From Candidatus Fermentibacterota bacterium (lineage in GTDB: Bacteria; Fermentibacterota; Fermentibacteria; Fermentibacterales; JCC-6): 64,000 nt of DNA. The notes beneath the pieces are model-generated. The model searched no databases. It saw only the letters and a program-made list of their open reading frames with translations, and was not told where the DNA came from. Of this stretch, positions 1 through 64,000 are shown piece by piece; within the stretch, counting starts at the first letter, position 1; each line of letters starts with the position of its first letter. Made by a program: the position numbers and the translations under genes. The stretch lies in the NCBI GenBank assembly GCA_030609965.1, contig JAUWSQ010000007.1, positions 1-64,000 of the forward strand, written 5' to 3'.

Positions 1-55
1 AATAAACTAAAAGAAGCATGAAAGGAAGGGAAACAAAAGGAAATGCCCGAGGTAC

Positions 56-571
56 CTACTGGTTACGTTCTAAACCGTTCTCGAACGCAAGCAGATGATT
101 TTCTGAACCCGCTTTCAAACGCTCAAAAACATCCCGGACATCATCCGGGAGATCACCGGCAAGAAAGCTCACGTACATCGCGATGTTTGCGATCTCCGCT
201 TCGATACCGATTTCAAAAGCATTCTTCAGTGATTCAGGGAGAACCACGTGACTCGCAGAAGAATCTGCGGGAAGCTCGTAACCGTACTGTATAAAAAGCG
301 GTTCCAGAAGGGCTATATGGATTTCCTCTGCCCGTATGATATTGCTAAAAGGACGAATCTCCCCGTATTCTTCCATTATCATCTCATACTCTGCTCTTGC
401 GGCGAACTCGTCGTCGATCGCGTAGTTGAGCATCTCTTCAAGTGTACGACAGGTATCCGCTTCAGCTCCGGCAGCGCCAAACCCGGATTCGGCAAAAACT
501 GTTTGCACAGCGAAAGTTCCGACCAGAATCACGATCAATACTGTCCATAGTGATCTTTTCTCTATGTTCAT
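56..571 (-). CDS. Exported ferritin-like protein (DUF2202 type)
   Basis: 171 aa. Residues 1-27 form a Sec signal peptide (basic start, hydrophobic core, cleavage near VFA-ES). The rest reads as a four-helix ferritin-like bundle of the DUF2202 type. Repeated acidic or His positions that could bind two metals are visible: DDEFAARAEYE, RAEEIHIALLEPLF, EIGIEAEIANIAMY and the SENHLLAFENGL end. The family is related to rubrerythrin, but I see no rubredoxin-like Cys motif. A role in periplasmic iron handling or peroxide defence is only inferred. It is the last gene of its minus-strand run and is separated from the lipoprotein gene upstream by a strong terminator. Confidence 0.8.
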   Translation of the reverse strand: MNIEKRSLWTVLIVILVGTFAVQTVFAESGFGAAGAEADTCRTLEEMLNYAIDDEFAARAEYEMIMEEYGEIRPFSNIIRAEEIHIALLEPLFIQYGYELPADSSASHVVLPESLKNAFEIGIEAEIANIAMYVSFLAGDLPDDVRDVFERLKAGSENHLLAFENGLERNQ

Positions 572-622
572 TACTAATACTCCCTATTTTTCTATTCTCC
601 GTAGCACGCATTCAAAATATAA

Positions 623-656
623 GAAGATGCCCGGCTATGAAAGGCCGGGCATCTTC
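623..656 (-). terminator. Rho-independent terminator after the lipoprotein gene
   Basis: Perfect 13-bp inverted repeat (GAAGATGCCCGGC at 623-635 and its complement at 644-656) around an 8-nt loop. Read on the minus strand it is followed by a T-rich run (TTATATTTT). It lies 20 bases past the stop of the gene at 676-1710, so it ends that transcript and insulates the ferritin-like gene. Confidence 0.85.
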
Positions 657-675
657 TGAGAATGTTCTACTACTT

Positions 676-1710
676 CTAGTTCACGCCTCTGGCCTGGCCA
701 GGGCCCATACCGCCCATGTCGCCCATCTGGGACATCATGCCCTCAAGGAACATCATGGCCTGAAGAGTCTGTGCGGGTTCACCGGGTAGAAGGTCCTGTG
801 CGCCGCTGAAACCGTATCCTCTAACCTCTACGAAATGGGTTTCACCGTCGCCGGTTACTTTAGCGTATGCAAGCGGTACAAGGGGAAGTTCCGAAGAAAT
901 AATAGCTTCTGCCTGGCCTTCGGGATGCATTACTGAGAATTCTATTCCCTCAATGCTGCTGCCGGCAACATCAACTGTGGTCTCGGTGATGCCGAACTGC
1001 ATGTTATCAAGCTCGGCCATTATCTCATTGAGGCCTTCCTGTCCGCCATCAGCGTTGAAGCCCTGCTCGAAGCCCTGCTCGAACTGTTCCTGGAATGCAG
1101 GATCGTCCATAACTTCTTCAAGGAATTCAGGCACACCGATAAGGTCAATGGCCATTATCATTCCCTGCTGTTCGAATTTCACTATTCTGATGGCACTGAT
1201 AAACTCAAGAGCCATATCCATGTTCTCTTCGTTGCCAAACATGTCAGCCATACCGCCCGCATCGGACATGTTTTCACGGATGTATGCTGCAGGGTCCGCT
1301 GCAAAGGTTCCGAACTGCTCCTCGTAACCCTCCATGGCTTCTTCCATACCTTCAGCATCAATAAGCATCTGGGCTACGAAATCGGAAACGCTGATCTGAA
1401 TCCAGTAACACTCGGTTCCCTGATTCATCTCGGTACCAACTACAGATAAGGTAAGTGTTTCGGGCATGTCATCTGCACCGTATTCGATCCACTGGCCAAC
1501 AGCCATGTCTGGGGAGTCAAGATTAAATCCGTCAAGCGAGGCTACTGCCTGGTCACCCGCTTCAACGTCACCGTTACCGTTACCGTTACCGTCATCGACT
1601 ACATCTCCTGCATCACCGTCAGTACCATTACCCGCTTCGTCAGCCTGTTCGCCGCATCCGAAGAAGGCAAGGCCGATGATCATTGCTACTATTAAAAACA
1701 GCCTTGACAT
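676..1710 (-). CDS. Lipoprotein of unknown function
   Basis: 344 aa. The N-terminus is a lipoprotein signal with lipobox AFFGC at Cys19, so the mature protein should be lipid-anchored in the envelope. A low-complexity linker rich in D, G and N follows at about residues 24-52. The remaining 290 residues are acidic and Met/Glu-rich, with no motif I recognise. The C-terminus is Met/Gly-rich (MMSQMGDMGGMGPGQ). It is monocistronic: the apt stop side is 87 bases upstream and a strong terminator lies downstream. Real gene almost certainly, function unknown. Confidence 0.75.
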   Translation of the reverse strand: MSRLFLIVAMIIGLAFFGCGEQADEAGNGTDGDAGDVVDDGNGNGNGDVEAGDQAVASLDGFNLDSPDMAVGQWIEYGADDMPETLTLSVVGTEMNQGTECYWIQISVSDFVAQMLIDAEGMEEAMEGYEEQFGTFAADPAAYIRENMSDAGGMADMFGNEENMDMALEFISAIRIVKFEQQGMIMAIDLIGVPEFLEEVMDDPAFQEQFEQGFEQGFNADGGQEGLNEIMAELDNMQFGITETTVDVAGSSIEGIEFSVMHPEGQAEAIISSELPLVPLAYAKVTGDGETHFVEVRGYGFSGAQDLLPGEPAQTLQAMMFLEGMMSQMGDMGGMGPGQARGVN

Positions 1711-1797
1711 ATTTTCCTTTCTTTTTTGAATTTGAACAACGTGTTTCTTCTGAAGTTGAGTGGAATTATGCGAAATTCAAAGCAGTTAGTCAAATAT

Positions 1798-2337
1798 CTA
1801 CTCTGAATCTACCTCTATAAGTTTAACATACGGTATTCCGTTTTCTTTAAGCTTATTCCCCCCTCCAAGGAATTCAAGGTCTACGATGAAGGCTGCACCT
1901 GCCACAATACAGGCATCCTGATGAAGCAGTGATACGGCAGCCATAGCCGATCCTCCTGTCGCTATAAGATCGTCTACGATCAGTACCCTGCTTCCTGCAG
2001 GCAGCGAATTCTTATGCATTTCAACCGTGTTCGTACCGTACTCCAGGGAGTACTCTTCACTGACTGTGCAGCCGGGAAGCTTGCCGGGTTTTCGAATAAG
2101 AACAAGCGGCAGGTCCTTGTTTGCCGCCATGACCGAACCGAATATGAATCCTCTTGATTCAATTGCTGCTATGGCATCGTATTCGAATTTTTCACATGCT
2201 TTTTCAAGATGTTTCACCGCATCATTCAAGGCTCCTGGATGAGTAAGCAGTGTCGTGATATCTTTGAAAATAACACCCTCGATAGGAAAATCGGGAATGT
2301 TCCTGATATGATCTCCCAGTTCCTCAGTGGTCAGCAT
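1798..2337 (-). CDS. apt: Adenine phosphoribosyltransferase
   Basis: 179 aa, the usual length for Apt. Converts adenine plus PRPP to AMP (purine salvage, cytoplasm). The PRPP-binding loop is VLIVDDLIATGGSAMAA, and the N-terminal region DFPIEGVIFKDITTLL and ESRGFIFG are characteristic of Apt rather than other phosphoribosyltransferases. Its start overlaps the end of the upstream LOG-family gene by a few bases, so the two are probably cotranscribed and translationally coupled. A shared role in nucleotide or nucleobase metabolism fits both. Confidence 0.95.
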   Translation of the reverse strand: MLTTEELGDHIRNIPDFPIEGVIFKDITTLLTHPGALNDAVKHLEKACEKFEYDAIAAIESRGFIFGSVMAANKDLPLVLIRKPGKLPGCTVSEEYSLEYGTNTVEMHKNSLPAGSRVLIVDDLIATGGSAMAAVSLLHQDACIVAGAAFIVDLEFLGGGNKLKENGIPYVKLIEVDSE

Positions 2338-2801
2338 AAATCACCTCTCGAGTTCATAATAATAAAATCAAGTGCTTCCTCCGGTGAACTTACCGGTACT
2401 ACTCCTTCTATTCCCGCCCATTTTCCCACTGCGCAAACGGGTTTTCCAGCCTGTAGAGCGTAGGCAATCTCAGAGAGGGTTCCGTACTTCCCTCCTACCG
2501 CAGCCACAACTTTCCCGGACAGGGCGATTATCCTGTTTCTGGAAGTCCCCATTCCGGTAAGTATAACAGTATCTACCCAGCGGTTAGCTTCAAGCGGGTC
2601 GGTTCCGCGGAGTATTCCTATACTCCTGCCTCCCTTTTCGCTGATTCCCCGGCAAACCGCCTCCATTATACCTGTTCCACCCCCGCATATCACGGTAAAA
2701 CCATGATCAGCGAGCAGCCTGCCGAGTTCGCAAGCCCATGCAGCTTCCTCCGGATCAGCTGATGCTCCACCGATTACGGATATGAGTTCTGTATTGATAA
2801 G
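2331..2801 (-). CDS. LOG-family (TIGR00725-like) nucleotide-binding protein, start codon unclear
   Basis: Rossmann-like protein of the lysine-decarboxylase-like/LOG superfamily. It contains VICGGGTGIMEAV, GMGTSRNRII and GGKYGTLSEIAYAL, the phosphate-binding PGGxGTxxE-type motif in variant form. Family members hydrolyse nucleoside monophosphates or act in cytokinin-type chemistry. The reading frame stays open upstream to 2808 and encodes the expected first strand, NTELISVIGGASAD. No ATG, GTG or TTG occurs in this part of the frame, and the first such codon (GTG at 2693) would delete the first beta strand. A weak Shine-Dalgarno (AGAAGG, about 2803-2808) suggests a non-canonical start near 2795-2801 or a sequencing indel. 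The end overlaps apt. Confidence 0.75.
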   Translation of the reverse strand, partial: LINTELISVIGGASADPEEAAWACELGRLLADHGFTVICGGGTGIMEAVCRGISEKGGRSIGILRGTDPLEANRWVDTVILTGMGTSRNRIIALSGKVVAAVGGKYGTLSEIAYALQAGKPVCAVGKWAGIEGVVPVSSPEEALDFIIMNSRGDLC

Positions 2802-2832
2802 ATCCTTCTATCTGGTATGATCACTTCAGATA

Positions 2833-2910
<78 letters not shown>

Positions 2911-2970
2911 ACTACTGTTTTCGGTTATGCAAATTTAATATTAATACCGCTCAACTGCAACATTTGAGCT

Positions 2971-3492
2971 TCAGTGAGATCCGACAATAAAGCCTATACC
3001 AGCCAGCGCACCGGACATGATAAGTGTTACGACCGCACCTGCTATTGCAACGCCAAGAGCTATCGCAGGAAATGCAAGCCTCTTCGGGATTCCGAACAGA
3101 AAGGCGGCCGCCGATCCGGTCCAGGCACCTGTTACAGGCAGAGGTATGGCCACAAACAGCGTCAGACCCAGGGCTTCGTATTTTTCGATTTTCGTCCCGA
3201 CACGCTTTCGTGTTTTTTCAAACAGCCTGTCAAAGAACCTGTCTAAAACCTTCCATCTCCTTAGAAATCTGCTCACCGGTTCAAGGAACCACAGCAGAAA
3301 GGGTACGGGCAGCAGGTTGCCGGCAACCGCAAGAAGATAGATCTTCCACCAGGGCCATGCCCACTCACTGCTCATCACCGTCCATGCCAGGGGGATGCTG
3401 CCGCGCAGCTCGGTAAGGGGAAATCCCGAAAGAACCATCATCTGTACTTCCCCGGGAATTCCTGCAAGCCAGTTAAGCAGAGTTTCGCCCAT
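2971..3492 (-). CDS. COG2426-family small membrane protein (Sm_multidrug_ex)
   Basis: 173 aa, several hydrophobic segments. The motif FPLTELRGSIPLAWT near residue 24 and the later IPLPVTGAWTGSAAAFLFGIP are the hallmarks of COG2426 ('putative small multi-drug export') proteins. Their transport role is not established. The gene is bracketed on the same strand by two proline tRNA genes, 40 bases upstream and 60 bases downstream, so it may lie within a tRNA transcript. The inner-membrane location is clear; the substrate is unknown. Confidence 0.85.
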   Translation of the reverse strand: MGETLLNWLAGIPGEVQMMVLSGFPLTELRGSIPLAWTVMSSEWAWPWWKIYLLAVAGNLLPVPFLLWFLEPVSRFLRRWKVLDRFFDRLFEKTRKRVGTKIEKYEALGLTLFVAIPLPVTGAWTGSAAAFLFGIPKRLAFPAIALGVAIAGAVVTLIMSGALAGIGFIVGSH

Positions 3493-3531
3493 TACGTCCT
3501 TTCATGTACTGGTAATAGAGAGAAAAAAGAA

Positions 3532-3608
3532 TGGTCGGGGCGACTGGATTCGAACCAGCGACCACTTGAACCCCATTCAAGTGCGCTACCGGACTGCGCC
3601 ACGCCCCG
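3532..3608 (-). tRNA. tRNA-Pro (anticodon GGG)
   Basis: Complete cloverleaf with encoded CCA. The acceptor stem is CGGGGCG/CGCCCCG, the anticodon stem is CTTGA/TCAAG with loop ATGGGGT, giving GGG, and the T-arm has GGTTCGAATCC. Codons read: CCC and CCT. Confidence 0.95.
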
Positions 3609-3647
3609 ACCGAAGATGAGCAAAATTACCCTTAATCGCCCTGTTTG

Positions 3648-4028
3648 TCAACTGCCCTTGGATTCCTCCATTGGATCCCTCTCCAGTATGGCGATTATCT
3701 CCTTTATTTCCTTACTGATGGAATCTATAATCTCAGCAGAGACCGTCGCGGCCTTCAGTTCAAGCTTCATCTTCTGATTGTGGCTGCTCATCTCTTCGAT
3801 TTTCTGCCGGGCTCCGTCAATCGTATAGCGCTCTTCGTATAACAGCGTACTTATCAGCTTGATCAACTCAATATCTTCCTGCCTGTATATCCTGTTACCG
3901 GACTGATTTTTGGAAGGCTTGAGTATTGGAAATGCAGTCTCCCAATACCTCAATACATGGGGTTTAAGACCGGTAAGGCTGCAGACTTCGCTTATGGAAT
4001 AATAGAGCTTCTCAGTGCCTGAATCCAA
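3648..4028 (-). CDS. MerR-family transcriptional regulator
   Basis: 126 aa. A winged-helix MerR DNA-binding domain fills residues 8-80 (YYSISEVCSLTGLKPHVLRYWE, then GNRIYRQEDIELIKLI). A short coiled-coil tail follows (HNQKMKLELKAATVS...). There is no C-terminal metal-binding Cys cluster or ligand domain, so the effector cannot be read from the sequence. It lies 5 bases after the DnaJ-TPR gene on the same strand, a probable two-gene operon. The pairing of a J-domain protein and a small MerR protein recalls HspR-type heat-shock control, but that is inference. Confidence 0.88.
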   Translation of the reverse strand: MDSGTEKLYYSISEVCSLTGLKPHVLRYWETAFPILKPSKNQSGNRIYRQEDIELIKLISTLLYEERYTIDGARQKIEEMSSHNQKMKLELKAATVSAEIIDSISKEIKEIIAILERDPMEESKGS

Positions 4029-4033
4029 TTAGG

Positions 4034-4777
4034 TTACTCCTTACGCCCGAAAACTTTCGCTACTTTTCTGAACATCCTCTGGATTGGTGGTTTCTCTGCA
4101 TCCCTGAGTTCCTCGATCTCCCTCAGGAGATTGAGAGCACCCTGATGTTCCGCGTTCCATCCAAGAGCCTCCTGGAGAGCCTTCTCCGCCAGAACTAGTT
4201 GTCCCGCTCTGATATAGATATTCCCCAATTTTACGAAATTCTCCGGATCATGATACGCGACCGTACAGACAACTTTCATATGATTCGCAGCATCATGGTA
4301 CCTTTTCATTCCCAGGGCTGCGGAGGCGAGGGTAGTTCTAAGTTGAGGGTTATCCGGATGGGTCTTGAGGAAAACCTCCAGTAAGCGGCTGGCCTCCCAG
4401 AAATTATCCCTCCTGCACAGTCTTTCAGCCTCCTTTATTGTGCGCCTGAGTTTAGCATCCAGACGGCGCATATCGGCGCCGGGGCTTTCGTCCTTTCTGG
4501 CAGCTGGTTCGGGTTTCTTCTCCTCATCATCCGAAAGCTGGTCGACACCAATAGAGACATCGTATTCCTCCCGGGTACCGGATCTTGAGAGTACCTGGTA
4601 AGCTTCATTGATAACCATATACTTTTCTGTGAGCGCAGTATCTCCTCCTGTAACATCAGGATGAAGTTTTCTCGCGAGGTCATGATAGGCATCCTCTATC
4701 TCTTCCAGAGTCGCCTTGTATTTAACTCCAAGTATTTCGTAGAAATCCTGCGCTGAACTTTCTTTGCTGTCTGGCAT
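4034..4777 (-). CDS. DnaJ-domain protein with TPR repeats
   Basis: 247 aa. An N-terminal J domain (about residues 10-75) has the HPD tripeptide in KLHPDVTGGD, so it should stimulate an Hsp70 ATPase. A charged linker follows (about 80-105), then two or three TPR-like helical repeats (about 110-220: EASRLLEVFLKTHPDNPQLRTTLA, FVKLGNIYIRAGQLVLAEKALQEAL). It lacks the Gly/Phe and zinc-finger parts of DnaJ itself, so it is a specialised co-chaperone. It has 5 bases to merR downstream and 6 to the carboxypeptidase gene upstream, a possible operon. Confidence 0.88.
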   Translation of the reverse strand: MPDSKESSAQDFYEILGVKYKATLEEIEDAYHDLARKLHPDVTGGDTALTEKYMVINEAYQVLSRSGTREEYDVSIGVDQLSDDEEKKPEPAARKDESPGADMRRLDAKLRRTIKEAERLCRRDNFWEASRLLEVFLKTHPDNPQLRTTLASAALGMKRYHDAANHMKVVCTVAYHDPENFVKLGNIYIRAGQLVLAEKALQEALGWNAEHQGALNLLREIEELRDAEKPPIQRMFRKVAKVFGRKE

Positions 4778-4783
4778 TCAGGA

Positions 4784-6250
4784 TTACCTCATAACGGTGA
4801 ATCTCCTGCTGTCGCAGTTTCCTGCCGCGTCGGAGATTCTGGCGGTATACACTCCGGCCGGTATTTCCTGAGGAACATCCCAGTTCAAGCTGCTGGTTCC
4901 TCCCACAAGATTACCGCTTTCAAAGGAATTAACGATCCTGCCACTGGTATCATAAATAGATACATTAACATTTGAGGACCCGGAAGTAGTAATTCTGAAG
5001 GATGCACTTGATATTGCCGGGTTAGGGTATACGGAATTAAGTGAAAGCAGTGGTTCGATTCCCACTTCACTCTCTCCGCTTACTCCAACAAATCCGGGTG
5101 CAGTCATGCATATAAAAATATTCATTGGTCGGCAGTCCGCACAATTTGCTACAATAACTGAACTGTCATTCTGCCCACCCCAGAAGCTGGTTCCGACTTC
5201 AGGCGTAAAAGCCATTATGCCCTGTTCCTCGTTTCCTCCATACATCCAGTCGTTCTGCTCACCATTGACTGTATACAGACATTCCGGAGCAGTACCGGCA
5301 AAGTAGCCATTCTCCGCGGTCATTACGGCCGACCATGCTACGAATGTACTCTGGTCAGGAGTGTAAGTGTCGTATTCATATCCATAAGGATAAATAAGCC
5401 ACTTCCCATAGGAATGATAATTCATCGCTGCAATAGGTTCGAGATCGGTAATGAAATCCCTCTGGACCTGGGTTTCGGGTTCTGAAAAAGCTGAGTCTCC
5501 ACGATAAGTTGGATCGTTGGGATATGGACTTGACCCCGAATTATCGTAACCCCACATGTATCCCCAGTTACGGTTCAGATCGACTCCGTCACCACCTGCA
5601 CTCCAGTTCATATTCTTCCTGTGCATCCCGCCGCCGGGCATGTTGTACGCATAACCATCAGGATTTCCAACAGGAACAAAATAGACGGTTGTGTTATCAA
5701 GTATGTACGCGGCTCTTGTATCGCCGCCATCGTAGTTGCTGGTAAGCCACATGGCGAAATCAATGAGTACCGAATTACCGCCCGGTTCCCGGGCATGGAT
5801 AAGCGAAGAGAAGTAGATGGGAGGTTTGTAGCCGGTTGTCGGGCTGGTCATTTTGATCATGTATATGTCCCTGCCCTCATAGGATTGCCCTATCGTGACA
5901 GGTGTATCAGACAGGTCACTGTAGTTTTCAGCAAGCGAACACCAGAAAGCCCAGTTCTCTTCAGGATCGTAATAGTAACCGGCTCCATCTCTATTCTCAG
6001 GAAGCAGTTCTCCCCACTCCCTCGAAAGAACCTCGTACTTGTATGAGAGAAGGACAGCCTGATCTAATTCTCTCTCAGGCAGCATGATATCCACGTATCC
6101 GCGTCTCATATCGATATTGGTTACATCGTAGCCTTCTTCTATCAAATCCGTTGCAGAGCCAGGTGAGACATCGTACAATCTTACAAGTCTATCCGCCGAA
6201 AGGACAGATGTGAATACAAGAACCGTAATAACGAGAAACAGATACTTCAT
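4784..6250 (-). CDS. Secreted M14 zinc carboxypeptidase with C-terminal sorting domain
   Basis: 488 aa. Signal peptide at residues 1-19 (MKYLFLVITVLVFTSVLSA). The M14 catalytic domain starts near residue 100. Zinc ligands are His and Glu in HAREPGG and the later His in MNYHSYGKWLIYPYGY. The probable catalytic Glu is in AFTPEVGTSFWG. The last ~80 residues (SLNSVYPNPAISSASFRI, ISIYDTSGRIV-like, IPAGVYTARIS) are a Type IX-like sorting/FlgD-like Ig domain, implying export through the outer membrane. It cleaves C-terminal residues from peptides. It is a paralogue of the gene at 54035-56215. Confidence 0.93.
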   Translation of the reverse strand: MKYLFLVITVLVFTSVLSADRLVRLYDVSPGSATDLIEEGYDVTNIDMRRGYVDIMLPERELDQAVLLSYKYEVLSREWGELLPENRDGAGYYYDPEENWAFWCSLAENYSDLSDTPVTIGQSYEGRDIYMIKMTSPTTGYKPPIYFSSLIHAREPGGNSVLIDFAMWLTSNYDGGDTRAAYILDNTTVYFVPVGNPDGYAYNMPGGGMHRKNMNWSAGGDGVDLNRNWGYMWGYDNSGSSPYPNDPTYRGDSAFSEPETQVQRDFITDLEPIAAMNYHSYGKWLIYPYGYEYDTYTPDQSTFVAWSAVMTAENGYFAGTAPECLYTVNGEQNDWMYGGNEEQGIMAFTPEVGTSFWGGQNDSSVIVANCADCRPMNIFICMTAPGFVGVSGESEVGIEPLLSLNSVYPNPAISSASFRITTSGSSNVNVSIYDTSGRIVNSFESGNLVGGTSSLNWDVPQEIPAGVYTARISDAAGNCDSRRFTVMR

Positions 6251-6270
6251 GATAATCTCCTGTGTAAAGA

Positions 6271-6299
6271 TTGACTTCGGCTGCGCAAGGGCTTAGAAT
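6271..6299 (+). promoter_or_regulatory. Sigma70-type promoter for rpsT
   Basis: TTGACT at 6271-6276 and TAGAAT at 6294-6299 with 17-bp spacing. It lies 65 bases ahead of the rpsT start, in the divergent gap with the carboxypeptidase gene. Confidence 0.6.
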
Positions 6300-6364
6300 T
6301 CCTCCCTGCTTATAGAGTATAAACAGAATTCGAGTATTACCAAATTTGTGAAAGGAGTCTCCTC

Positions 6365-6598
6365 TTGGCAAGGAGCAAGCAATCTGTAAAACGTCACAGG
6401 ACAGATATAGCGAAGGCACAGAGGAACCGCAGTAAAATGCGGGAACTCAGAAGTGCTATAAGAAGTGTTAATGAATCAGAGACACCTGAAGACAGAGAGA
6501 AAGCTTTACGCAAAGCCCAGAGCCTTATTGATAAAGCATCCAGGAATCGCCTTCTTCACAAGAACAAAGCTGACCGTCTCAAACATTCTTTAATGTAG
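6365..6598 (+). CDS. rpsT: 30S ribosomal protein S20
   Basis: 77 aa, slightly short for S20. The N-terminus ARSKQSVKRHRTDIAKAQRNRS and the C-terminal KASRNRLLHKNKADRLKHSL match the family: a helical, Lys/Arg-rich protein that binds 16S rRNA in the small subunit. The start is TTG at 6365, preceded by AAAGGAG. There is no in-frame ATG upstream that fits. A non-AUG start is also typical of rpsT in enterobacteria, where it limits translation. A terminator hairpin follows. Confidence 0.93.
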   Translation: MARSKQSVKRHRTDIAKAQRNRSKMRELRSAIRSVNESETPEDREKALRKAQSLIDKASRNRLLHKNKADRLKHSLM

Positions 6599-6601
6599 TT
6601 T

Positions 6602-6636
6602 AACGGGCCCTCCTTCATCAGGATGGTCCGTTTTCC
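6602..6636 (+). terminator. Terminator after rpsT
   Basis: Imperfect hairpin ACGGGCC...GGTCCGT followed by TTTT, starting 4 bases after the rpsT stop. Confidence 0.65.
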
Positions 6637-6679
6637 GCACTTTATATTACCCTCCCGCCAGTTGCAATAATTGAATATG

Positions 6680-6716
6680 TTGACATGACTTTATTCGTTT
6701 GTTAGATTAGTCTAAC
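6680..6716 (+). promoter_or_regulatory. Promoter with overlapping DtxR/IdeR-type iron box
   Basis: The -35 TTGACA (6680-6685) and -10 TAGATT (6703-6708) are 17 bp apart. A perfect 6-bp inverted repeat, GTTAGATTAGTCTAAC at 6701-6716, covers the -10. Its core TTAGATTAGTCTAA differs by two symmetric bases from the published DtxR/IdeR core TTAGGTTAGCCTAA. Binding of the metal-loaded repressor here would block RNA polymerase, so iron-repressed autoregulation of the feo operon is the expected logic. Confidence 0.85.
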
Positions 6717-6734
6717 AGAAATAGAGGTGTCTAT

Positions 6735-7517
6735 ATGTTCAATACCGGCAGCGACATTACAGGCTCACTTGAGGATTACCTCGAGACCATTTACAGGATA
6801 CTGGGCAGGAGTTCCGTGGCGAGGGTAAGGGATATCGCTGAGGAGATGCAGGTAACACCGGCTTCCGTTTCTCCAGCCATGAAACGCCTCTCCGAAAAGA
6901 AACTGATCAGATACTCAAAACGAAACTACATAGAACTCACTGAAAAAGGTCTTTTCATAGCGCGCCGCACCATGACCCGTCATAATCTGCTTTCCCGCTT
7001 CTTAACGGAAATCCTTGGTATCAGCCGCGAGCAGGCCGAAAACGACGCGTGCGCAATGGAACATTACCTTTCCGACAGCTCGATGGAAAGACTGGCAGCA
7101 TTTTTCGAATTCCTTGCTGCCTGTCCCGAGCTTCAGGTCCTTATAAAAACAGGATTCGGTAACTGCCTGGAAAATGAAACGGAATACCTGTTTCGGTGCA
7201 GCAAATCGATCTGTCCGCTTATGGTTCATGATGATAAGGATAACATCGGGCTTGAGCTATTGTGCCTTATCGATCTCGAACCGGGATCTTCAAGGAAAAT
7301 CGCCAGGATAAACGCCGCACAGAAGATAAGAAGACAACTCATTGATTCGGGCTTCATCCAGGGAGCCAGGGTTATTCTGATAAGACCGGGAACCACAGAT
7401 CTTCCGTTCATTGTCAGGCTTGACGGATATGATCAAGAATTGCCAGCTGCGATGGCTGAATGTGTACTTGTTTATCCAGACTGCGAAGGAACAGGAGAAA
7501 ATGATAATGAGGAATAG
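6735..7517 (+). CDS. DtxR-family metal-dependent repressor
   Basis: 260 aa. N-terminal winged helix (residues 8-70: SLEDYLETIYRILG, VRDIAEEMQVTPASVSPAMKRLSEKKLIRY), then the dimerisation/metal domain (about 75-145: TRHNLLSRFLTEILGI, ACAMEHYLSDSSMERLAAFFEF), then a FeoA/SH3-like tail (about 180-250). The layout is that of DtxR/IdeR. The first gene of an operon with feoA-like and feoB genes; the next ORF overlaps it by 17 bp. A box resembling the DtxR operator overlaps its promoter. Fe(II) as the co-repressor is inferred from the neighbours; Mn(II) cannot be excluded. Confidence 0.93.
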   Translation: MFNTGSDITGSLEDYLETIYRILGRSSVARVRDIAEEMQVTPASVSPAMKRLSEKKLIRYSKRNYIELTEKGLFIARRTMTRHNLLSRFLTEILGISREQAENDACAMEHYLSDSSMERLAAFFEFLAACPELQVLIKTGFGNCLENETEYLFRCSKSICPLMVHDDKDNIGLELLCLIDLEPGSSRKIARINAAQKIRRQLIDSGFIQGARVILIRPGTTDLPFIVRLDGYDQELPAAMAECVLVYPDCEGTGENDNEE

Positions 7518-8127
7518 GAGGGGAAGGAAACACAACAGGGAAAGAGGCTCAGAAAGACCAAGTGCAATCAGACCCGGTTATCCCCTGACCATGGCATTAT
7601 CCGATGAATACGTCAGGGTTGTTACAATAACCACAGATCACGCGGCTGAAAGCAGACTTGTCAGTATGGGCATCAACCCTGGTGCCCTGCTTCATATTAT
7701 CTCCTCTTCAGGAAGCGGTCCGATCGTTGTAGCCCGAGACGAAACACGGTTCGGAATTGACAGGAAAACCGCGTGGCATGTAAGGGTAGTGCCGGCCTCT
7801 TCCGAAACTCTTCATGCTTCCTACCCTCTTTTCTGCGATGATGACTGCAGGGGATGTTCTTACAGAACCGAGATGATGAAAGCCGAGTATGGGGAATGCA
7901 TTACTCTGAAGATGCTGAAGGAAGGAGAAACCGGTACGGTTGTCTCCATAAGAGGCAGAGGCGTAACGGTCACCAGGCTCAAGAATATGGGGATCAGCAA
8001 GGGAGCACCGATCAGAATGGTCCGCAGCATGCAGCATCCCGACTCCGTTATCGTAGAGGTAAAAGGGAAACAGATGGAAATCGCAGGATGGGACGCACTG
8101 CATATTATTCTTGAGGTGAACCGATGA
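7501..8127 (+). CDS. feoA: Tandem FeoA-domain protein
   Basis: 208 aa from ATG 7501 (AGGAG just upstream). FeoA is usually ~75-90 aa; here two FeoA/SH3 domains are fused. The first (about 20-98) has VRVVTITTDHAAESRLVSMGI, the second (about 127-205) has LKEGETGTVVSIRGRGVTVTRLKNMGI. They are joined by a linker with a Cys cluster, FCDDDCRGC. FeoA proteins assist FeoB in ferrous iron uptake at the cytoplasmic face. It overlaps the regulator by 17 bp and feoB by 4 bp (ATGA), so the three are a tightly coupled operon. Confidence 0.88.
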   Translation: MIMRNRRGRKHNRERGSERPSAIRPGYPLTMALSDEYVRVVTITTDHAAESRLVSMGINPGALLHIISSSGSGPIVVARDETRFGIDRKTAWHVRVVPASSETLHASYPLFCDDDCRGCSYRTEMMKAEYGECITLKMLKEGETGTVVSIRGRGVTVTRLKNMGISKGAPIRMVRSMQHPDSVIVEVKGKQMEIAGWDALHIILEVNR

Positions 8128-10220
8128 ATCAAGCTATGCCGGTAATAGCCCTGGCTGGAAATCCTAATTCCGGCAAAACTTCCATATTCAACGCACTTAC
8201 CGGCGCAAAGCAGCATGTGGCAAACTATCCCGGAATCACTGTGGAGATCAAGGAGGGGAAAGCTCATTCGGGTGAGTTTACCGCTGAAGTTATCGATCTG
8301 CCGGGAACGTACAGCCTTACACCATACTCCCCCGATGAGGTTGCCGCAAGGGATTACCTTCTGGAACAGCATCCGGATGTTGTGATCCATGTTGTGGACG
8401 CTTCCAACCTTGAACGGAATCTCTACCTGACGACTCAACTAATGGAACTTGGAGTACCTGTAATAATCGCTCTTAATATGATCGATATAGCTGAAGCAAG
8501 AGAAATATGGATCGATTCGGACGGTCTTTCTCAAATACTGGGAATACCTGTAGTACGTACCATAGCCAACAGGGGAACAGGTTCCGATGAACTTCTGCAG
8601 AAAGCTATGAGTATGGCAATAGAAGGGGCCAGCTGGGTCCCGATAGACCTCTCCTACGGTCAGGCTTCAGATGATGCTCTGCGGATACTGGAGAAAAGAA
8701 TAAGGGAAACGGAACTCCTCTCGGATATGGTGCCTCCCGGATGGCTTGCATTGAGGCTGCTGGAGCAGGATTCACATACGATCAGCAGGATTGAGAAATT
8801 GAATTCGTCTGCAGGTGATGATATACTGGACATGTCAGCCGATCTGGCGGATAAAGTATTCAGGGAGATGAACGATGAAACCGAGGGTGTTATAGCCGAT
8901 CACAGGTACGGATTTGTCGCCGGTGTCGTCAAGCGGATAAAAAGCCATTCATCGCTGAACAGAGTGTACCTCTCGGACAGGATAGACAAGTTTCTGACTA
9001 ATCCCCTTCTTGGTCCTGTTGTCATGGCCGCCGTACTGTTCGGTCTTTTCCAGTTCACATTCTTCATCAGTAGCGCACCTATCGCATTGATGGAAGGGTT
9101 CTTCAGCTGGCTCCACAGTATCGCCTGGAACTTACTTCCTGAAGGATTGATCAGATCAATGATAGTCAGCGGAGCTATCGACGGTGTTGGAGGTGTAGTT
9201 GGTTTTGTACCTCTTATCATGTTCATGTTCTTCTTCATTTCCATTCTTGAGGATACAGGTTATATGGCCAGAATTGCCTTCCTGATGGACAGAATATTTC
9301 GAAAATTCGGCCTTCATGGAAATTCAATCGTCCCATTCATAGTATCGGGAGGAATCAGTGGCGGGTGCGCGGTACCTGGTATAATGGCTGCCAGAACACT
9401 CAGGGATCCAAAGGAAAGAATCGCCACGATACTCTCCGTCCCCTTCATGAACTGCGGTGCAAAACTTCCAATTTATGCCCTCCTGATAGCAGCATTCTTC
9501 TCAGCCCGGGAAGGTCTGATGCTGTTTCTTCTTATTCTCATTTCCTGGACATTCGCACTGCTCTCCGCAAGGATGCTTCGTTCCACAATTCTGAGGGGTG
9601 ACTCAACCTCATTCGTTCTTGAGCTTCCTCCCTACAGGCTTCCTTCAATGAAAAGTCTCCTCATACACATGTGGGAAAGAACGTGGCTGTATCTGAGGAA
9701 GGCTGGAACCGTTATCCTGTTCGCCTCCGTTGTGATGTGGGCTCTGATGACATTTCCTACTCTTCCGGCTGACCAGGCGTCATCACTTACCGGCAACGAA
9801 CTCGCACAGGCAAGACTGTCATATTCCATCGCTGGAAGGGCCGGCAGGGCATTCGAAAGCATAACAAAACCCCTTATGGGATTTGACTGGAAAACAGATG
9901 TGGCCCTTATCGGTGGATTCGCAGCCAAGGAGATTGTGGTTTCCACTCTTGGTACGGTCTATTCAATGGGAGAGATTGACGTCGATGACTCATCATCCCT
10001 TTCGGAGAGACTGGCGGACGAGGAGGGATGGAACCCGGTAACAGCCTTTGCTCTTATTATGTTCACTATGCTGTACATCCCATGTATAGCCACAATCGCA
10101 GTCATCAAACGTGAGACACGTTCTTGGAAATGGGCGGGATTTGCAATCGTTTACACAACAGGCGCCGCAGCGGTGGTTGCGACAGCCGCGTACCAGATAG
10201 GGATGCTTTTCAACAGTTGA
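8124..10220 (+). CDS. feoB: Ferrous iron transporter FeoB
   Basis: 698 aa, typical FeoB length. N-terminal G domain: G1 GNPNSGKTS (residue ~12), G3 DLPGTYSL, G4 NMID. Then a GDI-like helical region and a membrane part from about residue 285, with the two Gate motifs around GGISGGCAVPGIMAARTLRDP and PFMNCGAKLPIYALLIAAFF; both Cys residues thought to line the path are present. Inner-membrane Fe(II) importer driven or gated by GTP hydrolysis. Third gene of the dtxR-feoA-feoB operon, so it should be iron repressed. It converges with glgC 14 bases away. Confidence 0.97.
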   Translation: MNQAMPVIALAGNPNSGKTSIFNALTGAKQHVANYPGITVEIKEGKAHSGEFTAEVIDLPGTYSLTPYSPDEVAARDYLLEQHPDVVIHVVDASNLERNLYLTTQLMELGVPVIIALNMIDIAEAREIWIDSDGLSQILGIPVVRTIANRGTGSDELLQKAMSMAIEGASWVPIDLSYGQASDDALRILEKRIRETELLSDMVPPGWLALRLLEQDSHTISRIEKLNSSAGDDILDMSADLADKVFREMNDETEGVIADHRYGFVAGVVKRIKSHSSLNRVYLSDRIDKFLTNPLLGPVVMAAVLFGLFQFTFFISSAPIALMEGFFSWLHSIAWNLLPEGLIRSMIVSGAIDGVGGVVGFVPLIMFMFFFISILEDTGYMARIAFLMDRIFRKFGLHGNSIVPFIVSGGISGGCAVPGIMAARTLRDPKERIATILSVPFMNCGAKLPIYALLIAAFFSAREGLMLFLLILISWTFALLSARMLRSTILRGDSTSFVLELPPYRLPSMKSLLIHMWERTWLYLRKAGTVILFASVVMWALMTFPTLPADQASSLTGNELAQARLSYSIAGRAGRAFESITKPLMGFDWKTDVALIGGFAAKEIVVSTLGTVYSMGEIDVDDSSSLSERLADEEGWNPVTAFALIMFTMLYIPCIATIAVIKRETRSWKWAGFAIVYTTGAAAVVATAAYQIGMLFNS

Positions 10221-10234
10221 AACCTGAGGTTCTA

Positions 10235-11497
10235 TCAGATTACGAATCCTGGTTCGAGCGTGGCGTTTTTTGGTATGACAATGATACCTTCGCGAATGCA
10301 GAAGAGTTCTGAAGAATATTCCACAATACCCTCTTTGTTCTCGAGTCTGCACCCATCACCTATTCTTGCATTCTTATCGATGATCGCGTTCTTTATGATG
10401 CAGTTCTCCCCTATTCCAAGGGGCAGCATCTCACTGTGAATATTCCTGGGGTCAAGGTAGTGGCCCTCCCAGTAATCCGACCCGATGAACACACATTTTT
10501 CCATCACAGTTCCTCTGCGGACCTTTCCGCGCAACCCCACAATACAATCAGTTAATGATACACCACTTACATCGGAAGCGTCGCATATTATCGTATTGTT
10601 CATCCTGCAGTTATCTATCCTTGCTCCAGGAAGGGCTCTTGCCCGAGTATAAAGTGGAGAGAAGCTTGTATACATATCAAAGTCCGGATCGGGGCGCGCC
10701 ATATCCAGATTGGCCTTGAAGAAACTGGAGATGGTTCCGATGTCGGACCAGTAACCGTCGAACATATACGAAGCCAATCTGTATGACCCTATGGAATGCG
10801 GTATGATCTCCTTCCCGAAATCAATGACATCAGGTTCCTTCTCAAGTACTTCCCTGAGGATATCCGGAGAGAACATGTATATGCCCATACTTCCCAGAAA
10901 TGGTCTTGATGCGGAGGTTCCTTCCTGAGTGCTCATCAGCCCTTCAAGCTCGTCAGCCGGGGGCTTTTCCCTGAACTCGGTGATAAGACCATCACCGCCC
11001 ACTTTCATGATTCCCAGGGAGGGAGCCTCGGCGGCAGTGACAGGTTTAGTTGCAATGGTGATATCTGCCTTACTGCTTTCATGGCACCTGGCAAACTCTC
11101 TGAAATCCATTCTGTAAAGCTGATCACCTGAGAGTATAAGAACCAGATCCGGATGCTGGCTGTTGATGTATTTCAGGCTCTGCCTGACCGCATCAGCGGT
11201 TCCCTGGAACCACTCTCTGTTTTCGTCGGTCTGTTCGGCTGCAAGAATGGAGACAAAACCGTTCGTGAACCTGTCAAATCTGTACGTACGCGCCACATGT
11301 GTATTCAGGCTCTCGCTGTTATACTGTGTAAGGACAAGCATATGCCTAATCTGATCATTGATGCAGTTTGAGATTGGTATGTCAATAAGCCGGTACTTGC
11401 CGCCGATAGGAACAGCAGGTTTGCTCCTGTCCCGGGTAAGGGGAAAGAGCCTGGTTCCCCTTCCTCCTCCAAGAATCACTGCAACTATCCTTTTCAT
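10235..11497 (-). CDS. glgC: Glucose-1-phosphate adenylyltransferase
   Basis: 420 aa, the expected length. Makes ADP-glucose from glucose-1-phosphate and ATP for glycogen synthesis. The nucleotidyltransferase N-terminus has GGGRGTRLFPLTRDRSKPA and PIGGKYRLIDIPISNCI. Active-site regions SGDQLYRMDF, GSMGIYMF and GYWSDIGTI follow, and the C-terminal part is a left-handed beta-helix (NCRMNNTIICDASDVSG, IIDKNARIGDG). No other glycogen genes are near. It starts divergently from the DUF2089 gene. Confidence 0.96.
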   Translation of the reverse strand: MKRIVAVILGGGRGTRLFPLTRDRSKPAVPIGGKYRLIDIPISNCINDQIRHMLVLTQYNSESLNTHVARTYRFDRFTNGFVSILAAEQTDENREWFQGTADAVRQSLKYINSQHPDLVLILSGDQLYRMDFREFARCHESSKADITIATKPVTAAEAPSLGIMKVGGDGLITEFREKPPADELEGLMSTQEGTSASRPFLGSMGIYMFSPDILREVLEKEPDVIDFGKEIIPHSIGSYRLASYMFDGYWSDIGTISSFFKANLDMARPDPDFDMYTSFSPLYTRARALPGARIDNCRMNNTIICDASDVSGVSLTDCIVGLRGKVRRGTVMEKCVFIGSDYWEGHYLDPRNIHSEMLPLGIGENCIIKNAIIDKNARIGDGCRLENKEGIVEYSSELFCIREGIIVIPKNATLEPGFVI

Positions 11498-11599
11498 TTA
11501 TCCCCCCAGGTTGATCCATAGGCAATAGAATCATGCCATCGCCTGGAGTCAAGGATCTGGAAATGACGCGATTCGTATATTAATATTTTCACTTGATAC

Positions 11600-11627
11600 T
11601 TGACATTTTTTAATGTTTTCGTATATT
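11600..11627 (+). promoter_or_regulatory. Sigma70-type promoter for the DUF2089 operon
   Basis: TTGACA at 11600-11605 and TATATT at 11622-11627, 16-bp spacing, in a strongly AT-rich stretch. A good ribosome site (TTGGAGG) stands before the ATG at 11653. Confidence 0.65.
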
Positions 11628-11652
11628 TTTTTTAAGTTATTGGAGGTTACAC

Positions 11653-12003
11653 ATGGATATTGGTAATGCGAATTGTCCTGACTGCGGAAAACCGATGACA
11701 CCGGTTACCTGTGAATGCCAGTTCTGCGACATCAGGATGGAGGGAAAATTTACGGTTTCAATTCTCTCCCAGCTGTCTGCCTCAGACCAGGCGCTCGTAA
11801 TAGCATTTGTGCGCAATTACGGGTCTATTAAGAAGATTCAGAAACTCCTTGATGTGAGCTATCCCACTGCAAGGGCTCGTATCGCAGATCTGATACAGAG
11901 ACTGGATTCAACTATGGAGGTGACGGAGAACATGGAAAGCAAGATTCTTGAGAAACTCCAGCGGGGAGACATCTCCTTCTCCGAAGCGATGGAGGAACTC
12001 TGA
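11653..12003 (+). CDS. DUF2089 zinc-ribbon/HTH protein
   Basis: 116 aa. An N-terminal zinc ribbon (CPDCGKPM...CECQFC) precedes a helix-turn-helix-like region (SASDQALVIAFVRNYGSIKKIQKLLDVSYPTARARIADLI), the pattern of DUF2089, a putative DNA-binding family. The C-terminal helix pair ESKILEKLQRGDISFSEAMEEL matches the first helices of the SHOCT-like protein two genes downstream. Probably the regulator of the three-gene unit; it ends with a TGATG overlap with the next gene. Confidence 0.85.
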   Translation: MDIGNANCPDCGKPMTPVTCECQFCDIRMEGKFTVSILSQLSASDQALVIAFVRNYGSIKKIQKLLDVSYPTARARIADLIQRLDSTMEVTENMESKILEKLQRGDISFSEAMEEL

Positions 12004-12260
12004 TGCCTGCCTGCATACTCCTGCTCAGAATAAAGAAATTCTTTATCCCGCTGCCCTGGTTCCTCGTCTGGTGTCTTGGAGCACCATTCGTTCTTCTAGG
12101 ATGGTTCGTAGGGCATATCTGGCTGATCTTCGATCCTGACAGTTATCCGATGCGCGCTGCCAGCGAATCATGGCGGGTTCTCATGTTACTGATGAACCTT
12201 CATGGAACCGAAGTAAAGGTCGATACTGGTACTGAAAACATATTGATAAAGTTCATATAA
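12003..12260 (+). CDS. Small membrane protein in the DUF2089 operon
   Basis: 85 aa. A hydrophobic segment, FFIPLPWFLVWCLGAPFVLL, continues into WFVGHIWLIF, enough for one or two membrane spans. A basic N-terminus and a soluble C-terminal tail (about 45 residues) flank it. I do not recognise the family. The ATG overlaps the TGA of the DUF2089 gene, and the SHOCT-like gene begins 21 bases after it, so it belongs to that operon. An envelope-stress or membrane-sensing role is a guess from context. Confidence 0.7.
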   Translation: MPACILLLRIKKFFIPLPWFLVWCLGAPFVLLGWFVGHIWLIFDPDSYPMRAASESWRVLMLLMNLHGTEVKVDTGTENILIKFI

Positions 12261-12281
12261 CCCGTAAGAAGGGGGAATACA

Positions 12282-12695
12282 ATGAAGAACGATTCACGCA
12301 AAAAGATCCTGGAAATGCTCTCCGATGGCAAGATCACCGTTGAGGAAGCCACAGCGCTTCTGTCGAAACTTCAGGATCCTGAAATCGCCGATGATGAGAT
12401 CATCGAAACTGAATCCGGAGGAGTCAAGAAAAGAACTCCGAAGTACCTGAGAGTAGTGGTGGACTCCGCCGGCGGTGACAAGGTTAACGTTAGGGTACCC
12501 ATGAGCCTTTTGAAGACAGGCATCAAGCTGTCAGCCCTTGTTCCCGGTAACGCTGCTGAACAGATGAGCAACCATGGATTCGATCTTTCCCAGCTCTCCA
12601 AGCTTGACGGGGATGAGCTTATCGAAGCACTAAGCGATCTTCAGGTAGATGTGGACAGCGCCGATGGAGATAAGGTAAGAGTTTTCACCGAATAG
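12282..12695 (+). CDS. SHOCT-like domain protein
   Basis: 137 aa. Residues 4-32 (RKKILEMLSDGKITVEEATALLSKL) form the short helical hairpin found in SHOCT/YvlB/LiaX-like proteins. The rest contains two related segments: VVDSAGGDKVNVRVP at about 55 and VDVDSADGDKVRVFTE at the C-terminus. Such proteins accompany DUF2089 or envelope-stress genes in several phyla. The ribosome site is AAGGGGG. The last ~27 bases of this gene occur again, diverged, at 13724-13750 beyond the inserted methyltransferase gene. Confidence 0.8.
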   Translation: MKNDSRKKILEMLSDGKITVEEATALLSKLQDPEIADDEIIETESGGVKKRTPKYLRVVVDSAGGDKVNVRVPMSLLKTGIKLSALVPGNAAEQMSNHGFDLSQLSKLDGDELIEALSDLQVDVDSADGDKVRVFTE

Positions 12696-12730
12696 AAAAC
12701 GCGCTTTCTATTGTCATACTTTCGTTCGTA

Positions 12731-13591
12731 CTAATGCAATGGAATGCTGTAGTACCTGCTTGTCTTCATTGAGTTATCAATGCTGCACAATCCAACTTGT
12801 CCAAAATCTACAGCAATTCTTACTCGACTGTCGCTGGCAATGCTGTTCCACGCTCTTGCCATACCTTCAGACCAGGTAATATCATCGAAAACAAGAAGTG
12901 CTGTTTCAGCAAGAAAGGGTAGAATCTGTTCAAAGTATGCCAGTGTTGCATGTTCATCGTGGTGACCGTCAACAAAAACGAAATCAACCGGCTGCCGGGC
13001 AGTAAGAACATCGACAAGTGTGTCCTGAAAGTTCCCAACTACTATTTCTACGGAATCGAGACCGAGGTGCTGGAAGTTATTCATGGCAATATCTGCGAGT
13101 GAAGCTGCCCCCTCCAGAGATACAAGGCACCCATGTCCATTCAGGGTCAACGCTGTAGCCTGATAGGCTGCTGACAGACCAACCGCTGTTCCCATTTCGA
13201 CGCACGAATCCGGCTGGATGGTTCGAATGAGTTTGAACAGTAACAGGCACCAGAAGGGTGGTTTGCTAGCTACCTGGCTGATATAGCCAAGTGTATCTAT
13301 TACTTCGACACCAGCTCGCATTTCATCCGGTTTCAGATTCGAGTCCTGCTCTCTAGCTCCGAAGTCCGTACGTGTAACCTGCTCAGTAGACAAATTCATC
13401 TCGGCACGCAGACGCTCTATACGATCGACCGAGTTTACTTCTTCCTGTGTTAAGGAGCCCTTCAATGCTGCTCTGACACTTTGCTGGATAGAGAATGATA
13501 TTCGATTTCCATTATGGCCTAAACGATAGAGATCCCATGAGCGTACAAATTTGCGGTGAAACTTACGAGCTACTTTAGTTACAATGGACAT
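12731..13591 (-). CDS. Class I SAM-dependent methyltransferase (Methyltransf_24-like)
   Basis: 286 aa from ATG 13591, which has GGAGGT just upstream; a TTG at 13606 is less likely. A Rossmann methyltransferase: motif I is CVEMGTAVGLSAAYQATAL (about residue 125), followed by VSLEGAASLADIAMNNF, then VDFVFVDGHHDEHATLAYFEQILPFL and ALLVFDDI. The VDGHHD motif is typical of Methyltransf_24, also seen in O-methyltransferases and glycan-modifying enzymes. The acceptor substrate is unknown. It points against its neighbours and sits between the SHOCT-like gene and a second, diverged copy of that gene's 3' end, so it is probably an insertion. Confidence 0.88.
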   Translation of the reverse strand: MSIVTKVARKFHRKFVRSWDLYRLGHNGNRISFSIQQSVRAALKGSLTQEEVNSVDRIERLRAEMNLSTEQVTRTDFGAREQDSNLKPDEMRAGVEVIDTLGYISQVASKPPFWCLLLFKLIRTIQPDSCVEMGTAVGLSAAYQATALTLNGHGCLVSLEGAASLADIAMNNFQHLGLDSVEIVVGNFQDTLVDVLTARQPVDFVFVDGHHDEHATLAYFEQILPFLAETALLVFDDITWSEGMARAWNSIASDSRVRIAVDFGQVGLCSIDNSMKTSRYYSIPLH

Positions 13592-13714
13592 GAAACCTCC
13601 CGGCAAAGAATGTACACTCGTTCGGCGTTTTACAATAATTCAACTGCAAATAAGCATGTTTAAAATTTTCATGTGTGATAATATCAGTCTAATGAAAATA
13701 GGTCAAGAATGGAT

Positions 13715-13750
13715 GATGATGATGATAAGGTCAGGCTTTTCACCGAATAG
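13715..13750 (+). pseudogene. Orphan 3'-end copy of the SHOCT-like gene
   Basis: GATAAGGTCAGGCTTTTCAC and CGAATAG repeat the last codons and stop of the SHOCT-like gene (12669-12695) with few mismatches, and a similar CGCxCTTTCT follows both. A run of GATGAT precedes it. No body of the gene is left. It marks the far edge of the segment carrying the methyltransferase gene. Confidence 0.6.
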
Positions 13751-13792
13751 GTAGTATATTCGCCTTTCTGTTAATGTAGAAAGGAAGTATCA

Positions 13793-14782
13793 GTGAAAAT
13801 TGCCCTTGCGGGAAAACAGGGTTGCGGCAGGTCCACTCTGTTCCGGGCTCTTGCGGGTTCGGCAAACGCTGACTCGGGGAAACCTCTCACGGTTAAGGTA
13901 CCCGACCACAGACTGGATTTTCTTGAAAGTATTCACAAACCGATTAAGAACACTCATGCAACAGTTGTGTTTTTCGATGTTCCAACCCCCTCCTTCTCAT
14001 CTGCGAACCTGTCTCTTATAAGGAATGCAGCAGTACTGACGATAGTCCTCGATAATTATGCTCTGGGTGATACAGTGAACGATTTCAATGAGATCGAGTC
14101 GGAGCTCATTCTGAACGATATGGCCCTGTGTGAAAAAAGGCTCGCTCGGCTTGTCAAGGAGAGCAAAGGTAAAACCAGGGAAGCCCTTCTTCTACAGAAC
14201 CTTCAGAAGCACATGGAGACCGGAAGCCCATTGCGAATTCTTGACCTTGATAAAGGTGAGTCGGCAATTCTGAATCCCTACGCGCTTCTCTCCCTCAAAC
14301 CTCTTATAGTGGTTTCCAACAGAATGGGTGATCCTGTCACTCCGGATGAGGAGCTCTCCAGTGTTGTCTCTGAGCATAGAGGAATCCTTCTAGCCATCGA
14401 CGCAGGATTCGAACTTGAACTGACCGAGATCGATGAAAGTGAGCAGGCTCCTTTTCTTGAATCAATGGGCTATTCCTCCAGCGGACTCTCCAGGCTCATC
14501 AGATCGTCCTATTCCACCCTGGACCTGATAGTATTTTTCACTATCGGAAAGGATGAAACAAGGGCATGGCCAATTCGAAAAGGTTCAACCGCTCTGGATG
14601 CTGCGGGAGCCATCCATTCCGACCTGGCAAGAGGTTTTATTCGTGCGGTAGTCATACCATGGGAGCTGTATCATGAGCATCCCGATAGAACGCTGCTAAA
14701 GGAAAAGGGAGAACTCAGGATCGAAGGCAAGGATTACACAGTCAGTGATGGTGATTTAATAGAGATCCGTTTCAACGTCTGA
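13793..14782 (+). CDS. YchF/Obg-like GTPase with degenerate P-loop and TGS domain
   Basis: 329 aa. The N-terminal GTPase-like domain reads KIALAGKQGCGRSTLFRAL. The helical middle (ESELILNDMALCEKRLARLVKE) is the YchF/Ola1 coiled-coil insert. The C-terminal TGS domain (about 240-329) has FFTIGKDETRAWPIRKGSTALDAAGAIHSDLARGFIRAVV. Compared with YchF the G1 loop has GCGRST in place of NVGKST, G3 is DVPTPSF, not DVPGL, and G4 is SNRMGD, so nucleotide binding may be altered. Its 3' end is repeated at 15638-15698. Confidence 0.85.
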   Translation: MKIALAGKQGCGRSTLFRALAGSANADSGKPLTVKVPDHRLDFLESIHKPIKNTHATVVFFDVPTPSFSSANLSLIRNAAVLTIVLDNYALGDTVNDFNEIESELILNDMALCEKRLARLVKESKGKTREALLLQNLQKHMETGSPLRILDLDKGESAILNPYALLSLKPLIVVSNRMGDPVTPDEELSSVVSEHRGILLAIDAGFELELTEIDESEQAPFLESMGYSSSGLSRLIRSSYSTLDLIVFFTIGKDETRAWPIRKGSTALDAAGAIHSDLARGFIRAVVIPWELYHEHPDRTLLKEKGELRIEGKDYTVSDGDLIEIRFNV

Positions 14783-14875
14783 TTTCACCCCTGGCTACTG
14801 ATCTAACCGGATGCTGGATACCCGTTACTGAGAGCTTGGAGATGTCACTCATTGCGTTCGCCGAACCTTCTCTGC

Positions 14876-14903
14876 ATTGACAATAAAGGGTTACTCTTGA
14901 TAT
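14876..14903 (+). promoter_or_regulatory. Possible promoter ahead of the 15.1-kb gene
   Basis: TTGACA at about 14878 followed, 16 bp on, by GATATT. The -10 is weak. It lies within the 290-base gap between the GTPase gene and the next CDS; I see nothing else in that gap. Confidence 0.3.
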
Positions 14904-15075
14904 TCTTCCAATGTAAAGCATGTGAGGATTGAAGTTGCTGGATATTTGTTCAGGTTGTTTTACCGTTGAAGCAATAACAGGGCTTCTCTTACTGAATGTT
15001 TGATTAAGTAAGTGTACGCAGTTTTCAGTGATTTGTAATGTTAGGATTAATCAGAAATTTATCAAAGGAGATAAA

Positions 15076-15612
15076 ATGGCTGTAGATACGAAATTTCAGG
15101 ATAATATTGAGAAAAGAGCCCTGAAAGCTGAAAGCATCTTCTTTGCTTCTTTCATTGCAGGACTGAATTCATTCGGTATACTGAATCAGGCCGTTATAAA
15201 CATGGCATCCCGTCGCGCAGGAAAACATCTGGCCCGGCTTGCAGAACTGACTGATTTCAGTGAATCAGATATGCAAGAATGTGCAAAGATGAGTGGTGAG
15301 GAGAAATTCGGAAAGTCTGTTAAGCTTGTAAACAAAGTATTACCTATTTCAAAAGATATCGAAATGAAAAAGGATAATGGTAATATCATAATCAGTATAA
15401 GAAACAGCACCTGTAAGTTCTGCCCAAAAGGAGTTGGTGAGGCAGAATTACAGGGTACTCTATGCCCATTTCCATCACTTCTGGAATCATTCAACAACGA
15501 AATCTGGAAAAGTGAAGATATTCAGTTGATCAAGGAACGGGCAATACCGCTAATGGTAAAAGAGGGTGACTGGTGTATTTTCAAATACAGATTGAAGAAG
15601 GATTCTGAATAA
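15076..15612 (+). CDS. Cysteine-containing protein of unknown function
   Basis: 178 aa from ATG 15076, which has AAAGGAG upstream. I do not recognise it firmly. Visible features: a helical N-terminal half (IEKRALKAESIFFASFIAGLNSFGI) and a Cys-rich stretch, STCKFCPKGVGEAE then GTLCPFPSL, then KEGDWCIFKYRL at the end. This could bind a metal or carry redox thiols; a relation to the ATC-hydrolase-like family is possible but weak. Codon use is AT-richer than the neighbours. It lies between the GTPase gene and a diverged copy of that gene's 3' end, so it is likely acquired. Confidence 0.65.
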   Translation: MAVDTKFQDNIEKRALKAESIFFASFIAGLNSFGILNQAVINMASRRAGKHLARLAELTDFSESDMQECAKMSGEEKFGKSVKLVNKVLPISKDIEMKKDNGNIIISIRNSTCKFCPKGVGEAELQGTLCPFPSLLESFNNEIWKSEDIQLIKERAIPLMVKEGDWCIFKYRLKKDSE

Positions 15613-15637
15613 AAGATTACGGAAGCAGCATTTAATA

Positions 15638-15698
15638 GACGGGAGATATTACACTGTCAGTGATGGCGATATCATAGAGATCCGTTCCAACGTCTGAT
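15638..15698 (+). pseudogene. Orphan 3'-end copy of the YchF-like GTPase gene
   Basis: 61 bases matching 14723-14783 at roughly 85% identity by eye, stop codon included. It encodes DGRYYTVSDGDIIEIRSNV against EGKDYTVSDGDLIEIRFNV. Most differences are conservative, which suggests a diverged paralogue or imported allele, not a fresh duplication. No 5' part is present. Confidence 0.75.
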
Positions 15699-15700
15699 CA

Positions 15701-16624
15701 CTATCGGATACTTCTCATTGTTCTCGCTACCTTGTGCCATTCATGTACGATCTGACTGATTTCAGCAGCACCCAGGAGTATCACGCACTCCCAGTAGAGC
15801 AGGAAGAAAGTAGCCATGACCCTTGCAAACGAACCGTAGACCACTCCCCACCCCGGATGACCGATCACCCACATATAAAGCTGTGTACCAAGGCCGGTGA
15901 ACACCGCGGCAATAACTGTTGCAAGAAATGCCTGCCTGATGCTGATCTTTCGGTTTGGAGCAGCCTTGAAAAGAGTAAAGAACAGCAGCATAGTGAAGGT
16001 AATACCCAGTATCTTTGCCAGACCGCCTCCGGTTAGGTGTCCGATGAACGGCCATTGGGAGACAATGTCACCTACCGGGCTGTCCACAACCAGCCGTGCC
16101 ATTGTCGAAAAGATCAGCGAGGAGACAAAACAGAGTGCAACAAGCAGAGCCAGAACGAAATCATACAACTTCCCCAGAACGATATTGCGGCCTCTTGCTA
16201 CTTCGAATACTTTGTCAAAAGCTGTTCGAATGGTTCCGAAAAGCCGGCTGACAAGCCAGAGAAGAAAAGCGAAGCCCACTATTCCCGGTATTCCGGCATT
16301 ACCTGTGATGATCGTGTTCTCGATATCGTTCCTCATTAGCTCGGGAACAAGAGGGTTCGCAGTATCGAGCCAGTTCGTAAGACCCTGCTGCAGCCCCTCG
16401 TCCTCCTGGAATGCAAGACCGCTGAATGTAAGTATCATCAAGCCAAGCGGAAGGATGGTTATCAGTACATTGAAGGAAATGGCCGCAGCTGAGAAGAACA
16501 CACTGTCATCATTCCATCGGTTGTAAAGCCTTCTTCCGAAGAATCTGATGAAGATCCATGATCTGTGAAAGTACCTTCTTATTGAGGCAGTCCAAATGGG
16601 AGAAAGTTCACGCCATGATCCCAT
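15701..16624 (-). CDS. YihY/BrkB-family membrane protein
   Basis: 307 aa with about six membrane spans. The family signature SAAAISFNVLITILPLGLMILTF is at residues 43-66, followed by a conserved segment around FGTIRTAFDKVFEV and, near the end, YGSFARVMATFFLLYWECVILLGAAE. Once called ribonuclease BN by mistake, the family has no settled function; some members affect envelope or virulence traits. It follows glmS by 14 bases on the same strand, so it may be the last gene of glmM-glmS-yihY. Confidence 0.9.
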   Translation of the reverse strand: MGSWRELSPIWTASIRRYFHRSWIFIRFFGRRLYNRWNDDSVFFSAAAISFNVLITILPLGLMILTFSGLAFQEDEGLQQGLTNWLDTANPLVPELMRNDIENTIITGNAGIPGIVGFAFLLWLVSRLFGTIRTAFDKVFEVARGRNIVLGKLYDFVLALLVALCFVSSLIFSTMARLVVDSPVGDIVSQWPFIGHLTGGGLAKILGITFTMLLFFTLFKAAPNRKISIRQAFLATVIAAVFTGLGTQLYMWVIGHPGWGVVYGSFARVMATFFLLYWECVILLGAAEISQIVHEWHKVARTMRSIR

Positions 16625-16638
16625 TTTGGCAGTCAGAT

Positions 16639-18474
16639 TTACTCTACCGTTACACTTTTTGCAAGATTTCTGGGTTTATCAACATCACATCCCCTTGCAA
16701 CAGCAATATGATAGGATAAGAGCTGAAGCGGAATTACACTGAGAAGAGGAACAAGCATGTCCGGCGCTTCGGGAACCCATATAATCCAGTCTGAAACCGA
16801 TTCAATATCGGTATCTCCTTCGGTAGCAATGGCAAGGACCCTGCCATGTCTTGCCCTTACTACCTGAATATTGGAGATAATCTTGTCGTAGGCTGCGCCC
16901 TTTACGGCAATCACAGCAATGGGCATCATCTCATCGATAAGAGCTATGGGTCCGTGCTTCATTTCAGCTGCCGGGTAGCCTTCAGCATGAATGTAGGATA
17001 TTTCCTTAAGCTTAAGAGCACCTTCGAGGGCTACCGGGTAGTTCACTCCCCTGCCAAGGTAAAGGAAATTTCTAGCGTAGGTGAATTCCTTGGCAATCTC
17101 AGCTATGCTGCTGGAATTCTCCAGAATCTTCCTGACCTTGTCAGGTATTGCCATGATCTCTCGGACAAGTTCAAGCCCCTGTTTACGGTTAAGAGTATGC
17201 CTGGCTCGTCCAAGGGCAAAGGCTATCAGGATAAGAGCCATCACCTGCGAAGTGAATGCCTTTGTTGACGCAACTCCGATCTCGGGACCTGCGTGGATAT
17301 AAACTCCGGCATCCGTTTCGCGGGCTATGGTTGAACCCACTACATTCACAATACCGAGGGTGCGGCATTTCTTCTCTTTAGCAAGTTTCAGGGCGGCCAG
17401 TGTATCCGCTGTCTCACCGCTCTGGCTGATTACAATCATTACAGTATCCGGAGACAGAACAGGGTCCCGGTATCGGAACTCGGAAGCGTACTCTACCTGG
17501 ACGGGGATTCTTGCATAAGCCTCGATAAGGTACTTGCCTATGGAAGCTGCATGCCAGGAGGTTCCACAGGCAGTTATTACAATCCTGCTTATGGATCTCA
17601 TATCCTCCTCGGACATCTGCAGACCTCCAAGGTGCGCCGTACCCTGAACCAGATCCAGTCTGCCTCTGAAAGCGTTTGTGAGTGATTCAGGCTGGCTGTA
17701 AATCTCTTTCAGCATGAAATGGGAGTATCCGTCCTTTTCGATATCCGCGATATCCCAGTCTACATATTCGATCCGTTCACGTATCAGGGATTGATGACCG
17801 TTATCCGACTGAATCCCTTCGAGGTTCACCTCAATAACTTCACCCTCTTCGAGGTAGATCACGTCCCTGGTGTGGGATACGATGGCAGCAACGTCACTTG
17901 CTACGAAATACTCCTTATCACCTATACCGGCTACAAGGGGACTGCCGTAACGGGCTGCTACCAGTGTATTCGGTTCATCTGCGGAGAGAACAGCAATTCC
18001 GTATGCGCCATGGACCAAGGCAAGTGCGTCTTTCACAGCGGTGAAGAGTCTCTTCCCTCTCGCGACTTCCTGGCTTATCAGCATCGGCAGTACTTCAGAA
18101 TCGGTTTCCGATTCGAACTTGACCCCCGCGCTGATAAGATCCTTCCTCAGTGACATGAAATTCTCAATAATTCCGTTATGAACAACGGCTATCCTTCCCG
18201 CCTGATCGAGATGAGGATGAGCGTTAGTATAGGAAGGTTCACCATGTGTAGCCCATCGAGTATGAGCTATTCCCATAGTTGATGATGCGGCATTTCCCGG
18301 ATCAATATCTTCGAGATCACTGACCCGTCCTTCACATTTCTTTATAAAGAGATTTCCTTCATTCTGAAGTGCGTATCCTGCTGAATCGTAACCTCTGTAT
18401 TCAAGACGCTTCAGTCCCGCAAGGAGTATGTCCCTGGCGGGTTTGTATCCAACGTATCCGACTATTCCACACAT
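16639..18474 (-). CDS. glmS: Glutamine-fructose-6-phosphate aminotransferase (isomerizing)
   Basis: 611 aa, standard length. Makes glucosamine-6-phosphate from fructose-6-phosphate and glutamine, the first step of amino-sugar synthesis for peptidoglycan and LPS. The N-terminal glutaminase has the catalytic Cys2 (MCGIVGYVGYK) and the TRWATHGEPSYTNAHPH loop. Two SIS domains follow (ITACGTSWHAA, SQSGETADTLAAL) and the C-terminus PRNLAKSVTVE is the conserved isomerase tail. It overlaps glmM by 13 bp, so no upstream glmS ribozyme is possible here. Confidence 0.98.
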   Translation of the reverse strand: MCGIVGYVGYKPARDILLAGLKRLEYRGYDSAGYALQNEGNLFIKKCEGRVSDLEDIDPGNAASSTMGIAHTRWATHGEPSYTNAHPHLDQAGRIAVVHNGIIENFMSLRKDLISAGVKFESETDSEVLPMLISQEVARGKRLFTAVKDALALVHGAYGIAVLSADEPNTLVAARYGSPLVAGIGDKEYFVASDVAAIVSHTRDVIYLEEGEVIEVNLEGIQSDNGHQSLIRERIEYVDWDIADIEKDGYSHFMLKEIYSQPESLTNAFRGRLDLVQGTAHLGGLQMSEEDMRSISRIVITACGTSWHAASIGKYLIEAYARIPVQVEYASEFRYRDPVLSPDTVMIVISQSGETADTLAALKLAKEKKCRTLGIVNVVGSTIARETDAGVYIHAGPEIGVASTKAFTSQVMALILIAFALGRARHTLNRKQGLELVREIMAIPDKVRKILENSSSIAEIAKEFTYARNFLYLGRGVNYPVALEGALKLKEISYIHAEGYPAAEMKHGPIALIDEMMPIAVIAVKGAAYDKIISNIQVVRARHGRVLAIATEGDTDIESVSDWIIWVPEAPDMLVPLLSVIPLQLLSYHIAVARGCDVDKPRNLAKSVTVE

Positions 18475-19808
18475 ACACTCTCCATTGCTTCGCGGAAAAT
18501 ACGAAAATCCTTTTCAATGTAACTATTATCCCTGTTCTCCGCAATGAACCTGACCACTGGTTCTGTACCCGACGGTCTGATATGCATCCAGCCGCCATCC
18601 CTGCCGTACCATAGGCCATCTCTTGTATCGTCCGGGGGACCGTACAATTCCAGCAGTCTTGCTCGCAGAGGATCAAATCCAGTTCTGAGAGGCAGCTTCT
18701 TCTTGAACATGGTATAGGATGGATAACTGTCCGTCCAGCCTCCAATGCTGGAATCAGGATTATCTCTGAGAAATGAAACCGCGCATGCCATTGCGACACC
18801 ACTGTCCCTTCCGGCATGAAAAGCCCTGTCGATCACGCCGCCGTTGCCCTCTCCGCCTGTGATAGCACCGTATTTTTCCATCTCCTCCACTACGTTCACT
18901 TCGCCCACAGGGCTGCGGTAGAGCCTGCAGCCATGTTTCGCGGCGGCATCCTCTGCCAGTCTGGAGGTTGAAAGATTAACAACAGCCGGTCCTGGTCTGA
19001 CTGAAAGAATAAAATCTATAGCCAGAGCCACCGTGTAATCTTCACCGATTATTCTTCCGTTCTCATCTACAAGGGCAAGTCTGTCTCCATCGGGGTCGAA
19101 GGCAAAACCTACATCGGCGTTCTCGTTAATAACAGCCCTGGAAAGCTCTTCCAGACTTTCAACGGTAGGTTCCGCCATTCGCGGAAAGTCTCCGGAAGGC
19201 GTCATTTCAGAATTGATAATCGTGAAATCAACTCCAAGTCTTTCCATCAGCATCGGGGCAAACGAGACAGCGGCTCCGCCGGTAACATCAAGCACTGCCC
19301 TCAGCGGCCTTCCTTCAGATACCAGCCACGGTATTGAAAGTATGCCTTCGATATGTCTTTCCACCGAACCTTTCAATTCTTCCGGTATTCCAACTGTTCT
19401 ATAATCCGCATACTCCAGGTCCGAGCCAAGCAGATCCATCAAACGCTTCCTGTCTGGGGATCTGAGAAATATACCATCAGCCCCGATAAGTTTCAGTGCG
19501 TTCCAGCAGCCCGGATTGTGGCTTGAAGTAATAGCTATTCCACCGCGAATTCCCTCTCCCATGGCTTCAAGCTGCACCGTTGGGGTGGGGACGATACCAA
19601 GAAGAACGGGGTCACAACCAACGGACATAAGCCCTGCAGTTACCGCAGCCTCTACGGCCGGTCCGCTTCTTCTGGTGTCTCTGCCTACGATAACAGGTCC
19701 AGCGCCGACAAGAACTCCGAACGCGGAGGCGAATTCCACCACATCAGCAATAGTAAGGGAAGCGCCAAATATGCCCCTGATTCCGGATCCGCTGATAATT
19801 GGTTTCAT
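18462..19808 (-). CDS. glmM: Phosphoglucosamine mutase
   Basis: 448 aa, alpha-D-phosphohexomutase fold. The phosphoserine loop is ITSSHNPG (about residue 100), the metal site is DPDGDRLAL, the sugar loop is GEGNGGVI and the phosphate loop RPSGTEPVVRF. The N-terminus ISGSGIRGIFG is normal. Overlap with glmS makes glucosamine-6-P to glucosamine-1-P the likely reaction, although the archaeal/bacterial PMM/PGM class also fits the sequence. A tRNA-Thr gene lies just upstream. Confidence 0.92.
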   Translation of the reverse strand: MKPIISGSGIRGIFGASLTIADVVEFASAFGVLVGAGPVIVGRDTRRSGPAVEAAVTAGLMSVGCDPVLLGIVPTPTVQLEAMGEGIRGGIAITSSHNPGCWNALKLIGADGIFLRSPDRKRLMDLLGSDLEYADYRTVGIPEELKGSVERHIEGILSIPWLVSEGRPLRAVLDVTGGAAVSFAPMLMERLGVDFTIINSEMTPSGDFPRMAEPTVESLEELSRAVINENADVGFAFDPDGDRLALVDENGRIIGEDYTVALAIDFILSVRPGPAVVNLSTSRLAEDAAAKHGCRLYRSPVGEVNVVEEMEKYGAITGGEGNGGVIDRAFHAGRDSGVAMACAVSFLRDNPDSSIGGWTDSYPSYTMFKKKLPLRTGFDPLRARLLELYGPPDDTRDGLWYGRDGGWMHIRPSGTEPVVRFIAENRDNSYIEKDFRIFREAMESVCVE

Positions 19809-19827
19809 AAATCTTCCTTAGGAGATC

Positions 19828-19903
19828 TGGAGCCGGCGAACGGAATCGAACCGTTGACCTGCGCATTACGAATGCGCTGCTCTGCCAGCTGAGCTACGCC
19901 GGC
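19828..19903 (-). tRNA. tRNA-Thr (anticodon CGT)
   Basis: 76 nt with encoded CCA. Acceptor GCCGGCG/CGCCGGC, D-arm GCTCAGCTGGCAGAGC, anticodon stem GCGCA/TGCGC with loop TTCGTAA, giving CGT, and T-arm GGTTCGATTCC. Codon read: ACG. Confidence 0.96.
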
Positions 19904-19950
19904 TCCGGAGCAATGGATATTATTGAATAATTCACAGTTCGTCAATAATG

Positions 19951-20577
19951 TCAGAATATAGACCCGGGGCCCCCGAACAGGCTCACGGGAAACGTTACGC
20001 AGAACTGAGAGCTTCCCAGATCAGCTTCCGCTGCGGGATAAATCGATGATTCCTGCCCATCTATTATTGCGTTGTCGGTCTTGAAACCGGCAAAAGACCT
20101 TCTATACTCAAGCCTGCCTGAGAGGGGTCCTGCAAGGACTACCTCAGCGCCGACGGTAAATGTAAAACCTGCTGAATTCCCTTCCGCTTCGACGAATTCC
20201 CCGAAATCATCCGTTCCACTGTACTTTCCAGTTATGAATACTCCTCCAGCTCCCGCGAAAAGGGAGAACCTGTTGAACACTTCATACTTCGCAAGCGGCA
20301 TGATTGAAATAAGGAATGCGCTCAATTCACCATCCCATCCGAGTGGAGAAGAATTCTTCCAGAAGTATTCACCTGATATTCTGAAATCCAGTATTCCAGG
20401 TGCATCGATATCTACGGCTAGACCTGCAGATGTTCCCGGAGTGAGAAACCTGTTTTCGTAAACGGAATCAATCGGAGCCAGATTTGATATCATCGGACCC
20501 GCACTTACCGAGATGCCATCGAAAGCGAACACGTATGAGAAGCAAAGCAAAAGCGCGATAGTGGCAACGATCTTCAT
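19951..20577 (-). CDS. Probable outer-membrane beta-barrel protein
   Basis: 208 aa. Signal peptide at 1-18 (ATIALLLCFSYVFA). The mature part alternates polar and hydrophobic residues with many aromatic girdle residues (LDFRISGEYFWK, FSLFAGAGGVFITGKY, GFTFTVGAEVVLAGPLSGRLEYRRSF), as in eight-strand OmpA/OmpX-like barrels. It ends in GPGSIF, with the terminal Phe typical of barrel substrates. No function can be assigned. It overlaps leuD by 4 bp, odd company for a biosynthetic operon. Confidence 0.75.
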   Translation of the reverse strand: MKIVATIALLLCFSYVFAFDGISVSAGPMISNLAPIDSVYENRFLTPGTSAGLAVDIDAPGILDFRISGEYFWKNSSPLGWDGELSAFLISIMPLAKYEVFNRFSLFAGAGGVFITGKYSGTDDFGEFVEAEGNSAGFTFTVGAEVVLAGPLSGRLEYRRSFAGFKTDNAIIDGQESSIYPAAEADLGSSQFCVTFPVSLFGGPGSIF

Positions 20578-21068
20578 ACTCCATCTCCCCGGGTGTACTG
20601 CTTCTTTATATGGCTAAGCAGCCCTCCATCCTTGAGAATTTCAAGCATCTCATCCGGCAGCGATGGGAAACTGAACACTCTGTCTCCCACACGCACCTCC
20701 CCGGCTGCAGGATCAACCGCGACCACGTCACCTTCAGAATAATACTCCACAGCTTCCGGGCTCTGGATCAGAAGAAGTCCCTGGTTAATCGCGCTCCTGT
20801 AGAATATCCTCGCAAATGATGAAGCGATTACAGCCTTAAGCCCGATATGTTTCAGCCCCAGGGAAGGATGTTCCCTGCTTGATCCGCATCCGAAGTTCTC
20901 CCCGGCGATTATGATATCTCCGGATTGAACGGCCCCTGCAAAGGAAGGATCAAGATCCTCAAGCAGATGCTCTATTATCTCAGGACCTGTGGAGCAGGTG
21001 TAAGTATACTTTCCCGGAAAAAGCAGATCTGTGTTAATGTCGCTCTGGGGATAGTGAAATACGTTCAT
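20574..21068 (-). CDS. leuD: 3-isopropylmalate dehydratase small subunit
   Basis: 164 aa, the short LeuD form common in anaerobes and archaea. Swivelling domain of the aconitase superfamily: IIIAGENFGCGSSREHPSLGLKHIGLKAVIASSFARIFYRSAINQG region, with the substrate loop GCGSSREH. Works with the large subunit encoded just upstream (4-bp ATGA overlap). Homoaconitase or a dimethylmalate dehydratase subunit would look similar, and no leuA or leuB is in the window. Confidence 0.9.
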   Translation of the reverse strand: MNVFHYPQSDINTDLLFPGKYTYTCSTGPEIIEHLLEDLDPSFAGAVQSGDIIIAGENFGCGSSREHPSLGLKHIGLKAVIASSFARIFYRSAINQGLLLIQSPEAVEYYSEGDVVAVDPAAGEVRVGDRVFSFPSLPDEMLEILKDGGLLSHIKKQYTRGDGV

Positions 21069-22324
21069 CTAAGTACCTCCCGGGGATCGCGTACCTCACC
21101 CGTCAAGGCCGATACGGCTGCTGTCTCGGGGCTGGACAGGTATATCTCAGCTTCTTTCTCACCCATTCTTCCCTTGAAATTCCTGTTTGCAGTAGATAGA
21201 CATATCTCACCCGGAGCAAGGGCGCCCTGGTGTGCACCTAGGCAGGGACCGCAGCCCGGCGGCAGTACAACTGCCCCCGCACTGACAAGATCCTGCACGA
21301 TACCCATCTTCATAGCCTTTAAGTACTCCATCCTGGAGGCCGGGGCAACCAGCATCCTTACAGAGGAGTGAATCTTCTCTCCTCTTAGAATATCGGCTGC
21401 CGCCTTGAGGTCTTCAACTCTGCCGTTCGTGCACGTCCCAAGTAAGATCTGGTCGATCTTCAAACCGGCCATCTTTTCAACTGGAACAACATTGTCCACC
21501 TGATGTGGGCATGCTATAACGGGGACAATATTCTCAAGATCGTACTCCAATGTCCTGGCATATTCGGCATCGAAATCGCTCCAGACAGCGTCGGTGATGT
21601 CCAGGTCCATATTTTCAAAGTATTTGCTTGTCTCGCTGTTGGCGGGGAACGCAGCGATTTTCGCCCCCATCTCGATTCCCATATTGGCGATTGTCATCCT
21701 GTCGCACATTCGGAGTCCGCCAACAGCGGGTCCGTTGAACTCGACAGCCATGTAATTCGCTCCACCGGCACCAACATCTCCCACGATAGTCAGTATCAGA
21801 TCCTTGGCGGAAACCCCGGCGGTAAAAGCTCCGGTAAGTTCGATATTTATCGTTTGGGGCACTTTGAACCAGGTTCGTCCGGTTATCCAGATGCCGGCTG
21901 CTTCAGTTCTATCGATACCTGTTGCAAAGCAGTTGAATGCGCCATAAGTGCATGTATGGCTGTCACTGCCAACGACAATCGATCCGGGTTTTACCAGCCC
22001 CATCTCGGGCATGACCTGGTGGCAGACACCCGTTCCGATATCGTAGAAGTTCACTATACCCTGCTCTTTAACGAACTCCCTTACCTTCTTATGGCCTGCG
22101 GCGTGCTTGCTGGAAGCGGCTGGAATAACGTGATCAAGTACAATGGCTATCTTCCCGGGGTACTTCACCCTGCCTCCAGGAACAGTGGATTCGAACTTGC
22201 CGATAATCGCCGAACTGTTATCATGGGTTAGAATGTAATCAGGTTCGACAAATAATATTTCGCCCTCTCTGACCTTCTTGCCGGCAGCCCGGCTGAGGAT
22301 TTTGATCGCAAAAGTTTCTCCCAT
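21065..22324 (-). CDS. leuC: 3-isopropylmalate dehydratase large subunit
   Basis: 419 aa, the archaeal/anaerobe LeuC class. The 4Fe-4S ligands are visible: Cys in LLGTCTNGRVED and the pair in PPGCGPCLGAHQG. Other aconitase-family features are VGSDSHTCTYGAFNCFATGI and VEFNGPAVGGL. Isomerises 2- and 3-isopropylmalate in leucine synthesis, together with LeuD. The family also contains homoaconitase and 2,3-dimethylmalate dehydratase, so the exact substrate is not proven. First gene of leuC-leuD. Confidence 0.9.
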   Translation of the reverse strand: MGETFAIKILSRAAGKKVREGEILFVEPDYILTHDNSSAIIGKFESTVPGGRVKYPGKIAIVLDHVIPAASSKHAAGHKKVREFVKEQGIVNFYDIGTGVCHQVMPEMGLVKPGSIVVGSDSHTCTYGAFNCFATGIDRTEAAGIWITGRTWFKVPQTINIELTGAFTAGVSAKDLILTIVGDVGAGGANYMAVEFNGPAVGGLRMCDRMTIANMGIEMGAKIAAFPANSETSKYFENMDLDITDAVWSDFDAEYARTLEYDLENIVPVIACPHQVDNVVPVEKMAGLKIDQILLGTCTNGRVEDLKAAADILRGEKIHSSVRMLVAPASRMEYLKAMKMGIVQDLVSAGAVVLPPGCGPCLGAHQGALAPGEICLSTANRNFKGRMGEKEAEIYLSSPETAAVSALTGEVRDPREVLR

Positions 22325-22442
22325 CTACAGAACCTTTCTTCAAGAATATTCGTGCGCATGATCGATTCAGTATAGTACGAATTATACAATCAGTTCCGGG
22401 AGTAGTAACCCCGGATAGAAATATGAACAGGGAAGGGCTTTT

Positions 22443-23915
22443 ATGAGATCAGTTACAGGAAGAAAAAACGTAACGGAGATGTGCGCTGACCTTCTCCAGG
22501 ACGAATCAAACCTGTCAGGCGCGTGGTGCGAAACCGCTGTCTGGCCTGAAAATACAGATGAAGCCAGGGAATTTATCAAAGATTGTTCCAGGAGAGGAAT
22601 TCCTTTAACGGTTTCAGGCGGCTTAACAGGTATAACCGGGGGAGCTCTCCCGGAGGGAGGCTCTGTGATATCCGCATCAGCTCTGAAGGATATCAGGCTT
22701 CTCGATAACGGCAACATAGCGGCCGGTGCTGGTGTAACGATTGAAGAGCTCAATTCCTATATTTCTGCGAATGCGGATGGCTTTTTCTACCCCCCGGACA
22801 CTACGGAAGAAACGGCTTCTGTAGGAGGCACAATCGCCACCAATGCCTCGGGAGCGGACAGCTTTCTGTACGGGGCGACAAGAAAATGGGTGGAAGGCCT
22901 CCAGATCGTGCTCCCGGGCGGTAAGCTTCTCAGTATAAAAAGGGGCATGCATGTGTTCGAGAACCGCACCTGCACCCATCCCCTTCTGGGAACAATTCAT
23001 CTACCCGCACTGCGTAGAGAACAGCCGCCCAAGAACGCTGCAGGATATTACAATCGCTCCAACATGGATCTGATAGATCTCTTCATCGGTTCCGAAGGAA
23101 CACTTGGTTTTATTGCAGAAGCCGAACTGAAACTGGCACCGGAGCCTCTGTACGTTATCGATCTTGCAGTATTCCCCGAAAACCCGGATTCTTTCTGGGA
23201 GCTCTACGGATCACTGCTGCATGCCCCTGAACCCCTCCGGATAAGAGCACTGGAAATTATGGATGACAGATGTATGGATTTTCTGAGGTCTCATCCTGGG
23301 GAACTCCCGCTTCCTCCCACGGATGCCCTCTTCTGTCTGCTTCTCAGAGCAGAGGCCGACAGCGATGAACATCTCGAGGAAACCCTCGTAACACTGGATG
23401 ATATGCTTGTCTCATCGAATTCAAGCCCTGAGACAGCATGGGGTGGCTTTGAACCCTCCGAAAGAAAGAGAATCAAGGATTTCAGACACGCCCTGCCCGA
23501 AGCTGTCAATCACTGCATCGCAGAATCCAGGAGGAAGTACCCCTCAATACATAAATTCGGTTCCGATGGCGCAGTCGAACTGCCCCGGTTTGAAGAGTAC
23601 TTCGCGCGGGTAACGAGCATCCTCGAGAAAAGAGGTCTGCCTTTCGTTATCTTCGGTCACGCCGGACAGGGACACATTCATGCCAATGCGATGCCGGAAG
23701 ACCCGCAGCAGATGTTCCTTGCTGAAGAGGCTATGAGGGAAATAGCGGCTGCGGCGGTGGAAATGGGCGGCACGGTATCCGCCGAACACGGATTGGGAAA
23801 ACTGAAACTCGACTATCTCAAGCTGATGTATGGAGAGGATGAGATCAGAGGAATGGAAGCCATTAGAAGGGTTATCGACCCGGATCACCTGATGGGGTCA
23901 GGCCTCAAATCTTAG
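22443..23915 (+). CDS. FAD-binding oxidase of the GlcD/lactate dehydrogenase type
   Basis: 490 aa. The N-terminal FAD-binding domain (FAD_binding_4; PCMH fold) covers about 35-210, with GGLTGITGGALPEGGSVIS, SVGGTIATNASGADSFLYG and GSEGTLGFIAEAELKL. The C-terminal FAD-linked oxidase domain has VIFGHAGQGHIHANAMP, a metal-ligand HxGxGHxH motif, and VSAEHGLGKLK. Such enzymes oxidise 2-hydroxy acids such as D-lactate, glycolate or 2-hydroxyglutarate. No partner Fe-S subunit (GlcF) is adjacent. A REP-like motif directly follows the stop. Confidence 0.92.
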   Translation: MRSVTGRKNVTEMCADLLQDESNLSGAWCETAVWPENTDEAREFIKDCSRRGIPLTVSGGLTGITGGALPEGGSVISASALKDIRLLDNGNIAAGAGVTIEELNSYISANADGFFYPPDTTEETASVGGTIATNASGADSFLYGATRKWVEGLQIVLPGGKLLSIKRGMHVFENRTCTHPLLGTIHLPALRREQPPKNAAGYYNRSNMDLIDLFIGSEGTLGFIAEAELKLAPEPLYVIDLAVFPENPDSFWELYGSLLHAPEPLRIRALEIMDDRCMDFLRSHPGELPLPPTDALFCLLLRAEADSDEHLEETLVTLDDMLVSSNSSPETAWGGFEPSERKRIKDFRHALPEAVNHCIAESRRKYPSIHKFGSDGAVELPRFEEYFARVTSILEKRGLPFVIFGHAGQGHIHANAMPEDPQQMFLAEEAMREIAAAAVEMGGTVSAEHGLGKLKLDYLKLMYGEDEIRGMEAIRRVIDPDHLMGSGLKS

Positions 23916-23920
23916 CAAAA

Positions 23921-23936
23921 GGGGTCAGGCACCAAA
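23921..23936 (+). repeat. REP-like motif half-site
   Basis: GGGGTCAGGCACCAAA lies 5 bases after the oxidase stop and continues directly into an orphan sorting-domain fragment. It combines the GGGGTCAG and GGCACCAAA parts of the larger palindromic element at 58966-59047. The oxidase's own last codons also contain GGGGTCAGGCCT. Confidence 0.55.
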
Positions 23937-23939
23937 CGC

Positions 23940-24134
23940 TTGATTGCTGAGGATGTTGAGCTTCTTGTATACGATCTTTCAGGTAAGATTGTTCGTGTAC
24001 TTACTGAGCGGAATGGAAATTCCTTCATCTGGGATGGCTGTGATTCATCCGGCCATGAAGCTCCATCCGGTACATATATCATCCGAGGGATTGTTGAAGA
24101 GAAGTCAGCTACTGTGAGATTTGTGAAGCTATAA
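23940..24134 (+). pseudogene. Orphan C-terminal sorting-domain fragment
   Basis: About 64 codons encoding the end of a Type IX-like sorting/FlgD-like domain: VELLVYDLSGKIVRVL, FIWDGCDSSG, PSGTYIIRGIV and a TVRFVKL end. Functional examples in this window carry it behind hundreds of residues of exported protein. Here there is no signal peptide or passenger; the frame begins abruptly after the REP-like motif. It is the 3' remnant of a lost secreted-protein gene. Confidence 0.75.
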
Positions 24135-24144
24135 CTTTTGCCGG

Positions 24145-25881
24145 TTATCTCACATCCGGGTAATCACTGATTATCCTGCAGCCTCTGGTAAAATCCTTCT
24201 CCCTGCTGATGCGGATACTTTCGGCGATTACATCCCGCATATCTGAGACGATTTCGTGGAGTTCGGCACCGGATACACCCGGAAACTCCCTCTCCAGATA
24301 ATCTCTCTGGAAAACTGAAAGTTTCTCAGGATTGCTCGAGAGGCATTCCAGTGTGAAATACCTTACATGGAACCTGTAAGTCTCGATAGCCTTGAGCCTG
24401 TGCGCTTCGGTAAGATAATTCTTACCAAGACCGGAGATATCCGATTCCGTGTATACCTCTTTCACCGATTTAACCTCAAACTTATGCAGTGAATTCATCA
24501 TCATTCTGATGGTATCTTCCCGGATGATTTTATCATCGGATTTCCAGTGCATGGCACGGTTTCTGGATATGTACTTCTCCTCGTTCCTGTGTACTGCGAA
24601 GAGGTTATCGGAGAGTACCCATCCCGGAATGATCTGATTGAAGGCGGGCTGCATACCGTCAATTGAATCGAATGGCTCGCAGATAAGTGAAAATGGAAAT
24701 TCGACTCTCTGGGGTAATGTCGTTACACCTGTTGCTATTATGCTGTATGGAGCCTGCGAATAATCAGCCGGGAACTTCACGGAACATGCCAGTCCGAAGA
24801 ACATACCCTCTCCGGGTCTGATCTCCTGGTCGGGAAGCCTTGAAGTATGGTTGCTTCCAACGTTTGCTCCGTAACCGATGTTTCCCCTCCCCTCAGGCCA
24901 CCTGGCAGCTATCAGGAGAGACTGGTGATGAGCCGAAGTAAAAGGGCCGGCAAGTGATGCTGTGATTTCACCTTCCGCCAGTACCGAATTGGGTCCGAGG
25001 AAGGATAATGTAAGCTTGCCCTGCTTCTCGACCACTGATGCTTCCCCTACAACGGACTTCTCAACTATGGCCATTGAATCAACTCTGGAGCCCCATTTCA
25101 GTATTGAATCCCTCACAAGGGCTCCGTCCAGTATTGAAGCCGGATTCAACTCTCCGCCCAGTACGGTACTGTTTCTCACCGCGCACGCGTTCTGTATGGA
25201 AACCCAGGAACCGATAAAGCAGTTTTCCAGAACAGGTGTATCCTGAATATTGCAGGCTTCCCCGATGATCCCTCTTTTTCTCGATCTCAGCTCCGACAGG
25301 AACCCATCGAGATATGTACGGTAGACAGCAAGATTATCATCTCTATCAGCACCTCCCGAAAGGACAGCTGCAAGATCTGTATCAATGCATGGTGAAGATG
25401 GAACATTTCTCTCCCCGGTTTCAACACCGAGTTCAAGCACGGTTCCGCTGCCGCACATGGAATCCTGTTCGTAAGTGATCCTGCCGCAGTTCTCTATGAC
25501 GACTCCCTCTCCTAAACGAAGATTTCGAAGCAGGCTGGTGGATACTATCCGGCATCCGGGAAGAACTTCCACGTTATCGAGGCTGCTGCTGCTGAGAATT
25601 GGATCAACCCTGTTGCCTTCAATCTCAGCCGGAGTCATGGCTATCCGGACCTCACCTCTGAAAACAGAGTTCCGGACAGAATCAAGTACTGCTTCTCTGA
25701 ATACTTTTACCAGGGACCAGTTTTCCGATGAGTTACCGTTCTCTTCAAGAAGTTCGATCTGGGAATCGGTCAGGGATATCCAGTCTTCAGGAGTATCACC
25801 GACCATGAACATCTCATCTGAGATCAGCTGGAACCTTTCACTGAGCATTCGATCGAAATCCATATTTCCCTGCATCCCCAA
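24145..25881 (-). CDS. DUF4954-family beta-helix protein
   Basis: 578 aa, cytosolic (no signal). Residues ~75-330 show hexapeptide-like repeats of a left-handed beta-helix (VEVLPGCRIVSTSLLRNLRLGEGVVIENC, LENCFIGSWVSIQNACAVRNSTVLGG). A conserved central part, GYGANVGSNHTSRLPDQEIRPGEGMFFGL, and a helical C-terminus follow. This matches DUF4954, widespread in Bacteroidetes, spirochaetes and related groups, and related to sugar nucleotidyl- or acyltransferases; activity unknown. It ends beside an orphan sorting-domain fragment and has 5 bases to pepD upstream. Confidence 0.85.
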   Translation of the reverse strand: MGMQGNMDFDRMLSERFQLISDEMFMVGDTPEDWISLTDSQIELLEENGNSSENWSLVKVFREAVLDSVRNSVFRGEVRIAMTPAEIEGNRVDPILSSSSLDNVEVLPGCRIVSTSLLRNLRLGEGVVIENCGRITYEQDSMCGSGTVLELGVETGERNVPSSPCIDTDLAAVLSGGADRDDNLAVYRTYLDGFLSELRSRKRGIIGEACNIQDTPVLENCFIGSWVSIQNACAVRNSTVLGGELNPASILDGALVRDSILKWGSRVDSMAIVEKSVVGEASVVEKQGKLTLSFLGPNSVLAEGEITASLAGPFTSAHHQSLLIAARWPEGRGNIGYGANVGSNHTSRLPDQEIRPGEGMFFGLACSVKFPADYSQAPYSIIATGVTTLPQRVEFPFSLICEPFDSIDGMQPAFNQIIPGWVLSDNLFAVHRNEEKYISRNRAMHWKSDDKIIREDTIRMMMNSLHKFEVKSVKEVYTESDISGLGKNYLTEAHRLKAIETYRFHVRYFTLECLSSNPEKLSVFQRDYLEREFPGVSGAELHEIVSDMRDVIAESIRISREKDFTRGCRIISDYPDVR

Positions 25882-25886
25882 GCCCC

Positions 25887-27329
25887 TTAATCCAGATTTT
25901 CAAGTACGGACAGGAAGAACTTCCAGAAACGCTGAAGTGAAGAAATACTGGCTCTCTCTCCCGGTATGTGGACATCTCTGATATCAGGACCCATCGATAT
26001 CATGTCCATACCCCCTATCCGCTCACCTATTATGCCGCATTCCAGCCCGGCATGCACGGATTCAATCAGAGGTTTGTCTCCTGATATTTCTGTGTAAATC
26101 CCAATCAGTTTTTCAAGCAGCGTGGAATTAGAATCAGGTATCCATCCGGGGTATGATCCGCCCGTGCTGAATGCGCATCCTGAAAGCCGGGCAACAGCAG
26201 CTATTCTATCGCCAAGAGCCTCCTTCGCGCTTTCCATCGGGCTTCGTACGGTAAGTTCAATATTCAATTCTTCGTCACTCATAGATACGATAGCCAGGTT
26301 AACGGAAGTCTCTACCAGTCCTTCAATTACACCACTTTTCTTCTCCACCCCATGGGGAAGCGCAAGCAGCAGATTGGCAATCCGCAGACTGGTTTCATAA
26401 TCGACAATCCCTGTTTTGGCAGTCTCATTCTCCAGCTGGATTGTAATCCCATCTTCGATCCCGCTGTATTCAAATGCAATTTCCTCAGAAACCCGGCTCA
26501 GGTATTCCATTGCCTGATCAGAATCGTTATTGGGAAAATGAACGATAGCGGAAGAATTGCGAGGAATCGCGTTTCTTTTGGTACCGCCTGATATTCCTGC
26601 GATTCGGCAGTTGTGCTCAATGCAGAGTCTTCTGAGAATCCTTCCAAGAAAACGGATCGCATTCCCACGGTTCTTATCTATCTCCATCCCCGAATGACCG
26701 CCTTTCAGCCCGGAGATCTCAAGGCGAAAACAATCAACCGGTTCGCAGCGCGAAAGAGGCATGCTCAGATGAATATCCATACCACCGGCACAACCTATCG
26801 TGAAAACTCCCTCGTCTTCCGAGTCGAGATTAATAAGACGTCTGAAATTTATCCACTCCGGGGCAAGATTACCGGCTCCAGTAAGTCCCCTTTCCTCATC
26901 AGTTGTGAAGAGGCACTCCAGAGGAGGATGAACATTATCTCGGGAATCCAGCACTGCAAGCATAAGCGCGACGCCTATTCCGTTATCCGCACCAAGGGTG
27001 GTATCGGGGGAAATGACCCAGTCACCACGGATTATCGGGATTATCGGGTCCTTTGAATGATCATGGCTGCTTTCATCCGTCTTTTCGGCAACTATGTCTA
27101 CATGGGCCTGGAGGAGGAGTCCGGGATGATCGGCCGCCTTACCTGAGCCGGCGCAGCGGATAAGAACATTATCATATTCATCCCGACTGTACTCCAGATC
27201 TCTTTTTCTCGCGAACTCGACTAGAAAATCCGCAATTCTCTCCTCTTCACCTGACGGCCTGGGAATTCTGGATATTTCCTCAAACCAGTACCAGACCTCT
27301 TTAGGTTCGATGTTATCTAATACCCTCAT
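25887..27329 (-). CDS. pepD: Aminoacyl-histidine dipeptidase (PepD, M20 family)
   Basis: 480 aa. M20C metallopeptidase. Zinc ligands and their surroundings: LLQAHVDIVAEK, GADNGIGVALMLAVLD and FTTDEERGLTGAGNL. The lid domain starts near 'EISGLKGGHSGMEIDKNRGNAI'-type sequence, and the C-terminus has SVHAGLECGIIGER and the late His region SMGPDIRDVHIPGER. Hydrolyses Xaa-His and other dipeptides in the cytoplasm. It sits with a glutamine amidotransferase upstream and near peptidase T, consistent with a peptide-using life style. Confidence 0.93.
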   Translation of the reverse strand: MRVLDNIEPKEVWYWFEEISRIPRPSGEEERIADFLVEFARKRDLEYSRDEYDNVLIRCAGSGKAADHPGLLLQAHVDIVAEKTDESSHDHSKDPIIPIIRGDWVISPDTTLGADNGIGVALMLAVLDSRDNVHPPLECLFTTDEERGLTGAGNLAPEWINFRRLINLDSEDEGVFTIGCAGGMDIHLSMPLSRCEPVDCFRLEISGLKGGHSGMEIDKNRGNAIRFLGRILRRLCIEHNCRIAGISGGTKRNAIPRNSSAIVHFPNNDSDQAMEYLSRVSEEIAFEYSGIEDGITIQLENETAKTGIVDYETSLRIANLLLALPHGVEKKSGVIEGLVETSVNLAIVSMSDEELNIELTVRSPMESAKEALGDRIAAVARLSGCAFSTGGSYPGWIPDSNSTLLEKLIGIYTEISGDKPLIESVHAGLECGIIGERIGGMDMISMGPDIRDVHIPGERASISSLQRFWKFFLSVLENLD

Positions 27330-27364
27330 TTATCCGACCTTTCATGTCTTTCAGATCTGGAGCC

Positions 27365-28069
27365 TTAGTTTCTTCGACGCCCCACGAATGTGTTGAGAAA
27401 ATACTCAAAGAAAACTTTTCCGGTCTCGATTGATGGCCCGTCCTCAAGCACGGACGCAAGATCGATGCCGTTATCCTTCAGAAGCCTGGCTTCCTTAAGA
27501 AATAGTCTGTTGCCTTCAGCGCGTGTGAATTCCGGGTGGAATTGCAGGCTGAAAAGGTTCTTTTCCCTGTCAGCGAATCCCTGAATATCCGTGTGAGCGT
27601 TTGTAGCTATTACTTCAGAAGTATCAGGAATTTTCAGAACTCTGTCAAAATGCGACTGCAGAACCCTGGAAACAGGTGCTGCTCCCGGTATTTCAAGTCC
27701 GCTGCCGATTATCTCTACATCCATCCAGCCAGCCTCAAGACCATTTGAGCATCTGCCGATGGCTGATGGACCGTGGAGTGATCTGCAGATGAGCTGATGC
27801 CCGTAACAGACGCCCATCTGAGGAATATCCTCATCGATACATTTCCTTACGATCTCTTCCGCTTCTTCAAGAAAATCAGCTTCTGCACATATGGATAAAC
27901 TGGACCCTGTATGCATCACGTGTGAATATTCAAGCGGATCGGGAAAATCCTCACCAAAATAGATATACACAGATGTGGAAGCACAATTGTCCGGAAACCA
28001 TCTTCTGAACAATGGCGCTTCCGAGCGATCAACTGAATAATCGAGTATCAGAACATTAACAGTTTTCAT
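27365..28069 (-). CDS. Class I glutamine amidotransferase-like protein
   Basis: 234 aa from ATG 28069 (GAAGGA upstream; an ATG at 28123 lacks a ribosome site). Catalytic triad: nucleophile Cys in GVCYGHQLICRSLHG, His and Glu in LQFHPEFT. Single-domain members of this GMP-synthase-like family hydrolyse glutamine or related amides or gamma-glutamyl compounds, for example gamma-glutamyl peptides. The fused synthase half of GuaA is absent, so it is not GMP synthase by itself. It is 35 bases upstream of pepD. Confidence 0.88.
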   Translation of the reverse strand: MKTVNVLILDYSVDRSEAPLFRRWFPDNCASTSVYIYFGEDFPDPLEYSHVMHTGSSLSICAEADFLEEAEEIVRKCIDEDIPQMGVCYGHQLICRSLHGPSAIGRCSNGLEAGWMDVEIIGSGLEIPGAAPVSRVLQSHFDRVLKIPDTSEVIATNAHTDIQGFADREKNLFSLQFHPEFTRAEGNRLFLKEARLLKDNGIDLASVLEDGPSIETGKVFFEYFLNTFVGRRRN

Positions 28070-28295
28070 GATTCCTTCAGTGTTTCTCTCCATTTTCAGA
28101 AAGTACAGAATTTTCAATATCATAATAGAATAAGAGTATTACAATTAATACGGATTCACTGCTTGATGATTGATTGAAAAAGTAACGTGTTCTGATAAAT
28201 GTCTGGTAACAGGTCTTACCGTTGCGGTTATGAAAATCAGCTGGTATTGTAGCTTTCGAAAAATAACATATTCAACAACGACTGAGGAGGTCACT

Positions 28296-29486
28296 ATGCA
28301 TCTTGCAGTCGATTATTCTGGAGTACATTTCGAGAACCCGTTCGTGCTGGCCTCCGGACCGCCGACCGCAAACGCAGATATGATAAGCAGGGCGTTCGAT
28401 GCCGGTTGGGCGGGTGCTGTTATCAAAACACTGATACTCGAGCCGGTAAACAATCTGCAAAACCGATTCGCTACCATTAAGGTCGGCTCAAAAATCGTGG
28501 CGTTCAAGAATATCGAGTTGCTGAGCGAGCTGAAACCCGAGGACTGGTACCGGGATATACGCACACTCAAAAAGAGATTCCCCAATAAGATTGTCATCGG
28601 AAGCATAATGGGGGACGCGAAGGCGGAAGATCAATGGATAGAACTGGCTCGCGGCTGTCAGGATGCAGGGGTTGACCTTATCGAATTGAATTTCTCATGC
28701 CCGCACGGTTATCCCGATAAAGGGAAAGGGTCCGCAATAGGACAGGCAGAGGAATACTCATCTATGATTACCGGATGGCTGAAGACCGATAGCAGAATCA
28801 CCGTGCCGATTATACCTAAACTGACAGCGGCTGTGAGCGATATAACGCATATCCGTGAAGCCGTTGCTATTGCGGGGGCAGACGGGATATGCGCAATAAA
28901 CACCTATCCCTCGTTGATGGGCTTTGACCTGAAGACACTCGAGCCCAGAGCATCAGTCGGAGGTAACACCACTCCAGGAGGTTATTCCGGTCCGGGACTG
29001 AAGCCAATCGCTTTGAAATGCGTCAGCGACCTCGTCAAAAACCCTGGACTCCCAGTAATGGCTTGTGGCGGGGTATCATCGGGTTATGACGCTGCCGAGT
29101 TTATCTTGCTTGGCGCGCCGATAGTCCAGGTTTGCACAGAGGTGATGTTAGAAGGTTATTCGGTAGTCTCGAAAATAAAAACGGAACTGACGGAGTTTAT
29201 GGGATGGCACGGCTTTTCGACTATTGGTGATTTTCTGGGGCTTGGAAACGAACGCATCCGTAAATTCGCGGAGTTGGATAGAGATTATGCCGTCACAGCG
29301 TGTGTTGACCTGGATAACTGTAGCGGCTGCCAGACCTGTTTTGTATCGTGCCGCGATGCCGGTTATCAAGTCATAGAGATGCGTGACGGTTTCCCTGTTG
29401 TAGACAGGGCGATGTGCAGGGGATGTTCACTTTGTTTCCATGTTTGCCCGAACAATGCTATCAGTATGGTATCCACTGCGGGATAA
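28296..29486 (+). CDS. preA: Dihydropyrimidine dehydrogenase PreA-like / DHODH-like protein with ferredoxin domain
   Basis: 396 aa from ATG 28296, with GAGGAGG upstream. The TIM-barrel flavin domain (1-320) of the dihydroorotate/dihydropyrimidine dehydrogenase family contains YSGVHFENPFVLASGPPT, ELNFSCPHG and MACGGVSSGYDAAEFILLGA. Two 4Fe-4S motifs follow: CSGCQTCFVSCRDAG and CRGCSLCFHVCPNN. That fusion is the PreA subunit, which reduces uracil or thymine using electrons from a PreT subunit. No preT is adjacent. A DHODH role is less likely because of the ferredoxin tail. Confidence 0.88.
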   Translation: MHLAVDYSGVHFENPFVLASGPPTANADMISRAFDAGWAGAVIKTLILEPVNNLQNRFATIKVGSKIVAFKNIELLSELKPEDWYRDIRTLKKRFPNKIVIGSIMGDAKAEDQWIELARGCQDAGVDLIELNFSCPHGYPDKGKGSAIGQAEEYSSMITGWLKTDSRITVPIIPKLTAAVSDITHIREAVAIAGADGICAINTYPSLMGFDLKTLEPRASVGGNTTPGGYSGPGLKPIALKCVSDLVKNPGLPVMACGGVSSGYDAAEFILLGAPIVQVCTEVMLEGYSVVSKIKTELTEFMGWHGFSTIGDFLGLGNERIRKFAELDRDYAVTACVDLDNCSGCQTCFVSCRDAGYQVIEMRDGFPVVDRAMCRGCSLCFHVCPNNAISMVSTAG

Positions 29487-29543
29487 TCTGGACTTGAGGG
29501 ATCGGATGAGCTGTTCGTGGATGTTGTCAGTGTGCGGGTTGAA

Positions 29544-30179
29544 TCAGGGGAAGCTGTTCAGTCCCATGAAATTCGTTACTTTCCACTGGTTATTATCTTT
29601 TCTCAGGATAGCCTGGTACTGCAGCTCCAGCCCCGACGCGGTACTGAACACAAGTGGTATGACAAGATCATTGCCATCGTCCGAATACTCACCGATCTGC
29701 ATTTCATAAATGGAGTAACGTGCTTTCATTACAGGAAGCACTATGGTGCTGGTCAGATAATCCAATGCTGACCAGTCATCTATTTCGTCAGCGGTTGCAG
29801 TATACCCCGCGGTGTTTAATCTGGACAGTGTAGCATCATCGAGATTCTCCTGCAGGATTTCCAGCATTATGTCTATTTCATCGATCCCATCGCTGGAAAT
29901 AAGCTGGGAGATCATAAATGAATCACCGGTTTTCAGAGACTGAAAGAAAACCTCCAGAACAGCTGCTGGATCATTGGGTATGGTAAGAGGAGCTTCATAC
30001 TCAATCGGAATGTCAATCTCTTCCGTAATCAGAAGTGAATCAGGTTCGGTGTTTGCAAGAGAATCAGATTCCGTGTTCTGAAGAGAATCAGGGGGTGTAA
30101 CGATAACCTCATCAGGCTGAGCGTAAACACTTGCAGCAAACATCGTCAGAACTACTGCCATAAATGCAATTTGTTTCAA
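29544..30179 (-). CDS. Exported protein with NTF2-like/DUF4878-like domain
   Basis: 211 aa. Signal peptide at 1-20 (ending VYA-QP). A repeated linker follows, PDSLQNTESDSLANTEPDSLLITE, three copies of a DSLxxTE unit. Residues 70-211 (DPAAVLEVFFQSLKTGDSFMISQLIS, then ELQYQAILRKDNNQWKVTNF) look like the small alpha/beta fold of DUF4878-type lipoproteins, like that at 58359-58844. No lipobox Cys is present, so it is probably periplasmic. Function unknown. Confidence 0.75.
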   Translation of the reverse strand: MKQIAFMAVVLTMFAASVYAQPDEVIVTPPDSLQNTESDSLANTEPDSLLITEEIDIPIEYEAPLTIPNDPAAVLEVFFQSLKTGDSFMISQLISSDGIDEIDIMLEILQENLDDATLSRLNTAGYTATADEIDDWSALDYLTSTIVLPVMKARYSIYEMQIGEYSDDGNDLVIPLVFSTASGLELQYQAILRKDNNQWKVTNFMGLNSFP

Positions 30180-30373
30180 GACTACCCCCCTTGGATATCA
30201 AAAAACTTCTTACTCATAACACACAATAGTGAATAAACGGAAGGAGAGCAACAACCCCCTTCATCATACCTGCACTCTTTAGCAAGTATTATATGTCAAC
30301 AATTCCATAAGTTCTAATAGAACAATGGTTTCAGATACTTTTATCCAGAACGGGGAAGTGCTGCCGTATATGT

Positions 30374-31591
30374 TCACTGAACGCCCCATATCCTGAGCGT
30401 TTCGAGGACTATCCTATATGACAGTTCAAGCCCCTTCTCAGCTATCCACTCGTTTCTTGAGTGGAAAAGCTCTCCACCAGTCGGAAGATTTACAGTAGGG
30501 ATTCCCATAAAAGATAATCTGGACCCATCGGTACCACCCCGGATAGAGCTTTCCTCAGGTTCAAGCCCGACTTGCCCGGTTGCTCTTACAGCGAAATCCA
30601 CAGCCCTTCTGTCCTGCATAAGGATTTCTCGAGGATTCATATACTGTTCCGACATTTCCAGGGATATTTCCGCACCTGAATATTTAACCTTTATCCACTC
30701 TTCAAGGCTCCTCATCTTTTCTATCCTCGATCTCATTCCTTCAGAAGTAAAATCACGCAGAATCATCTTCAGTTTTCCTTCGGAGGTCACTGATGATATG
30801 GAGAGAGGGTAGTAATATCCCTCATCTCCGGAACTGTTTTCGGGCATTTCCTCAGGGGGTATCGATGATACAATATCGGTCAGGACCCTCAATGCATTTA
30901 CCATTATTCCATGCGCGCTGCCAGGGTGAACTTCTCTGCCCTTAACCTCCCAGTCTGCGGACCAGGCATTGAAAGTCTGGGTGTCTACTTTTCCCACGGA
31001 ACCGCCGTCTACCGTATAGGCAAAATCAGCACCGAATTTAACAGGGTCAAAATTATCCATACCCCTCCCCACCTCTTCATCAGTTGTGAACGCAATCTTC
31101 AGAGGCGGCACGGGTATCCCACTGCTATTTATTAGAGTATCGAGGATTTCCATAATGATAGCGACACCGGCTTTATCATCCGCACCAAGAAGAGTTGTGC
31201 CGTCGGATGTAATAATTGTATCACCAATATATCTTAGCATATCACTGGTTTCGGAGGGCTTGATAACCACTCCATTGCAAAGCTCAATTGGTTTACCGTC
31301 CCAGTTGCGATGTAGAATGGGATTAACGTTCTCACCGGGTGCCTCGGGTGAGGTGTCCACATGGGCAAGAAGACCTATCACTGTATCGCCGCACCCTTCT
31401 CCGGGAAGAGAAGCGTAAAGAGTACCCTTTTCATCAAGTTCAACATCATCCATTCCAAGCTCTTGAAGTTCAATCTCAAGCATGCGCAGGAACTCGATCT
31501 GCCTGCTGGATGATGGTGATGTTGAAGAGGATGAATCGGAAGCTGTATTTATTCGGGCGTACCTGAGGAATCTATCGGTAAGGTCTGACAT
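30374..31591 (-). CDS. pepT: Peptidase T (tripeptide aminopeptidase)
   Basis: 405 aa, the normal PepT length. M20B family. Zinc ligands lie in LLAHVDTSPEAPG, GADDKAGVAIIMEIL and FTTDEEVGRGMDNF. The substrate-binding TVDGG and the C-terminal IRGGTDGSRLSFMGIPTVNLPTGG and HSRNEWI sequences are all conserved. Releases the N-terminal residue of tripeptides in the cytoplasm. It is divergent from pyrB and monocistronic as far as can be seen. Confidence 0.96.
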   Translation of the reverse strand: MSDLTDRFLRYARINTASDSSSSTSPSSSRQIEFLRMLEIELQELGMDDVELDEKGTLYASLPGEGCGDTVIGLLAHVDTSPEAPGENVNPILHRNWDGKPIELCNGVVIKPSETSDMLRYIGDTIITSDGTTLLGADDKAGVAIIMEILDTLINSSGIPVPPLKIAFTTDEEVGRGMDNFDPVKFGADFAYTVDGGSVGKVDTQTFNAWSADWEVKGREVHPGSAHGIMVNALRVLTDIVSSIPPEEMPENSSGDEGYYYPLSISSVTSEGKLKMILRDFTSEGMRSRIEKMRSLEEWIKVKYSGAEISLEMSEQYMNPREILMQDRRAVDFAVRATGQVGLEPEESSIRGGTDGSRLSFMGIPTVNLPTGGELFHSRNEWIAEKGLELSYRIVLETLRIWGVQ

Positions 31592-31698
31592 TGTATCTCC
31601 TTTTCAAGCATGGATTATTTGATGTATATATACCCGGGTGCGAATATTGAAACAGTCTGACAATCGTCACATTCCGCAATCGGGAAGAAGGTGTATGA

Positions 31699-32622
31699 GT
31701 GGCATCGTTCAGGGGTAGAAGTATAGTATCTATCAGAGACATGTCGCAGGACGATCTGATTAAGGTGGTTTGCACAACAGAGGATGTAAAACGCGGTGAT
31801 TTGACTGGTTTTCTAAATGGAAAAACTGTTGCAACACTTTTTTTCGAACCTTCTACAAGAACCCGCCTTTCGTTTGAATCCGCTGTGTTAAAAAGCGGAG
31901 GTTCCGTTTTCGGGATCGCGAATCCCAAGGCTTCCTCACAGAGCAAGGGTGAATCATTCGCCGATTCTATCAGGACTGTTTCCGGTTACTGCGATGTTCT
32001 GGTGATTCGCCATCCTGTGGAGGGAGCGGCACGTATGGCTTCCGAGCTCACCTCCATACCTGTAATCAACGCAGGTGATGGAGCTAACCAGCATCCCACC
32101 CAGACTTTTCTTGATCTGTTCACCATAAAAGAGAGTTTTGGACGCCTTGATAACCTGAAAATCGGTATGATGGGGGATCTCAAGTACGGGAGAACCGTTC
32201 ATTCCCTTGCCAATGCTCTTGCAATGTTCAGCAATGAACTGGTATTCATCTCACCGCCGTCACTGCAGATGCCGGGGCATATACTGAAGGAGCTGGATGA
32301 CGGAAATATCAGGTACAGGAATATTGCAGACCTTGAAGAAGCTGGAACTCTCGATCTCGACATCCTGTATGTTACAAGAATTCAGAAAGAACGTTTCGGT
32401 GATCCGCTTGAATACAAAAAAGTCGCAGGTGTATACAGGGTCACTCAGGAAACAATAGATGCGCTGGGAAAAGACATACGCGTAATGCATCCACTGCCGA
32501 GGGTTGATGAGATAGCAGAAGAGGTTGATACACTGCCCAACGCGATATACTTCACGCAGGCACATAATGGTATCCCGACAAGACAGGCGCTGCTTGGCCT
32601 GGTGACTGGAGGGTTGGAATAA
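31699..32622 (+). CDS. pyrB: Aspartate carbamoyltransferase catalytic subunit
   Basis: 307 aa from GTG 31699 (AGAAGG 7 bases upstream; the nearby ATG at 31695 is out of frame). Carbamoyl-phosphate loop FFEPSTRTRLSFESA; GDGANQHPTQTFLDLFTI; aspartate-side HPLPRVDEI. Forms N-carbamoyl-aspartate, the committed step of pyrimidine synthesis. Its stop overlaps the pyrI start (TAATG), so a B-class ATCase of catalytic and regulatory chains is expected. Confidence 0.97.
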   Translation: MASFRGRSIVSIRDMSQDDLIKVVCTTEDVKRGDLTGFLNGKTVATLFFEPSTRTRLSFESAVLKSGGSVFGIANPKASSQSKGESFADSIRTVSGYCDVLVIRHPVEGAARMASELTSIPVINAGDGANQHPTQTFLDLFTIKESFGRLDNLKIGMMGDLKYGRTVHSLANALAMFSNELVFISPPSLQMPGHILKELDDGNIRYRNIADLEEAGTLDLDILYVTRIQKERFGDPLEYKKVAGVYRVTQETIDALGKDIRVMHPLPRVDEIAEEVDTLPNAIYFTQAHNGIPTRQALLGLVTGGLE

Positions 32623-33080
32623 TGGCGAGAGCTTACAAGGTTTATTCCATAGAGAACGGCACCGTGATCGATCATATTCCAACTCCCCTTGCTCTTAAGG
32701 TTATCCGTATACTGGGTCTGGAGAACGAGGGAATTATGACGATCGGGATCGGCTTCAACTCCGAGAAACACCCTCGCGGCAAAGATATTCTGAAGATCGA
32801 AAACCGTGAACTCTCGCATGAAGAAACGAACAAGATATCCCTGATAGCCCCCGACGCGACAATCAATATCATCAAGAACGGCGAAGTGGTAGAGAAACGA
32901 CTGATCACACTGCCCTCGGAAGTCAGGGATATACTCTCCTGCCCCAATCCCAATTGTGCCACCAATCAGCTGGGAGCCAGGAAGCACTTCCTGCTTGAGA
33001 ATAAAGATACAGTCACCTACAGATGCGTATACTGCGAAAGAGCCACAGTGATTAATCCGGATATGCTTGCATCAAAGTAA
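32622..33080 (+). CDS. pyrI: Aspartate carbamoyltransferase regulatory subunit
   Basis: 152 aa, typical PyrI. The N-terminal allosteric domain (KVYSIENGTVIDHIPTPLALKVIRIL, then GKDILKIENREL) precedes a C-terminal zinc domain with four Cys (CPNPNCATNQ and YRCVYCERA). Binds CTP/ATP and holds the PyrB trimers together in the dodecamer. One-base overlap with pyrB. Confidence 0.97.
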   Translation: MARAYKVYSIENGTVIDHIPTPLALKVIRILGLENEGIMTIGIGFNSEKHPRGKDILKIENRELSHEETNKISLIAPDATINIIKNGEVVEKRLITLPSEVRDILSCPNPNCATNQLGARKHFLLENKDTVTYRCVYCERATVINPDMLASK

Positions 33081-33145
33081 GGGATTACTCACTGAGTATT
33101 TGAAAATCAAGTTAAATAGCGAGTAACGCAGTTGGAGGTGTTCGA

Positions 33146-33295
33146 TTGAAGCGCACATCAATACTTCTTTCCGCCCTGATCTGCATTTTTCTCCTCCCGC
33201 TGAATACTCAAGCGACCAGGCTGATATTCGAGACCGGACAGTTCTCTTTCCAGGCCCTCAGAACCATAGGATATGCTGTGAACGACGGTGCTGGA
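33146..33295 (+). pseudogene. 5' fragment of a secreted-protein gene
   Basis: Good ribosome site (TTGGAGG) and ATG 33146, then a Sec signal peptide of about 24 residues (LLSALICIFLLPLNTQA) and some 25 residues of mature protein (TRLIFETGQFSFQALRTIGYAVNDG). The coding pattern then stops and the sequence enters, in reverse, the 3' end of another gene. One of the few 5' remnants here; the rest of the region keeps mainly 3' ends. Confidence 0.6.
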
Positions 33296-33316
33296 TTTTT
33301 AGAGAATCCAAGAAAA

Positions 33317-34241
33317 CTACCTGATGATCAAAAACTTCAAAGCGCTCCCCGGCTCCCCAGCCAGTCTTGCGAAGTAAACACCATCGGGAATATTATCTGA
33401 TGGAGTCCAGCTGATCTGATCGCTTCCGCTGCAGTTGATCTCCGAGATCTGCTTACCGGTGATATCAAAAAGGACAATCGAAGAATTCGCGGAACCGTTG
33501 ACCGTAAAAACCGTGCTTCCCAGGACAGGGTTGCCGGCAATAGTCAGTACTGCCCCGGTCAGTTCCGGTGTTTCTGTTATGCCGGTGCCTCCCGCTCCAC
33601 GATAGATGCCAGTGTTTCTGGCATAACACCCCGCATGGGCCAATCGCACCTGTCTGCAGCTACAGATCCATCGGTATCCCAGGCGTAAACAAAGCCGTCC
33701 CATGTGGCCGCTACCAGTTCGTAGAATCCGTCACCGTCAATATCTCCTGCACTCACTCCTGAGATAGAGGGACCGCTCATCATCTTCGGGTATCCAGCGA
33801 TGACCGATCCATCACCCGAGAGGGCGAACAGCTCACCGCCGTTGGTCACGAAACAGACACCCTGGAAGCCGTCGTTATTCACATCGACGATAGTTGGCAG
33901 TCCCTCGGGCCAGTTGGTCTGAGCTACAGGCCAGCCGGTTAATGGTAAACCTATTGAAATATCCAAAGTATGAACGCGGTAAGCTGATCCCAGATGATTG
34001 TCTACCGCGATAAGCTCCGGGAAACCATCGGATGTTATATTACCCAGCCCGATCCCTCTTCGTAAAGCCGGGCGGCGATGTCCAGCCTTCCGTTCTCCGC
34101 CGAGAGCCATGCTGCCACTGTACGCCGTGGCACACCGTTGCTGGACGCTGCGGCTGGGAAACAGTCTGAAAATCCGCTGGTGGAAACCTGTTCGTATTCG
34201 GAGAATCTCTGTGTCGTTGTTGAATGATTTCCAACCTCCAT
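33317..34241 (-). pseudogene. Degraded FG-GAP/sorting-domain protein gene
   Basis: Three reading-frame blocks on the same strand form one former gene: 34050-34241 (VAAWLSAENGRLDIAARLYEEG), 33600-34070 (FG-GAP-type repeats: IGLGNITSDGFPELIAVDN, IVDVNNDGFQGVCFV, SAGDIDGDGFYELVAATWDGFVYAWD) and 33317-33640 (ARNTGIYRGAGGTG, a sorting domain with IVLFDITGKQIS, IPDGVYFARLAG and a KFLIIR end). Frame changes near 34050 and 33630 break it. DxDxDG calcium-binding motifs are visible. It resembles the C-terminal half of gingipain-like or integrin-like surface proteins; the 5' part is missing. Confidence 0.75.
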
Positions 34242-34342
34242 CCCGACGCCGGCCAGAGGTTAAAAAAATATTACTGCTGTGGATTTCATATCGCTGCTCC
34301 TTCGTTTGGTGTTACAGCGATGTTACTCGGTCAGTGGAATCT

Positions 34343-35449
34343 CTATTCCATTGTGATGATATATATCCTCTGAAAGTAGTCAGGATTTTCGTCATATGCA
34401 AGTATTCCCTCGGGACAGAAGGTGAATTCCCATGAAAGTGAAGCCCCAGGAATAATATAGCTTTGAAGCAACTCCCCTTCAGGCGTCCAGAGGTCAAGAA
34501 CTGCGTCATCTTCTGTTCCTCTGCGAACCCAGAGATTTCCCTCTTCACTAACACCAAGTCCTGTGATAGATCTGCGGAAAGGATAGGGTTCAATATCAAA
34601 GCCCATATCCCTGCCGTTCAGAGTCGTAAGCCTTGCCCTGAGATATGTAGCTTCATCAGCAATTTCCTGCTCTGTTTTACTGATCATGTCCAGCTCCATC
34701 TCAATCGTGCCTGTCAGAGAACCGTCGGGAGCGTAGCGGTAGACCACATAGTGGTTGTCTTCATAAGGGGCTATAAAGACATCTCCTGTGTTCCTGTCTG
34801 CAGTCCAGTAAAGATTTGAGAAATCACGCATAACTCCCGATAATTCCTCAAGGGAGGAGATTGAGTATTCTTCATACCAGTATGTAACTGATGGCTCCAT
34901 AGTTAAACTGTACCTGCCTATTAGCATCGGAATTCCAGGTTCATCAGATGAACTCTCCAACACTCTGAGAGCTACAATATCCATTGAATCCACTGCACAC
35001 ATTCCCATGTGAACATTGCTGTGAATATCGAGTAATACGCCTTCTCTGGAGTAATCAGGATTGATTGCTGTCAGACCCTCTCCCCATGGATCCATGACTG
35101 CAAGCTGGCCGTTGCCGAGCAAAACCATTCCGAGTGGTCGCTGGAATTCACCTGGAGCATTCCCTCTGCGACCAATTGTTCTAATGCATTCACCGTCAGA
35201 TGAGAATATTCTGATATTGCCAACGCTCATATCGAGGACGGCTATGTTTCCATTAGAGTCGTACATCAACCCCTCGATGGCTCCAAACATGTATGAGGAA
35301 TCCCCAAACTCAACACCGATAGTATCGGAAACTGCAAGAATCTGGAATTCTTCCTCTGAAGTGTCTTCTGTGTCTGAACTGGAGTCATTTGACGGATCTG
35401 AACAACCGATAAGAAGAACTGAAACACTGAACAAATAAATTAACTTCAT
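34343..35449 (-). CDS. 6-bladed beta-propeller lipoprotein
   Basis: 368 aa. Lipoprotein signal with lipobox LLIGC (Cys16), acidic Ser/Asp linker, then NHL/6-bladed propeller repeats: FGAIEGLMYDSNGNIAVLDMSVGNIRIFSSDGECIRTIGRRGNAPGEFQRP, and later TGLGVSEEGNLWVRRGTEDDAVLDLW. This protein family, best known in Bacteroidetes, has no fixed function. Paralogue of the gene at 45380-46543; 3' fragments of further members lie at 36345-36609 and 40893-41023. Confidence 0.85.
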   Translation of the reverse strand: MKLIYLFSVSVLLIGCSDPSNDSSSDTEDTSEEEFQILAVSDTIGVEFGDSSYMFGAIEGLMYDSNGNIAVLDMSVGNIRIFSSDGECIRTIGRRGNAPGEFQRPLGMVLLGNGQLAVMDPWGEGLTAINPDYSREGVLLDIHSNVHMGMCAVDSMDIVALRVLESSSDEPGIPMLIGRYSLTMEPSVTYWYEEYSISSLEELSGVMRDFSNLYWTADRNTGDVFIAPYEDNHYVVYRYAPDGSLTGTIEMELDMISKTEQEIADEATYLRARLTTLNGRDMGFDIEPYPFRRSITGLGVSEEGNLWVRRGTEDDAVLDLWTPEGELLQSYIIPGASLSWEFTFCPEGILAYDENPDYFQRIYIITME

Positions 35450-35482
35450 GGAAGACCTCCTATACTGATATGTGAAAATGAA

Positions 35483-35578
35483 TCAGCGCGCAATGCGCAC
35501 TTTGTTACGACCGGCTTCCTTCGCTTGATAGAGAGCAGTGTCCGCAGCTGATATCAAATCAGAAATAGTTTCCCTGCC
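35483..35578 (-). pseudogene. 3' fragment of a GGDEF (diguanylate cyclase) gene
   Basis: About 31 codons before a TGA encode RETISDLISAADTALYQAK then EAGRNKVRIAR, the unmistakable C-terminal end of GGDEF domains (ADxALYxAKxxGRN). The rest of the domain, including the GGDEF active site, is absent; the upstream sequence switches to an unrelated stretch before IS91 relic A. Confidence 0.8.
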
Positions 35579-35729
35579 ATGCAATAGGACAGTGGATTCT
35601 CCACAATCCCATGACCTGCTCACAAAGCAACCCATTCGTTCCAATAAGCCTCCGATTCCTGCCTGAAACGATACCAGCTGAATTATTCCCAGTCAACATT
35701 GTTGCCGTCAGATGTGCACTGGAGACTTG

Positions 35730-36325
35730 GTATATAGATGTACGTCCATCCTTAAGTTGGATCCGTGAATTATTACCCAACCTCTATCTCAGGGACATCA
35801 TCCTTCCAGGGAACGTAGTCTGCACAAGGTTCGCAGACCAGCTCCAAGGGTTCGGGCGGAGGTCTGGGATCCTCCCAGAGATCAAGATGTTTTTGACATA
35901 GTCAAGCACCCTATGCAACCGGCAATGCTGGTGTCAGGATGCGCCTGATGACAAGCGGCTATTCGGAGACTACTTTCATCTGTCCTCCGCACTGTGGGCA
36001 CTTCAGGGCATCAATATCCCAGACTTTCTTGAGAAGTGCAGCCCACAGCTGTCTTCTGCGTCTGGAGTATGAGGAACGGTCTTCCAGGCAAGCTCCTCCG
36101 AGACCATGCCTTCCTCGAGAAGCATCCTGAAAACTAAAGCTGCAAAGAGCTCTTCAATAACCTTGAGATCCGCAGTACTGATCTCGGGCATGGGATACTG
36201 ACTGACCTGCCTGTCCCTGCAGGAGTCAGTGATCAGCGCGTGAACATGGGGGTTCCAGTTGGCCATGCCACCGGAAGGTCTGAGGCACAAGTATGCCGCC
36301 GGGAAAGACATCTTTAGCGCCTCTT
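35730..36325 (-). mobile_element. IS91-family transposase relic A
   Basis: Minus-strand remnant of a Y2 (rolling-circle) transposase. Encoded pieces: DVFPGGILVPQTF-like start, GGMANWNPHVHALITDSC, an internal deletion with frame change, DIDALKCPQCGGQMKVVSE, an in-frame TAG, PLVIRRIL, a short insertion, then KHLDLWEDPRPPPEPLE and PWKDDVPEIEVG stop (35773). About 45 bases past the stop still match relic C, so part of the element's terminal end is kept. The N-terminal zinc finger and most of the catalytic region are gone. Confidence 0.85.
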
Positions 36326-36344
36326 AATAGAGCCAGTGCAGATG

Positions 36345-36609
36345 CTCTTGAGGATGAAATGACGGTGGGAGAAATTGCTGAGGAAAATCATTATGCTGAT
36401 GCAATAATCGGGATTTACTGCGATTCGAGAGAGAGGGTATGGGGGTAAGAACAGGTACAGCGCCTTTTCCTCTGTTCAAGGTTTACACCACCCAGGGGGA
36501 ATTTATCTGCACAGCCAGTTGCCAATCCATTGCAGATCCACTGTTTGAGATGGATTTCCACATCAGCGGCGGGTACATTTACGGATGGAATACAGACCCC
36601 CGGGCATAA
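36345..36609 (+). pseudogene. 3' fragment of a 6-bladed beta-propeller gene
   Basis: Reads NHYADAIIGIYCDSRERVWG, a frameshift near 36445, then VRTGTAPFPLFKVYTTQG and FHISGGYIYGWNTDPRA stop. The order (last blade, RVWV-RxGT, FKVYTTQGEF, FHISGG) matches the ends of the propeller lipoproteins at 34343 and 45380. The stop codon lies in the loop of the hairpin 36596-36618, which suggests a fusion to foreign sequence at the 3' end. Confidence 0.65.
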
Positions 36610-36618
36610 CCCGGGGGT
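36596..36618 (-). terminator. Hairpin downstream of the 5S rRNA remnant
   Basis: Perfect 9-bp arms ACCCCCGGG/CCCGGGGGT around a 5-nt loop. It lies 17 bases past the 3' end of the 5S rRNA remnant on the same strand, the position of an rRNA operon terminator. No clear T-run follows. Confidence 0.6.
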
Positions 36619-36635
36619 TCCTGTTCAAGATTAAA

Positions 36636-36707
36636 GCCGGCAGTGTCCTACTCTCCTAGAAGGTGACCCATCGGCGCTGGAGGGCTTAACTTCCGTGTTC
36701 GGAATGG
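36636..36707 (-). pseudogene. Truncated 5S rRNA gene (3' part)
   Basis: About 72 nt matching the 3' two-thirds of bacterial 5S rRNA. Loop-C/helix III sequence CCATTCCGAACACGGAAGTT, AAGCCCTCCAGCGCCGATGG and GGAGAGTAGGACACTGCCGG are all recognisable. The first ~45 nt are missing, and the sequence switches to an FG-GAP gene fragment at about 36708. No 23S or 16S sequence is nearby. It cannot form a functional 5S rRNA. Confidence 0.88.
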
Positions 36708-37000
36708 TAACTTATATTACTCAGCCCGAGATAGAAGAGCTGGCTGGTTGTGGCTATCGTAATTGGAAATCCCGTAACAATGGTACCATCATGATGATAG
36801 GCAGCTGCATATGATACTGAACTTACATAGTGACCCATGATCATTTCCAGATCACCGTCATCATCCAGATCTGCGGACATCGGTGGACCGAACACGAGAT
36901 ATCCACTCCCGGGGGAGAAAAGGCCAATCGGATATCCCGCCTGTTCCGATCCGGTGGAAGTGAAAAGGTGAAGTCTGAACTCACCATCAAAGAGGGTCAC
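36708..37000 (-). pseudogene. FG-GAP repeat protein fragment
   Basis: About 95 codons: VTLFDGEFRLHLFTSTGSEQ, PPMSADLDDDGDLEMIMGHY and AAYHHDGTIVTGFPI. The DLDDDGDLE motif is an FG-GAP/dockerin-like calcium loop. The ORF runs straight into the 5S remnant at its 3' side and has no signal peptide or convincing start at its 5' side. It is an internal piece of a large exported repeat protein. Confidence 0.6.
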
Positions 37001-37192
37001 AGCAAAGAATTGATCTTTCGTCCGGGGAGCACCGGTTCGAGGATCTTGATCCTGATATCAGCAGCTTCTGGATTTCTGAGAGTACAGCTACCTACTACTC
37101 TAACCGCACACATATTTGACTTCATACGTAAACATCCGTATACATCACATAAGAATCATGGTGAGCCGTTCATGAATGTGGTTCCTGACCCC

Positions 37193-37566
37193 CTATATGC
37201 AAATAGGGCATCTGCCGGAGTTATGCAGCGGATATCGAGTTTCATGAAAGCTGTTTAAATGCTCAAGGCAGCCCAGGGCGTGGTTTGTTGTACATTGGTC
37301 CCAATTAATATCAACAACTGACTCGAAACTCTCTCTGGCTTTTTCTTCATTGCCCAGATTGAGATACCAGTCTCCCAAATGAAGCCTGGCATATGTTGTC
37401 CACTCACTTACCGGTCCCTCTACAATGAAAGCAGTGAATTCAGAAACAGCATCTTCATACCGTCCTTCTTCGTGAGCGATATTCCATATACGATTGTATC
37501 TGTTTTTGTCGGAGCTCATACAACCACTTAAAAGCAGGCTTAGTACAAGCAGTAAACGGAATACAT
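37193..37566 (-). CDS. Small TPR-like lipoprotein, frameshifted in its signal peptide
   Basis: From ATG 37519 the frame gives 108 aa with TPR-like helices (HEEGRYEDAVSEFTAFIVEGP, YARLHLGDWYLNLGNEEKARESFESVV). The same frame stays open upstream and encodes a lipoprotein signal, VFRLLLVLSLLLSGC, directly before MSSDKN. The only nearby ATG (about 37566) is out of frame with it by one base. The intact gene was probably a lipoprotein; either a 1-nt deletion broke it or a rare start is used. It follows the Kelch gene within a few bases. Confidence 0.6.
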
Positions 37567-37569
37567 GTC

Positions 37570-38841
37570 TTATTTCAGGTTCACTAATCTGCCCGTAAAT
37601 ACACTGGAGTCAATACTCAGACTGTAGTAGTAGACTCCTGGTGGAACAACATCACTGTTGTCATCTCTGCAATGCCAGAAGGCGCTGTGTTCGCCGACAT
37701 TCATCTCTCCATCAGTCAGATTCCTTATCATCCTTCCGGAACAGTCATAAATACGGATAATGACATGTGCTGGTTGCGAAAGGGAATAAGTGATCTGTGC
37801 GGAGTCATAAAAAGGATTGGGGGATATCCGAGGGATTTCAACTTCCGGTAGTGTCTGGGATCCAGGGGATGAAACTCCTACCGATGAAATGTGTGCATAG
37901 CGAACCGATTTCAGATTCCCGCTCCAGTTTGTGCCTCCGATAATGTACAGATAACCGTCATAGGAGCAATATCCGTGCCCTGACCGCACCTCCGGAATGT
38001 TGGGGAATGATGCCCATGGATCCAGAGGTCCCGACATCTGTATGCCGGCAGTACTTGCTGTGTTGTAATAAGAGGTTAGACACTGTCCGCCTGTTATGTA
38101 TACATTTCCATCCTCAATGCAGCAGCCATGGTATGCAGATACCGCTGGCAGCGGAGTTGTAGATGTCCAGCTGTCTATTGTCCCGTTCGGCTGTGTCTGA
38201 GCATACCATATATTGTTGTAGTAAGTTATTGGCATGCCGCTGTGTCCGCCGGTTATGTACACGTAATCATTGTTTGAGAAGCACCGAGATCCGTCGCGCG
38301 CAGCTGGTATACTCGTGGTTGATTCCCAGTTTCCAACTGTTCCATTGTCATTGATCTGAGCATATATGACTCCGGAACCATTGAATACATATATATATCC
38401 ATTACAGACAGCCAGACTGTAACCGCAGCGGGGTGAAGGTAATTCAGTCGTTGAAGTCCAGGAGCCAATTGAGCCATCCGCCTGTATTTCGGCGGACCAG
38501 ACATCAGCCCTGTAGCTGCCGCTTCCCCATCCGCCAAGGACAAATAGGTAGTTGTTATATACAAAACAGCCATGATACATACGGGGTCCTGGAAGGGTTG
38601 TAGTGGATAGCCATGGATCTGAAAGTGATCCATCTCCAAGTATTTCAGAATACCATACATTGTTATGAGCGATATAACTCTGTTCTCCACCAATGGTATA
38701 AACGTATCCGTTATGTGCACAGCAAGCTGTACACCATCGAGCATAAGGCAGATCAGCAGTTGATTGCCACTGAGCAGCAGAACTTCCTGCTAAAACAACT
38801 GACAGAAATAACCACAGAATAACTCTATTTATGTAACGCAT
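37570..38841 (-). CDS. Secreted Kelch-type beta-propeller protein with sorting domain
   Basis: 423 aa. Signal peptide at 1-23 (LWLFLSVVLAGSSAAQ). Six Kelch-like blades follow, each with a pattern like YHGCFVYNNYLFVLGGWG, YSLAVCNGYIYVFNGSG and SRCFSNNDYVYITGGHSG, separated by WTSTT(E/P)LP segments. The last ~80 residues (ISPNPFYDSAQITYSL, IRIYDCSGRMIRNL, VPPGVYYYSLS, GRLVNLK) are a Type IX-like sorting domain. Predicted extracellular or surface binding protein. The blades are unusually regular. Confidence 0.9.
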   Translation of the reverse strand: MRYINRVILWLFLSVVLAGSSAAQWQSTADLPYARWCTACCAHNGYVYTIGGEQSYIAHNNVWYSEILGDGSLSDPWLSTTTLPGPRMYHGCFVYNNYLFVLGGWGSGSYRADVWSAEIQADGSIGSWTSTTELPSPRCGYSLAVCNGYIYVFNGSGVIYAQINDNGTVGNWESTTSIPAARDGSRCFSNNDYVYITGGHSGMPITYYNNIWYAQTQPNGTIDSWTSTTPLPAVSAYHGCCIEDGNVYITGGQCLTSYYNTASTAGIQMSGPLDPWASFPNIPEVRSGHGYCSYDGYLYIIGGTNWSGNLKSVRYAHISSVGVSSPGSQTLPEVEIPRISPNPFYDSAQITYSLSQPAHVIIRIYDCSGRMIRNLTDGEMNVGEHSAFWHCRDDNSDVVPPGVYYYSLSIDSSVFTGRLVNLK

Positions 38842-38917
38842 CCAATCTCCTTCCGTAATAAGGCGATTGATTTATGTATTGCATTTGTCATGTACTTCCT
38901 TACCATACAGTAATTGG

Positions 38918-39790
38918 TTAAAGCACTTCTATTTTTCGTTCCTTAACAAGAACATCGATATCAATCTTCTTGATTGAGATCCCTTCTTCCCAATAAGAAT
39001 AGAAGGACTTTCTGTTAAAACTTCCCAATCCCCTGTCACGCAGGTAAATCGTACTGGATATGTATTTTCCAGTTCTAATCCCTCTCAATCCAATAGCTAT
39101 GTGCTCGCCATCAAAAAGCGCCTGTTTGCAGGGTATGTTCTCGATAACGCGTATGTCGTAGTTATCGTATTCAAACAGTTTCATGTTCAACTCATCAATC
39201 ATACCTGTATTCAAATCGCTTAAACCGATAATAATTTTAATCTGTACATCTTTCCGAAGTGCATTTTCCATGAGCCTGTCAGATTCACTATTTAGATGGT
39301 CCGCCAGCTCTTTATCTTTCTTACTCAGTTTTACTGCAACACTTTCACCAGCAGAGCTGATCAGTATCTCTTCTTTAGCAAGTTTAACAAGACTATTGAA
39401 TTTCTTGAGGACGAGTATTGGATCACTCATTACCTTCACGTAGTCGACCATATCGTTGGCATCATGAGGGTTATCGTACAACTTATTCAGCTTTTCAAAT
39501 ACTTCGGTGATTCCGGAATTTACCAGTGAAAGCCTTTTCTTGGCTTTTTCCATCAGCATAGTCGGATCAACTGGTTCGTATATCTTCTGAGTAGATTGCA
39601 GTAAAATGCATGCGCCCTTTTTTTCAAGTGATGTCAGCAGGTCATATACTTTAGTCCTTTTCAGACCTGAGATTTTCGCTACCTCTGATGGGGAACAGTT
39701 CTTCTTTTTTAGTAATGCCAGATATACCTTAACCTCACCAGGTACTAAATCGATATAACTGAATATTTCATTCATTTGATCGGAATTCAC
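38918..39790 (-). CDS. TrmB-family transcriptional regulator
   Basis: 290 aa. N-terminal winged helix of the TrmB type (residues 10-75: LVPGEVKVYLALLKKKNCSPSEVAKISGLKRTKVYDLLTSLEKKG), a coiled-coil linker (MLMEKAKKRLSLVNSGITEVFEKL), then a C-terminal effector domain with PLD-like character (VKVMSDPILVLKKFNSLVKLAKEEILISSAG). TrmB regulators are common in archaea and rarer in bacteria; many sense sugars. An inverted repeat lies just upstream. The possible target is the neighbouring Kelch/lipoprotein pair, also on the minus strand. Confidence 0.87.
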   Translation of the reverse strand: MNSDQMNEIFSYIDLVPGEVKVYLALLKKKNCSPSEVAKISGLKRTKVYDLLTSLEKKGACILLQSTQKIYEPVDPTMLMEKAKKRLSLVNSGITEVFEKLNKLYDNPHDANDMVDYVKVMSDPILVLKKFNSLVKLAKEEILISSAGESVAVKLSKKDKELADHLNSESDRLMENALRKDVQIKIIIGLSDLNTGMIDELNMKLFEYDNYDIRVIENIPCKQALFDGEHIAIGLRGIRTGKYISSTIYLRDRGLGSFNRKSFYSYWEEGISIKKIDIDVLVKERKIEVL

Positions 39791-39814
39791 TGATTCTCCT
39801 GACTATTTACAATG

Positions 39815-39835
39815 TTGTCCCCCGTGGGACGACAA
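39815..39835 (-). promoter_or_regulatory. Inverted repeat upstream of the TrmB-type gene
   Basis: TTGTCCC-CCGT-GGGACgACAA, an interrupted palindrome 25-45 bases ahead of the ATG at 39790. Position and symmetry fit an autoregulatory operator. Confidence 0.45.
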
Positions 39836-39916
39836 TGCTTTTAGTTTATTCAGATGTCAAGTCCCGGACGAATGTTCGGGACCTGGTGAAGAATGAGGAG
39901 CGGGGAAGATTCTATT

Positions 39917-40245
39917 CTATTTTTGTACGGTACACATTCTTGTTTCAGTGGTACTTCCAGCAGTAATACGATAGAAGTAAATGCCGGAACACATTTCACC
40001 TGTATTCCACAGAACTGAATGATTACCTTCCTGCTGTGTTTCTCCATTCACGAGAGTTTCTAAAAGTCTGCCATCTATGTTGTAGATGCTCATTGAAACG
40101 ACTCCTGTTATCGCCAGTGCATAAGTAATAGCTGTATAAAGACTTACAGGATTAGGACTGTTCTGATTGAGGATCACATCTGTAATCACTCCTGATGATG
40201 ACTGTTCTTCTATGGAAGTGGTTGTCATTTCCCGTGACAGTATGA
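39917..40245 (-). pseudogene. 3' fragment encoding a C-terminal sorting domain
   Basis: About 105 codons ending at a normal stop: DVILNQNSPNPVSLYTAITYA, VSMSIYNIDGRLLETLVNGE, HSVLWNTGEMCSGIYFYRIT and a MCTVQK end. This is a complete Type IX-like sorting domain without passenger or signal peptide. Upstream it joins, near 40250-40265, the antisense strand of IS91 relic B. Confidence 0.78.
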
Positions 40246-40264
40246 AGAAATCAGCACAAACAAT

Positions 40265-40865
40265 AGGACAAATACATGGTGTTGAAAAGCTCTTTGCCGG
40301 TCTTGTTTTCAGGATGCTGCTCAAAGAGAACATGATCTCGAAGGAACTGGTGGATAACATGCGGAACTGGAAGCACAGCGGCTTTAGTGTTCACCGTGGC
40401 AAGCCCATAAATGCTGATGATCCAGACGGTCGTAAGGTCCTGAGCGAATACATCTCAAGGGCACCATTCTCCCTTGAGAGGATGAGCTTCAACGAGGGAT
40501 CAAAGACAGTGGTATGCAAAGGTGAGCATTTTCACCCCACTCTTGCCAGAAACTTCGATGTTGCAGGTCCCCTTGAGTGGATAGCCCGCATAACATCCCA
40601 CATCCCAAAGAAGGGAGCGAAGCAGGTCATCTACTACGGGGCTTACAGCCAGGCATGGAGGGGAAGAGAGCGCCGCAGAAAACAGATGTGGGCTGCACTT
40701 CTCAAGGAAGTCTGGGATGTTGATGCCCTGAAATGCCCGAAGTGCGGCGGTCGTATGAAAGTCATCTCCTTCATCGAACAGCCCTCGGTCATCAGGCGCA
40801 TCCTTAAACACCTTGATCTCTGGGAAGATTCCAATTTGCAATCGTATCGTCGTTGCGGAGGGTAA
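40265..40865 (+). mobile_element. IS91-family transposase relic B
   Basis: Plus-strand C-terminal two-thirds of the Y2 transposase in one open frame: VEKLFAGLVFRMLLKENMISK, ...HSGFSVHRGKPINADD, REYISR-like EYISRAPFSLERM, FHPTLARNFDVAGPLEWIARITSHIP, QVIYYGAYSQAWRGRERRRKQ, DVDALKCPKCGGRMKVISFIE and HLDLWED. It contains the segment that relics A and C have lost. The 5' end (zinc finger and WNPHxH part) and the last ~35 codons are absent. Confidence 0.85.
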
Positions 40866-40892
40866 AGAACAGATTCAGGCGGCATTATCTAT

Positions 40893-41023
40893 TTGAACTG
40901 GGCGAATCAGGTTTACGAATGTTTGAACTGTTTCGGGAACCGATTCTGGTTGATGATAATACATTTTCCCTATATCTTTCAGGCGCAGGTAAATTCCTAA
41001 TAACCAGTGATTGGGGTATGTAA
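40893..41023 (+). pseudogene. 3' fragment of a propeller-type lipoprotein gene
   Basis: About 43 codons, LFELGESGLRMFELFREPIL then NTFSLYLSGAGKFLITSDWGM stop, similar in layout to the ends of the 6-bladed propellers here. Its TAA overlaps the ATG of the next gene (TAATG), so the lost gene and the next one were once an operon with coupled translation. Confidence 0.5.
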
Positions 41024-41550
41024 TGCAGTCAGCTGTGTTTTTTTCGCTTCTCTCGGTTCTTCTGGCATATTCTGGCGTTTATCACAGCGGTAACTCGTCT
41101 ATGCAACAGGACGGTGACAGCATCGATAACAATCTGATATTCAAGAATGAGTATGGGCAAGAAATACAGATGCCAACTGACTATACAGTATACTATGGGA
41201 TCTGTGATCCCGGCTATATTGATGAGTATGCACTGAAGATCATCTTCCATGAACCATCCGATAAGGAATCGCTTTGGAGGCTGGTCCTCATGATAGACGA
41301 CATTGCTGTCGACACCACGTATTCGTTCCCGAATGATGGATCGCTTTTCACGATGTTCATATTCGATGCTGGTTTTTCAAACGAACTCGCAAGCAACACG
41401 ACTGTATCGTCAGGGATCATCACCATTGACACCCTTGACTGCGATTCGCCGATCAGAGTTTCCTTTACGATCAACGCATCGATTGGAAGTGAGTTCTGGG
41501 ACGGCCCCCCGGTGCACGTCAGCGGGGATTTTAGCTGTACGCTTTACTAA
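41023..41550 (+). CDS. Secreted protein of unknown function
   Basis: 175 aa from ATG 41023. Signal peptide (MQSAVFFSLLSVLLAYSGVYHS). The mature part is acidic, rich in Asp, Ser and Thr and likely all-beta (LIFKNEYGQEIQMPTDYTVYYG, ITIDTLDCDSPIRVSFTINAS). It has two or three Cys and no recognised domain. The start overlaps the stop of a truncated propeller gene, which may have removed the gene's original promoter. Confidence 0.6.
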   Translation: MQSAVFFSLLSVLLAYSGVYHSGNSSMQQDGDSIDNNLIFKNEYGQEIQMPTDYTVYYGICDPGYIDEYALKIIFHEPSDKESLWRLVLMIDDIAVDTTYSFPNDGSLFTMFIFDAGFSNELASNTTVSSGIITIDTLDCDSPIRVSFTINASIGSEFWDGPPVHVSGDFSCTLY

Positions 41551-41834
41551 ATCCGGTTCCTTAATCGTCGACAGACTGCCGCATTATTCGTATTGCCTCA
41601 CTGAATAATGTTATACGGACGAGAATGTTTCTGGACAAAGGGGAGAAGGTCCCAGTCAGTTCAACAGTCCTGATTATACAGGATAGATAAGGAGTGACGA
41701 TATTTAGAGCAAGCACATTTGTCTGTCCAATATCAGGATATCAGGAATGATTACCGTATATGTAAATTTAGAACTCATTGAAGGCAATACTTCATTTCAA
41801 CAAGAAACTATACAGGAGGCTGACATCATTAATC

Positions 41835-42596
41835 ATGGAACTTAAATATCTTCCGCATGAACAACTTGAACCCTATTTGCGTGTCGCTGACTTATTGACA
41901 CTATTCCCTCGCTATGTGTGCCAACAAATTCCTCAGGCGATATCGCCCGCGATCGTTCATGAGGCTCATATTGTAGGTACTGTGATTACCGGAAGAGACT
42001 GTGGACTCCCAAATATCTTCTCGTTCTGGTTATGGGCGAACAATCGTCAGGGAGCTCATACATTACTGAATCACCTGAAACAGCAGCATGGCGATGATGT
42101 GTGTCTCAACTTTCCGCTTCAGTATGCTGATTTAGTGTCCCAACTGTTTCCGACTCGACCCCTGACACGAGATCATCTCTATATTCTTCTTCCCTCACAG
42201 TTTCGCGCTCAGGATTCGCCCTATCCTGTTGTACCAATAACTCCAACCTCTATGGAGCATCTCAATCTTCCTGATGACATTGCTGCCAGAATTGGCGATA
42301 AGGAGACCCTCTCTGCCGGAATGCCGCTCTATGGGATGATCCATGACTACACTGTGATTGCTCTTGGTGAAGCGATTGCTGATATAGGGACGAGTGCCGC
42401 CATTCAACAAGTGTATACGATAGAAGCGTATCGAGGACGTGGGCTTGGGAGTGCGATGGTGAGTTCAATTGCTCAGACACTGATAGAGCAGAAGAAAATC
42501 CCGCTGTATTGGGTAGCGGAACAGAATACGGCATCCATTCGTGTCACCCAGAAGCTTGGTTTTGAATTACTTATTCGGTTAGGATGCCTTGACTGA
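41835..42596 (+). CDS. GNAT-family N-acetyltransferase
   Basis: 253 aa from ATG 41835. The C-terminal GNAT core is clear: QQVYTIEAYRGRGLGSAMVSSIAQTLIEQKKIPLYWVAEQNTASIRVTQKLGF, including the acetyl-CoA loop RGRGLGSA and the NxAS(I)xxxxKLGF motif. The N-terminal ~120 residues are a divergent GNAT-like half. The protein substrate is unknown. Base composition and the QxxH-rich N-terminus look unlike the neighbours, and it stands alone between relics, so recent transfer is likely. Confidence 0.85.
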   Translation: MELKYLPHEQLEPYLRVADLLTLFPRYVCQQIPQAISPAIVHEAHIVGTVITGRDCGLPNIFSFWLWANNRQGAHTLLNHLKQQHGDDVCLNFPLQYADLVSQLFPTRPLTRDHLYILLPSQFRAQDSPYPVVPITPTSMEHLNLPDDIAARIGDKETLSAGMPLYGMIHDYTVIALGEAIADIGTSAAIQQVYTIEAYRGRGLGSAMVSSIAQTLIEQKKIPLYWVAEQNTASIRVTQKLGFELLIRLGCLD

Positions 42597-42788
42597 GGCG
42601 ATTGATGTCATGATGCCTTACACAGGAGAAAGGTCACGAAAGGTGTTCAATCTGCTGCAACCGACCTTTGTCCGCGTGCCATTTTTGAGAATAGTCCCTG
42701 TTCAAGGGATATTGCCTTCAGTCAGATTGTTGCCAGCGTCAGGTCGGGCAAAGGCGGCTGAGCAGGGTCGTTAGCAGGTGAAAGAAAT

Positions 42789-42983
42789 ATGATTGACGAT
42801 GTAAACGATATTATCGAGATGTACGATGCGGATTCGGCTGATGAGAATCAGCGACTGACGCGCCATCAACTCGAGAAAGATATTACATGTTGCTACTTAC
42901 GAGATTACCTGCCCTTACATGGATCAATCTTGGAAATTGGAACTGCAACCGGCAGATACACGATTGAACTAACCAAAATGTGA
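42789..42983 (+). pseudogene. 5' fragment of a SAM-dependent methyltransferase gene
   Basis: 64 codons from an ATG with AAAGAAAT upstream: LEKDITCCYLRDYLPLHGSILEIG then TATGRYTIELTKM stop. ILEIGTATGRYTIEL is methyltransferase motif I. Family members continue for another ~150 residues; here a TGA ends the frame and no continuation is seen in any frame. Together with the GNAT gene it may be one foreign segment. Confidence 0.6.
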
Positions 42984-43064
42984 TACGCCGTCACAATTAT
43001 GTCTTCTCACTATTATACCTTCTGGTATAGGATAATCTAGGAAACCTGATTTACCGCCCCATCT

Positions 43065-43135
43065 GAAACAATCAGTCGGACATCCCGGACAGAAGCCACG
43101 GCACTTGCAGGAGAAGAACTGCTTGTTAGATAAAT
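43065..43135 (-). mobile_element. IS91-family transposase relic D (zinc-finger piece)
   Basis: About 23 codons, KQFFSCKCRGFCPGC followed by unrelated sequence. It matches the N-terminal zinc-binding domain of relic C (PFSCKCRGFCPSC). It adjoins the 3' end of the secreted protein gene at 43139. Confidence 0.6.
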
Positions 43136-43138
43136 AGT

Positions 43139-43738
43139 TTAATCTTCAATTTCGTTCGTAATACAACTCTTTATTTCAGCCCAGGTTCTGCGCTCCAGCG
43201 ATGTTCCGCCGCTATCGGTAATGTAAAGGCTTTCTATATCCCAGGTCATTGAGGCAAATGCACCATAACTGGAGCTGGCATTGGAATAAAATTTCAGGTA
43301 GAATTTCTCCCCACCTGCGATCGGTACTTCGACTTGCGCGGTTCGGCTGCCGAAGATTGACTGATCGAAACCCCAGCTGTGGCTGTCGAACTCTATCGTA
43401 TACGTGGTTCCTGAAAGAGATATCAGTCTGAACCATATAAAGCAGTTTGATTCACCGGTGGTAGACCAGCCTGACCATGACCAGTTATCCGTAATGCACA
43501 CGATTATCATATTAAGCGAATCCGGTACAGTAAGAGTATCGGAGAACATCTGAGCCGTTTGGGAAACTGAGTAGGGTCCCGATGTTAATGCTGATACGTA
43601 CGAATGAGCTCCAGCTGCGGTGAAATCCCAGTATTCGTTTGCTGTCCATCCTGATGGGAGTTCAGTCATATCCCAGTTCCAGATCGTTTCAGCAGCACAG
43701 ATACCTGTCAGAAGTAGAAATACTAAAGTAACCTTCAT
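43139..43738 (-). CDS. Secreted protein with TWxxIK C-terminal motif
   Basis: 199 aa from ATG 43738 (AAGGA upstream). Signal peptide (VTLVFLLLTGICAA). Aromatic-rich mature part, likely a jelly-roll or concanavalin-like beta-sandwich (IWNWDMTELPSGWT, IVCITDNWSWSGWS, EVPIAGGEKFYLKFYSN). It ends RRTWAEIKSCITNEIED; the same TW-[AG]-[DE]-IKS pattern ends the secreted protein at 60652-61596. Function unknown. Confidence 0.72.
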   Translation of the reverse strand: MKVTLVFLLLTGICAAETIWNWDMTELPSGWTANEYWDFTAAGAHSYVSALTSGPYSVSQTAQMFSDTLTVPDSLNMIIVCITDNWSWSGWSTTGESNCFIWFRLISLSGTTYTIEFDSHSWGFDQSIFGSRTAQVEVPIAGGEKFYLKFYSNASSSYGAFASMTWDIESLYITDSGGTSLERRTWAEIKSCITNEIED

Positions 43739-43844
43739 ATTTATCACATCCTTCACCTAACGCTAGGAAAGTGGATTTCATTCCATGCCGCAATTTGCTC
43801 TCTACATGCTGATTTTTCCCCCCGCACCTCACTTTCAGCGCCTG

Positions 43845-44760
43845 AAACTGACCATACCGCCTGAGAAACCCGCAGTCAACATCAATGCCAGCAGATAGGC
43901 ACCGGGAACACGGTAAAGGGTACACACTTCCAACCGAAGCGCGATCGATGAGTTTAACCTACTTCTAACTCTGGAACATAGATGTGAAGAATGTGGTTCT
44001 GAATACCTGAGACCCTTCTCCTGCAAGTGTCGTGGTTTCTGCCCGTCCTGTTCGAAGCGGAAGTCATTAGATCTTGCAATCTTTCTTGAAGAAGAACTCT
44101 TCAGAGCGGTTGCTCACCGCCACTGGGTATGGAGTGTTCCGAAAATGCTCAGACTGCATTTCCTGCATCACAGGAAACTCTTACCAATACTCTGCAGATG
44201 CGCCTGGGACTCGCTCATGATATTTCTTCATGAAGCCCTTGATCGGAAAGATGTTTTCCCCGGCGGCATCCTCGTACCTCAGACCTTCGGGGGCATGGCC
44301 AACTGGAACCCTCACGTCCATGGTCTTGTAACGGATGTCTGCTGGGACAGAGAAGGTAATTTCTACCCCGTGCCTGAAATAGACACCGCAGATGTCCATG
44401 GTATAGAAAAGCTCTTTGCCGGTCTTGTTTTCAGGATGCTGCTCAAAGAGAACATGATCTCGAAGGAACTGGTGGAGAACATGAACTCCTGGAAGATCTG
44501 GGATGTTGATGCCCTGAAATGCCCGAAGTGCGGCGGTCGTATGAAAGTCATCTCCTTCATCGAACAGCCCTCGGTCATCAGGCGCATCCTTAAACACCTT
44601 GATCTCTGGGAGGATCCCAGACCTCCGCCGCAACCTCTGGAACTTGTCTGCGAACCTTGTGCAGACTACGTTCCCTGGAAAGATGATGTCCCTGAAATAG
44701 AGGTTGGGTAATAATTCTCGGATCCGGCTTCAGGAGGAATGTGCATCCTGATACGGTTTT
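43845..44760 (+). mobile_element. IS91-family transposase relic C
   Basis: The most complete N-terminus: a YRLRNPQST start in one frame, then, after a frame change, the zinc finger HRCEECGSEYLRPFSCKCRG and FCPSCSSKRKS, the HHRKLLPILCRCAW region, GGMANWNPHVHGLVTD with the metal-binding HxH, FRMLLKENMISKELVENM, an internal deletion to DVDALKCPKCGGRMKVISF, and the end PWKDDVPEIEVG stop (44711). ~45 bases past the stop match relic A. Compared with relic B, about 110 codons including the likely catalytic Tyr region are deleted. Confidence 0.88.
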
Positions 44761-44870
44761 TTTCGGAACTATCATCCGCTTATCATCCAGTCTTCTCGTT
44801 GACGGGATATGACTCGGAAAGTATGCTCACTTTCAGGCAGGAATCGAAGGTTTATTGAGACGAATATGCT
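44745..44870 (+). pseudogene. RadC-like 3' remnant
   Basis: Directly follows IS91 relic C. The pieces VHPDTVFFGTIIRLS and, after a stop, LGKYAHFQAGIEGLL resemble the end of RadC/JAMM proteins; the last part matches the end of the RadC remnant at 62590-62890 (both share TTTCAGGCAGGAATCG). Strongly decayed. Confidence 0.45.
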
Positions 44871-45060
44871 GTTTCGGAGAAATTGCCGGAACGGTTTGAA
44901 ATCAAGATTCCTATTGTCTGTCTTACTTACTTCATCTCAGGCCGAATAGTGAAACCAGGAGTAGAAGATTACTTAGAAACATCACTGTCCCCTTTCACGC
45001 ACTGATTCATTACAGCCTGTTCTTTCATTCAAGATATTTAGGTTAATAACGAGGTATAGA
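44871..45060. other. Non-coding gap
   Basis: I see no gene, RNA or repeat that I can support in this AT-rich stretch between the RadC remnant and the terminator of the mini-ORF unit. Confidence 0.5.
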
Positions 45061-45064
45061 TTGA

Positions 45065-45091
45065 GGGCCGGAGCAGTGTATGCCCCGGCCC
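45065..45091 (-). terminator. Hairpin after the mini-ORF pair
   Basis: GGGCCGG/CCGGCCC arms (45065-45071 and 45085-45091) around a 13-nt loop, 22 bases past the stop of the second mini-ORF on its strand. Only a weak T-run follows. Confidence 0.5.
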
Positions 45092-45112
45092 CGTCCTTAT
45101 AGGGAAAAAAGG

Positions 45113-45154
45113 TTAAACCTTATTCTCCCCGCATTTGTATTTGTTTCCTACCAT
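45113..45154 (-). CDS. 13-codon mini-ORF 2
   Basis: ATG-TAA ORF encoding MVGNKYKCGENKV. The ribosome site AAAGGAGGTG has a 5-nt spacer (TGCAC) to the ATG, and that whole 15-nt unit is identical to the one before mini-ORF 1. The peptide is short, basic and has a single Cys. Too small for gene finders. A leader, signal or modified-peptide precursor is possible, or a functionless repeat. Confidence 0.5.
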   Translation of the reverse strand: MVGNKYKCGENKV

Positions 45155-45195
45155 GTGCACCTCCTTTGTTGGGGTTTCTGATATAGAGGGCTGAG

Positions 45196-45237
45196 CTAGG
45201 CCAGCACCTCCGTGCGTATACCTTTCCCTTTCCTCAT
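45196..45237 (-). CDS. 13-codon mini-ORF 1
   Basis: ATG-TAG ORF encoding MRKGKGIRTEVLA. The ribosome site AAAGGAGGTG and TGCAC spacer are the same as for mini-ORF 2, 83 bases downstream. The peptides differ in sequence but have the same length. A -10-like TATACT lies about 70 bases upstream on this strand, and a hairpin ends the unit at 45065-45091. Confidence 0.5.
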   Translation of the reverse strand: MRKGKGIRTEVLA

Positions 45238-45379
45238 GTGCACCTCCTTTCGGTTGGAGTTGGTAGAAGTAATAGACTTAAAAGTATATGGACTCGTCAA
45301 GTAAGATTCAGACCTGTACTGGTGATGAGGTAAAGTAATTGGGAATATCAAGGGGCAGCTGAAGCGGAAGAACCGTTAC

Positions 45380-46543
45380 TCATTCCAGCAGATTAATCAG
45401 ATATACGCAATAGTAACTTTCCGGATCCTCCGGAACGGCCAGAAAGCCGCGTCTGGATATATGAAACTTCAAGTGACCCGTATCATCCATGTCCGGCAGC
45501 ACAGCAGTCATCAGATATTCACCGGTAGTGTCAAAAAGATCAAAAGCTGGATACTGCTCAAAACCCCGCTGTACCCATATCCGGTTCAACCCGTCAACAG
45601 CGAGAGTTGAGATCATCGGCTTATTGGGGAAAGGTTCCCAGTCAACCTGGTGTGTAGATATGTGAAAAATGAATTCCTCAGTGAACCGTTTTTGCTGTTG
45701 TATCTCTTCTTCCGTTCTAACAACTTCCGGGTAGGGAAGCATCAGAGTATCCATTACCGAACCATCTTCATGGAAGAGAAGCAGCATAGGCTCGGAGCGG
45801 GGCTCAGGGGCAATGCATACGAAACCTGAGCCTGCCGTGAAGAGTATAGGAAAAAAGTCGATTCTGATAAGATCCCTTCTGAACTCGTTCAAGTCTTCCA
45901 AAGGGCCAATCAGATACTGTTTGCTGAAATACTCAGTTTCAATCGAGTCAGGATCATCTGAATTCCACATGCAGATTCGCTTTGTTGTCAGCAGAAAATT
46001 GTCCTCACGACTCAGTTCGCTCAACATCCCCAGTATGTCAGTTGAATCCAGAGCCATCATACGCATTGGACTAAGTCCCGTATAAGATTGTGAACCGATA
46101 CTTACCCCCTCCGAATCATATCTCAGCCAGCCAAGTTCACCGTCATTCATACAGATAGTACCATCATCCATTACTGCGAGAGTACCGGGCTGATGCATCT
46201 CTCCAGGTCCGCTGCCCCGGCGTCCAATTCGTTGCAGAAATTCACCGGTGGAGGAGTATCTGAAAATAGTACATTTCATCCAGTCCACAACATAAATGTC
46301 TCCATCAGGACCTATTTCAACTTCTCGAACAGCTCCGAATACATAGTTGGAATCACCAAGTTCTACCCCTATGGAGTCCACAACAGTCAGCGTACACACA
46401 TTTGCATAATTGACTACATGTAAAGTTTGACTGTTATCATTCTGAGTGTTTTCTCCGGTGCATGAAATACCGAGCAGATAAAGCACTACAAAGGTGAAAT
46501 AGAATGTATTCTTAAGTTCTCTGAATTTCAAGATATTTATCAA
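45380..46543 (-). CDS. 6-bladed beta-propeller lipoprotein (paralogue)
   Basis: 387 aa. Hydrophobic N-terminus with lipobox LGISC near residue 27. Propeller repeats parallel those of 34343-35449: VDSIGVELGDSNYVFGAVREVEIGPDGDIYVVDW, FLQRIGRRGSGPGEMHQPGTLAVMDDG, and the last blade DGLNRIWVQRGFEQYPAFDLFDTTGEYL. Shared phrases IGVE(F/L)GDSxYxFGA and TIGRRGxxPGE mark a paralogue family. Envelope-anchored, function unknown. It overlaps queH by 4 bp (ATGA), an operon link with a tRNA-modification gene that may be accidental. Confidence 0.85.
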   Translation of the reverse strand: MINILKFRELKNTFYFTFVVLYLLGISCTGENTQNDNSQTLHVVNYANVCTLTVVDSIGVELGDSNYVFGAVREVEIGPDGDIYVVDWMKCTIFRYSSTGEFLQRIGRRGSGPGEMHQPGTLAVMDDGTICMNDGELGWLRYDSEGVSIGSQSYTGLSPMRMMALDSTDILGMLSELSREDNFLLTTKRICMWNSDDPDSIETEYFSKQYLIGPLEDLNEFRRDLIRIDFFPILFTAGSGFVCIAPEPRSEPMLLLFHEDGSVMDTLMLPYPEVVRTEEEIQQQKRFTEEFIFHISTHQVDWEPFPNKPMISTLAVDGLNRIWVQRGFEQYPAFDLFDTTGEYLMTAVLPDMDDTGHLKFHISRRGFLAVPEDPESYYCVYLINLLE

Positions 46544-47097
46544 ATCTGGCCGGGTGATTTCAGTTTAAGATATCTGTCCCGTTCACTGAAAACGCAGCCG
46601 CAGTAAGGCTGCCTGTACATCTGCGCTTCCCTGGAAATCCGCATGGATTCAGAGTAGAATTCCCTGAAATCTCTGTAAATGAACCGAACGCCGCTTGTCT
46701 TTTCAGCCGCATTCCCGGCTTCCATTATGAATTTTTGATTCTGGTAGGGGCTTACGGAAAGTGTTGTGGAAAAATTCTCAATTCCAAGTTCTGCCGCTTT
46801 GTCAGCTGTTGCCGAGAGTCTATCGAAGAAACATGCGTAACATCTGTTATCAGCGTCCAGCAGCATCCTGATATTCTCTTCCAGCGGATATTCTTCATCG
46901 ATCTCAAGAGGGATCCCCTTTGAATCAGCGTACTCGGAGAGTGCCTCAAGCCTTCTCTCCCTCTCCTTCCAGGGGTGGATATTTGGATTGTAGAAAAAGG
47001 CTGTGATTTCGAACCCTTCCTTCTGAAGCTGCTCGCAGACAACGGTCATGCAGGGACCGCAGCATGCATGCAGTAGAAGGGGTTCGGGTGTTTTCAC
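46540..47097 (-). CDS. queH: Epoxyqueuosine reductase QueH
   Basis: 185 aa, DUF208/QueH, the non-cobalamin enzyme of the last step of tRNA queuosine synthesis. Conserved Cys: LLHACCGPCMTVV, then ADNRCYACFFDRL and RQPYCGCVFSERDR, ligands for a 4Fe-4S cluster and adjacent iron. FYNPNIHPWKEREKR-like FYNPNIHPWKERERR and ENFSTTLSVSPYQN are family hallmarks. It overlaps ruvB by 4 bp. Confidence 0.95.
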   Translation of the reverse strand: MKTPEPLLLHACCGPCMTVVCEQLQKEGFEITAFFYNPNIHPWKERERRLEALSEYADSKGIPLEIDEEYPLEENIRMLLDADNRCYACFFDRLSATADKAAELGIENFSTTLSVSPYQNQKFIMEAGNAAEKTSGVRFIYRDFREFYSESMRISREAQMYRQPYCGCVFSERDRYLKLKSPGQI

Positions 47098-48125
47098 AGA
47101 GGTAGTTCTTCCTGACTGTTGCGTTTCAGCCCAAGATGGCGGTACGCTTTGAGGGTTGCCATTCTACCCCTGCTTGTCCGGTTGAGAAACCCTGATATCA
47201 GCAGGTACGGCTCCACAACATCGATAAGTGTATCTTTCTCTTCGTTAAGGGTCGCGGCCATAGCCGCTACTCCTACAGGACCACCTGAATACTGCCTGAT
47301 AATTACACTGAGATACTTTATGTCCAGGTTGTCCAGCCCCGCTTCGTCTACACCATGAATATCCATTGCCTCAACAGCGACATCCTCGGTTATTGTATCC
47401 TTACCTTCAACCTGGGCGAAATCCCTTGCCCTCTTTAGAAGTCTGTTGCAGATCCTGGGTGTGCCCCGCGACCGTAGAGCTATTGTTTCCGCTCCGCCTT
47501 CGGTTATCTCAAGTTTCAGAATACGGGAAGACCTTCTTATTATGACTGCAAGCTCATCAGGGTTATAGAACTGCATGTGCAGGGATAAACCGAACCTGTT
47601 GCGGAGAGGGTTGGTTATCAGACCTGCCCGGGTGGTAGCACCAATAATAGTAAACTCGGCAAGGTCGAGCCTTACCGTTCTGGCGTGCGGTCCGGGATCC
47701 AGCACGATATCAATCTTGAAATCCTCCATTGCGGGATAAAGGTACTCCTCCACGACCCTGGGAAGCCTGTGTATCTCATCGATAAAGAGGACATCCCCCC
47801 GCTGAAGGTTGGTCAGTATCCCGACCAGGTCCGCTGCTCGCTCAAGTACTGGTCCGGAAGTACAGACCAGACCGGCATTCATCTCGTTGGATACGATATG
47901 TGCCAGTGTAGTTTTGCCCAGGCCCGGAGGTCCGTGGAATAGAATGTGATCGAGGGGTTCTCCTCTGCCAAGGGCGGCCTTGATCGCAATTGACAGTTTC
48001 TGAATGACCGCTTCCTGACCTACGTATTCGTTCAGATTTTCCGGACGGAGAGAGGCCAGTGTCTTCTCATCGGTGATTTCATCCATTCTCTGGGATTCAC
48101 CGGAAACTATTGATTCTCTGCTCAC
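47094..48125 (-). CDS. ruvB: Holliday junction helicase subunit RuvB
   Basis: 343 aa. AAA+ motor: Walker A GPPGLGKTTLAHIV, Walker B LFIDEIHRL, sensor TIIGATTRAGLITNPLRNRFG, C-terminal winged helix PYLLISGFLNRTSRGRMATLKAYRHLG. Drives branch migration as a hexamer on RuvA-bound junctions. Gene order ruvC-ruvA-ruvB with overlaps. Confidence 0.98.
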   Translation of the reverse strand: MSRESIVSGESQRMDEITDEKTLASLRPENLNEYVGQEAVIQKLSIAIKAALGRGEPLDHILFHGPPGLGKTTLAHIVSNEMNAGLVCTSGPVLERAADLVGILTNLQRGDVLFIDEIHRLPRVVEEYLYPAMEDFKIDIVLDPGPHARTVRLDLAEFTIIGATTRAGLITNPLRNRFGLSLHMQFYNPDELAVIIRRSSRILKLEITEGGAETIALRSRGTPRICNRLLKRARDFAQVEGKDTITEDVAVEAMDIHGVDEAGLDNLDIKYLSVIIRQYSGGPVGVAAMAATLNEEKDTLIDVVEPYLLISGFLNRTSRGRMATLKAYRHLGLKRNSQEELPL

Positions 48126-48721
48126 TGTCTGCTCCTGAGTTTCATAGCTCGCTTAACAATATCAGATGTCCGGGCATCTTCTCCAAGTTCGCTGCAGGCT
48201 TTCCCAATGAGTTCATCAGCTTCAGCCGCAGGCACGCCAAGCTGTTTCAGAACTGCTTCTGCCTCACCACCAGTTCCGGAAACGGTTCTTTCGTACGGAA
48301 CCATTCCATACATTTTCTTCATCTGCTCCTGAAGACCCGCTACAATCTGCCTGGCCCTTTTCTTACCAATTCCCGGCAGAGTCGAAAGGTAATCATAGTC
48401 CTCGGACGCTATTGCCGAGGCAATTCTATGCGGCGGTTTTTCAAGAGCTTTGATCGCAGCCTTTACTCCCACCCCTGAAACTGAAATAAACTTCTCGAAA
48501 AATTCTCTGTCCCGAACTTCTGGAAACCCGACTATCAAAGGAACAATCCGGTTCCCCTCCATCTGAAGATGCAGATAGACCGGAATATCAACATCCTGTC
48601 CGGCAGATACATTTCTAAAAAAGTAACCTGGGGTCAGTACACGCATAACAACCGGACCTGTCCGGATATATACGGTGGAATCAGCTGTCTTTTCTACTGA
48701 GCCTCTTATACTTTCTATCAT
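48122..48721 (-). CDS. ruvA: Holliday junction helicase subunit RuvA
   Basis: 199 aa from ATG 48721 (MIESIRGSV, the usual RuvA start; an ATG 9 bases upstream is possible). OB-fold N-terminus, HhH motifs FISVSGVGVKAAIKAL and LSTLPGIGKKRARQIVAGL, C-terminal domain III (AEAVLKQLGVPAAEADELIGKA). Tetramer that binds the four-way junction. It overlaps ruvC by ~40 bp and ruvB by 4 bp. Confidence 0.96.
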   Translation of the reverse strand: MIESIRGSVEKTADSTVYIRTGPVVMRVLTPGYFFRNVSAGQDVDIPVYLHLQMEGNRIVPLIVGFPEVRDREFFEKFISVSGVGVKAAIKALEKPPHRIASAIASEDYDYLSTLPGIGKKRARQIVAGLQEQMKKMYGMVPYERTVSGTGGEAEAVLKQLGVPAAEADELIGKACSELGEDARTSDIVKRAMKLRSRQ

Positions 48722-49211
48722 TCTTTTCACTTTCGTATGCGGCTATTGCAATTGCGAGCGCATCTGTAACATCATCCGGCTTGATCGTGGCGGTCAAACC
48801 CAGGAGATGCCTGACCATACCTGACACCTGTTCCTTGCTTGCTCTTCCATTACCTGTGACAAGTTTTTTAATCCTGGTTGCGGGTAACGAAACAAGAGGT
48901 ACCCCCCGCCGGGCGGCCGCAAGGCACAGCACGCCCCTGGCATGCCCCATTATTATTGCTGTAGCCGGATGCTTGTAATGAGCAAATATCTCCTCCAGCC
49001 CCATTGCAACCGGCCTGTATTTATCAAGAACCTCAAGAATTCCGCAGTATAGTTCGTTCAGTCTTACTGGAAGAGGATCATTTGCCTTCGATCTTATCGT
49101 ACCTCCATCAAGAAGCTCAATAGACCCTGCTTCAAAACGCAGCACTCCATATCCTGTGGTTCCCAATCCGGGATCTACACCAAGGTAAATGACAGATCCA
49201 GATTCAGACAA
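48681..49211 (-). CDS. ruvC: Holliday junction endonuclease RuvC
   Basis: 176 aa. RNase H-fold resolvase: catalytic Asp in YLGVDPGLGTTGYGVL, Glu in GLEEIFAHYKHPATAIIMGHARGV, and the late DDVTDALAIAIAAYE with two Asp. Cleaves junctions symmetrically. Starts 1 base after the yebC stop, so yebC-ruvC-ruvA-ruvB(-queH) is one operon, an arrangement known from many bacteria. Confidence 0.97.
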   Translation of the reverse strand: MSESGSVIYLGVDPGLGTTGYGVLRFEAGSIELLDGGTIRSKANDPLPVRLNELYCGILEVLDKYRPVAMGLEEIFAHYKHPATAIIMGHARGVLCLAAARRGVPLVSLPATRIKKLVTGNGRASKEQVSGMVRHLLGLTATIKPDDVTDALAIAIAAYESEKNDRKYKRLSRKDS

Positions 49212-49940
49212 TTATTCATCCTGCATTTCGAAGTTTGTATGAATTGCCTGAACATCTTCATTATCTTCAAGTATCTCAAGGAGTTCAACAGCCTTATGAG
49301 CTTCCTTTGCGTTCAGGGCAATGTAGTTTTCCGGTTCCTTTGTAACCTCTGCACTCTCAGGAATCACACTCATCTCCACCAGAGCATTCTTCACATCGAA
49401 GACATCGGAGGGGGCTGTGGAAGCTATGATCACTTCATCAATCTTCTGCACATCTTCAAGGCCTGCTTCAAGACCTGCCTCAAGAACCTGATCCTCAGAG
49501 TAGCGGGTTCCGTCGATTACTATCTTTCCAACCCTGCTGAACATGTACGCTACACTGTTTCGGGAACCGAGGTGACCACCATGTTTTGAGAGGATATGTC
49601 TTATTTCAGCTGCTGTCCTGTTCTTGTTATCTGTCAGTACCTCAATGATTATGGCAACTCCTCCGGGACCGTATGCTTCGTAGGTCATCTCCTCGTAAGT
49701 GATTCCCTCAAGGGCGCCTGTCCCTCTCTTAATGGCCCGTTCGATATTGTCAGAAGGCATATTGTGGGATTTCGCGGTTTCCACTCCAACCCTCAATCGA
49801 GCATTCGTTTCTACGTCTCCTCCGCCCTCCCTTGCGGCTACAGATATCTCCTTGACCAGCCTGCTGAAAATCTTGCCCCTGGCTGCGTCAGCTTTTTGTT
49901 TCTTGTGCTTTATGCTGCTCCATTTATTATGTCCTGACAT
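49212..49940 (-). CDS. yebC: YebC/PmpR/TACO1-family protein
   Basis: 242 aa, usual length. N-terminus SGHNKWSSIKHKKQKADAARGKIFSRLVKEI, then MPSDNIERAIKRGTGALEG and YGPGGVAIIIEVLTDNKNRTAAEIRHILSKHGG. Long described as transcription regulators; newer work links the family to translation of difficult (for example polyproline) stretches. First gene of the ruv operon. Confidence 0.96.
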   Translation of the reverse strand: MSGHNKWSSIKHKKQKADAARGKIFSRLVKEISVAAREGGGDVETNARLRVGVETAKSHNMPSDNIERAIKRGTGALEGITYEEMTYEAYGPGGVAIIIEVLTDNKNRTAAEIRHILSKHGGHLGSRNSVAYMFSRVGKIVIDGTRYSEDQVLEAGLEAGLEDVQKIDEVIIASTAPSDVFDVKNALVEMSVIPESAEVTKEPENYIALNAKEAHKAVELLEILEDNEDVQAIHTNFEMQDE

Positions 49941-50029
49941 ACATTGCTCCTGTTCCGTAGTACTTTCTGATTTCTGTCATCTGTAATATCAACATTAGAT
50001 ATCCAGTCTTCACAGGTCAAGAAGTAGGA

Positions 50030-50725
50030 TCAACCTGGAAAGACCTGATTCTGCTTAAGCATCTCATCACAATCGTTTATCGCTGCCATGAGTATTCCGA
50101 TTTTTGAACCGTTAATTCTGATAACATTATTATGGGTTGTGCACCCGATAGCGTAAATGCATGCGGAGTGAACTTCGATTTCCAGATCAACAGATGCAAG
50201 ATAATCGGTTCTATTCACCTCAACACCCACGGCAACTGCACGGGCCAGCAATTCTGCATCATCTTTCCCTACAGAACCACCGATAACTCTGAACCGCTTC
50301 CCATGTTCCGTCTTTTCAGGCAGGAAGTTCTCTCTGTGCATTCTGACTCCGGTTGAGAGGATCAGGTTCGTTGAAAATGCCGGGAAGACGAACCTGACCT
50401 TGCGGGATCCGGAATCGGATTCTGTAAGCCCCATCTCCCTGCCGGTAAACTCCCTGAATCCAGCAGCACCTGATGCCGAAGATTCCCTGCGCGAAATGCG
50501 GTCCTGCATGGTCACGGAAGCGTCAACCTTCCAGAAAGGAAGCAAAATCGAATCAGAACCCCCAACCCGTACGAATTCAATATCGACCGGGCTGAGCCGC
50601 TCATCGGAAATCCAGCATTTGCCGCACTCTGAGCAGTAAAATATCACATCTGTGGAAAGACCGCCCAGATCGCTGCCGCAATTGGAACATCTGAGAAGCG
50701 TCAGTTCTGAAAGGTTATACCTCAT
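50030..50725 (-). CDS. Zinc-ribbon protein with PFW-type domain (third of trio)
   Basis: 231 aa, no membrane span. Zinc ribbon at 13-38 (CSNCGSDLGG...FYCSECGKCW), then ILLPFWKVDASVTM and VFPAFSTNLILSTGVRM, both with the [YFV]xP[FA][WF] pattern seen in the two upstream genes. It ends VHSACIYAIGCTTHNNVIRINGSKIGIL. Last gene of the trio, 20 bases after its neighbour. I do not know the family well; similar zinc-ribbon plus PxW proteins occur in bacterial membrane-stress gene sets. Confidence 0.7.
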   Translation of the reverse strand: MRYNLSELTLLRCSNCGSDLGGLSTDVIFYCSECGKCWISDERLSPVDIEFVRVGGSDSILLPFWKVDASVTMQDRISRRESSASGAAGFREFTGREMGLTESDSGSRKVRFVFPAFSTNLILSTGVRMHRENFLPEKTEHGKRFRVIGGSVGKDDAELLARAVAVGVEVNRTDYLASVDLEIEVHSACIYAIGCTTHNNVIRINGSKIGILMAAINDCDEMLKQNQVFPG

Positions 50726-50745
50726 TATGGATTTCCATCCGAGAA

Positions 50746-51822
50746 TTAATAGATAACATGATCGTTGCCTCTGCCCGTTATTCTGCTGAGTATCCGAAGA
50801 AGATGCCAGGTTCCAAATGCCAGGGCACCCAGAATGATAAGAATTATGGGAAGACAGCTGGATTGACCTCCCGATGATATTGTGTAATCAAGTTTACCGC
50901 TGAAAAGCATATCAAAAGTGTAAGGCAGAATGCCGGCCCACAACAGCGCAGCAGCAACCGTAATTATCTTCCTGTCCTTGCCTGACGATGGAAATCTTCC
51001 TCTTAGAACACTTCCTGAACGTCCATCAACAACTACCTGATATGACCCGGTATCAATTCTGAAATCGGTTATCCACAGCGGATAATAAACAAGAGCATCC
51101 CGGTATCCGGAGATAACGAGAAACTCCCATCTCTCTTCAAGCCCGAAACCGACTCCTGCTCCCAGTCTGCTGAAATATCTGGCTGTCTGAGCGTGTGCAT
51201 CGGCAACGGTTACCAAAGGGTCAACGAATACACCTTCTCGAGAACCCTCATCCTCAAGGACCTCCAGTCCATCGGGAAGAGCAGTACGCTGAATATCAAG
51301 CCCCTGTATGGAAAGCTGCGAGTCCGCCGAAAGACCTGGGATCCCGAGGGGTTCCAGGTCTGCCGCACTGATGTTCACGCTTCCGGACAGCTGAATCTCC
51401 CGTTCCACAGCATCGGATCCAGTCCGAGTTTTTATTTTCCTTGTGACTGACACCGAATAACCAGTTGGTGACTGTCCTGTGTACGATACGGTGGGCACTT
51501 CGCTCTCATGATATACAGGTTCTACTCCAAGTACATAGCCGTTTACCTGTGCACTGCAGTGCCAGAAAGGTACATAATAGAGCACCGGTTTGCTTACCCT
51601 TGCGCTTTCAATGCTTCGGGGATTAACTCCCTTAAGTTCCCTTCGCACCGACCTTAGCACATCTATACCTTTTACACTTGAGGGCAGCACATATCTGCGC
51701 ACTGCATTCGGAAGCAGCAGGCTGCTCGAACAGCTGGGGCAGACTATGTGGGTATCCCCTTCTCGAATACGAAGAGGTCCGGCACACGATGGACAGGTAA
51801 GGGCAACAGTTACTTTACTCAT
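50746..51822 (-). CDS. Zinc-ribbon membrane protein (second of trio)
   Basis: 358 aa from ATG 51822 (GGAGGAA upstream; overlaps the previous stop as ATGA). Zinc ribbon CPSCAGPL...IVCPSCSSSLLLP, then a beta-rich domain with VLYYVPFWHCSAQVNGYVLG and, 150 residues later, LVYYPLWITDFRIDTGSYQVVVDGRSGSVLRG. Two C-terminal membrane spans (ITVAAALLWAGILPYTFDMLF and SCLPIILIILGALAFGTWHLL). The YxPxW segments look like repeats of one domain. Function unknown. Confidence 0.75.
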   Translation of the reverse strand: MSKVTVALTCPSCAGPLRIREGDTHIVCPSCSSSLLLPNAVRRYVLPSSVKGIDVLRSVRRELKGVNPRSIESARVSKPVLYYVPFWHCSAQVNGYVLGVEPVYHESEVPTVSYTGQSPTGYSVSVTRKIKTRTGSDAVEREIQLSGSVNISAADLEPLGIPGLSADSQLSIQGLDIQRTALPDGLEVLEDEGSREGVFVDPLVTVADAHAQTARYFSRLGAGVGFGLEERWEFLVISGYRDALVYYPLWITDFRIDTGSYQVVVDGRSGSVLRGRFPSSGKDRKIITVAAALLWAGILPYTFDMLFSGKLDYTISSGGQSSCLPIILIILGALAFGTWHLLRILSRITGRGNDHVIY

Positions 51823-52514
51823 TTCCTCCTGGCCTTTATTCCGAAATGATAAAATCCAAATGCAAGAAGGATAACGATCGAGACATTCCAGATCATCGAA
51901 TGCCACGATTCATCAAGATCTTTTGTAAGAAAATAGATAGGAAACGTGAAAACCAGACCGACAACAAGAGTCAGGAGAAATATCCTGTACAGATTCTTTC
52001 CGGAATCAGCCTGTTCCTTCGTAACGGGTGGGTCACCTATTATCTTACCGGATACACCGTCAACCAGCAGTCCCTCGCTGTAACCCTCCAGATTAAGCAT
52101 AACAATATAGAACGGGTGAAAGATCACTCTGCCGCTGCTCTCTTCAGCCATATCTCTGTCAAAGGGTATCAGCTGATCAGGCTCTGCGAGGCTTTTATCA
52201 AAAATTTTCATGTTTCCGGAAGGGGGAAGATAATCCTCAAGATCCTGCCAGGGTTGACTGAAGCATGGCTGGATCTTCCTTGCGGAAGATGTGCCTGTTT
52301 CCAGGTATGGAAAGAATTTCATCTCCACGGAAGAAACCATACCCGATGGAAAAAGCCTTCTGGCATACTCTTCTGAAACGGATGCGTCGACCAGCACAGG
52401 AGTACTCTCGGGCGGGTCAACAATGATCGTTGCATCACAGAACGGACACCTAAGGAAGAAGTTGCTTTCAAGAACCACCTGATGTGCTCCGCACTGTGTA
52501 CAATTAATCTTCAA
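51819..52514 (-). CDS. Zinc-ribbon membrane protein (first of trio)
   Basis: 231 aa from TTG 52514, chosen because AGAAGG stands 9 bases upstream and because it starts the protein right at the zinc ribbon (LKINCTQCGAHQVV...RCPFCDATIIV). The start lies inside the end of the kinase-like gene. Domain with VEMKFFPYLE and VIFHPFYIVMLNLEGYSEGLLVDGVSGKIIGD, then two membrane spans (IFLLTLVVGLVFTFPIYFL, WNVSIVILLAFGFYHFGI). Same architecture as the next gene. Confidence 0.72.
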   Translation of the reverse strand: MKINCTQCGAHQVVLESNFFLRCPFCDATIIVDPPESTPVLVDASVSEEYARRLFPSGMVSSVEMKFFPYLETGTSSARKIQPCFSQPWQDLEDYLPPSGNMKIFDKSLAEPDQLIPFDRDMAEESSGRVIFHPFYIVMLNLEGYSEGLLVDGVSGKIIGDPPVTKEQADSGKNLYRIFLLTLVVGLVFTFPIYFLTKDLDESWHSMIWNVSIVILLAFGFYHFGIKARRK

Positions 52515-54009
52515 TATCGGTATCCTTCTTAATATCTTCAGGCCTTGACCAGGCATTCTCCGCAACAGCAGCAATTATAACATCATTCCTGAAAGGCCTA
52601 CTTACAAACACTATATTCGAATCAGTATTGTCAGGCATATGGTAAGATTCATTAATAATCGCAATTACTCCATGTTCAGATATATCGGAACCTTTCAACA
52701 AATCTATCTCCGACATGTAGAAATCGTAATCGGTCAGAAGCAGGTTGTATCCCGAACCCTCAGTACCCATTGACTCTATATCCATACTTTCTGCAGGCAG
52801 CGAGAACATTGTACAGCCTATAGCCTCCAGGATTATTTCAAGAGAATGAGATTCGTGTTCAGTAAAACCCGCAATTGAAATCCTCGGAAAAACATCATCC
52901 GCAGTTTCAGTAACAATATTATTGGCTGCAGGTAGATAGACTGAAAAGATAGAGCCTTTTTCAAGTTCTGATTTTACAATGATGTAACCATGATAGCTGT
53001 TTACGATCGAGTAAACGGCAGATAATCCAAGACCTCCTTTCTGCCGCCTGGTGGAATAGAATGGATCGAAAATCCTGGTCAGGTTCTCACTCGAGATGCC
53101 GCATCCATCGTCACTTATGGATATCATAACGTAACTTCCGGCGGTAAGAGGCTTTAGATCCTCCGATAAGTCGACCCTGCAGGCTGTAACTTTTATTGTA
53201 CCACTTTCACCAACAGCCTCACCGGCGTTCAAGAGAAGATTAACAACAATCTGCTCCACAAGTCCCGGAGGAACACCGGCAAAACCCGTTCTATCAGGAT
53301 AAGCCAGTTTAACATTCATTCCTGGAAAAGCGGCGGTGAAGATAGAAAGACTGCTCCTGATAATATTCCTTACAAGGCATATATCCGCAGAGGCATCTAC
53401 ATCCGCCTCTTTGGATGACAGACTGGATACCATCGAGCTGATCCTGCCGATAATCTTCTTTGAATCACGTATTGACCTGAATACCGCAGCTCTGTCTTTA
53501 TGGTTTCTGCTAATCCCTGAAAGGCGTGCAAGAAGAACTGTAAGAAGATCATTCAGCCTGCCTGCAATTCCTCCAGCAAGAATCCTTATGGTATCGATCT
53601 TCTGATTCCTCTGCAGTGTAGTATCGATTAACCATCTTGAGCTTACATTCCTGAAAACCACACCCTCGATAATATCGGAACCCTTGCGGGATTCATCGGA
53701 CAGGAAGACTGCACCCCTTACAAGTGTTTCATCTCCCTCCCGATGAATGATTACAGCAGCAACAGGAAAATTGAAGTATCCATCCCTTGAAAGAACTCCG
53801 CCTATATCGTCAATAAGGGATTTTCGTGTATTCTGATCAATGAAGATACATACTTCCCACAGATCTTTCCCTTCCGCATCAGCAGCACTGTATCCTGTAA
53901 GGTTCTCCGCCTCAGGATTCATGAAAGAGATTTTTCGCTGGGAATCCACCAGTACGACAGCATCCGTGACTGCGGACAGAAGAACCCTGATTCCACCTGA
54001 TGGTTTCAT
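52504..54009 (-). CDS. PAS/histidine-kinase-like protein lacking the phospho-acceptor His
   Basis: 501 aa, no membrane span. PAS domain (about 10-115: AVVLVDSQRKISFMNPEAENLTGYSAADAEGKDLW). A dimerisation helix reads LAGGIAGRLNDLLTVLLARLSG; in kinases of this class it is GGIAHDFNNLL, so the His is replaced. The ATPase domain looks intact (NLLLNAGEAVGES, SDDGCGISSENL, FDPFYSTRRQKGGLGLSAV). The C-terminal ~110 residues are receiver-like (LLLTDYDFYMSEIDLLKGS). Probably a sensor or phosphatase, or it signals without autophosphorylation. Heads the zinc-ribbon trio. Confidence 0.88.
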   Translation of the reverse strand: MKPSGGIRVLLSAVTDAVVLVDSQRKISFMNPEAENLTGYSAADAEGKDLWEVCIFIDQNTRKSLIDDIGGVLSRDGYFNFPVAAVIIHREGDETLVRGAVFLSDESRKGSDIIEGVVFRNVSSRWLIDTTLQRNQKIDTIRILAGGIAGRLNDLLTVLLARLSGISRNHKDRAAVFRSIRDSKKIIGRISSMVSSLSSKEADVDASADICLVRNIIRSSLSIFTAAFPGMNVKLAYPDRTGFAGVPPGLVEQIVVNLLLNAGEAVGESGTIKVTACRVDLSEDLKPLTAGSYVMISISDDGCGISSENLTRIFDPFYSTRRQKGGLGLSAVYSIVNSYHGYIIVKSELEKGSIFSVYLPAANNIVTETADDVFPRISIAGFTEHESHSLEIILEAIGCTMFSLPAESMDIESMGTEGSGYNLLLTDYDFYMSEIDLLKGSDISEHGVIAIINESYHMPDNTDSNIVFVSRPFRNDVIIAAVAENAWSRPEDIKKDTDIED

Positions 54010-54034
54010 ACAGAAAATACCTCTGTATTACTCA

Positions 54035-56215
54035 CTAATACCCGGCAACAACTAATTGTCTGGTCTGTCTGAGGTCCGGCGCATCAATAACGAAGAAATA
54101 AAGTCCTCCGGGTACGATTTCTCCACCTGAATCGCAACAGTCCCAGTGAAGTGTGCGTGATCCCGACGTTCCAATCTGTGACGACAGGTCTCGGATCTGT
54201 CTTCCGGAAAGATCGTAAACGACAAGGGATGTCATCCCCTGGGCAGCGGTTGAAATCGTTATTGGAATTGAAGCCATACTCGAAGCCGGATTAGGGCTGA
54301 TATGACCAAGCCGCGTTATTCCTGAACCAGTTGTACTCTCTGAGATACCTGTATTATTTATCTGAGCCATAACAGCATCGGAAGGCCAGCTGGGACCGAA
54401 ATCCGGATCCATTGCCACTGCTCTGTACCAGAACTCACCGCCTGCATGGCTTGAAACAGTGTAAGAGTTGACCGGAATACTGAGATCTATGAAGTCATTC
54501 TCATCCCAGACCTCAACTTTTATATCATCGATATAGAGGTCAGTGCTGCTGCTGACAGATCCCCATCTGAAACTCAGTGTTTCCCCCTGCCATTCATCAA
54601 GTTCATGTATGTTAAGCCGCCAGGTATGATCGTCACGGGTGAATGTCTGTAGGTAATACCAGTTCGCCCCGCCGTCAGTTGATACTTCAATACTGCCCTG
54701 ACCGGAACCGCTGTAAATGTCGTAATAAGCCCAGAAACTTAAGCGTCCTCCTCCGTCTGCAGGGATGGTAACGGTTTCAGTCCAGGTCATGCTTCCTGTG
54801 CCACCTGAAAGGTAACTGTGTGTTCCCGAGTGGTGCTGCGAAGTTGTTGACGACCAGTTAGCAAGTGTAAAAGGTCCTCCGCTGCCGTTATCATCAAGAA
54901 GAATTTCGTATCCCGCAAGTTCCTGAAGGGCGTACGAATCAGCCTCAGGAACAAAGCTCCAGTTAATTGTAAATGGCAGATTGACCGTTCCTATAGCTTC
55001 GATTACGGGAATGCCGGGAACATGTGGATCAAGGGGGCATCCTGCGAGGAAAGCAGTTACAAGATAGCTTCTGAGGTTCCGACGGGAAAGCTTAATAGTT
55101 TCGGTTGCTGAAGGCCAGAATCCTGCAAAATCTCCTCCGGTTTCATGGTTCCAGCTCATGGCCCCGTACAGGCCATACGCATGATCCCTTGTGTTCCCTG
55201 AGCTGTAATAAAGTAATATAGCCGAGGGAGCATGTTCTTCACCTGAACACCACTGGGACATTATCTCCCCCTGGGTGTTGTACTGTGCAGCGTGCGTTGT
55301 TGGAAGATCAGTATATCCCCAGGGATAGATAAGTATATTCCCGTATGTATGAGTGGAATGCATCTGGGCCGGTGGATGAGTCTGCCAGAAGCTGTCAATG
55401 TTGCTTGCCTCCGGCTCGCTTATAGGACCGGTCCCTCTGTAGGTGCTGGAACCAGGGTCTCCACTGGAACCGGCTCCTCCCCACCCGACGCTCCAGTTCC
55501 TGTTAAGGTCGATACCATCACCAAGGGTCCAGTTCATGTTCTTCCTGTGCATCCCGCCACCGCCCGGGGCTTGAGCCTCATTGTAGACGTAACCGTCTAC
55601 ATTGTTACATGGAAGACACCATATCTCGCGATTATCCAGGACGTAGGTAGCCTGCAGCCCGCAGAAACCGTTGCGCCCGTAGTTTTCGCAGAGCCACAGC
55701 ATGAAGAAGCGAACATTACGCATGGAAGCAGGTTCCCTTGCATGAATAAGTCCATCGTACCAGACATTGGGCAAAGCCGGGTCGTCAGTCCAGAAATCGT
55801 TGTTTGAGGATATCTTAACTACCGTCTGTGGTCTTCCCTGGTAAGTATCTCCGATCGAAGTAGGTGCGCTTGTGATACTCGGAAACGTATCGTGCAGATT
55901 GTCAAGCCAGCTGGAAAGCTCACCCCATGTAAGGTATCCTCCCATGGATTTTCCATCGAATCTTCCGCTGTAGAAGCTCACAAGATCGTCGATTCTTATA
56001 GTGAAAGGCATACCGGTGGCAAGAAGGGAAGCGTAGTCATGCTCATTGGCTATGCAATCAACTGAACCATCTTCGTAGACATGCACGATTTCACAGCCGG
56101 AATCGATCAATCTGTGAATCTCCATATCGTTAACAGGTCTGAAGTTCAGAAGAGCATAGCGCTCCGCGGAAACCAGAGTTACCGCTACGAACAAAAACAG
56201 TATCACCTTTCTCAT
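54035..56215 (-). CDS. Large secreted M14 zinc carboxypeptidase with sorting domain
   Basis: 726 aa from ATG 56215 (AGGAGA upstream). Signal peptide (VILFLFVAVTLVSA). M14 domain with zinc ligands in GLIHAREPASMRNVRF and the His of HSTHTYGNILIYPWGY; Glu of MSWNHETGGDF is the probable catalytic residue. Residues ~430-620 are beta-sandwich domains, including a MAM/jelly-roll-like part (LANWSSTTSQHHSGTHSYLSGG). C-terminal sorting domain with ISPNPASSMASIPITI and VYDLSGRQIRDL. Paralogue of 4784-6250, with extra binding domains. Confidence 0.93.
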   Translation of the reverse strand: MRKVILFLFVAVTLVSAERYALLNFRPVNDMEIHRLIDSGCEIVHVYEDGSVDCIANEHDYASLLATGMPFTIRIDDLVSFYSGRFDGKSMGGYLTWGELSSWLDNLHDTFPSITSAPTSIGDTYQGRPQTVVKISSNNDFWTDDPALPNVWYDGLIHAREPASMRNVRFFMLWLCENYGRNGFCGLQATYVLDNREIWCLPCNNVDGYVYNEAQAPGGGGMHRKNMNWTLGDGIDLNRNWSVGWGGAGSSGDPGSSTYRGTGPISEPEASNIDSFWQTHPPAQMHSTHTYGNILIYPWGYTDLPTTHAAQYNTQGEIMSQWCSGEEHAPSAILLYYSSGNTRDHAYGLYGAMSWNHETGGDFAGFWPSATETIKLSRRNLRSYLVTAFLAGCPLDPHVPGIPVIEAIGTVNLPFTINWSFVPEADSYALQELAGYEILLDDNGSGGPFTLANWSSTTSQHHSGTHSYLSGGTGSMTWTETVTIPADGGGRLSFWAYYDIYSGSGQGSIEVSTDGGANWYYLQTFTRDDHTWRLNIHELDEWQGETLSFRWGSVSSSTDLYIDDIKVEVWDENDFIDLSIPVNSYTVSSHAGGEFWYRAVAMDPDFGPSWPSDAVMAQINNTGISESTTGSGITRLGHISPNPASSMASIPITISTAAQGMTSLVVYDLSGRQIRDLSSQIGTSGSRTLHWDCCDSGGEIVPGGLYFFVIDAPDLRQTRQLVVAGY

Positions 56216-56303
56216 AATTACCATCTCCTTGTAAAAGAAAACACGTTGATTATTATTCATCATACTACATCAGTTATAATGAATATATACAGCGGAGGTT
56301 TTC

Positions 56304-58319
56304 ATGTCAGACTCTTTGGGCAAACAACTTTCACAGGGCATACCTGATTCGATCCCTCCGATGCCTCCTGACCTTCCGGGAGTGAACCATGCGCCCGCCA
56401 GGCCAGATGTGCTGAGTACTGAAGAAAAGAAACTTGCATTGAAAAACGCCCTTCGCTACTTCCCGAAGGAATGGCATTCCGAACTTGCCCCCGAGTTCGC
56501 AGCTGAGCTTGAGAACGACGGCAGGATTTACATGCGCAGATTCAGGCCGACATACGAAATGAAAGCCAGACCCATAACTGAATATCCTGCCAGAACGCCA
56601 AAGGCAGCGGCGATAATGCTTATGATCCAGAATAATCTTGATATTGCCGTTGCCCAGCATCCGCAGGAACTGATAACATATGGAGGCAATGGAACCGTAT
56701 TCCAGAATTGGGCGCAATACCTTATTACAATGAAATACCTCTCCGAGATGACGGAATTTCAAACCCTTGTTCTGTATTCGGGCCACCCCCTCGGTCTTTT
56801 TCCATCCCACCCAGAAGCACCCAGGCTTGTCCTGACGAATGGGATGGTTATACCGAATTACAGCTCCAGGGAAGATTACGACAGGCTGGCTGCCCTGGGA
56901 GTAACATCGTACGGACAGATGACCGCTGGCAGTTTCATGTACATAGGCCCGCAGGGAATAGTCCATGGTACCACCATCACACTTCTGAACGCCGGAAGGA
57001 AATACCTCGGATTACCCCCGGAAGCGGATCTTTCGGGCAAATTATTCGTCACGTCAGGGCTGGGAGGCATGAGTGGAGCCCAGGCAAAGGCTTCGGTCAT
57101 AGCAGGTGCTGTATGCGTAATCGCCGAGATCAACCCTAAAGCGATAAAAACAAGGTACGAACAGGGATGGCTTCAGGAGATAGAGAACGATCTTGACAGG
57201 GTTCTGCTCAGGGTCGAAAAGGCGCGCAGGGCCGGGGAAGCCCTCTCTCTGGGATACACGGGAAATATTGTTGACCTATGGGAAAAGCTTGCCGCTGAAG
57301 GTATTCCCGTTGATCTCGGAAGTGATCAGACCTCACTTCATAATCCGTACCTTGGCGGTTACTATCCGGCCGGTCTCTCCCTTGAACAATCGAGCAGGAT
57401 GATGGTTGAAAACCCGGAGGAATTCAGAAATGCGGTGCAGGAATCCCTTAGAAGACAGGTCAGGGCAATAAACACCCTGAGCGCAGCCGGGATGTTCTTC
57501 TGGGATTACGGCAATGCCTTCCTGCTTGAAGCTTCAAGGGCAGGTGCGGAGGGAATTCTCCGTACGGACGGTACCTTCGCCTACCCCTCCTACGTTGAGG
57601 ACATCATGGGACCGATCTGCTTTGATTACGGGTTCGGTCCCTTCAGATGGGTCTGCACTTCCTGCGATCACGAAGACCTCAGGAAAACTGACATGATTGC
57701 CGCCGATGTACTCGAAAAGATGGCAGAGGAAGCCGATCCTGAAATAAAACGCCAGATGCTGGACAACATACTCTGGATTAAACAGGCTGAAGATAATAGA
57801 ATGGTGGTAGGCTCACAGGCAAGGATATTGTACGCTGACAGGCAGGGGAGAATAAATATCGCCACTGCTTTCAACGATGCTATAGCAAGCGGTGAGATTA
57901 CAGCACCGATAGTCCTCGGAAGGGATCATCATGATGTTTCAGGAACGGATTCCCCCTACCGGGAAACTGCGAATATCAGGGACGGAAGCATGTTCACAGC
58001 TGATATGGCTGTTCAGAATGTGATCGGTGATTCATTCAGGGGTGCAACCTGGGTATCACTGCATAACGGCGGAGGAGTAGGCTGGGGTGAAGTGATAAAT
58101 GGTGGATTCGGCCTCCTTCTTGATGGTTCGCCCGAAGCGGCGGACCGGGCGTCTGGCATGCTGAGCTGGGATGTCTCCAACGGACTGGCCAGAAGATCCT
58201 GGGCACGGAATCCCGGAGCTATCTATGCCGTGAAGAAAGCGATGGAAGCAGAACCCGAGATGAAGATAACGATGCCGGAAATTGCCGATGAGAATTTACT
58301 TGATGATGTATTCAAGTAA
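56304..58319 (+). CDS. hutU: Urocanate hydratase
   Basis: 671 aa, the long urocanase form. Adds water to urocanate to give 4-imidazolone-5-propanoate, with tightly bound NAD+ (histidine breakdown). Motifs: ELITYGGNGTVFQNWAQYL, LYSGHPLGLFPSHPEAPR, GQMTAGSFMYIGPQGIVHGT, GLGGMSGAQAKAS, SDQTSLHNPYLGGYYPAG and HHDVSGTDSPYRE. No hutH, hutI or hutG is near. Ribosome site GGAGG. The next gene follows after 40 bases. Confidence 0.97.
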   Translation: MSDSLGKQLSQGIPDSIPPMPPDLPGVNHAPARPDVLSTEEKKLALKNALRYFPKEWHSELAPEFAAELENDGRIYMRRFRPTYEMKARPITEYPARTPKAAAIMLMIQNNLDIAVAQHPQELITYGGNGTVFQNWAQYLITMKYLSEMTEFQTLVLYSGHPLGLFPSHPEAPRLVLTNGMVIPNYSSREDYDRLAALGVTSYGQMTAGSFMYIGPQGIVHGTTITLLNAGRKYLGLPPEADLSGKLFVTSGLGGMSGAQAKASVIAGAVCVIAEINPKAIKTRYEQGWLQEIENDLDRVLLRVEKARRAGEALSLGYTGNIVDLWEKLAAEGIPVDLGSDQTSLHNPYLGGYYPAGLSLEQSSRMMVENPEEFRNAVQESLRRQVRAINTLSAAGMFFWDYGNAFLLEASRAGAEGILRTDGTFAYPSYVEDIMGPICFDYGFGPFRWVCTSCDHEDLRKTDMIAADVLEKMAEEADPEIKRQMLDNILWIKQAEDNRMVVGSQARILYADRQGRINIATAFNDAIASGEITAPIVLGRDHHDVSGTDSPYRETANIRDGSMFTADMAVQNVIGDSFRGATWVSLHNGGGVGWGEVINGGFGLLLDGSPEAADRASGMLSWDVSNGLARRSWARNPGAIYAVKKAMEAEPEMKITMPEIADENLLDDVFK

Positions 58320-58358
58320 TATTCCATTAACATTCAATACATAGCGTGAAAGGAAACC

Positions 58359-58844
58359 ATGAAAACGATCACAGTTTTTTTCATCTCGCTGTTCACTCTG
58401 ACAATGGCATGCGGTGGCGGCAGCGGCAGTAATCCCGGCGATGCCGTAACTGGAATGTTCGATGCATTGAAGTCAGGAAACGGAGAAAGAGTAGTTTCGT
58501 ATATGTCGGAAAGCGCCCTTGTGGGAATGGAAGGACAGCTGGAAATGATCCAGCTCGACCCTGAAGCTTCATCCGCACAGATGGCCGCCTTAGGTATCGA
58601 GATAGACGTAGCGGATATTCCCGACATGACCGTTAAAGACTTTGCAATAGCCGTGTTTTCCTCACAGATGATGGCATCAGTCATAGCATCCGGTGAGGTA
58701 ATCATCGGCGAAGTCAACATCGAAGGTGATGTCGCGAAGGTAGAAGTGACTACCACATTCCCGGACAGAACAGAAACCCACGTAATTGACGTAATAAAGG
58801 AAGATGGTCAATGGAAGGTTACAGAGTTCGGACTTAACATGTAA
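58359..58844 (+). CDS. DUF4878-type lipoprotein
   Basis: 161 aa. Lipobox TMAC (Cys18), Gly/Ser linker, then an NTF2-like/cystatin-like domain: PGDAVTGMFDALKSGNGERVVSYMS ... TETHVIDVIKEDGQWKVTEFGL. The same layout, with KxxxQWKVTxF near the end, occurs in the exported protein at 29544-30179. Probably periplasmic, function unknown. The gene shares the direction of hutU and ends before a strong terminator. Confidence 0.82.
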   Translation: MKTITVFFISLFTLTMACGGGSGSNPGDAVTGMFDALKSGNGERVVSYMSESALVGMEGQLEMIQLDPEASSAQMAALGIEIDVADIPDMTVKDFAIAVFSSQMMASVIASGEVIIGEVNIEGDVAKVEVTTTFPDRTETHVIDVIKEDGQWKVTEFGLNM

Positions 58845-58930
58845 CCGTGCAATCAACGAAGATGAAAGTGTTAACCTTACTCCTTTATGATCAGCTGAGT
58901 TTTAGTAACGTTAAGTAAAATGGTGCGCAA

Positions 58931-58963
58931 AAGAGGCGGGGTTCATCCCCGCCTCTTATTTTT
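58931..58963 (+). terminator. Rho-independent terminator
   Basis: Perfect 11-bp arms AAGAGGCGGGG/CCCCGCCTCTT around TTCAT, followed by ATTTTT. Ends the hutU-lipoprotein transcript. Confidence 0.9.
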
Positions 58964-58965
58964 GT

Positions 58966-59047
58966 GGGGTCAGGCCTGATCAGGTCTGACCCCTTCAGGA
59001 AACTTAACATTTGGTGCCTGGCACTTTTTATTAAGAATGTTAAGTTT
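58966..59047. repeat. REP-like palindromic element
   Basis: Nested inverted repeats: GGGGTCAG...CTGACCCC (58966-58993) and AAACTTAACATT (59000-59011) with AATGTTAAGTTT (59036-59047), around GGTGCCTGGCACTTTTT. Motifs of the GGTGCC(T/A)GGCACC and GGGGTCA type are widespread REP/RAYT-like repeats in bacteria. Its right arm contains the stop codon of the Mrp gene. A related half-site lies at 23921-23936. No RAYT transposase is seen in the window. Confidence 0.7.
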
Positions 59048-59867
59048 TGAGCCCCGGCCCCATGGTTTTCTCTACTATATCTGTTACAATATTTTCGAAA
59101 TCCTTAGCGAACTGTGAGTTCCCGTTGTGGTATACAAAGGGTTTGCCGCTGTCTCCCGATGATACTATTTCAGACTCTATGGGAATTCTACCAAGGAAGT
59201 GAACTTCCATCTCAGAGGCCATTTTCTCCCCGCCCCCCGAACCGAAGAGTTCAGTTCGCTCACCGCAATGAGGGCAGACGAATCCTGACATATTCTCTAT
59301 TACTCCCAGTACCGGCAGCGAAAGAGCATGGCAGAACTGAATTGAGCGCCTTACATCGGAAAGGGATACTTCCTGCGGTGTGGTAACAATAACAGCACCG
59401 GTGGGTTCAGGTATGAGCTGTGCGACAGAAAGCGGTTCATCACCGGTTCCCGGAGGACAATCAACAATCATATAGTCCAGCTCTCCCCAGTTAACGTCTT
59501 CAAAAAGCTGTTTGATTACGTTCATCTTCATCGGTCCGCGCCATATCACGGGATCTGTCCTGCTGCCGAGCATGAAATCAACAGAGATTACTTTGAGGGA
59601 TCCTAGTTCAGCGGGATTCAGCTTTTTCCCATCTGATGATGTGAGTCTGGTTCCCTCCATACCCAGAAGTTTGGGAATACTGGGACCGTGAAAATCCGTA
59701 TCAAGAAGACCGGTAGTGTACCCCTGAAGAGAAAGTGAAATTGCAAGGTTGGCAGCAACTGTACTCTTACCCACCCCACCCTTACCGGAAAGAACGAGAA
59801 TGCTCTTTTTCGCAGGTGATTTATCAAGGCTGAGTGGTGCTGTATTCTGGTTACTCAAAGTTTTCAT
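59040..59867 (-). CDS. mrp: Mrp/ApbC-family iron-sulfur carrier ATPase
   Basis: 275 aa. Deviant Walker A VLSGKGGVGKSTVAANLA, DTDFHGPSIPKLLG, MIVDCPPGTGDEPLSVAQL, and the Fe-S-binding FVCPHCGERTELFGSGGG with CxxC. Delivers 4Fe-4S clusters to apoproteins in the cytoplasm. The DUF59 N-terminal domain of long Mrp forms is absent. Its last codons and stop lie in a REP-like palindrome. It suits the many Fe-S enzymes here (LeuC, PreA, QueH). Confidence 0.95.
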   Translation of the reverse strand: MKTLSNQNTAPLSLDKSPAKKSILVLSGKGGVGKSTVAANLAISLSLQGYTTGLLDTDFHGPSIPKLLGMEGTRLTSSDGKKLNPAELGSLKVISVDFMLGSRTDPVIWRGPMKMNVIKQLFEDVNWGELDYMIVDCPPGTGDEPLSVAQLIPEPTGAVIVTTPQEVSLSDVRRSIQFCHALSLPVLGVIENMSGFVCPHCGERTELFGSGGGEKMASEMEVHFLGRIPIESEIVSSGDSGKPFVYHNGNSQFAKDFENIVTDIVEKTMGPGLKT

Positions 59868-60042
59868 ACCTTTCTAATAGTGATTATTCAATTAATTTAG
59901 CCACCCGGAAGGATTCAAGTTCCAAGTGCAACAATTAACCTCTCAGTTGTCCTGAAGAGTACTTCAAAGCGTGTTTTGAAGCCAAGTTTCTTACTCACCC
60001 TGTGGTTGAGACGATTCTCTACATATTATACATCATGCTTGC

Positions 60043-60460
60043 TTACATCGTTAAGCTTCCGCTTCTTGGGGAGTACAGGCGAAGCAGACCATTAGTGTTC
60101 TCGTTGGTTCCTCTCTCCCAAGATGCATAGGGATGAGTAAAGTACACATCTGTATCAAGGGCTTCAGCAACCTTCTCGTGGCCAGCGAATTCCTTGCCGT
60201 TGTCCACAGTTATGATCAACACACTGTCCGCATATGGCTCCAGGCCGGAAGTCATTGCTTCGGTGACTGCAAGGGCTGTTTATGCATAACGGATCTCTAT
60301 CACAGTAAATAGTGATACTCGTTCGACAACACTCACCAAAGCACCCTGGTGGCTCATACCAATGATAGTATCTCCTTCCCATGTCCGGCTTGCAAAAGCA
60401 TGTATATTTGGCATAGTTATTCTCAGATAAGTTGTTTGTACAAACTCATAAGTACTCCTT
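60043..60460 (-). mobile_element. IS30-family transposase relic
   Basis: One continuous frame broken only by a TAA near 60277: ASRTWEGDTIIGMSHQGALVSVVER, then after the stop TALAVTEAM, VLIITVDNGKEFAGHEKVAEAL and VYFTHPYASWERGTNENTNGLLR. All three catalytic acidic positions of the DDE core (D in WEGD, D in VDNG, E in NEN) remain. The N-terminal HTH region and the extreme C-terminus are lost or unreadable. 59868-60042 shows nothing else. Confidence 0.88.
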
Positions 60461-60651
60461 TTGGTTTGTTGATGGTTACCGCTGTCAATTCTACAACAGC
60501 TCACTACCAGTATAAACTAATTCTGTTGTATTTGCGAGTTGAATTCAGGTATGATATAAATGATAGTAGTATGGACAATCAGTTTGAATTATATATAATT
60601 GTTGTTGTAGTGATTCTTATGTTCAATCTCAGAAAATGAAAGGAGAAATAA

Positions 60652-61596
60652 ATGATAAAGTCGATTATTGTCGTGCTTATAATAACGGCACTAGCTTTCG
60701 GAGGGTTTGCACGTGGTACGGGAGATTTTCCTGTAAATCCACGGGATGCTGCATCATCAGGAACACCTGGAATTCCAATGCCGGGTAAGGGTGGCGATGT
60801 GCTGTTCGTTATGGCTGCTATGAGCTTCATGAATGGTAATGCATGGGGAGACCAGTATTGGAATCCTGACGTAGAGGAGTTCCCATCCACATGGGCATTC
60901 AATACTGTTAATCCCTCTACAAGCATTCCTACCGGTACACCATATCACTGGAACGGTGGAATGGGAACAGCACTGGATAACCTTGGCTATACCTGGGAGT
61001 GGTATCCGACGTATGACGGAGAAGATCCTGGAGAACAGACTATCCCAACATCAAGCACCATGCTTGCTGACTATAGCCTTGTGTTCTACTGGGTTGGTGA
61101 CTACTGGAATCCTGCTTTAGGACCTGCCCTCTCCGTTGAAACCATGGACGAACTGGAAGATTACATGACAGCTGGAGGAGCCCTTATTCTCATCGGTCAG
61201 GATATAGAGTGGAGCGGTGTTCCTGCTGCATGGCTCGATACATGGTTCGGTTGCGGAACCGTTGCGCAGGACGTTTTCAGCGATGTATTAGTATCTGCAT
61301 CGGGAATAGCCGGCACCTTCGCAGAAGGATGGAGCGGGACAGCAGATGTCGTTAATTTCTATGTACAACCTTCTACTGGAAGCTTCTACCCGGATGACAT
61401 GGGTGCAAACGGATTCATCGGTGATGGATCTTATGAATTCGGCTGCGTTGATGATGCTAACTTCAGGATCTATTCCACGATGCAATTCGAGACTTGTGCT
61501 GCACCTGAAGTTGAAGCTATGATGGATTATATCATGACCTGGCTTGAGAGTACTCTTCAGCAGTCCACTTGGGGTGACATCAAGAGTAACTTCTAG
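60652..61596 (+). CDS. Secreted protein with ThuA/GATase-like features and TWxxIK end
   Basis: 314 aa. Ribosome site AAAGGAG, signal peptide (IIVVLIITALAFGGFA). Mature part: GKGGDVLFVMAAMSFMNGN, a long insert, LADYSLVFYWVGDYWNPALGP, LEDYMTAGGALILIGQDIEWSG. The alternation of a first strand, 'DYSLVFYWVGD' and 'MTAGGALILIGQD' resembles class I GATase-like exported domains, but no catalytic triad is evident. It ends STLQQSTWGDIKSNF, sharing the TW-x-[DE]-IKS tail with 43139-43738. A terminator follows. Confidence 0.75.
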   Translation: MIKSIIVVLIITALAFGGFARGTGDFPVNPRDAASSGTPGIPMPGKGGDVLFVMAAMSFMNGNAWGDQYWNPDVEEFPSTWAFNTVNPSTSIPTGTPYHWNGGMGTALDNLGYTWEWYPTYDGEDPGEQTIPTSSTMLADYSLVFYWVGDYWNPALGPALSVETMDELEDYMTAGGALILIGQDIEWSGVPAAWLDTWFGCGTVAQDVFSDVLVSASGIAGTFAEGWSGTADVVNFYVQPSTGSFYPDDMGANGFIGDGSYEFGCVDDANFRIYSTMQFETCAAPEVEAMMDYIMTWLESTLQQSTWGDIKSNF

Positions 61597-61617
61597 ACTG
61601 CACATATCAGAACATGT

Positions 61618-61651
61618 AACCGCGGGGGTTTCTGCCCTCGCGGTTCTTTTT
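61618..61651 (+). terminator. Rho-independent terminator
   Basis: AACCGCGGGGG/CCCTCGCGGTT stem with one mismatch, 6-nt loop, then CTTTTTT-like run, 22 bases after the secreted protein stop. Confidence 0.85.
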
Positions 61652-61794
61652 AGTGACATCAGGCTTCGGGACGATCATATTTTGATAGAGGGTTTATTAT
61701 TGCTATCGCTTCCTATATGAACAGATTCTGTGCAGCCGACCGAGAGAGGAATCAACCGGAAATCGAACGATTTGAACTTCTGTCTGATTACTGC

Positions 61795-61990
61795 CTTAAA
61801 ATGAACGTCCTTGATGATGCATTTTCAGCAATGAAAATTGCCATTGATTCAATGTCTGAATTCTAAGGTATCGATGCAGCCGGAATCTTCTTCCTTGACA
61901 GCACTTCGGGAGACTGCGTGCTGGAATTTAGTAATGGTCTTCCAGGATGGTTCATCGATTCCTGTCCCAGGGAATTCATCCCCTTGTCGT
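61795..61990 (+). pseudogene. GAF-type sensor domain fragment
   Basis: Reads KMNVLDDAFSAMKIAIDSMSEF, TAA, GIDAAGIFFLDSTSGDCVLEF and SNGLPGWFIDSCP in one frame. The pattern (xDAAGIFFLDxxxGxxxLxxxxGLP) is that of GAF domains in sensor kinases. The in-frame stop and loss of both ends make it a remnant. It runs into an antisense IS4 relic. Confidence 0.6.
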
Positions 61991-62295
61991 GCCAAGAATC
62001 CTCAAAGCCTCGCAATCAGAGTAATCATGAACAGGCGCTTGATCTGAAGATGCTGCTTGATCCACTTGAAGAACAGTTCTATCTACCAACGAGCTTTGAA
62101 TAAACCTGCTACAGTCAGAGCGGATATCCTGAAGTTGTTTGTCAGGTATGCGAATAAATCACCACGGATACCCATGTGATAGAGCTTGTTCAGGTGAGCA
62201 TTCAGACATGAAACAATATCTCTGAGACCATTCCTGTGTGTGAGCTGCCCGAAGGCCATACAATATAATTGGGTTCTGCACCCGAAATGCTTGAC
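61990..62295 (-). mobile_element. IS4-family (DUF4372) transposase relic with internal deletion
   Basis: Minus strand: KHFGCRTQLYCMAFGQLTHR, NGLRDIVSCLNAHLNKLYHMG (N-terminal part), then directly AYLTNNFRISALTVAGLFKARW, a TAG in place of Gln, and IELFFKWIKQHLQIKRLF (C-terminal part). About 250 codons of catalytic core are missing between the two, and one stop interrupts the end. Confidence 0.8.
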
Positions 62296-62475
62296 GTAGT
62301 TGTTGCCGGAGTAAGCGGAACTGTCGAGGAAATATGTATCCGTTCTAAAAGAATAAGAACTGTAGAACAAACACTTGTAACTCTTCCCAACAAAGAAATC
62401 ATGGATTCCAGCATCAACAATTATTCCAAGCGCCCTATGAGGAGAACCGCAACAACAATCGGGGTAACCTACTAA
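62285..62475 (+). pseudogene. MscS mechanosensitive channel fragment
   Basis: About 60 codons: VAGVSGTVEEICIRSKRIRTV, EQTLVTLPNKEIMDSSINNY, SKRPMRRTATTIGVTY. This is the beta domain of MscS channels (GxVExIxxRxTxIRTxDxxLVxIPN). No transmembrane part or C-terminal vestibule is present. Abuts the IS4 relic. Confidence 0.75.
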
Positions 62476-62499
62476 ACCACACCCGAGAAGATGAAGGAG

Positions 62500-62890
62500 C
62501 TGAGGATAGATATCTCATGGCGGCATAAGGGGGGTTTCTCAGCGGGACGCACTGGGAACTCCTCCTGACGTACGCAGTTCCCAGGAAAGACACAAGGGAG
62601 ATAGCTCACAGACTGCTGAAAAAATTCGGTTCACTGAATTCAGTTTTCAAGCAATCGCGGTGATACTGGTACATAACCATCCAGGGGGCGCGAAGAAGGT
62701 CAGTCAGGAGGACATCAACCTGACAAGAAGATTGAATGATCGGTGCAAGAACTATTCCAGTTTTATCATCTCTACAGGTCAGGCATTTTCCTCATGCACT
62801 GAGAGCGAGCGGAGTATTCATTAGAACAGTTTCTTGTTGACGTGGGATTTTCTCCGGGAAAGTATTGTCAGTTTCAGGCAGGAATCGGAG
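62500..62890 (+). pseudogene. RadC-family (JAMM) gene remnant
   Basis: FLSGTHWELLLTYAVPRKDT and REIAHRLLKKFGSLNSVF (N-terminal HhH part), then a deletion and frame change to AVILVHNHPGGAKKVSQEDI (the JAMM metal motif HxH), and finally FSPGKYCQFQAGIG near the end. Internal deletion and frameshifts make it a pseudogene. The end resembles the RadC remnant near 44.8 kb. Confidence 0.7.
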
Positions 62891-62996
62891 ATTATACTTG
62901 AGAAAATATGGCCGAAAACAAAAAATGCATTATCGTAAAGGTATTGCCGAAGTATACTTTCAAAATCATTGTATCACCAGAGAGGAGGCTATTCTC

Positions 62997-63698
62997 ATGG
63001 ATTTCAGCAAATACAGTACTTTTCTATTCGATCTGGATGGTACACTGGTTGATTATGCAGGGGCGCAGAAATTTGCCGCGGAATATATCGTGGAAATACT
63101 CGATCTGAATAAATCCAGCGATACTCTGAAACATATCCTTCGATTCCTTGAAGATAAGGTCATACAGGATCTCGAAGCCTGCAAACCATCGGCAATTGAA
63201 CCGGGTTCGAGTGAAATGCGTCAGGCTTTCAGTAAAGCCGGATTAGGTGTTGATCCCGTTGAATTCATCGAACTCTACTTCGAGGGATTGGAGGAGCACG
63301 GTGAACCGCTCCGGGGCATTATCGACCTGCTCAAGGTACTCAGGGGTAGATTCACTGTTGGAATCGTATCCAACGGTCCGGGATTTGTCCAGCGAAAAAG
63401 GCTTGAGAAATCGGGATTGATGGAGTTTCTTGACCTTATCGTATTGAGCTGTGAAGTGGGATCCGCAAAACCGGACCCTGAAATACTTCGTTACGCAATG
63501 AAACTTGCAGACTCAAAAACCTACGATACTCTGTTCATCGGGGATAGCGCAGGCAGCGATATGGGTGCTGCCAACGCAGCAGGAGTTGATTTTGTGTTCG
63601 TGCGACCAGATGGAGATTTTTCTGCGCCAGGTCCCCGAGTTCTTGAACTCAGGAACACTGAGGAAATATTGAAGTACCTGAGTAAAGACACAGTCTAG
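62997..63698 (+). CDS. HAD-family hydrolase (YjjG-like)
   Basis: 233 aa from ATG 62997 (AGGAGG 9 bases upstream). HAD motif I STFLFDLDGTLVDYAG, motif II TVGIVSNGPGFVQRKRL, motif III/IV SAKPDPEILRYAMKLA and TLFIGDSAGSDMGAANAAGV. The insert between motifs I and II is an alpha-helical C1 cap. Likely a phosphomonoesterase such as pyrimidine 5'-nucleotidase. The intact first gene after the remnant zone. Confidence 0.92.
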   Translation: MDFSKYSTFLFDLDGTLVDYAGAQKFAAEYIVEILDLNKSSDTLKHILRFLEDKVIQDLEACKPSAIEPGSSEMRQAFSKAGLGVDPVEFIELYFEGLEEHGEPLRGIIDLLKVLRGRFTVGIVSNGPGFVQRKRLEKSGLMEFLDLIVLSCEVGSAKPDPEILRYAMKLADSKTYDTLFIGDSAGSDMGAANAAGVDFVFVRPDGDFSAPGPRVLELRNTEEILKYLSKDTV

Positions 63699-63756
63699 AC
63701 TTTACATGCAGATATTTTAATATATTCATGTATACTCATACATAGAAAGGACGAAT

Positions 63757-64000
63757 ATGAAAATAACTGTAGTAGCTCTGCTTACCCTTTCAATGGCTGT
63801 TTCAGCCGGTATTGTGGAATTTGGAGCCCATGCTGGAATCCTTCTCCCAAATAGTGAGATAAATGATGCCTTTAACATAAGCCCCATACTGGGAATAAAC
63901 GTGCTTGCCCATATGCCCGTCTACGCTATTGAGGGAAGTGTCAGTTACGGGATTCTTCAGCCGAAAGGGGAGGTCAGTGATGCCACTTGCAGCCTCATTC
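63757..64000 (+). CDS. Beta-barrel outer-membrane protein, cut by the window end
   Basis: 81 codons visible from ATG 63757 (GAAAGGA upstream). Signal peptide (VVALLTLSMAVSA), then a barrel-like start: GIVEFGAHAGILLPNSEIN, ISPILGINVLAHMP and YAIEGSVSYGILQPK. The N-terminal layout resembles the putative barrel at 19951-20577. Function unknown; the 3' end is outside the window. Confidence 0.7.
   Translation, partial: MKITVVALLTLSMAVSAGIVEFGAHAGILLPNSEINDAFNISPILGINVLAHMPVYAIEGSVSYGILQPKGEVSDATCSLI

Follow-up and report, generated by a model that had tools for sequence, protein, structure and literature searches.

A conserved, putatively free-standing structured RNA with two tandem 13-codon reading frames in Fermentibacterota: a candidate regulatory RNA read by ribosomes

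Two short open reading frames (ORFs) on the minus strand of a stretch of 64,000 nucleotides (hereafter the window, i.e. the whole stretch of DNA that was analyzed) from a Candidatus Fermentibacterota bacterium are, judging from their conservation, parts of a free-standing structured RNA gene, which we read, with a probability of about 0.5, as a regulatory RNA that is read by ribosomes and in which the passage of the ribosome, not the peptide, would matter. Comparison of homologous sequences brought out a conserved fold with covariation, two in-frame units of SD, AUG, 12-13 codons and stop, stops placed in hairpin loops, drifting peptides and no conserved neighbour. Since the signals for start, frame and stop are preserved while the peptides change, ribosomes probably act on this RNA instead of producing a useful peptide. 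It is a more tentative idea, possible but short of probable, that a new class of trans-acting RNA is represented, the state of which would be set by ribosomes: with two tandem 13-codon units, the strongest SDs of the genome and stops in hairpin loops, it might serve as a translation sensor (e.g., of free ribosomes or initiation capacity), with neither a functional peptide nor a following gene.

The two units had been described in an earlier note on this DNA as identical, 83 bases apart on the minus strand and each opening a 13-codon ORF, and exact copies of AAAGGAGGTGCACATG were indeed found at 45152-45167 and 45235-45250 with a spacing of 83 nt, each as the opening of such an ORF. Mini-ORF 1 (ATG...TAG, 45196-45237, minus strand) reads MRKGKGIRTEVLA and mini-ORF 2 (ATG...TAA, 45113-45154, minus strand) reads MVGNKYKCGENKV. 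The chance expectation for AAAGGAGGTGCACATG with up to two mismatches is 0.15 matches in the window, and a third copy was absent from the 2.62-Mb assembly of the same genome with one mismatch allowed. Both ORFs are preceded by AAAGGAGGTG, as SD1 at 45241-45250 and SD2 at 45158-45167 (both minus strand), which is the exact complement of CACCUCCUUU in the 16S tail and complementary over its full length to the 16S 3' tail GGATCACCTCCTTTC, as read in two same-genus genomes. As these two sites are the only ones in the assembly (2.6 Mb) with AAAGGAGGTG-N(1-6)-ATG and the complementarity to the 16S tail is complete, SD1 and SD2 are by this measure the strongest SDs of the assembly, which lacks about 20% of the genome; the SD signal of ordinary genes in the window is normal and weaker than at the mini-ORFs. 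The GGAGGTGC of SD1 is invariant across the homologs and that of SD2 in 11 of 11. A third GGAGGTGC lies within ORF1 (45201-45211, minus strand), is likewise invariant in 11 of 11, and can form either the predicted hairpin P4 described below or a small GCAC-GGAG-GUGC hairpin.

A BLAST search with 381 bases showed that about 250 nt (45056-45304) are 87-90% identical in seven genomes of the same genus; shorter matches were obtained in two further genomes (G017 and G008) and an outlier match in G040, a member of another family. Because this block is so well conserved in most same-genus copies although their gene contexts differ, the pair of units lies far beyond chance. The body of the RNA gene was delimited with covariance models R1 and R2 to 45065-45267 (minus strand), with a predicted transcript of about 205-215 nt; the first covariance model was built from 10 sequences, and the body in its own genome reached 245.6 bits. 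In a sample of 42 genomes of Fermentibacterota placed by whole-genome comparison, the closest named relatives being MAGs of Candidatus Aegiribacteria and Candidatus Sabulitectum, the body was detected in 12, namely in ten genomes of the same genus (own genome included), in G020 of another genus and in G040; 11 copies are full-length and one (G017) is without ORF1. Model R2 retrieved from other genomes of the phylum fragments of the terminal hairpin and no further homologs, and a scan of 343 genomes from outside the phylum with model R1 gave no homolog under strict filters, by which distant homologs may be missed. Among Rfam families none reached the gathering score, all matches being at chance level (E 3.8-9.9).

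The RNA gene is present as a single copy per genome, and its distribution within the genus is patchy. It is missing from the near-complete genomes G001 and G004, and G018 (locus L050, contig C103, 1256-1345) has lost all of the RNA but the terminal hairpin (GGGCCGGAGC...), which is still followed by a flank similar to the one in G005; this relic is direct evidence of loss. In G017 (locus L048, contig C101, 1501-1690, minus strand) a deletion of about 57 nt took SD1 and all of ORF1 and left ORF2, hairpin P5 and the terminal hairpin intact, so that this natural deletion demonstrates that the two units are separable. Given such patchiness and repeated loss (G001, G004, G018, G017), the RNA is dispensable.

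Both ends of the gene point to a standalone transcript, which would be transcribed from its own promoter. A promoter-like element (45271-45300, minus strand) consists of TTGACG (45295-45300), an 18-nt spacer and TCTATT (45271-45276); TTGAC and TCTATT at a distance of 17-18 nt were kept in 10 of the 11 full-length homologs, with G040 deviating at TCTATT, and the sequence farther upstream differs between homologs. The element was left unscored by a strict sigma-70 scan because the second hexamer has no A at position 2. Elements of the form TTGACR-N17-TAATWT were also observed upstream of two of the three tRNA genes of the window (19831-19903 and 3535-3608, minus strand). At the other end, hairpin P6 (GGGCCGGGGCA/TGCTCCGGCCC, 45065-45091, minus strand) is G+C-rich with a weak T tail and is a probable terminator; a terminator scan detected no T run of scan strength at this position. 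Across families the sequence of its stem, GGGCCGG, is invariant, and the hairpin has no proper T run; this degree of conservation exceeds what a plain terminator needs.

The surroundings of the gene bear on whether it could be a transcriptional or translational attenuator, i.e. the leader of a following gene, as the earlier note had also considered. The parts resemble those of known leaders, with an SD, a short ORF, a stop within a hairpin and then a terminator-like hairpin, and the same anatomy was described for the fthC uORF candidate uORFC-39-1 in Streptococcus, where SD and AUG lie between stems, the stop is inside the stem that follows, a terminator is present and the whole precedes a gene (PMC11109978). 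By anatomy this candidate is the nearest known system, and like it and like uORF leaders in general (ilvB motif) the RNA described here has the SD-AUG of a very short ORF between predicted stems, the stop in the next stem and a terminator-like last hairpin; SD, start and in-frame stop, with the stop in or near a stem, were found in 11 of 11 homologs, the stops lying in the loops of P4 and P5. Unlike in those leaders, however, two units stand in tandem, a closed core would join both RBSs and no main gene lies downstream. In G000, G012, G013 and G015 the RNA gene has the ruvB/queH region or a shared neighbour close by, in G003, G005, G008 and G017 it is situated downstream of a gene for a PAS-kinase/response-regulator, and in the remaining carriers it is found elsewhere. 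No downstream gene is common to the homologous loci, and the nearest one, unrelated between genomes, is on the opposite strand, as is often the case, or more than 200 nt away, which agrees with the observation in the earlier note that no gene follows closely. With differing downstream neighbours and no consistent main gene on the same strand, a leader was rejected, and we consider an attenuator very unlikely.

The fold comprises six helices, for which 94.5% of the cells in the 11 full-length sequences are standard pairs and changes on both sides affect eight pairs in 13 cells, counts that lean towards the fold because the sequences had been aligned to match it. None of 500 shuffled controls reached the observed values for pairing and double changes, and versions with a slid structure paired at about 45-50%. 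Helix P1, which would close the core (45148-45266, minus strand), pairs CUACCA (45261-45266) with UGGUAG (45148-45153), so that its 3' strand overlaps the start codon of ORF2; A-U, G-C and U-A were all seen at columns 4-127. In P2 the GGAG of SD1 (45244-45247) pairs with CUCC (45256-45259); the helix is mostly invariant, and in G008 and G040 U10 is changed to C along with A20 to G and P2 is slid by one. P3 (minus strand) joins the palindromic GUGCAC at 45155-45160 with a second GUGCAC at 45238-45243 beside SD1 and is paired in 98.5% of cells, upheld by one-sided G-U changes in G040 and G020 with zero double changes; pairing of the two copies can occur and is compatible with these data, not proven by them. 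In predicted folds the GGAGG of SD1 is only about 0-7% unpaired in 10 of 11 homologs, i.e. predicted shut, and G020 adopted a different fold in the minimum-energy prediction.

Two hairpins hold the stops. P4 (GGAGGUGCUGG/CUCAGCCCUCU, 45185-45211, minus strand) carries the stop of ORF1 in its loop and has as its 5' arm the third GGAGGUGC; 94.5% of its cells are paired, columns 67-79 show U-A, A-U and C-G, and four of its ten pairs vary by breaking only. The GCAC-GGAG-GUGC hairpin is an alternative that competes with P4. As the 3' arm of P4 (CAGCCCUCU, in G020 GCGCCUCC) is complementary to all three copies of GGAGGUGC, an exchange between SD1, SD2 and P4 would be possible. P5 (GGGGAGAAUAAGG/CCUUUUUUCCC, 45102-45130, minus strand) carries the stop of ORF2 in its loop, in which TA(A/G) are the only constant letters, and three of its pairs are double-changed. 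Three double-changed pairs were found in P6 as well, where 97.5% of cells are paired. The hairpin that the earlier note had placed at the end of the unit was recovered as P5 together with the terminal P6, and beyond that note it emerged that both repeats lie within a covarying RNA fold, that the GUGCAC copies are able to pair and that the stops lie in hairpin loops.

Each of the 11 full-length homologs carries both ORFs, of which 21 out of 22 have 13 codons and one has 12 (ORF1 of G008); all 22 stops are TAA or TAG, the start of ORF2 in G008 is TTG, and ORF2 of G017 still has 13 codons after the loss of ORF1. Hence short ORFs of the translated type, as proposed in the earlier note, were borne out: their signals are conserved while the peptides change, and relatives carry them with start and frame intact. 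In ORF1 the distance from SD to ATG is 5 to 7 nt, and that from ATG to stop is always a multiple of three. In three deep lineages the length between SD1 and P4 differs by -2, +2 and +2 nt and the ATG is displaced, with 36, 39 and 39 nt from ATG to stop; ORF2 of G040 has three extra nucleotides between SD and ATG. If changes fell at random at the divergence observed, a given ORF would be kept in each of these three lineages with a probability of 0.013-0.050, and the product of the six values, approximate and assuming independent lineages, is about 8e-10. That the ORFs were kept despite such low probabilities leads us to conclude that start, frame and stop of both are under selection, as far as can be judged from this comparison.

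We rank as the main rival of a ribosome-read RNA a bicistronic micro-mRNA, in which the two 13-residue peptides would be the product and the fold would merely control their synthesis or stability. It would account for the ideal SDs and for the conserved start, frame, length and stop in both ORFs, as well as for the recurrence across lineages of the ORF1 end [RS]-[TV]-E-V-x-[AT] and of G/R-E in ORF2. However, the recurring residues are those encoded in the arms of the hairpin stems, residues 2-7 are unrelated between lineages, and ORF1 of G020 alters T-V and L-H while the RNA pairs are kept. The ratio pN/pS in eight same-genus genomes was 0.52 for ORF1 and 0.51 for ORF2, not below the values of column-permuted controls (P = 0.26 and 0.51, respectively; low power), so that in these eight genomes, and at this low power, no synonymous excess indicative of purifying selection on amino acids was detected. 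As the comparison covers 13 codons in eight close genomes, the peptide may still be under weak purifying selection. Neither a signal peptide nor a hydrophobic stretch was found and the Cys of ORF2 is not kept. On balance a micro-mRNA appears unlikely. A type I toxin mRNA, the product of which would be a membrane peptide, hydrophobic and about 20-60 aa long, is not supported, the peptides being charged and 13 aa long. The interpretation of the earlier note therefore stood in part: translated ORFs with conserved signals were upheld, but a precursor of a modified peptide, signal or toxin found no backing in the peptide sequence, which is without detectable constraint, and neither did an attenuation leader with no consistent downstream gene, nor the decayed repeat and insertion-sequence end treated below.

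If the RNA is read by ribosomes, P1, P2 and P3 would close the core in the ribosome-free state, and SD1, and SD2 in part, would be held shut. An entering ribosome would read 13 codons and terminate within the P4 or P5 loop, by which that hairpin and the core would be opened. Whether the RNA is in the ribosome-free or the ribosome-occupied form might then decide on its action, either through its stability or through the access it has to a protein or to a target in trans. In translational attenuation of the ermC type, the ribosome on a short leader ORF frees a second SD. Likewise, a ribosome on the short ORF could free a second SD here, given the complementarity of the P4 3' arm to all three GGAGGUGC; unlike in the ermC type, the second ORF has just 13 codons and is followed by no resistance gene or other main gene. 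A different use of the same motifs would be a decoy for ribosomes or the anti-SD, in which an abundant RNA ties up 30S subunits with three GGAGGUGC sites and the ORFs hold or release the subunits. All three copies are invariant, two have 10-nt complementarity to the 16S tail, and a standalone transcript, as proposed above, would suit this role. Yet SD1 is predicted shut, the third copy lies inside P4, there is one gene copy per genome, and frame and stop, which a pure decoy does not need, are both kept, for which reason we regard a decoy as improbable, and as less likely than the reading of the RNA by ribosomes or a micro-mRNA.

Apart from leaders, several small RNAs with short ORFs invite comparison. 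SgrS/SgrT is an example of a dual-function sRNA. A further one is VcdRP with the 29-aa VcdP (PMC8672173). In common with both and with the sORF class of Breaker-type motif surveys, the RNA studied here appears to be standalone, has conserved start and stop (and frame, as in small proteins and sORFs) and has no tie to a downstream gene; it differs from them by two 13-codon ORFs, by SDs within structure, by the lack of coding-type peptide conservation and by having no identified target region. The downstream-peptide motif or Yfr6 of cyanobacteria (RF01704), in which a single ORF of 17-100 aa follows the structure, a 5' UTR element (PMC2864571), is similar in its transcript of about 250 nt, its conserved structure with a short ORF and its indels in multiples of three, whereas here the structure encloses both ORFs and Rfam gave no match. 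A limited literature search brought up no account of such a form in tandem and with no gene attached; conserved mini-ORFs that do not act through a peptide are known as leaders before genes. If the reading as a ribosome-read RNA is true, ribosome passage itself can serve as the input of a small RNA. The RNA is a compact, testable object of about 210 nt, with a natural mutant in which ORF1 is missing (G017), and is matched by no model in Rfam.

With seven to ten GGA per 200 nt, including the GCAC-GGAG-GUGC hairpin, the RNA might also be thought to titrate CsrA through its GGA motifs. However, a search for CsrA (PF02599) in 32 genomes from the phylum (set G000-G041) gave no match, although the controls E. 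coli, B. subtilis and T. maritima were positive, so that an sRNA antagonist of Csr/Rsm was rejected and such titration is hardly credible.

As regards a mobile origin, a decayed repeat was dismissed, since the entire element is conserved with covariation, and so was an insertion-sequence end or mobile repeat, the element being single-copy with no transposase common to the copies. Phages, plasmids and viral contigs yielded no match to the RNA. A transposase fragment with weak similarity to Y2_Tnp (E 2.4e-4) is located at 44145-44711 on the plus strand of the window, about 350 nt past the 3' end of the RNA, a remnant that was seen next to the window copy only and next to none of the others.
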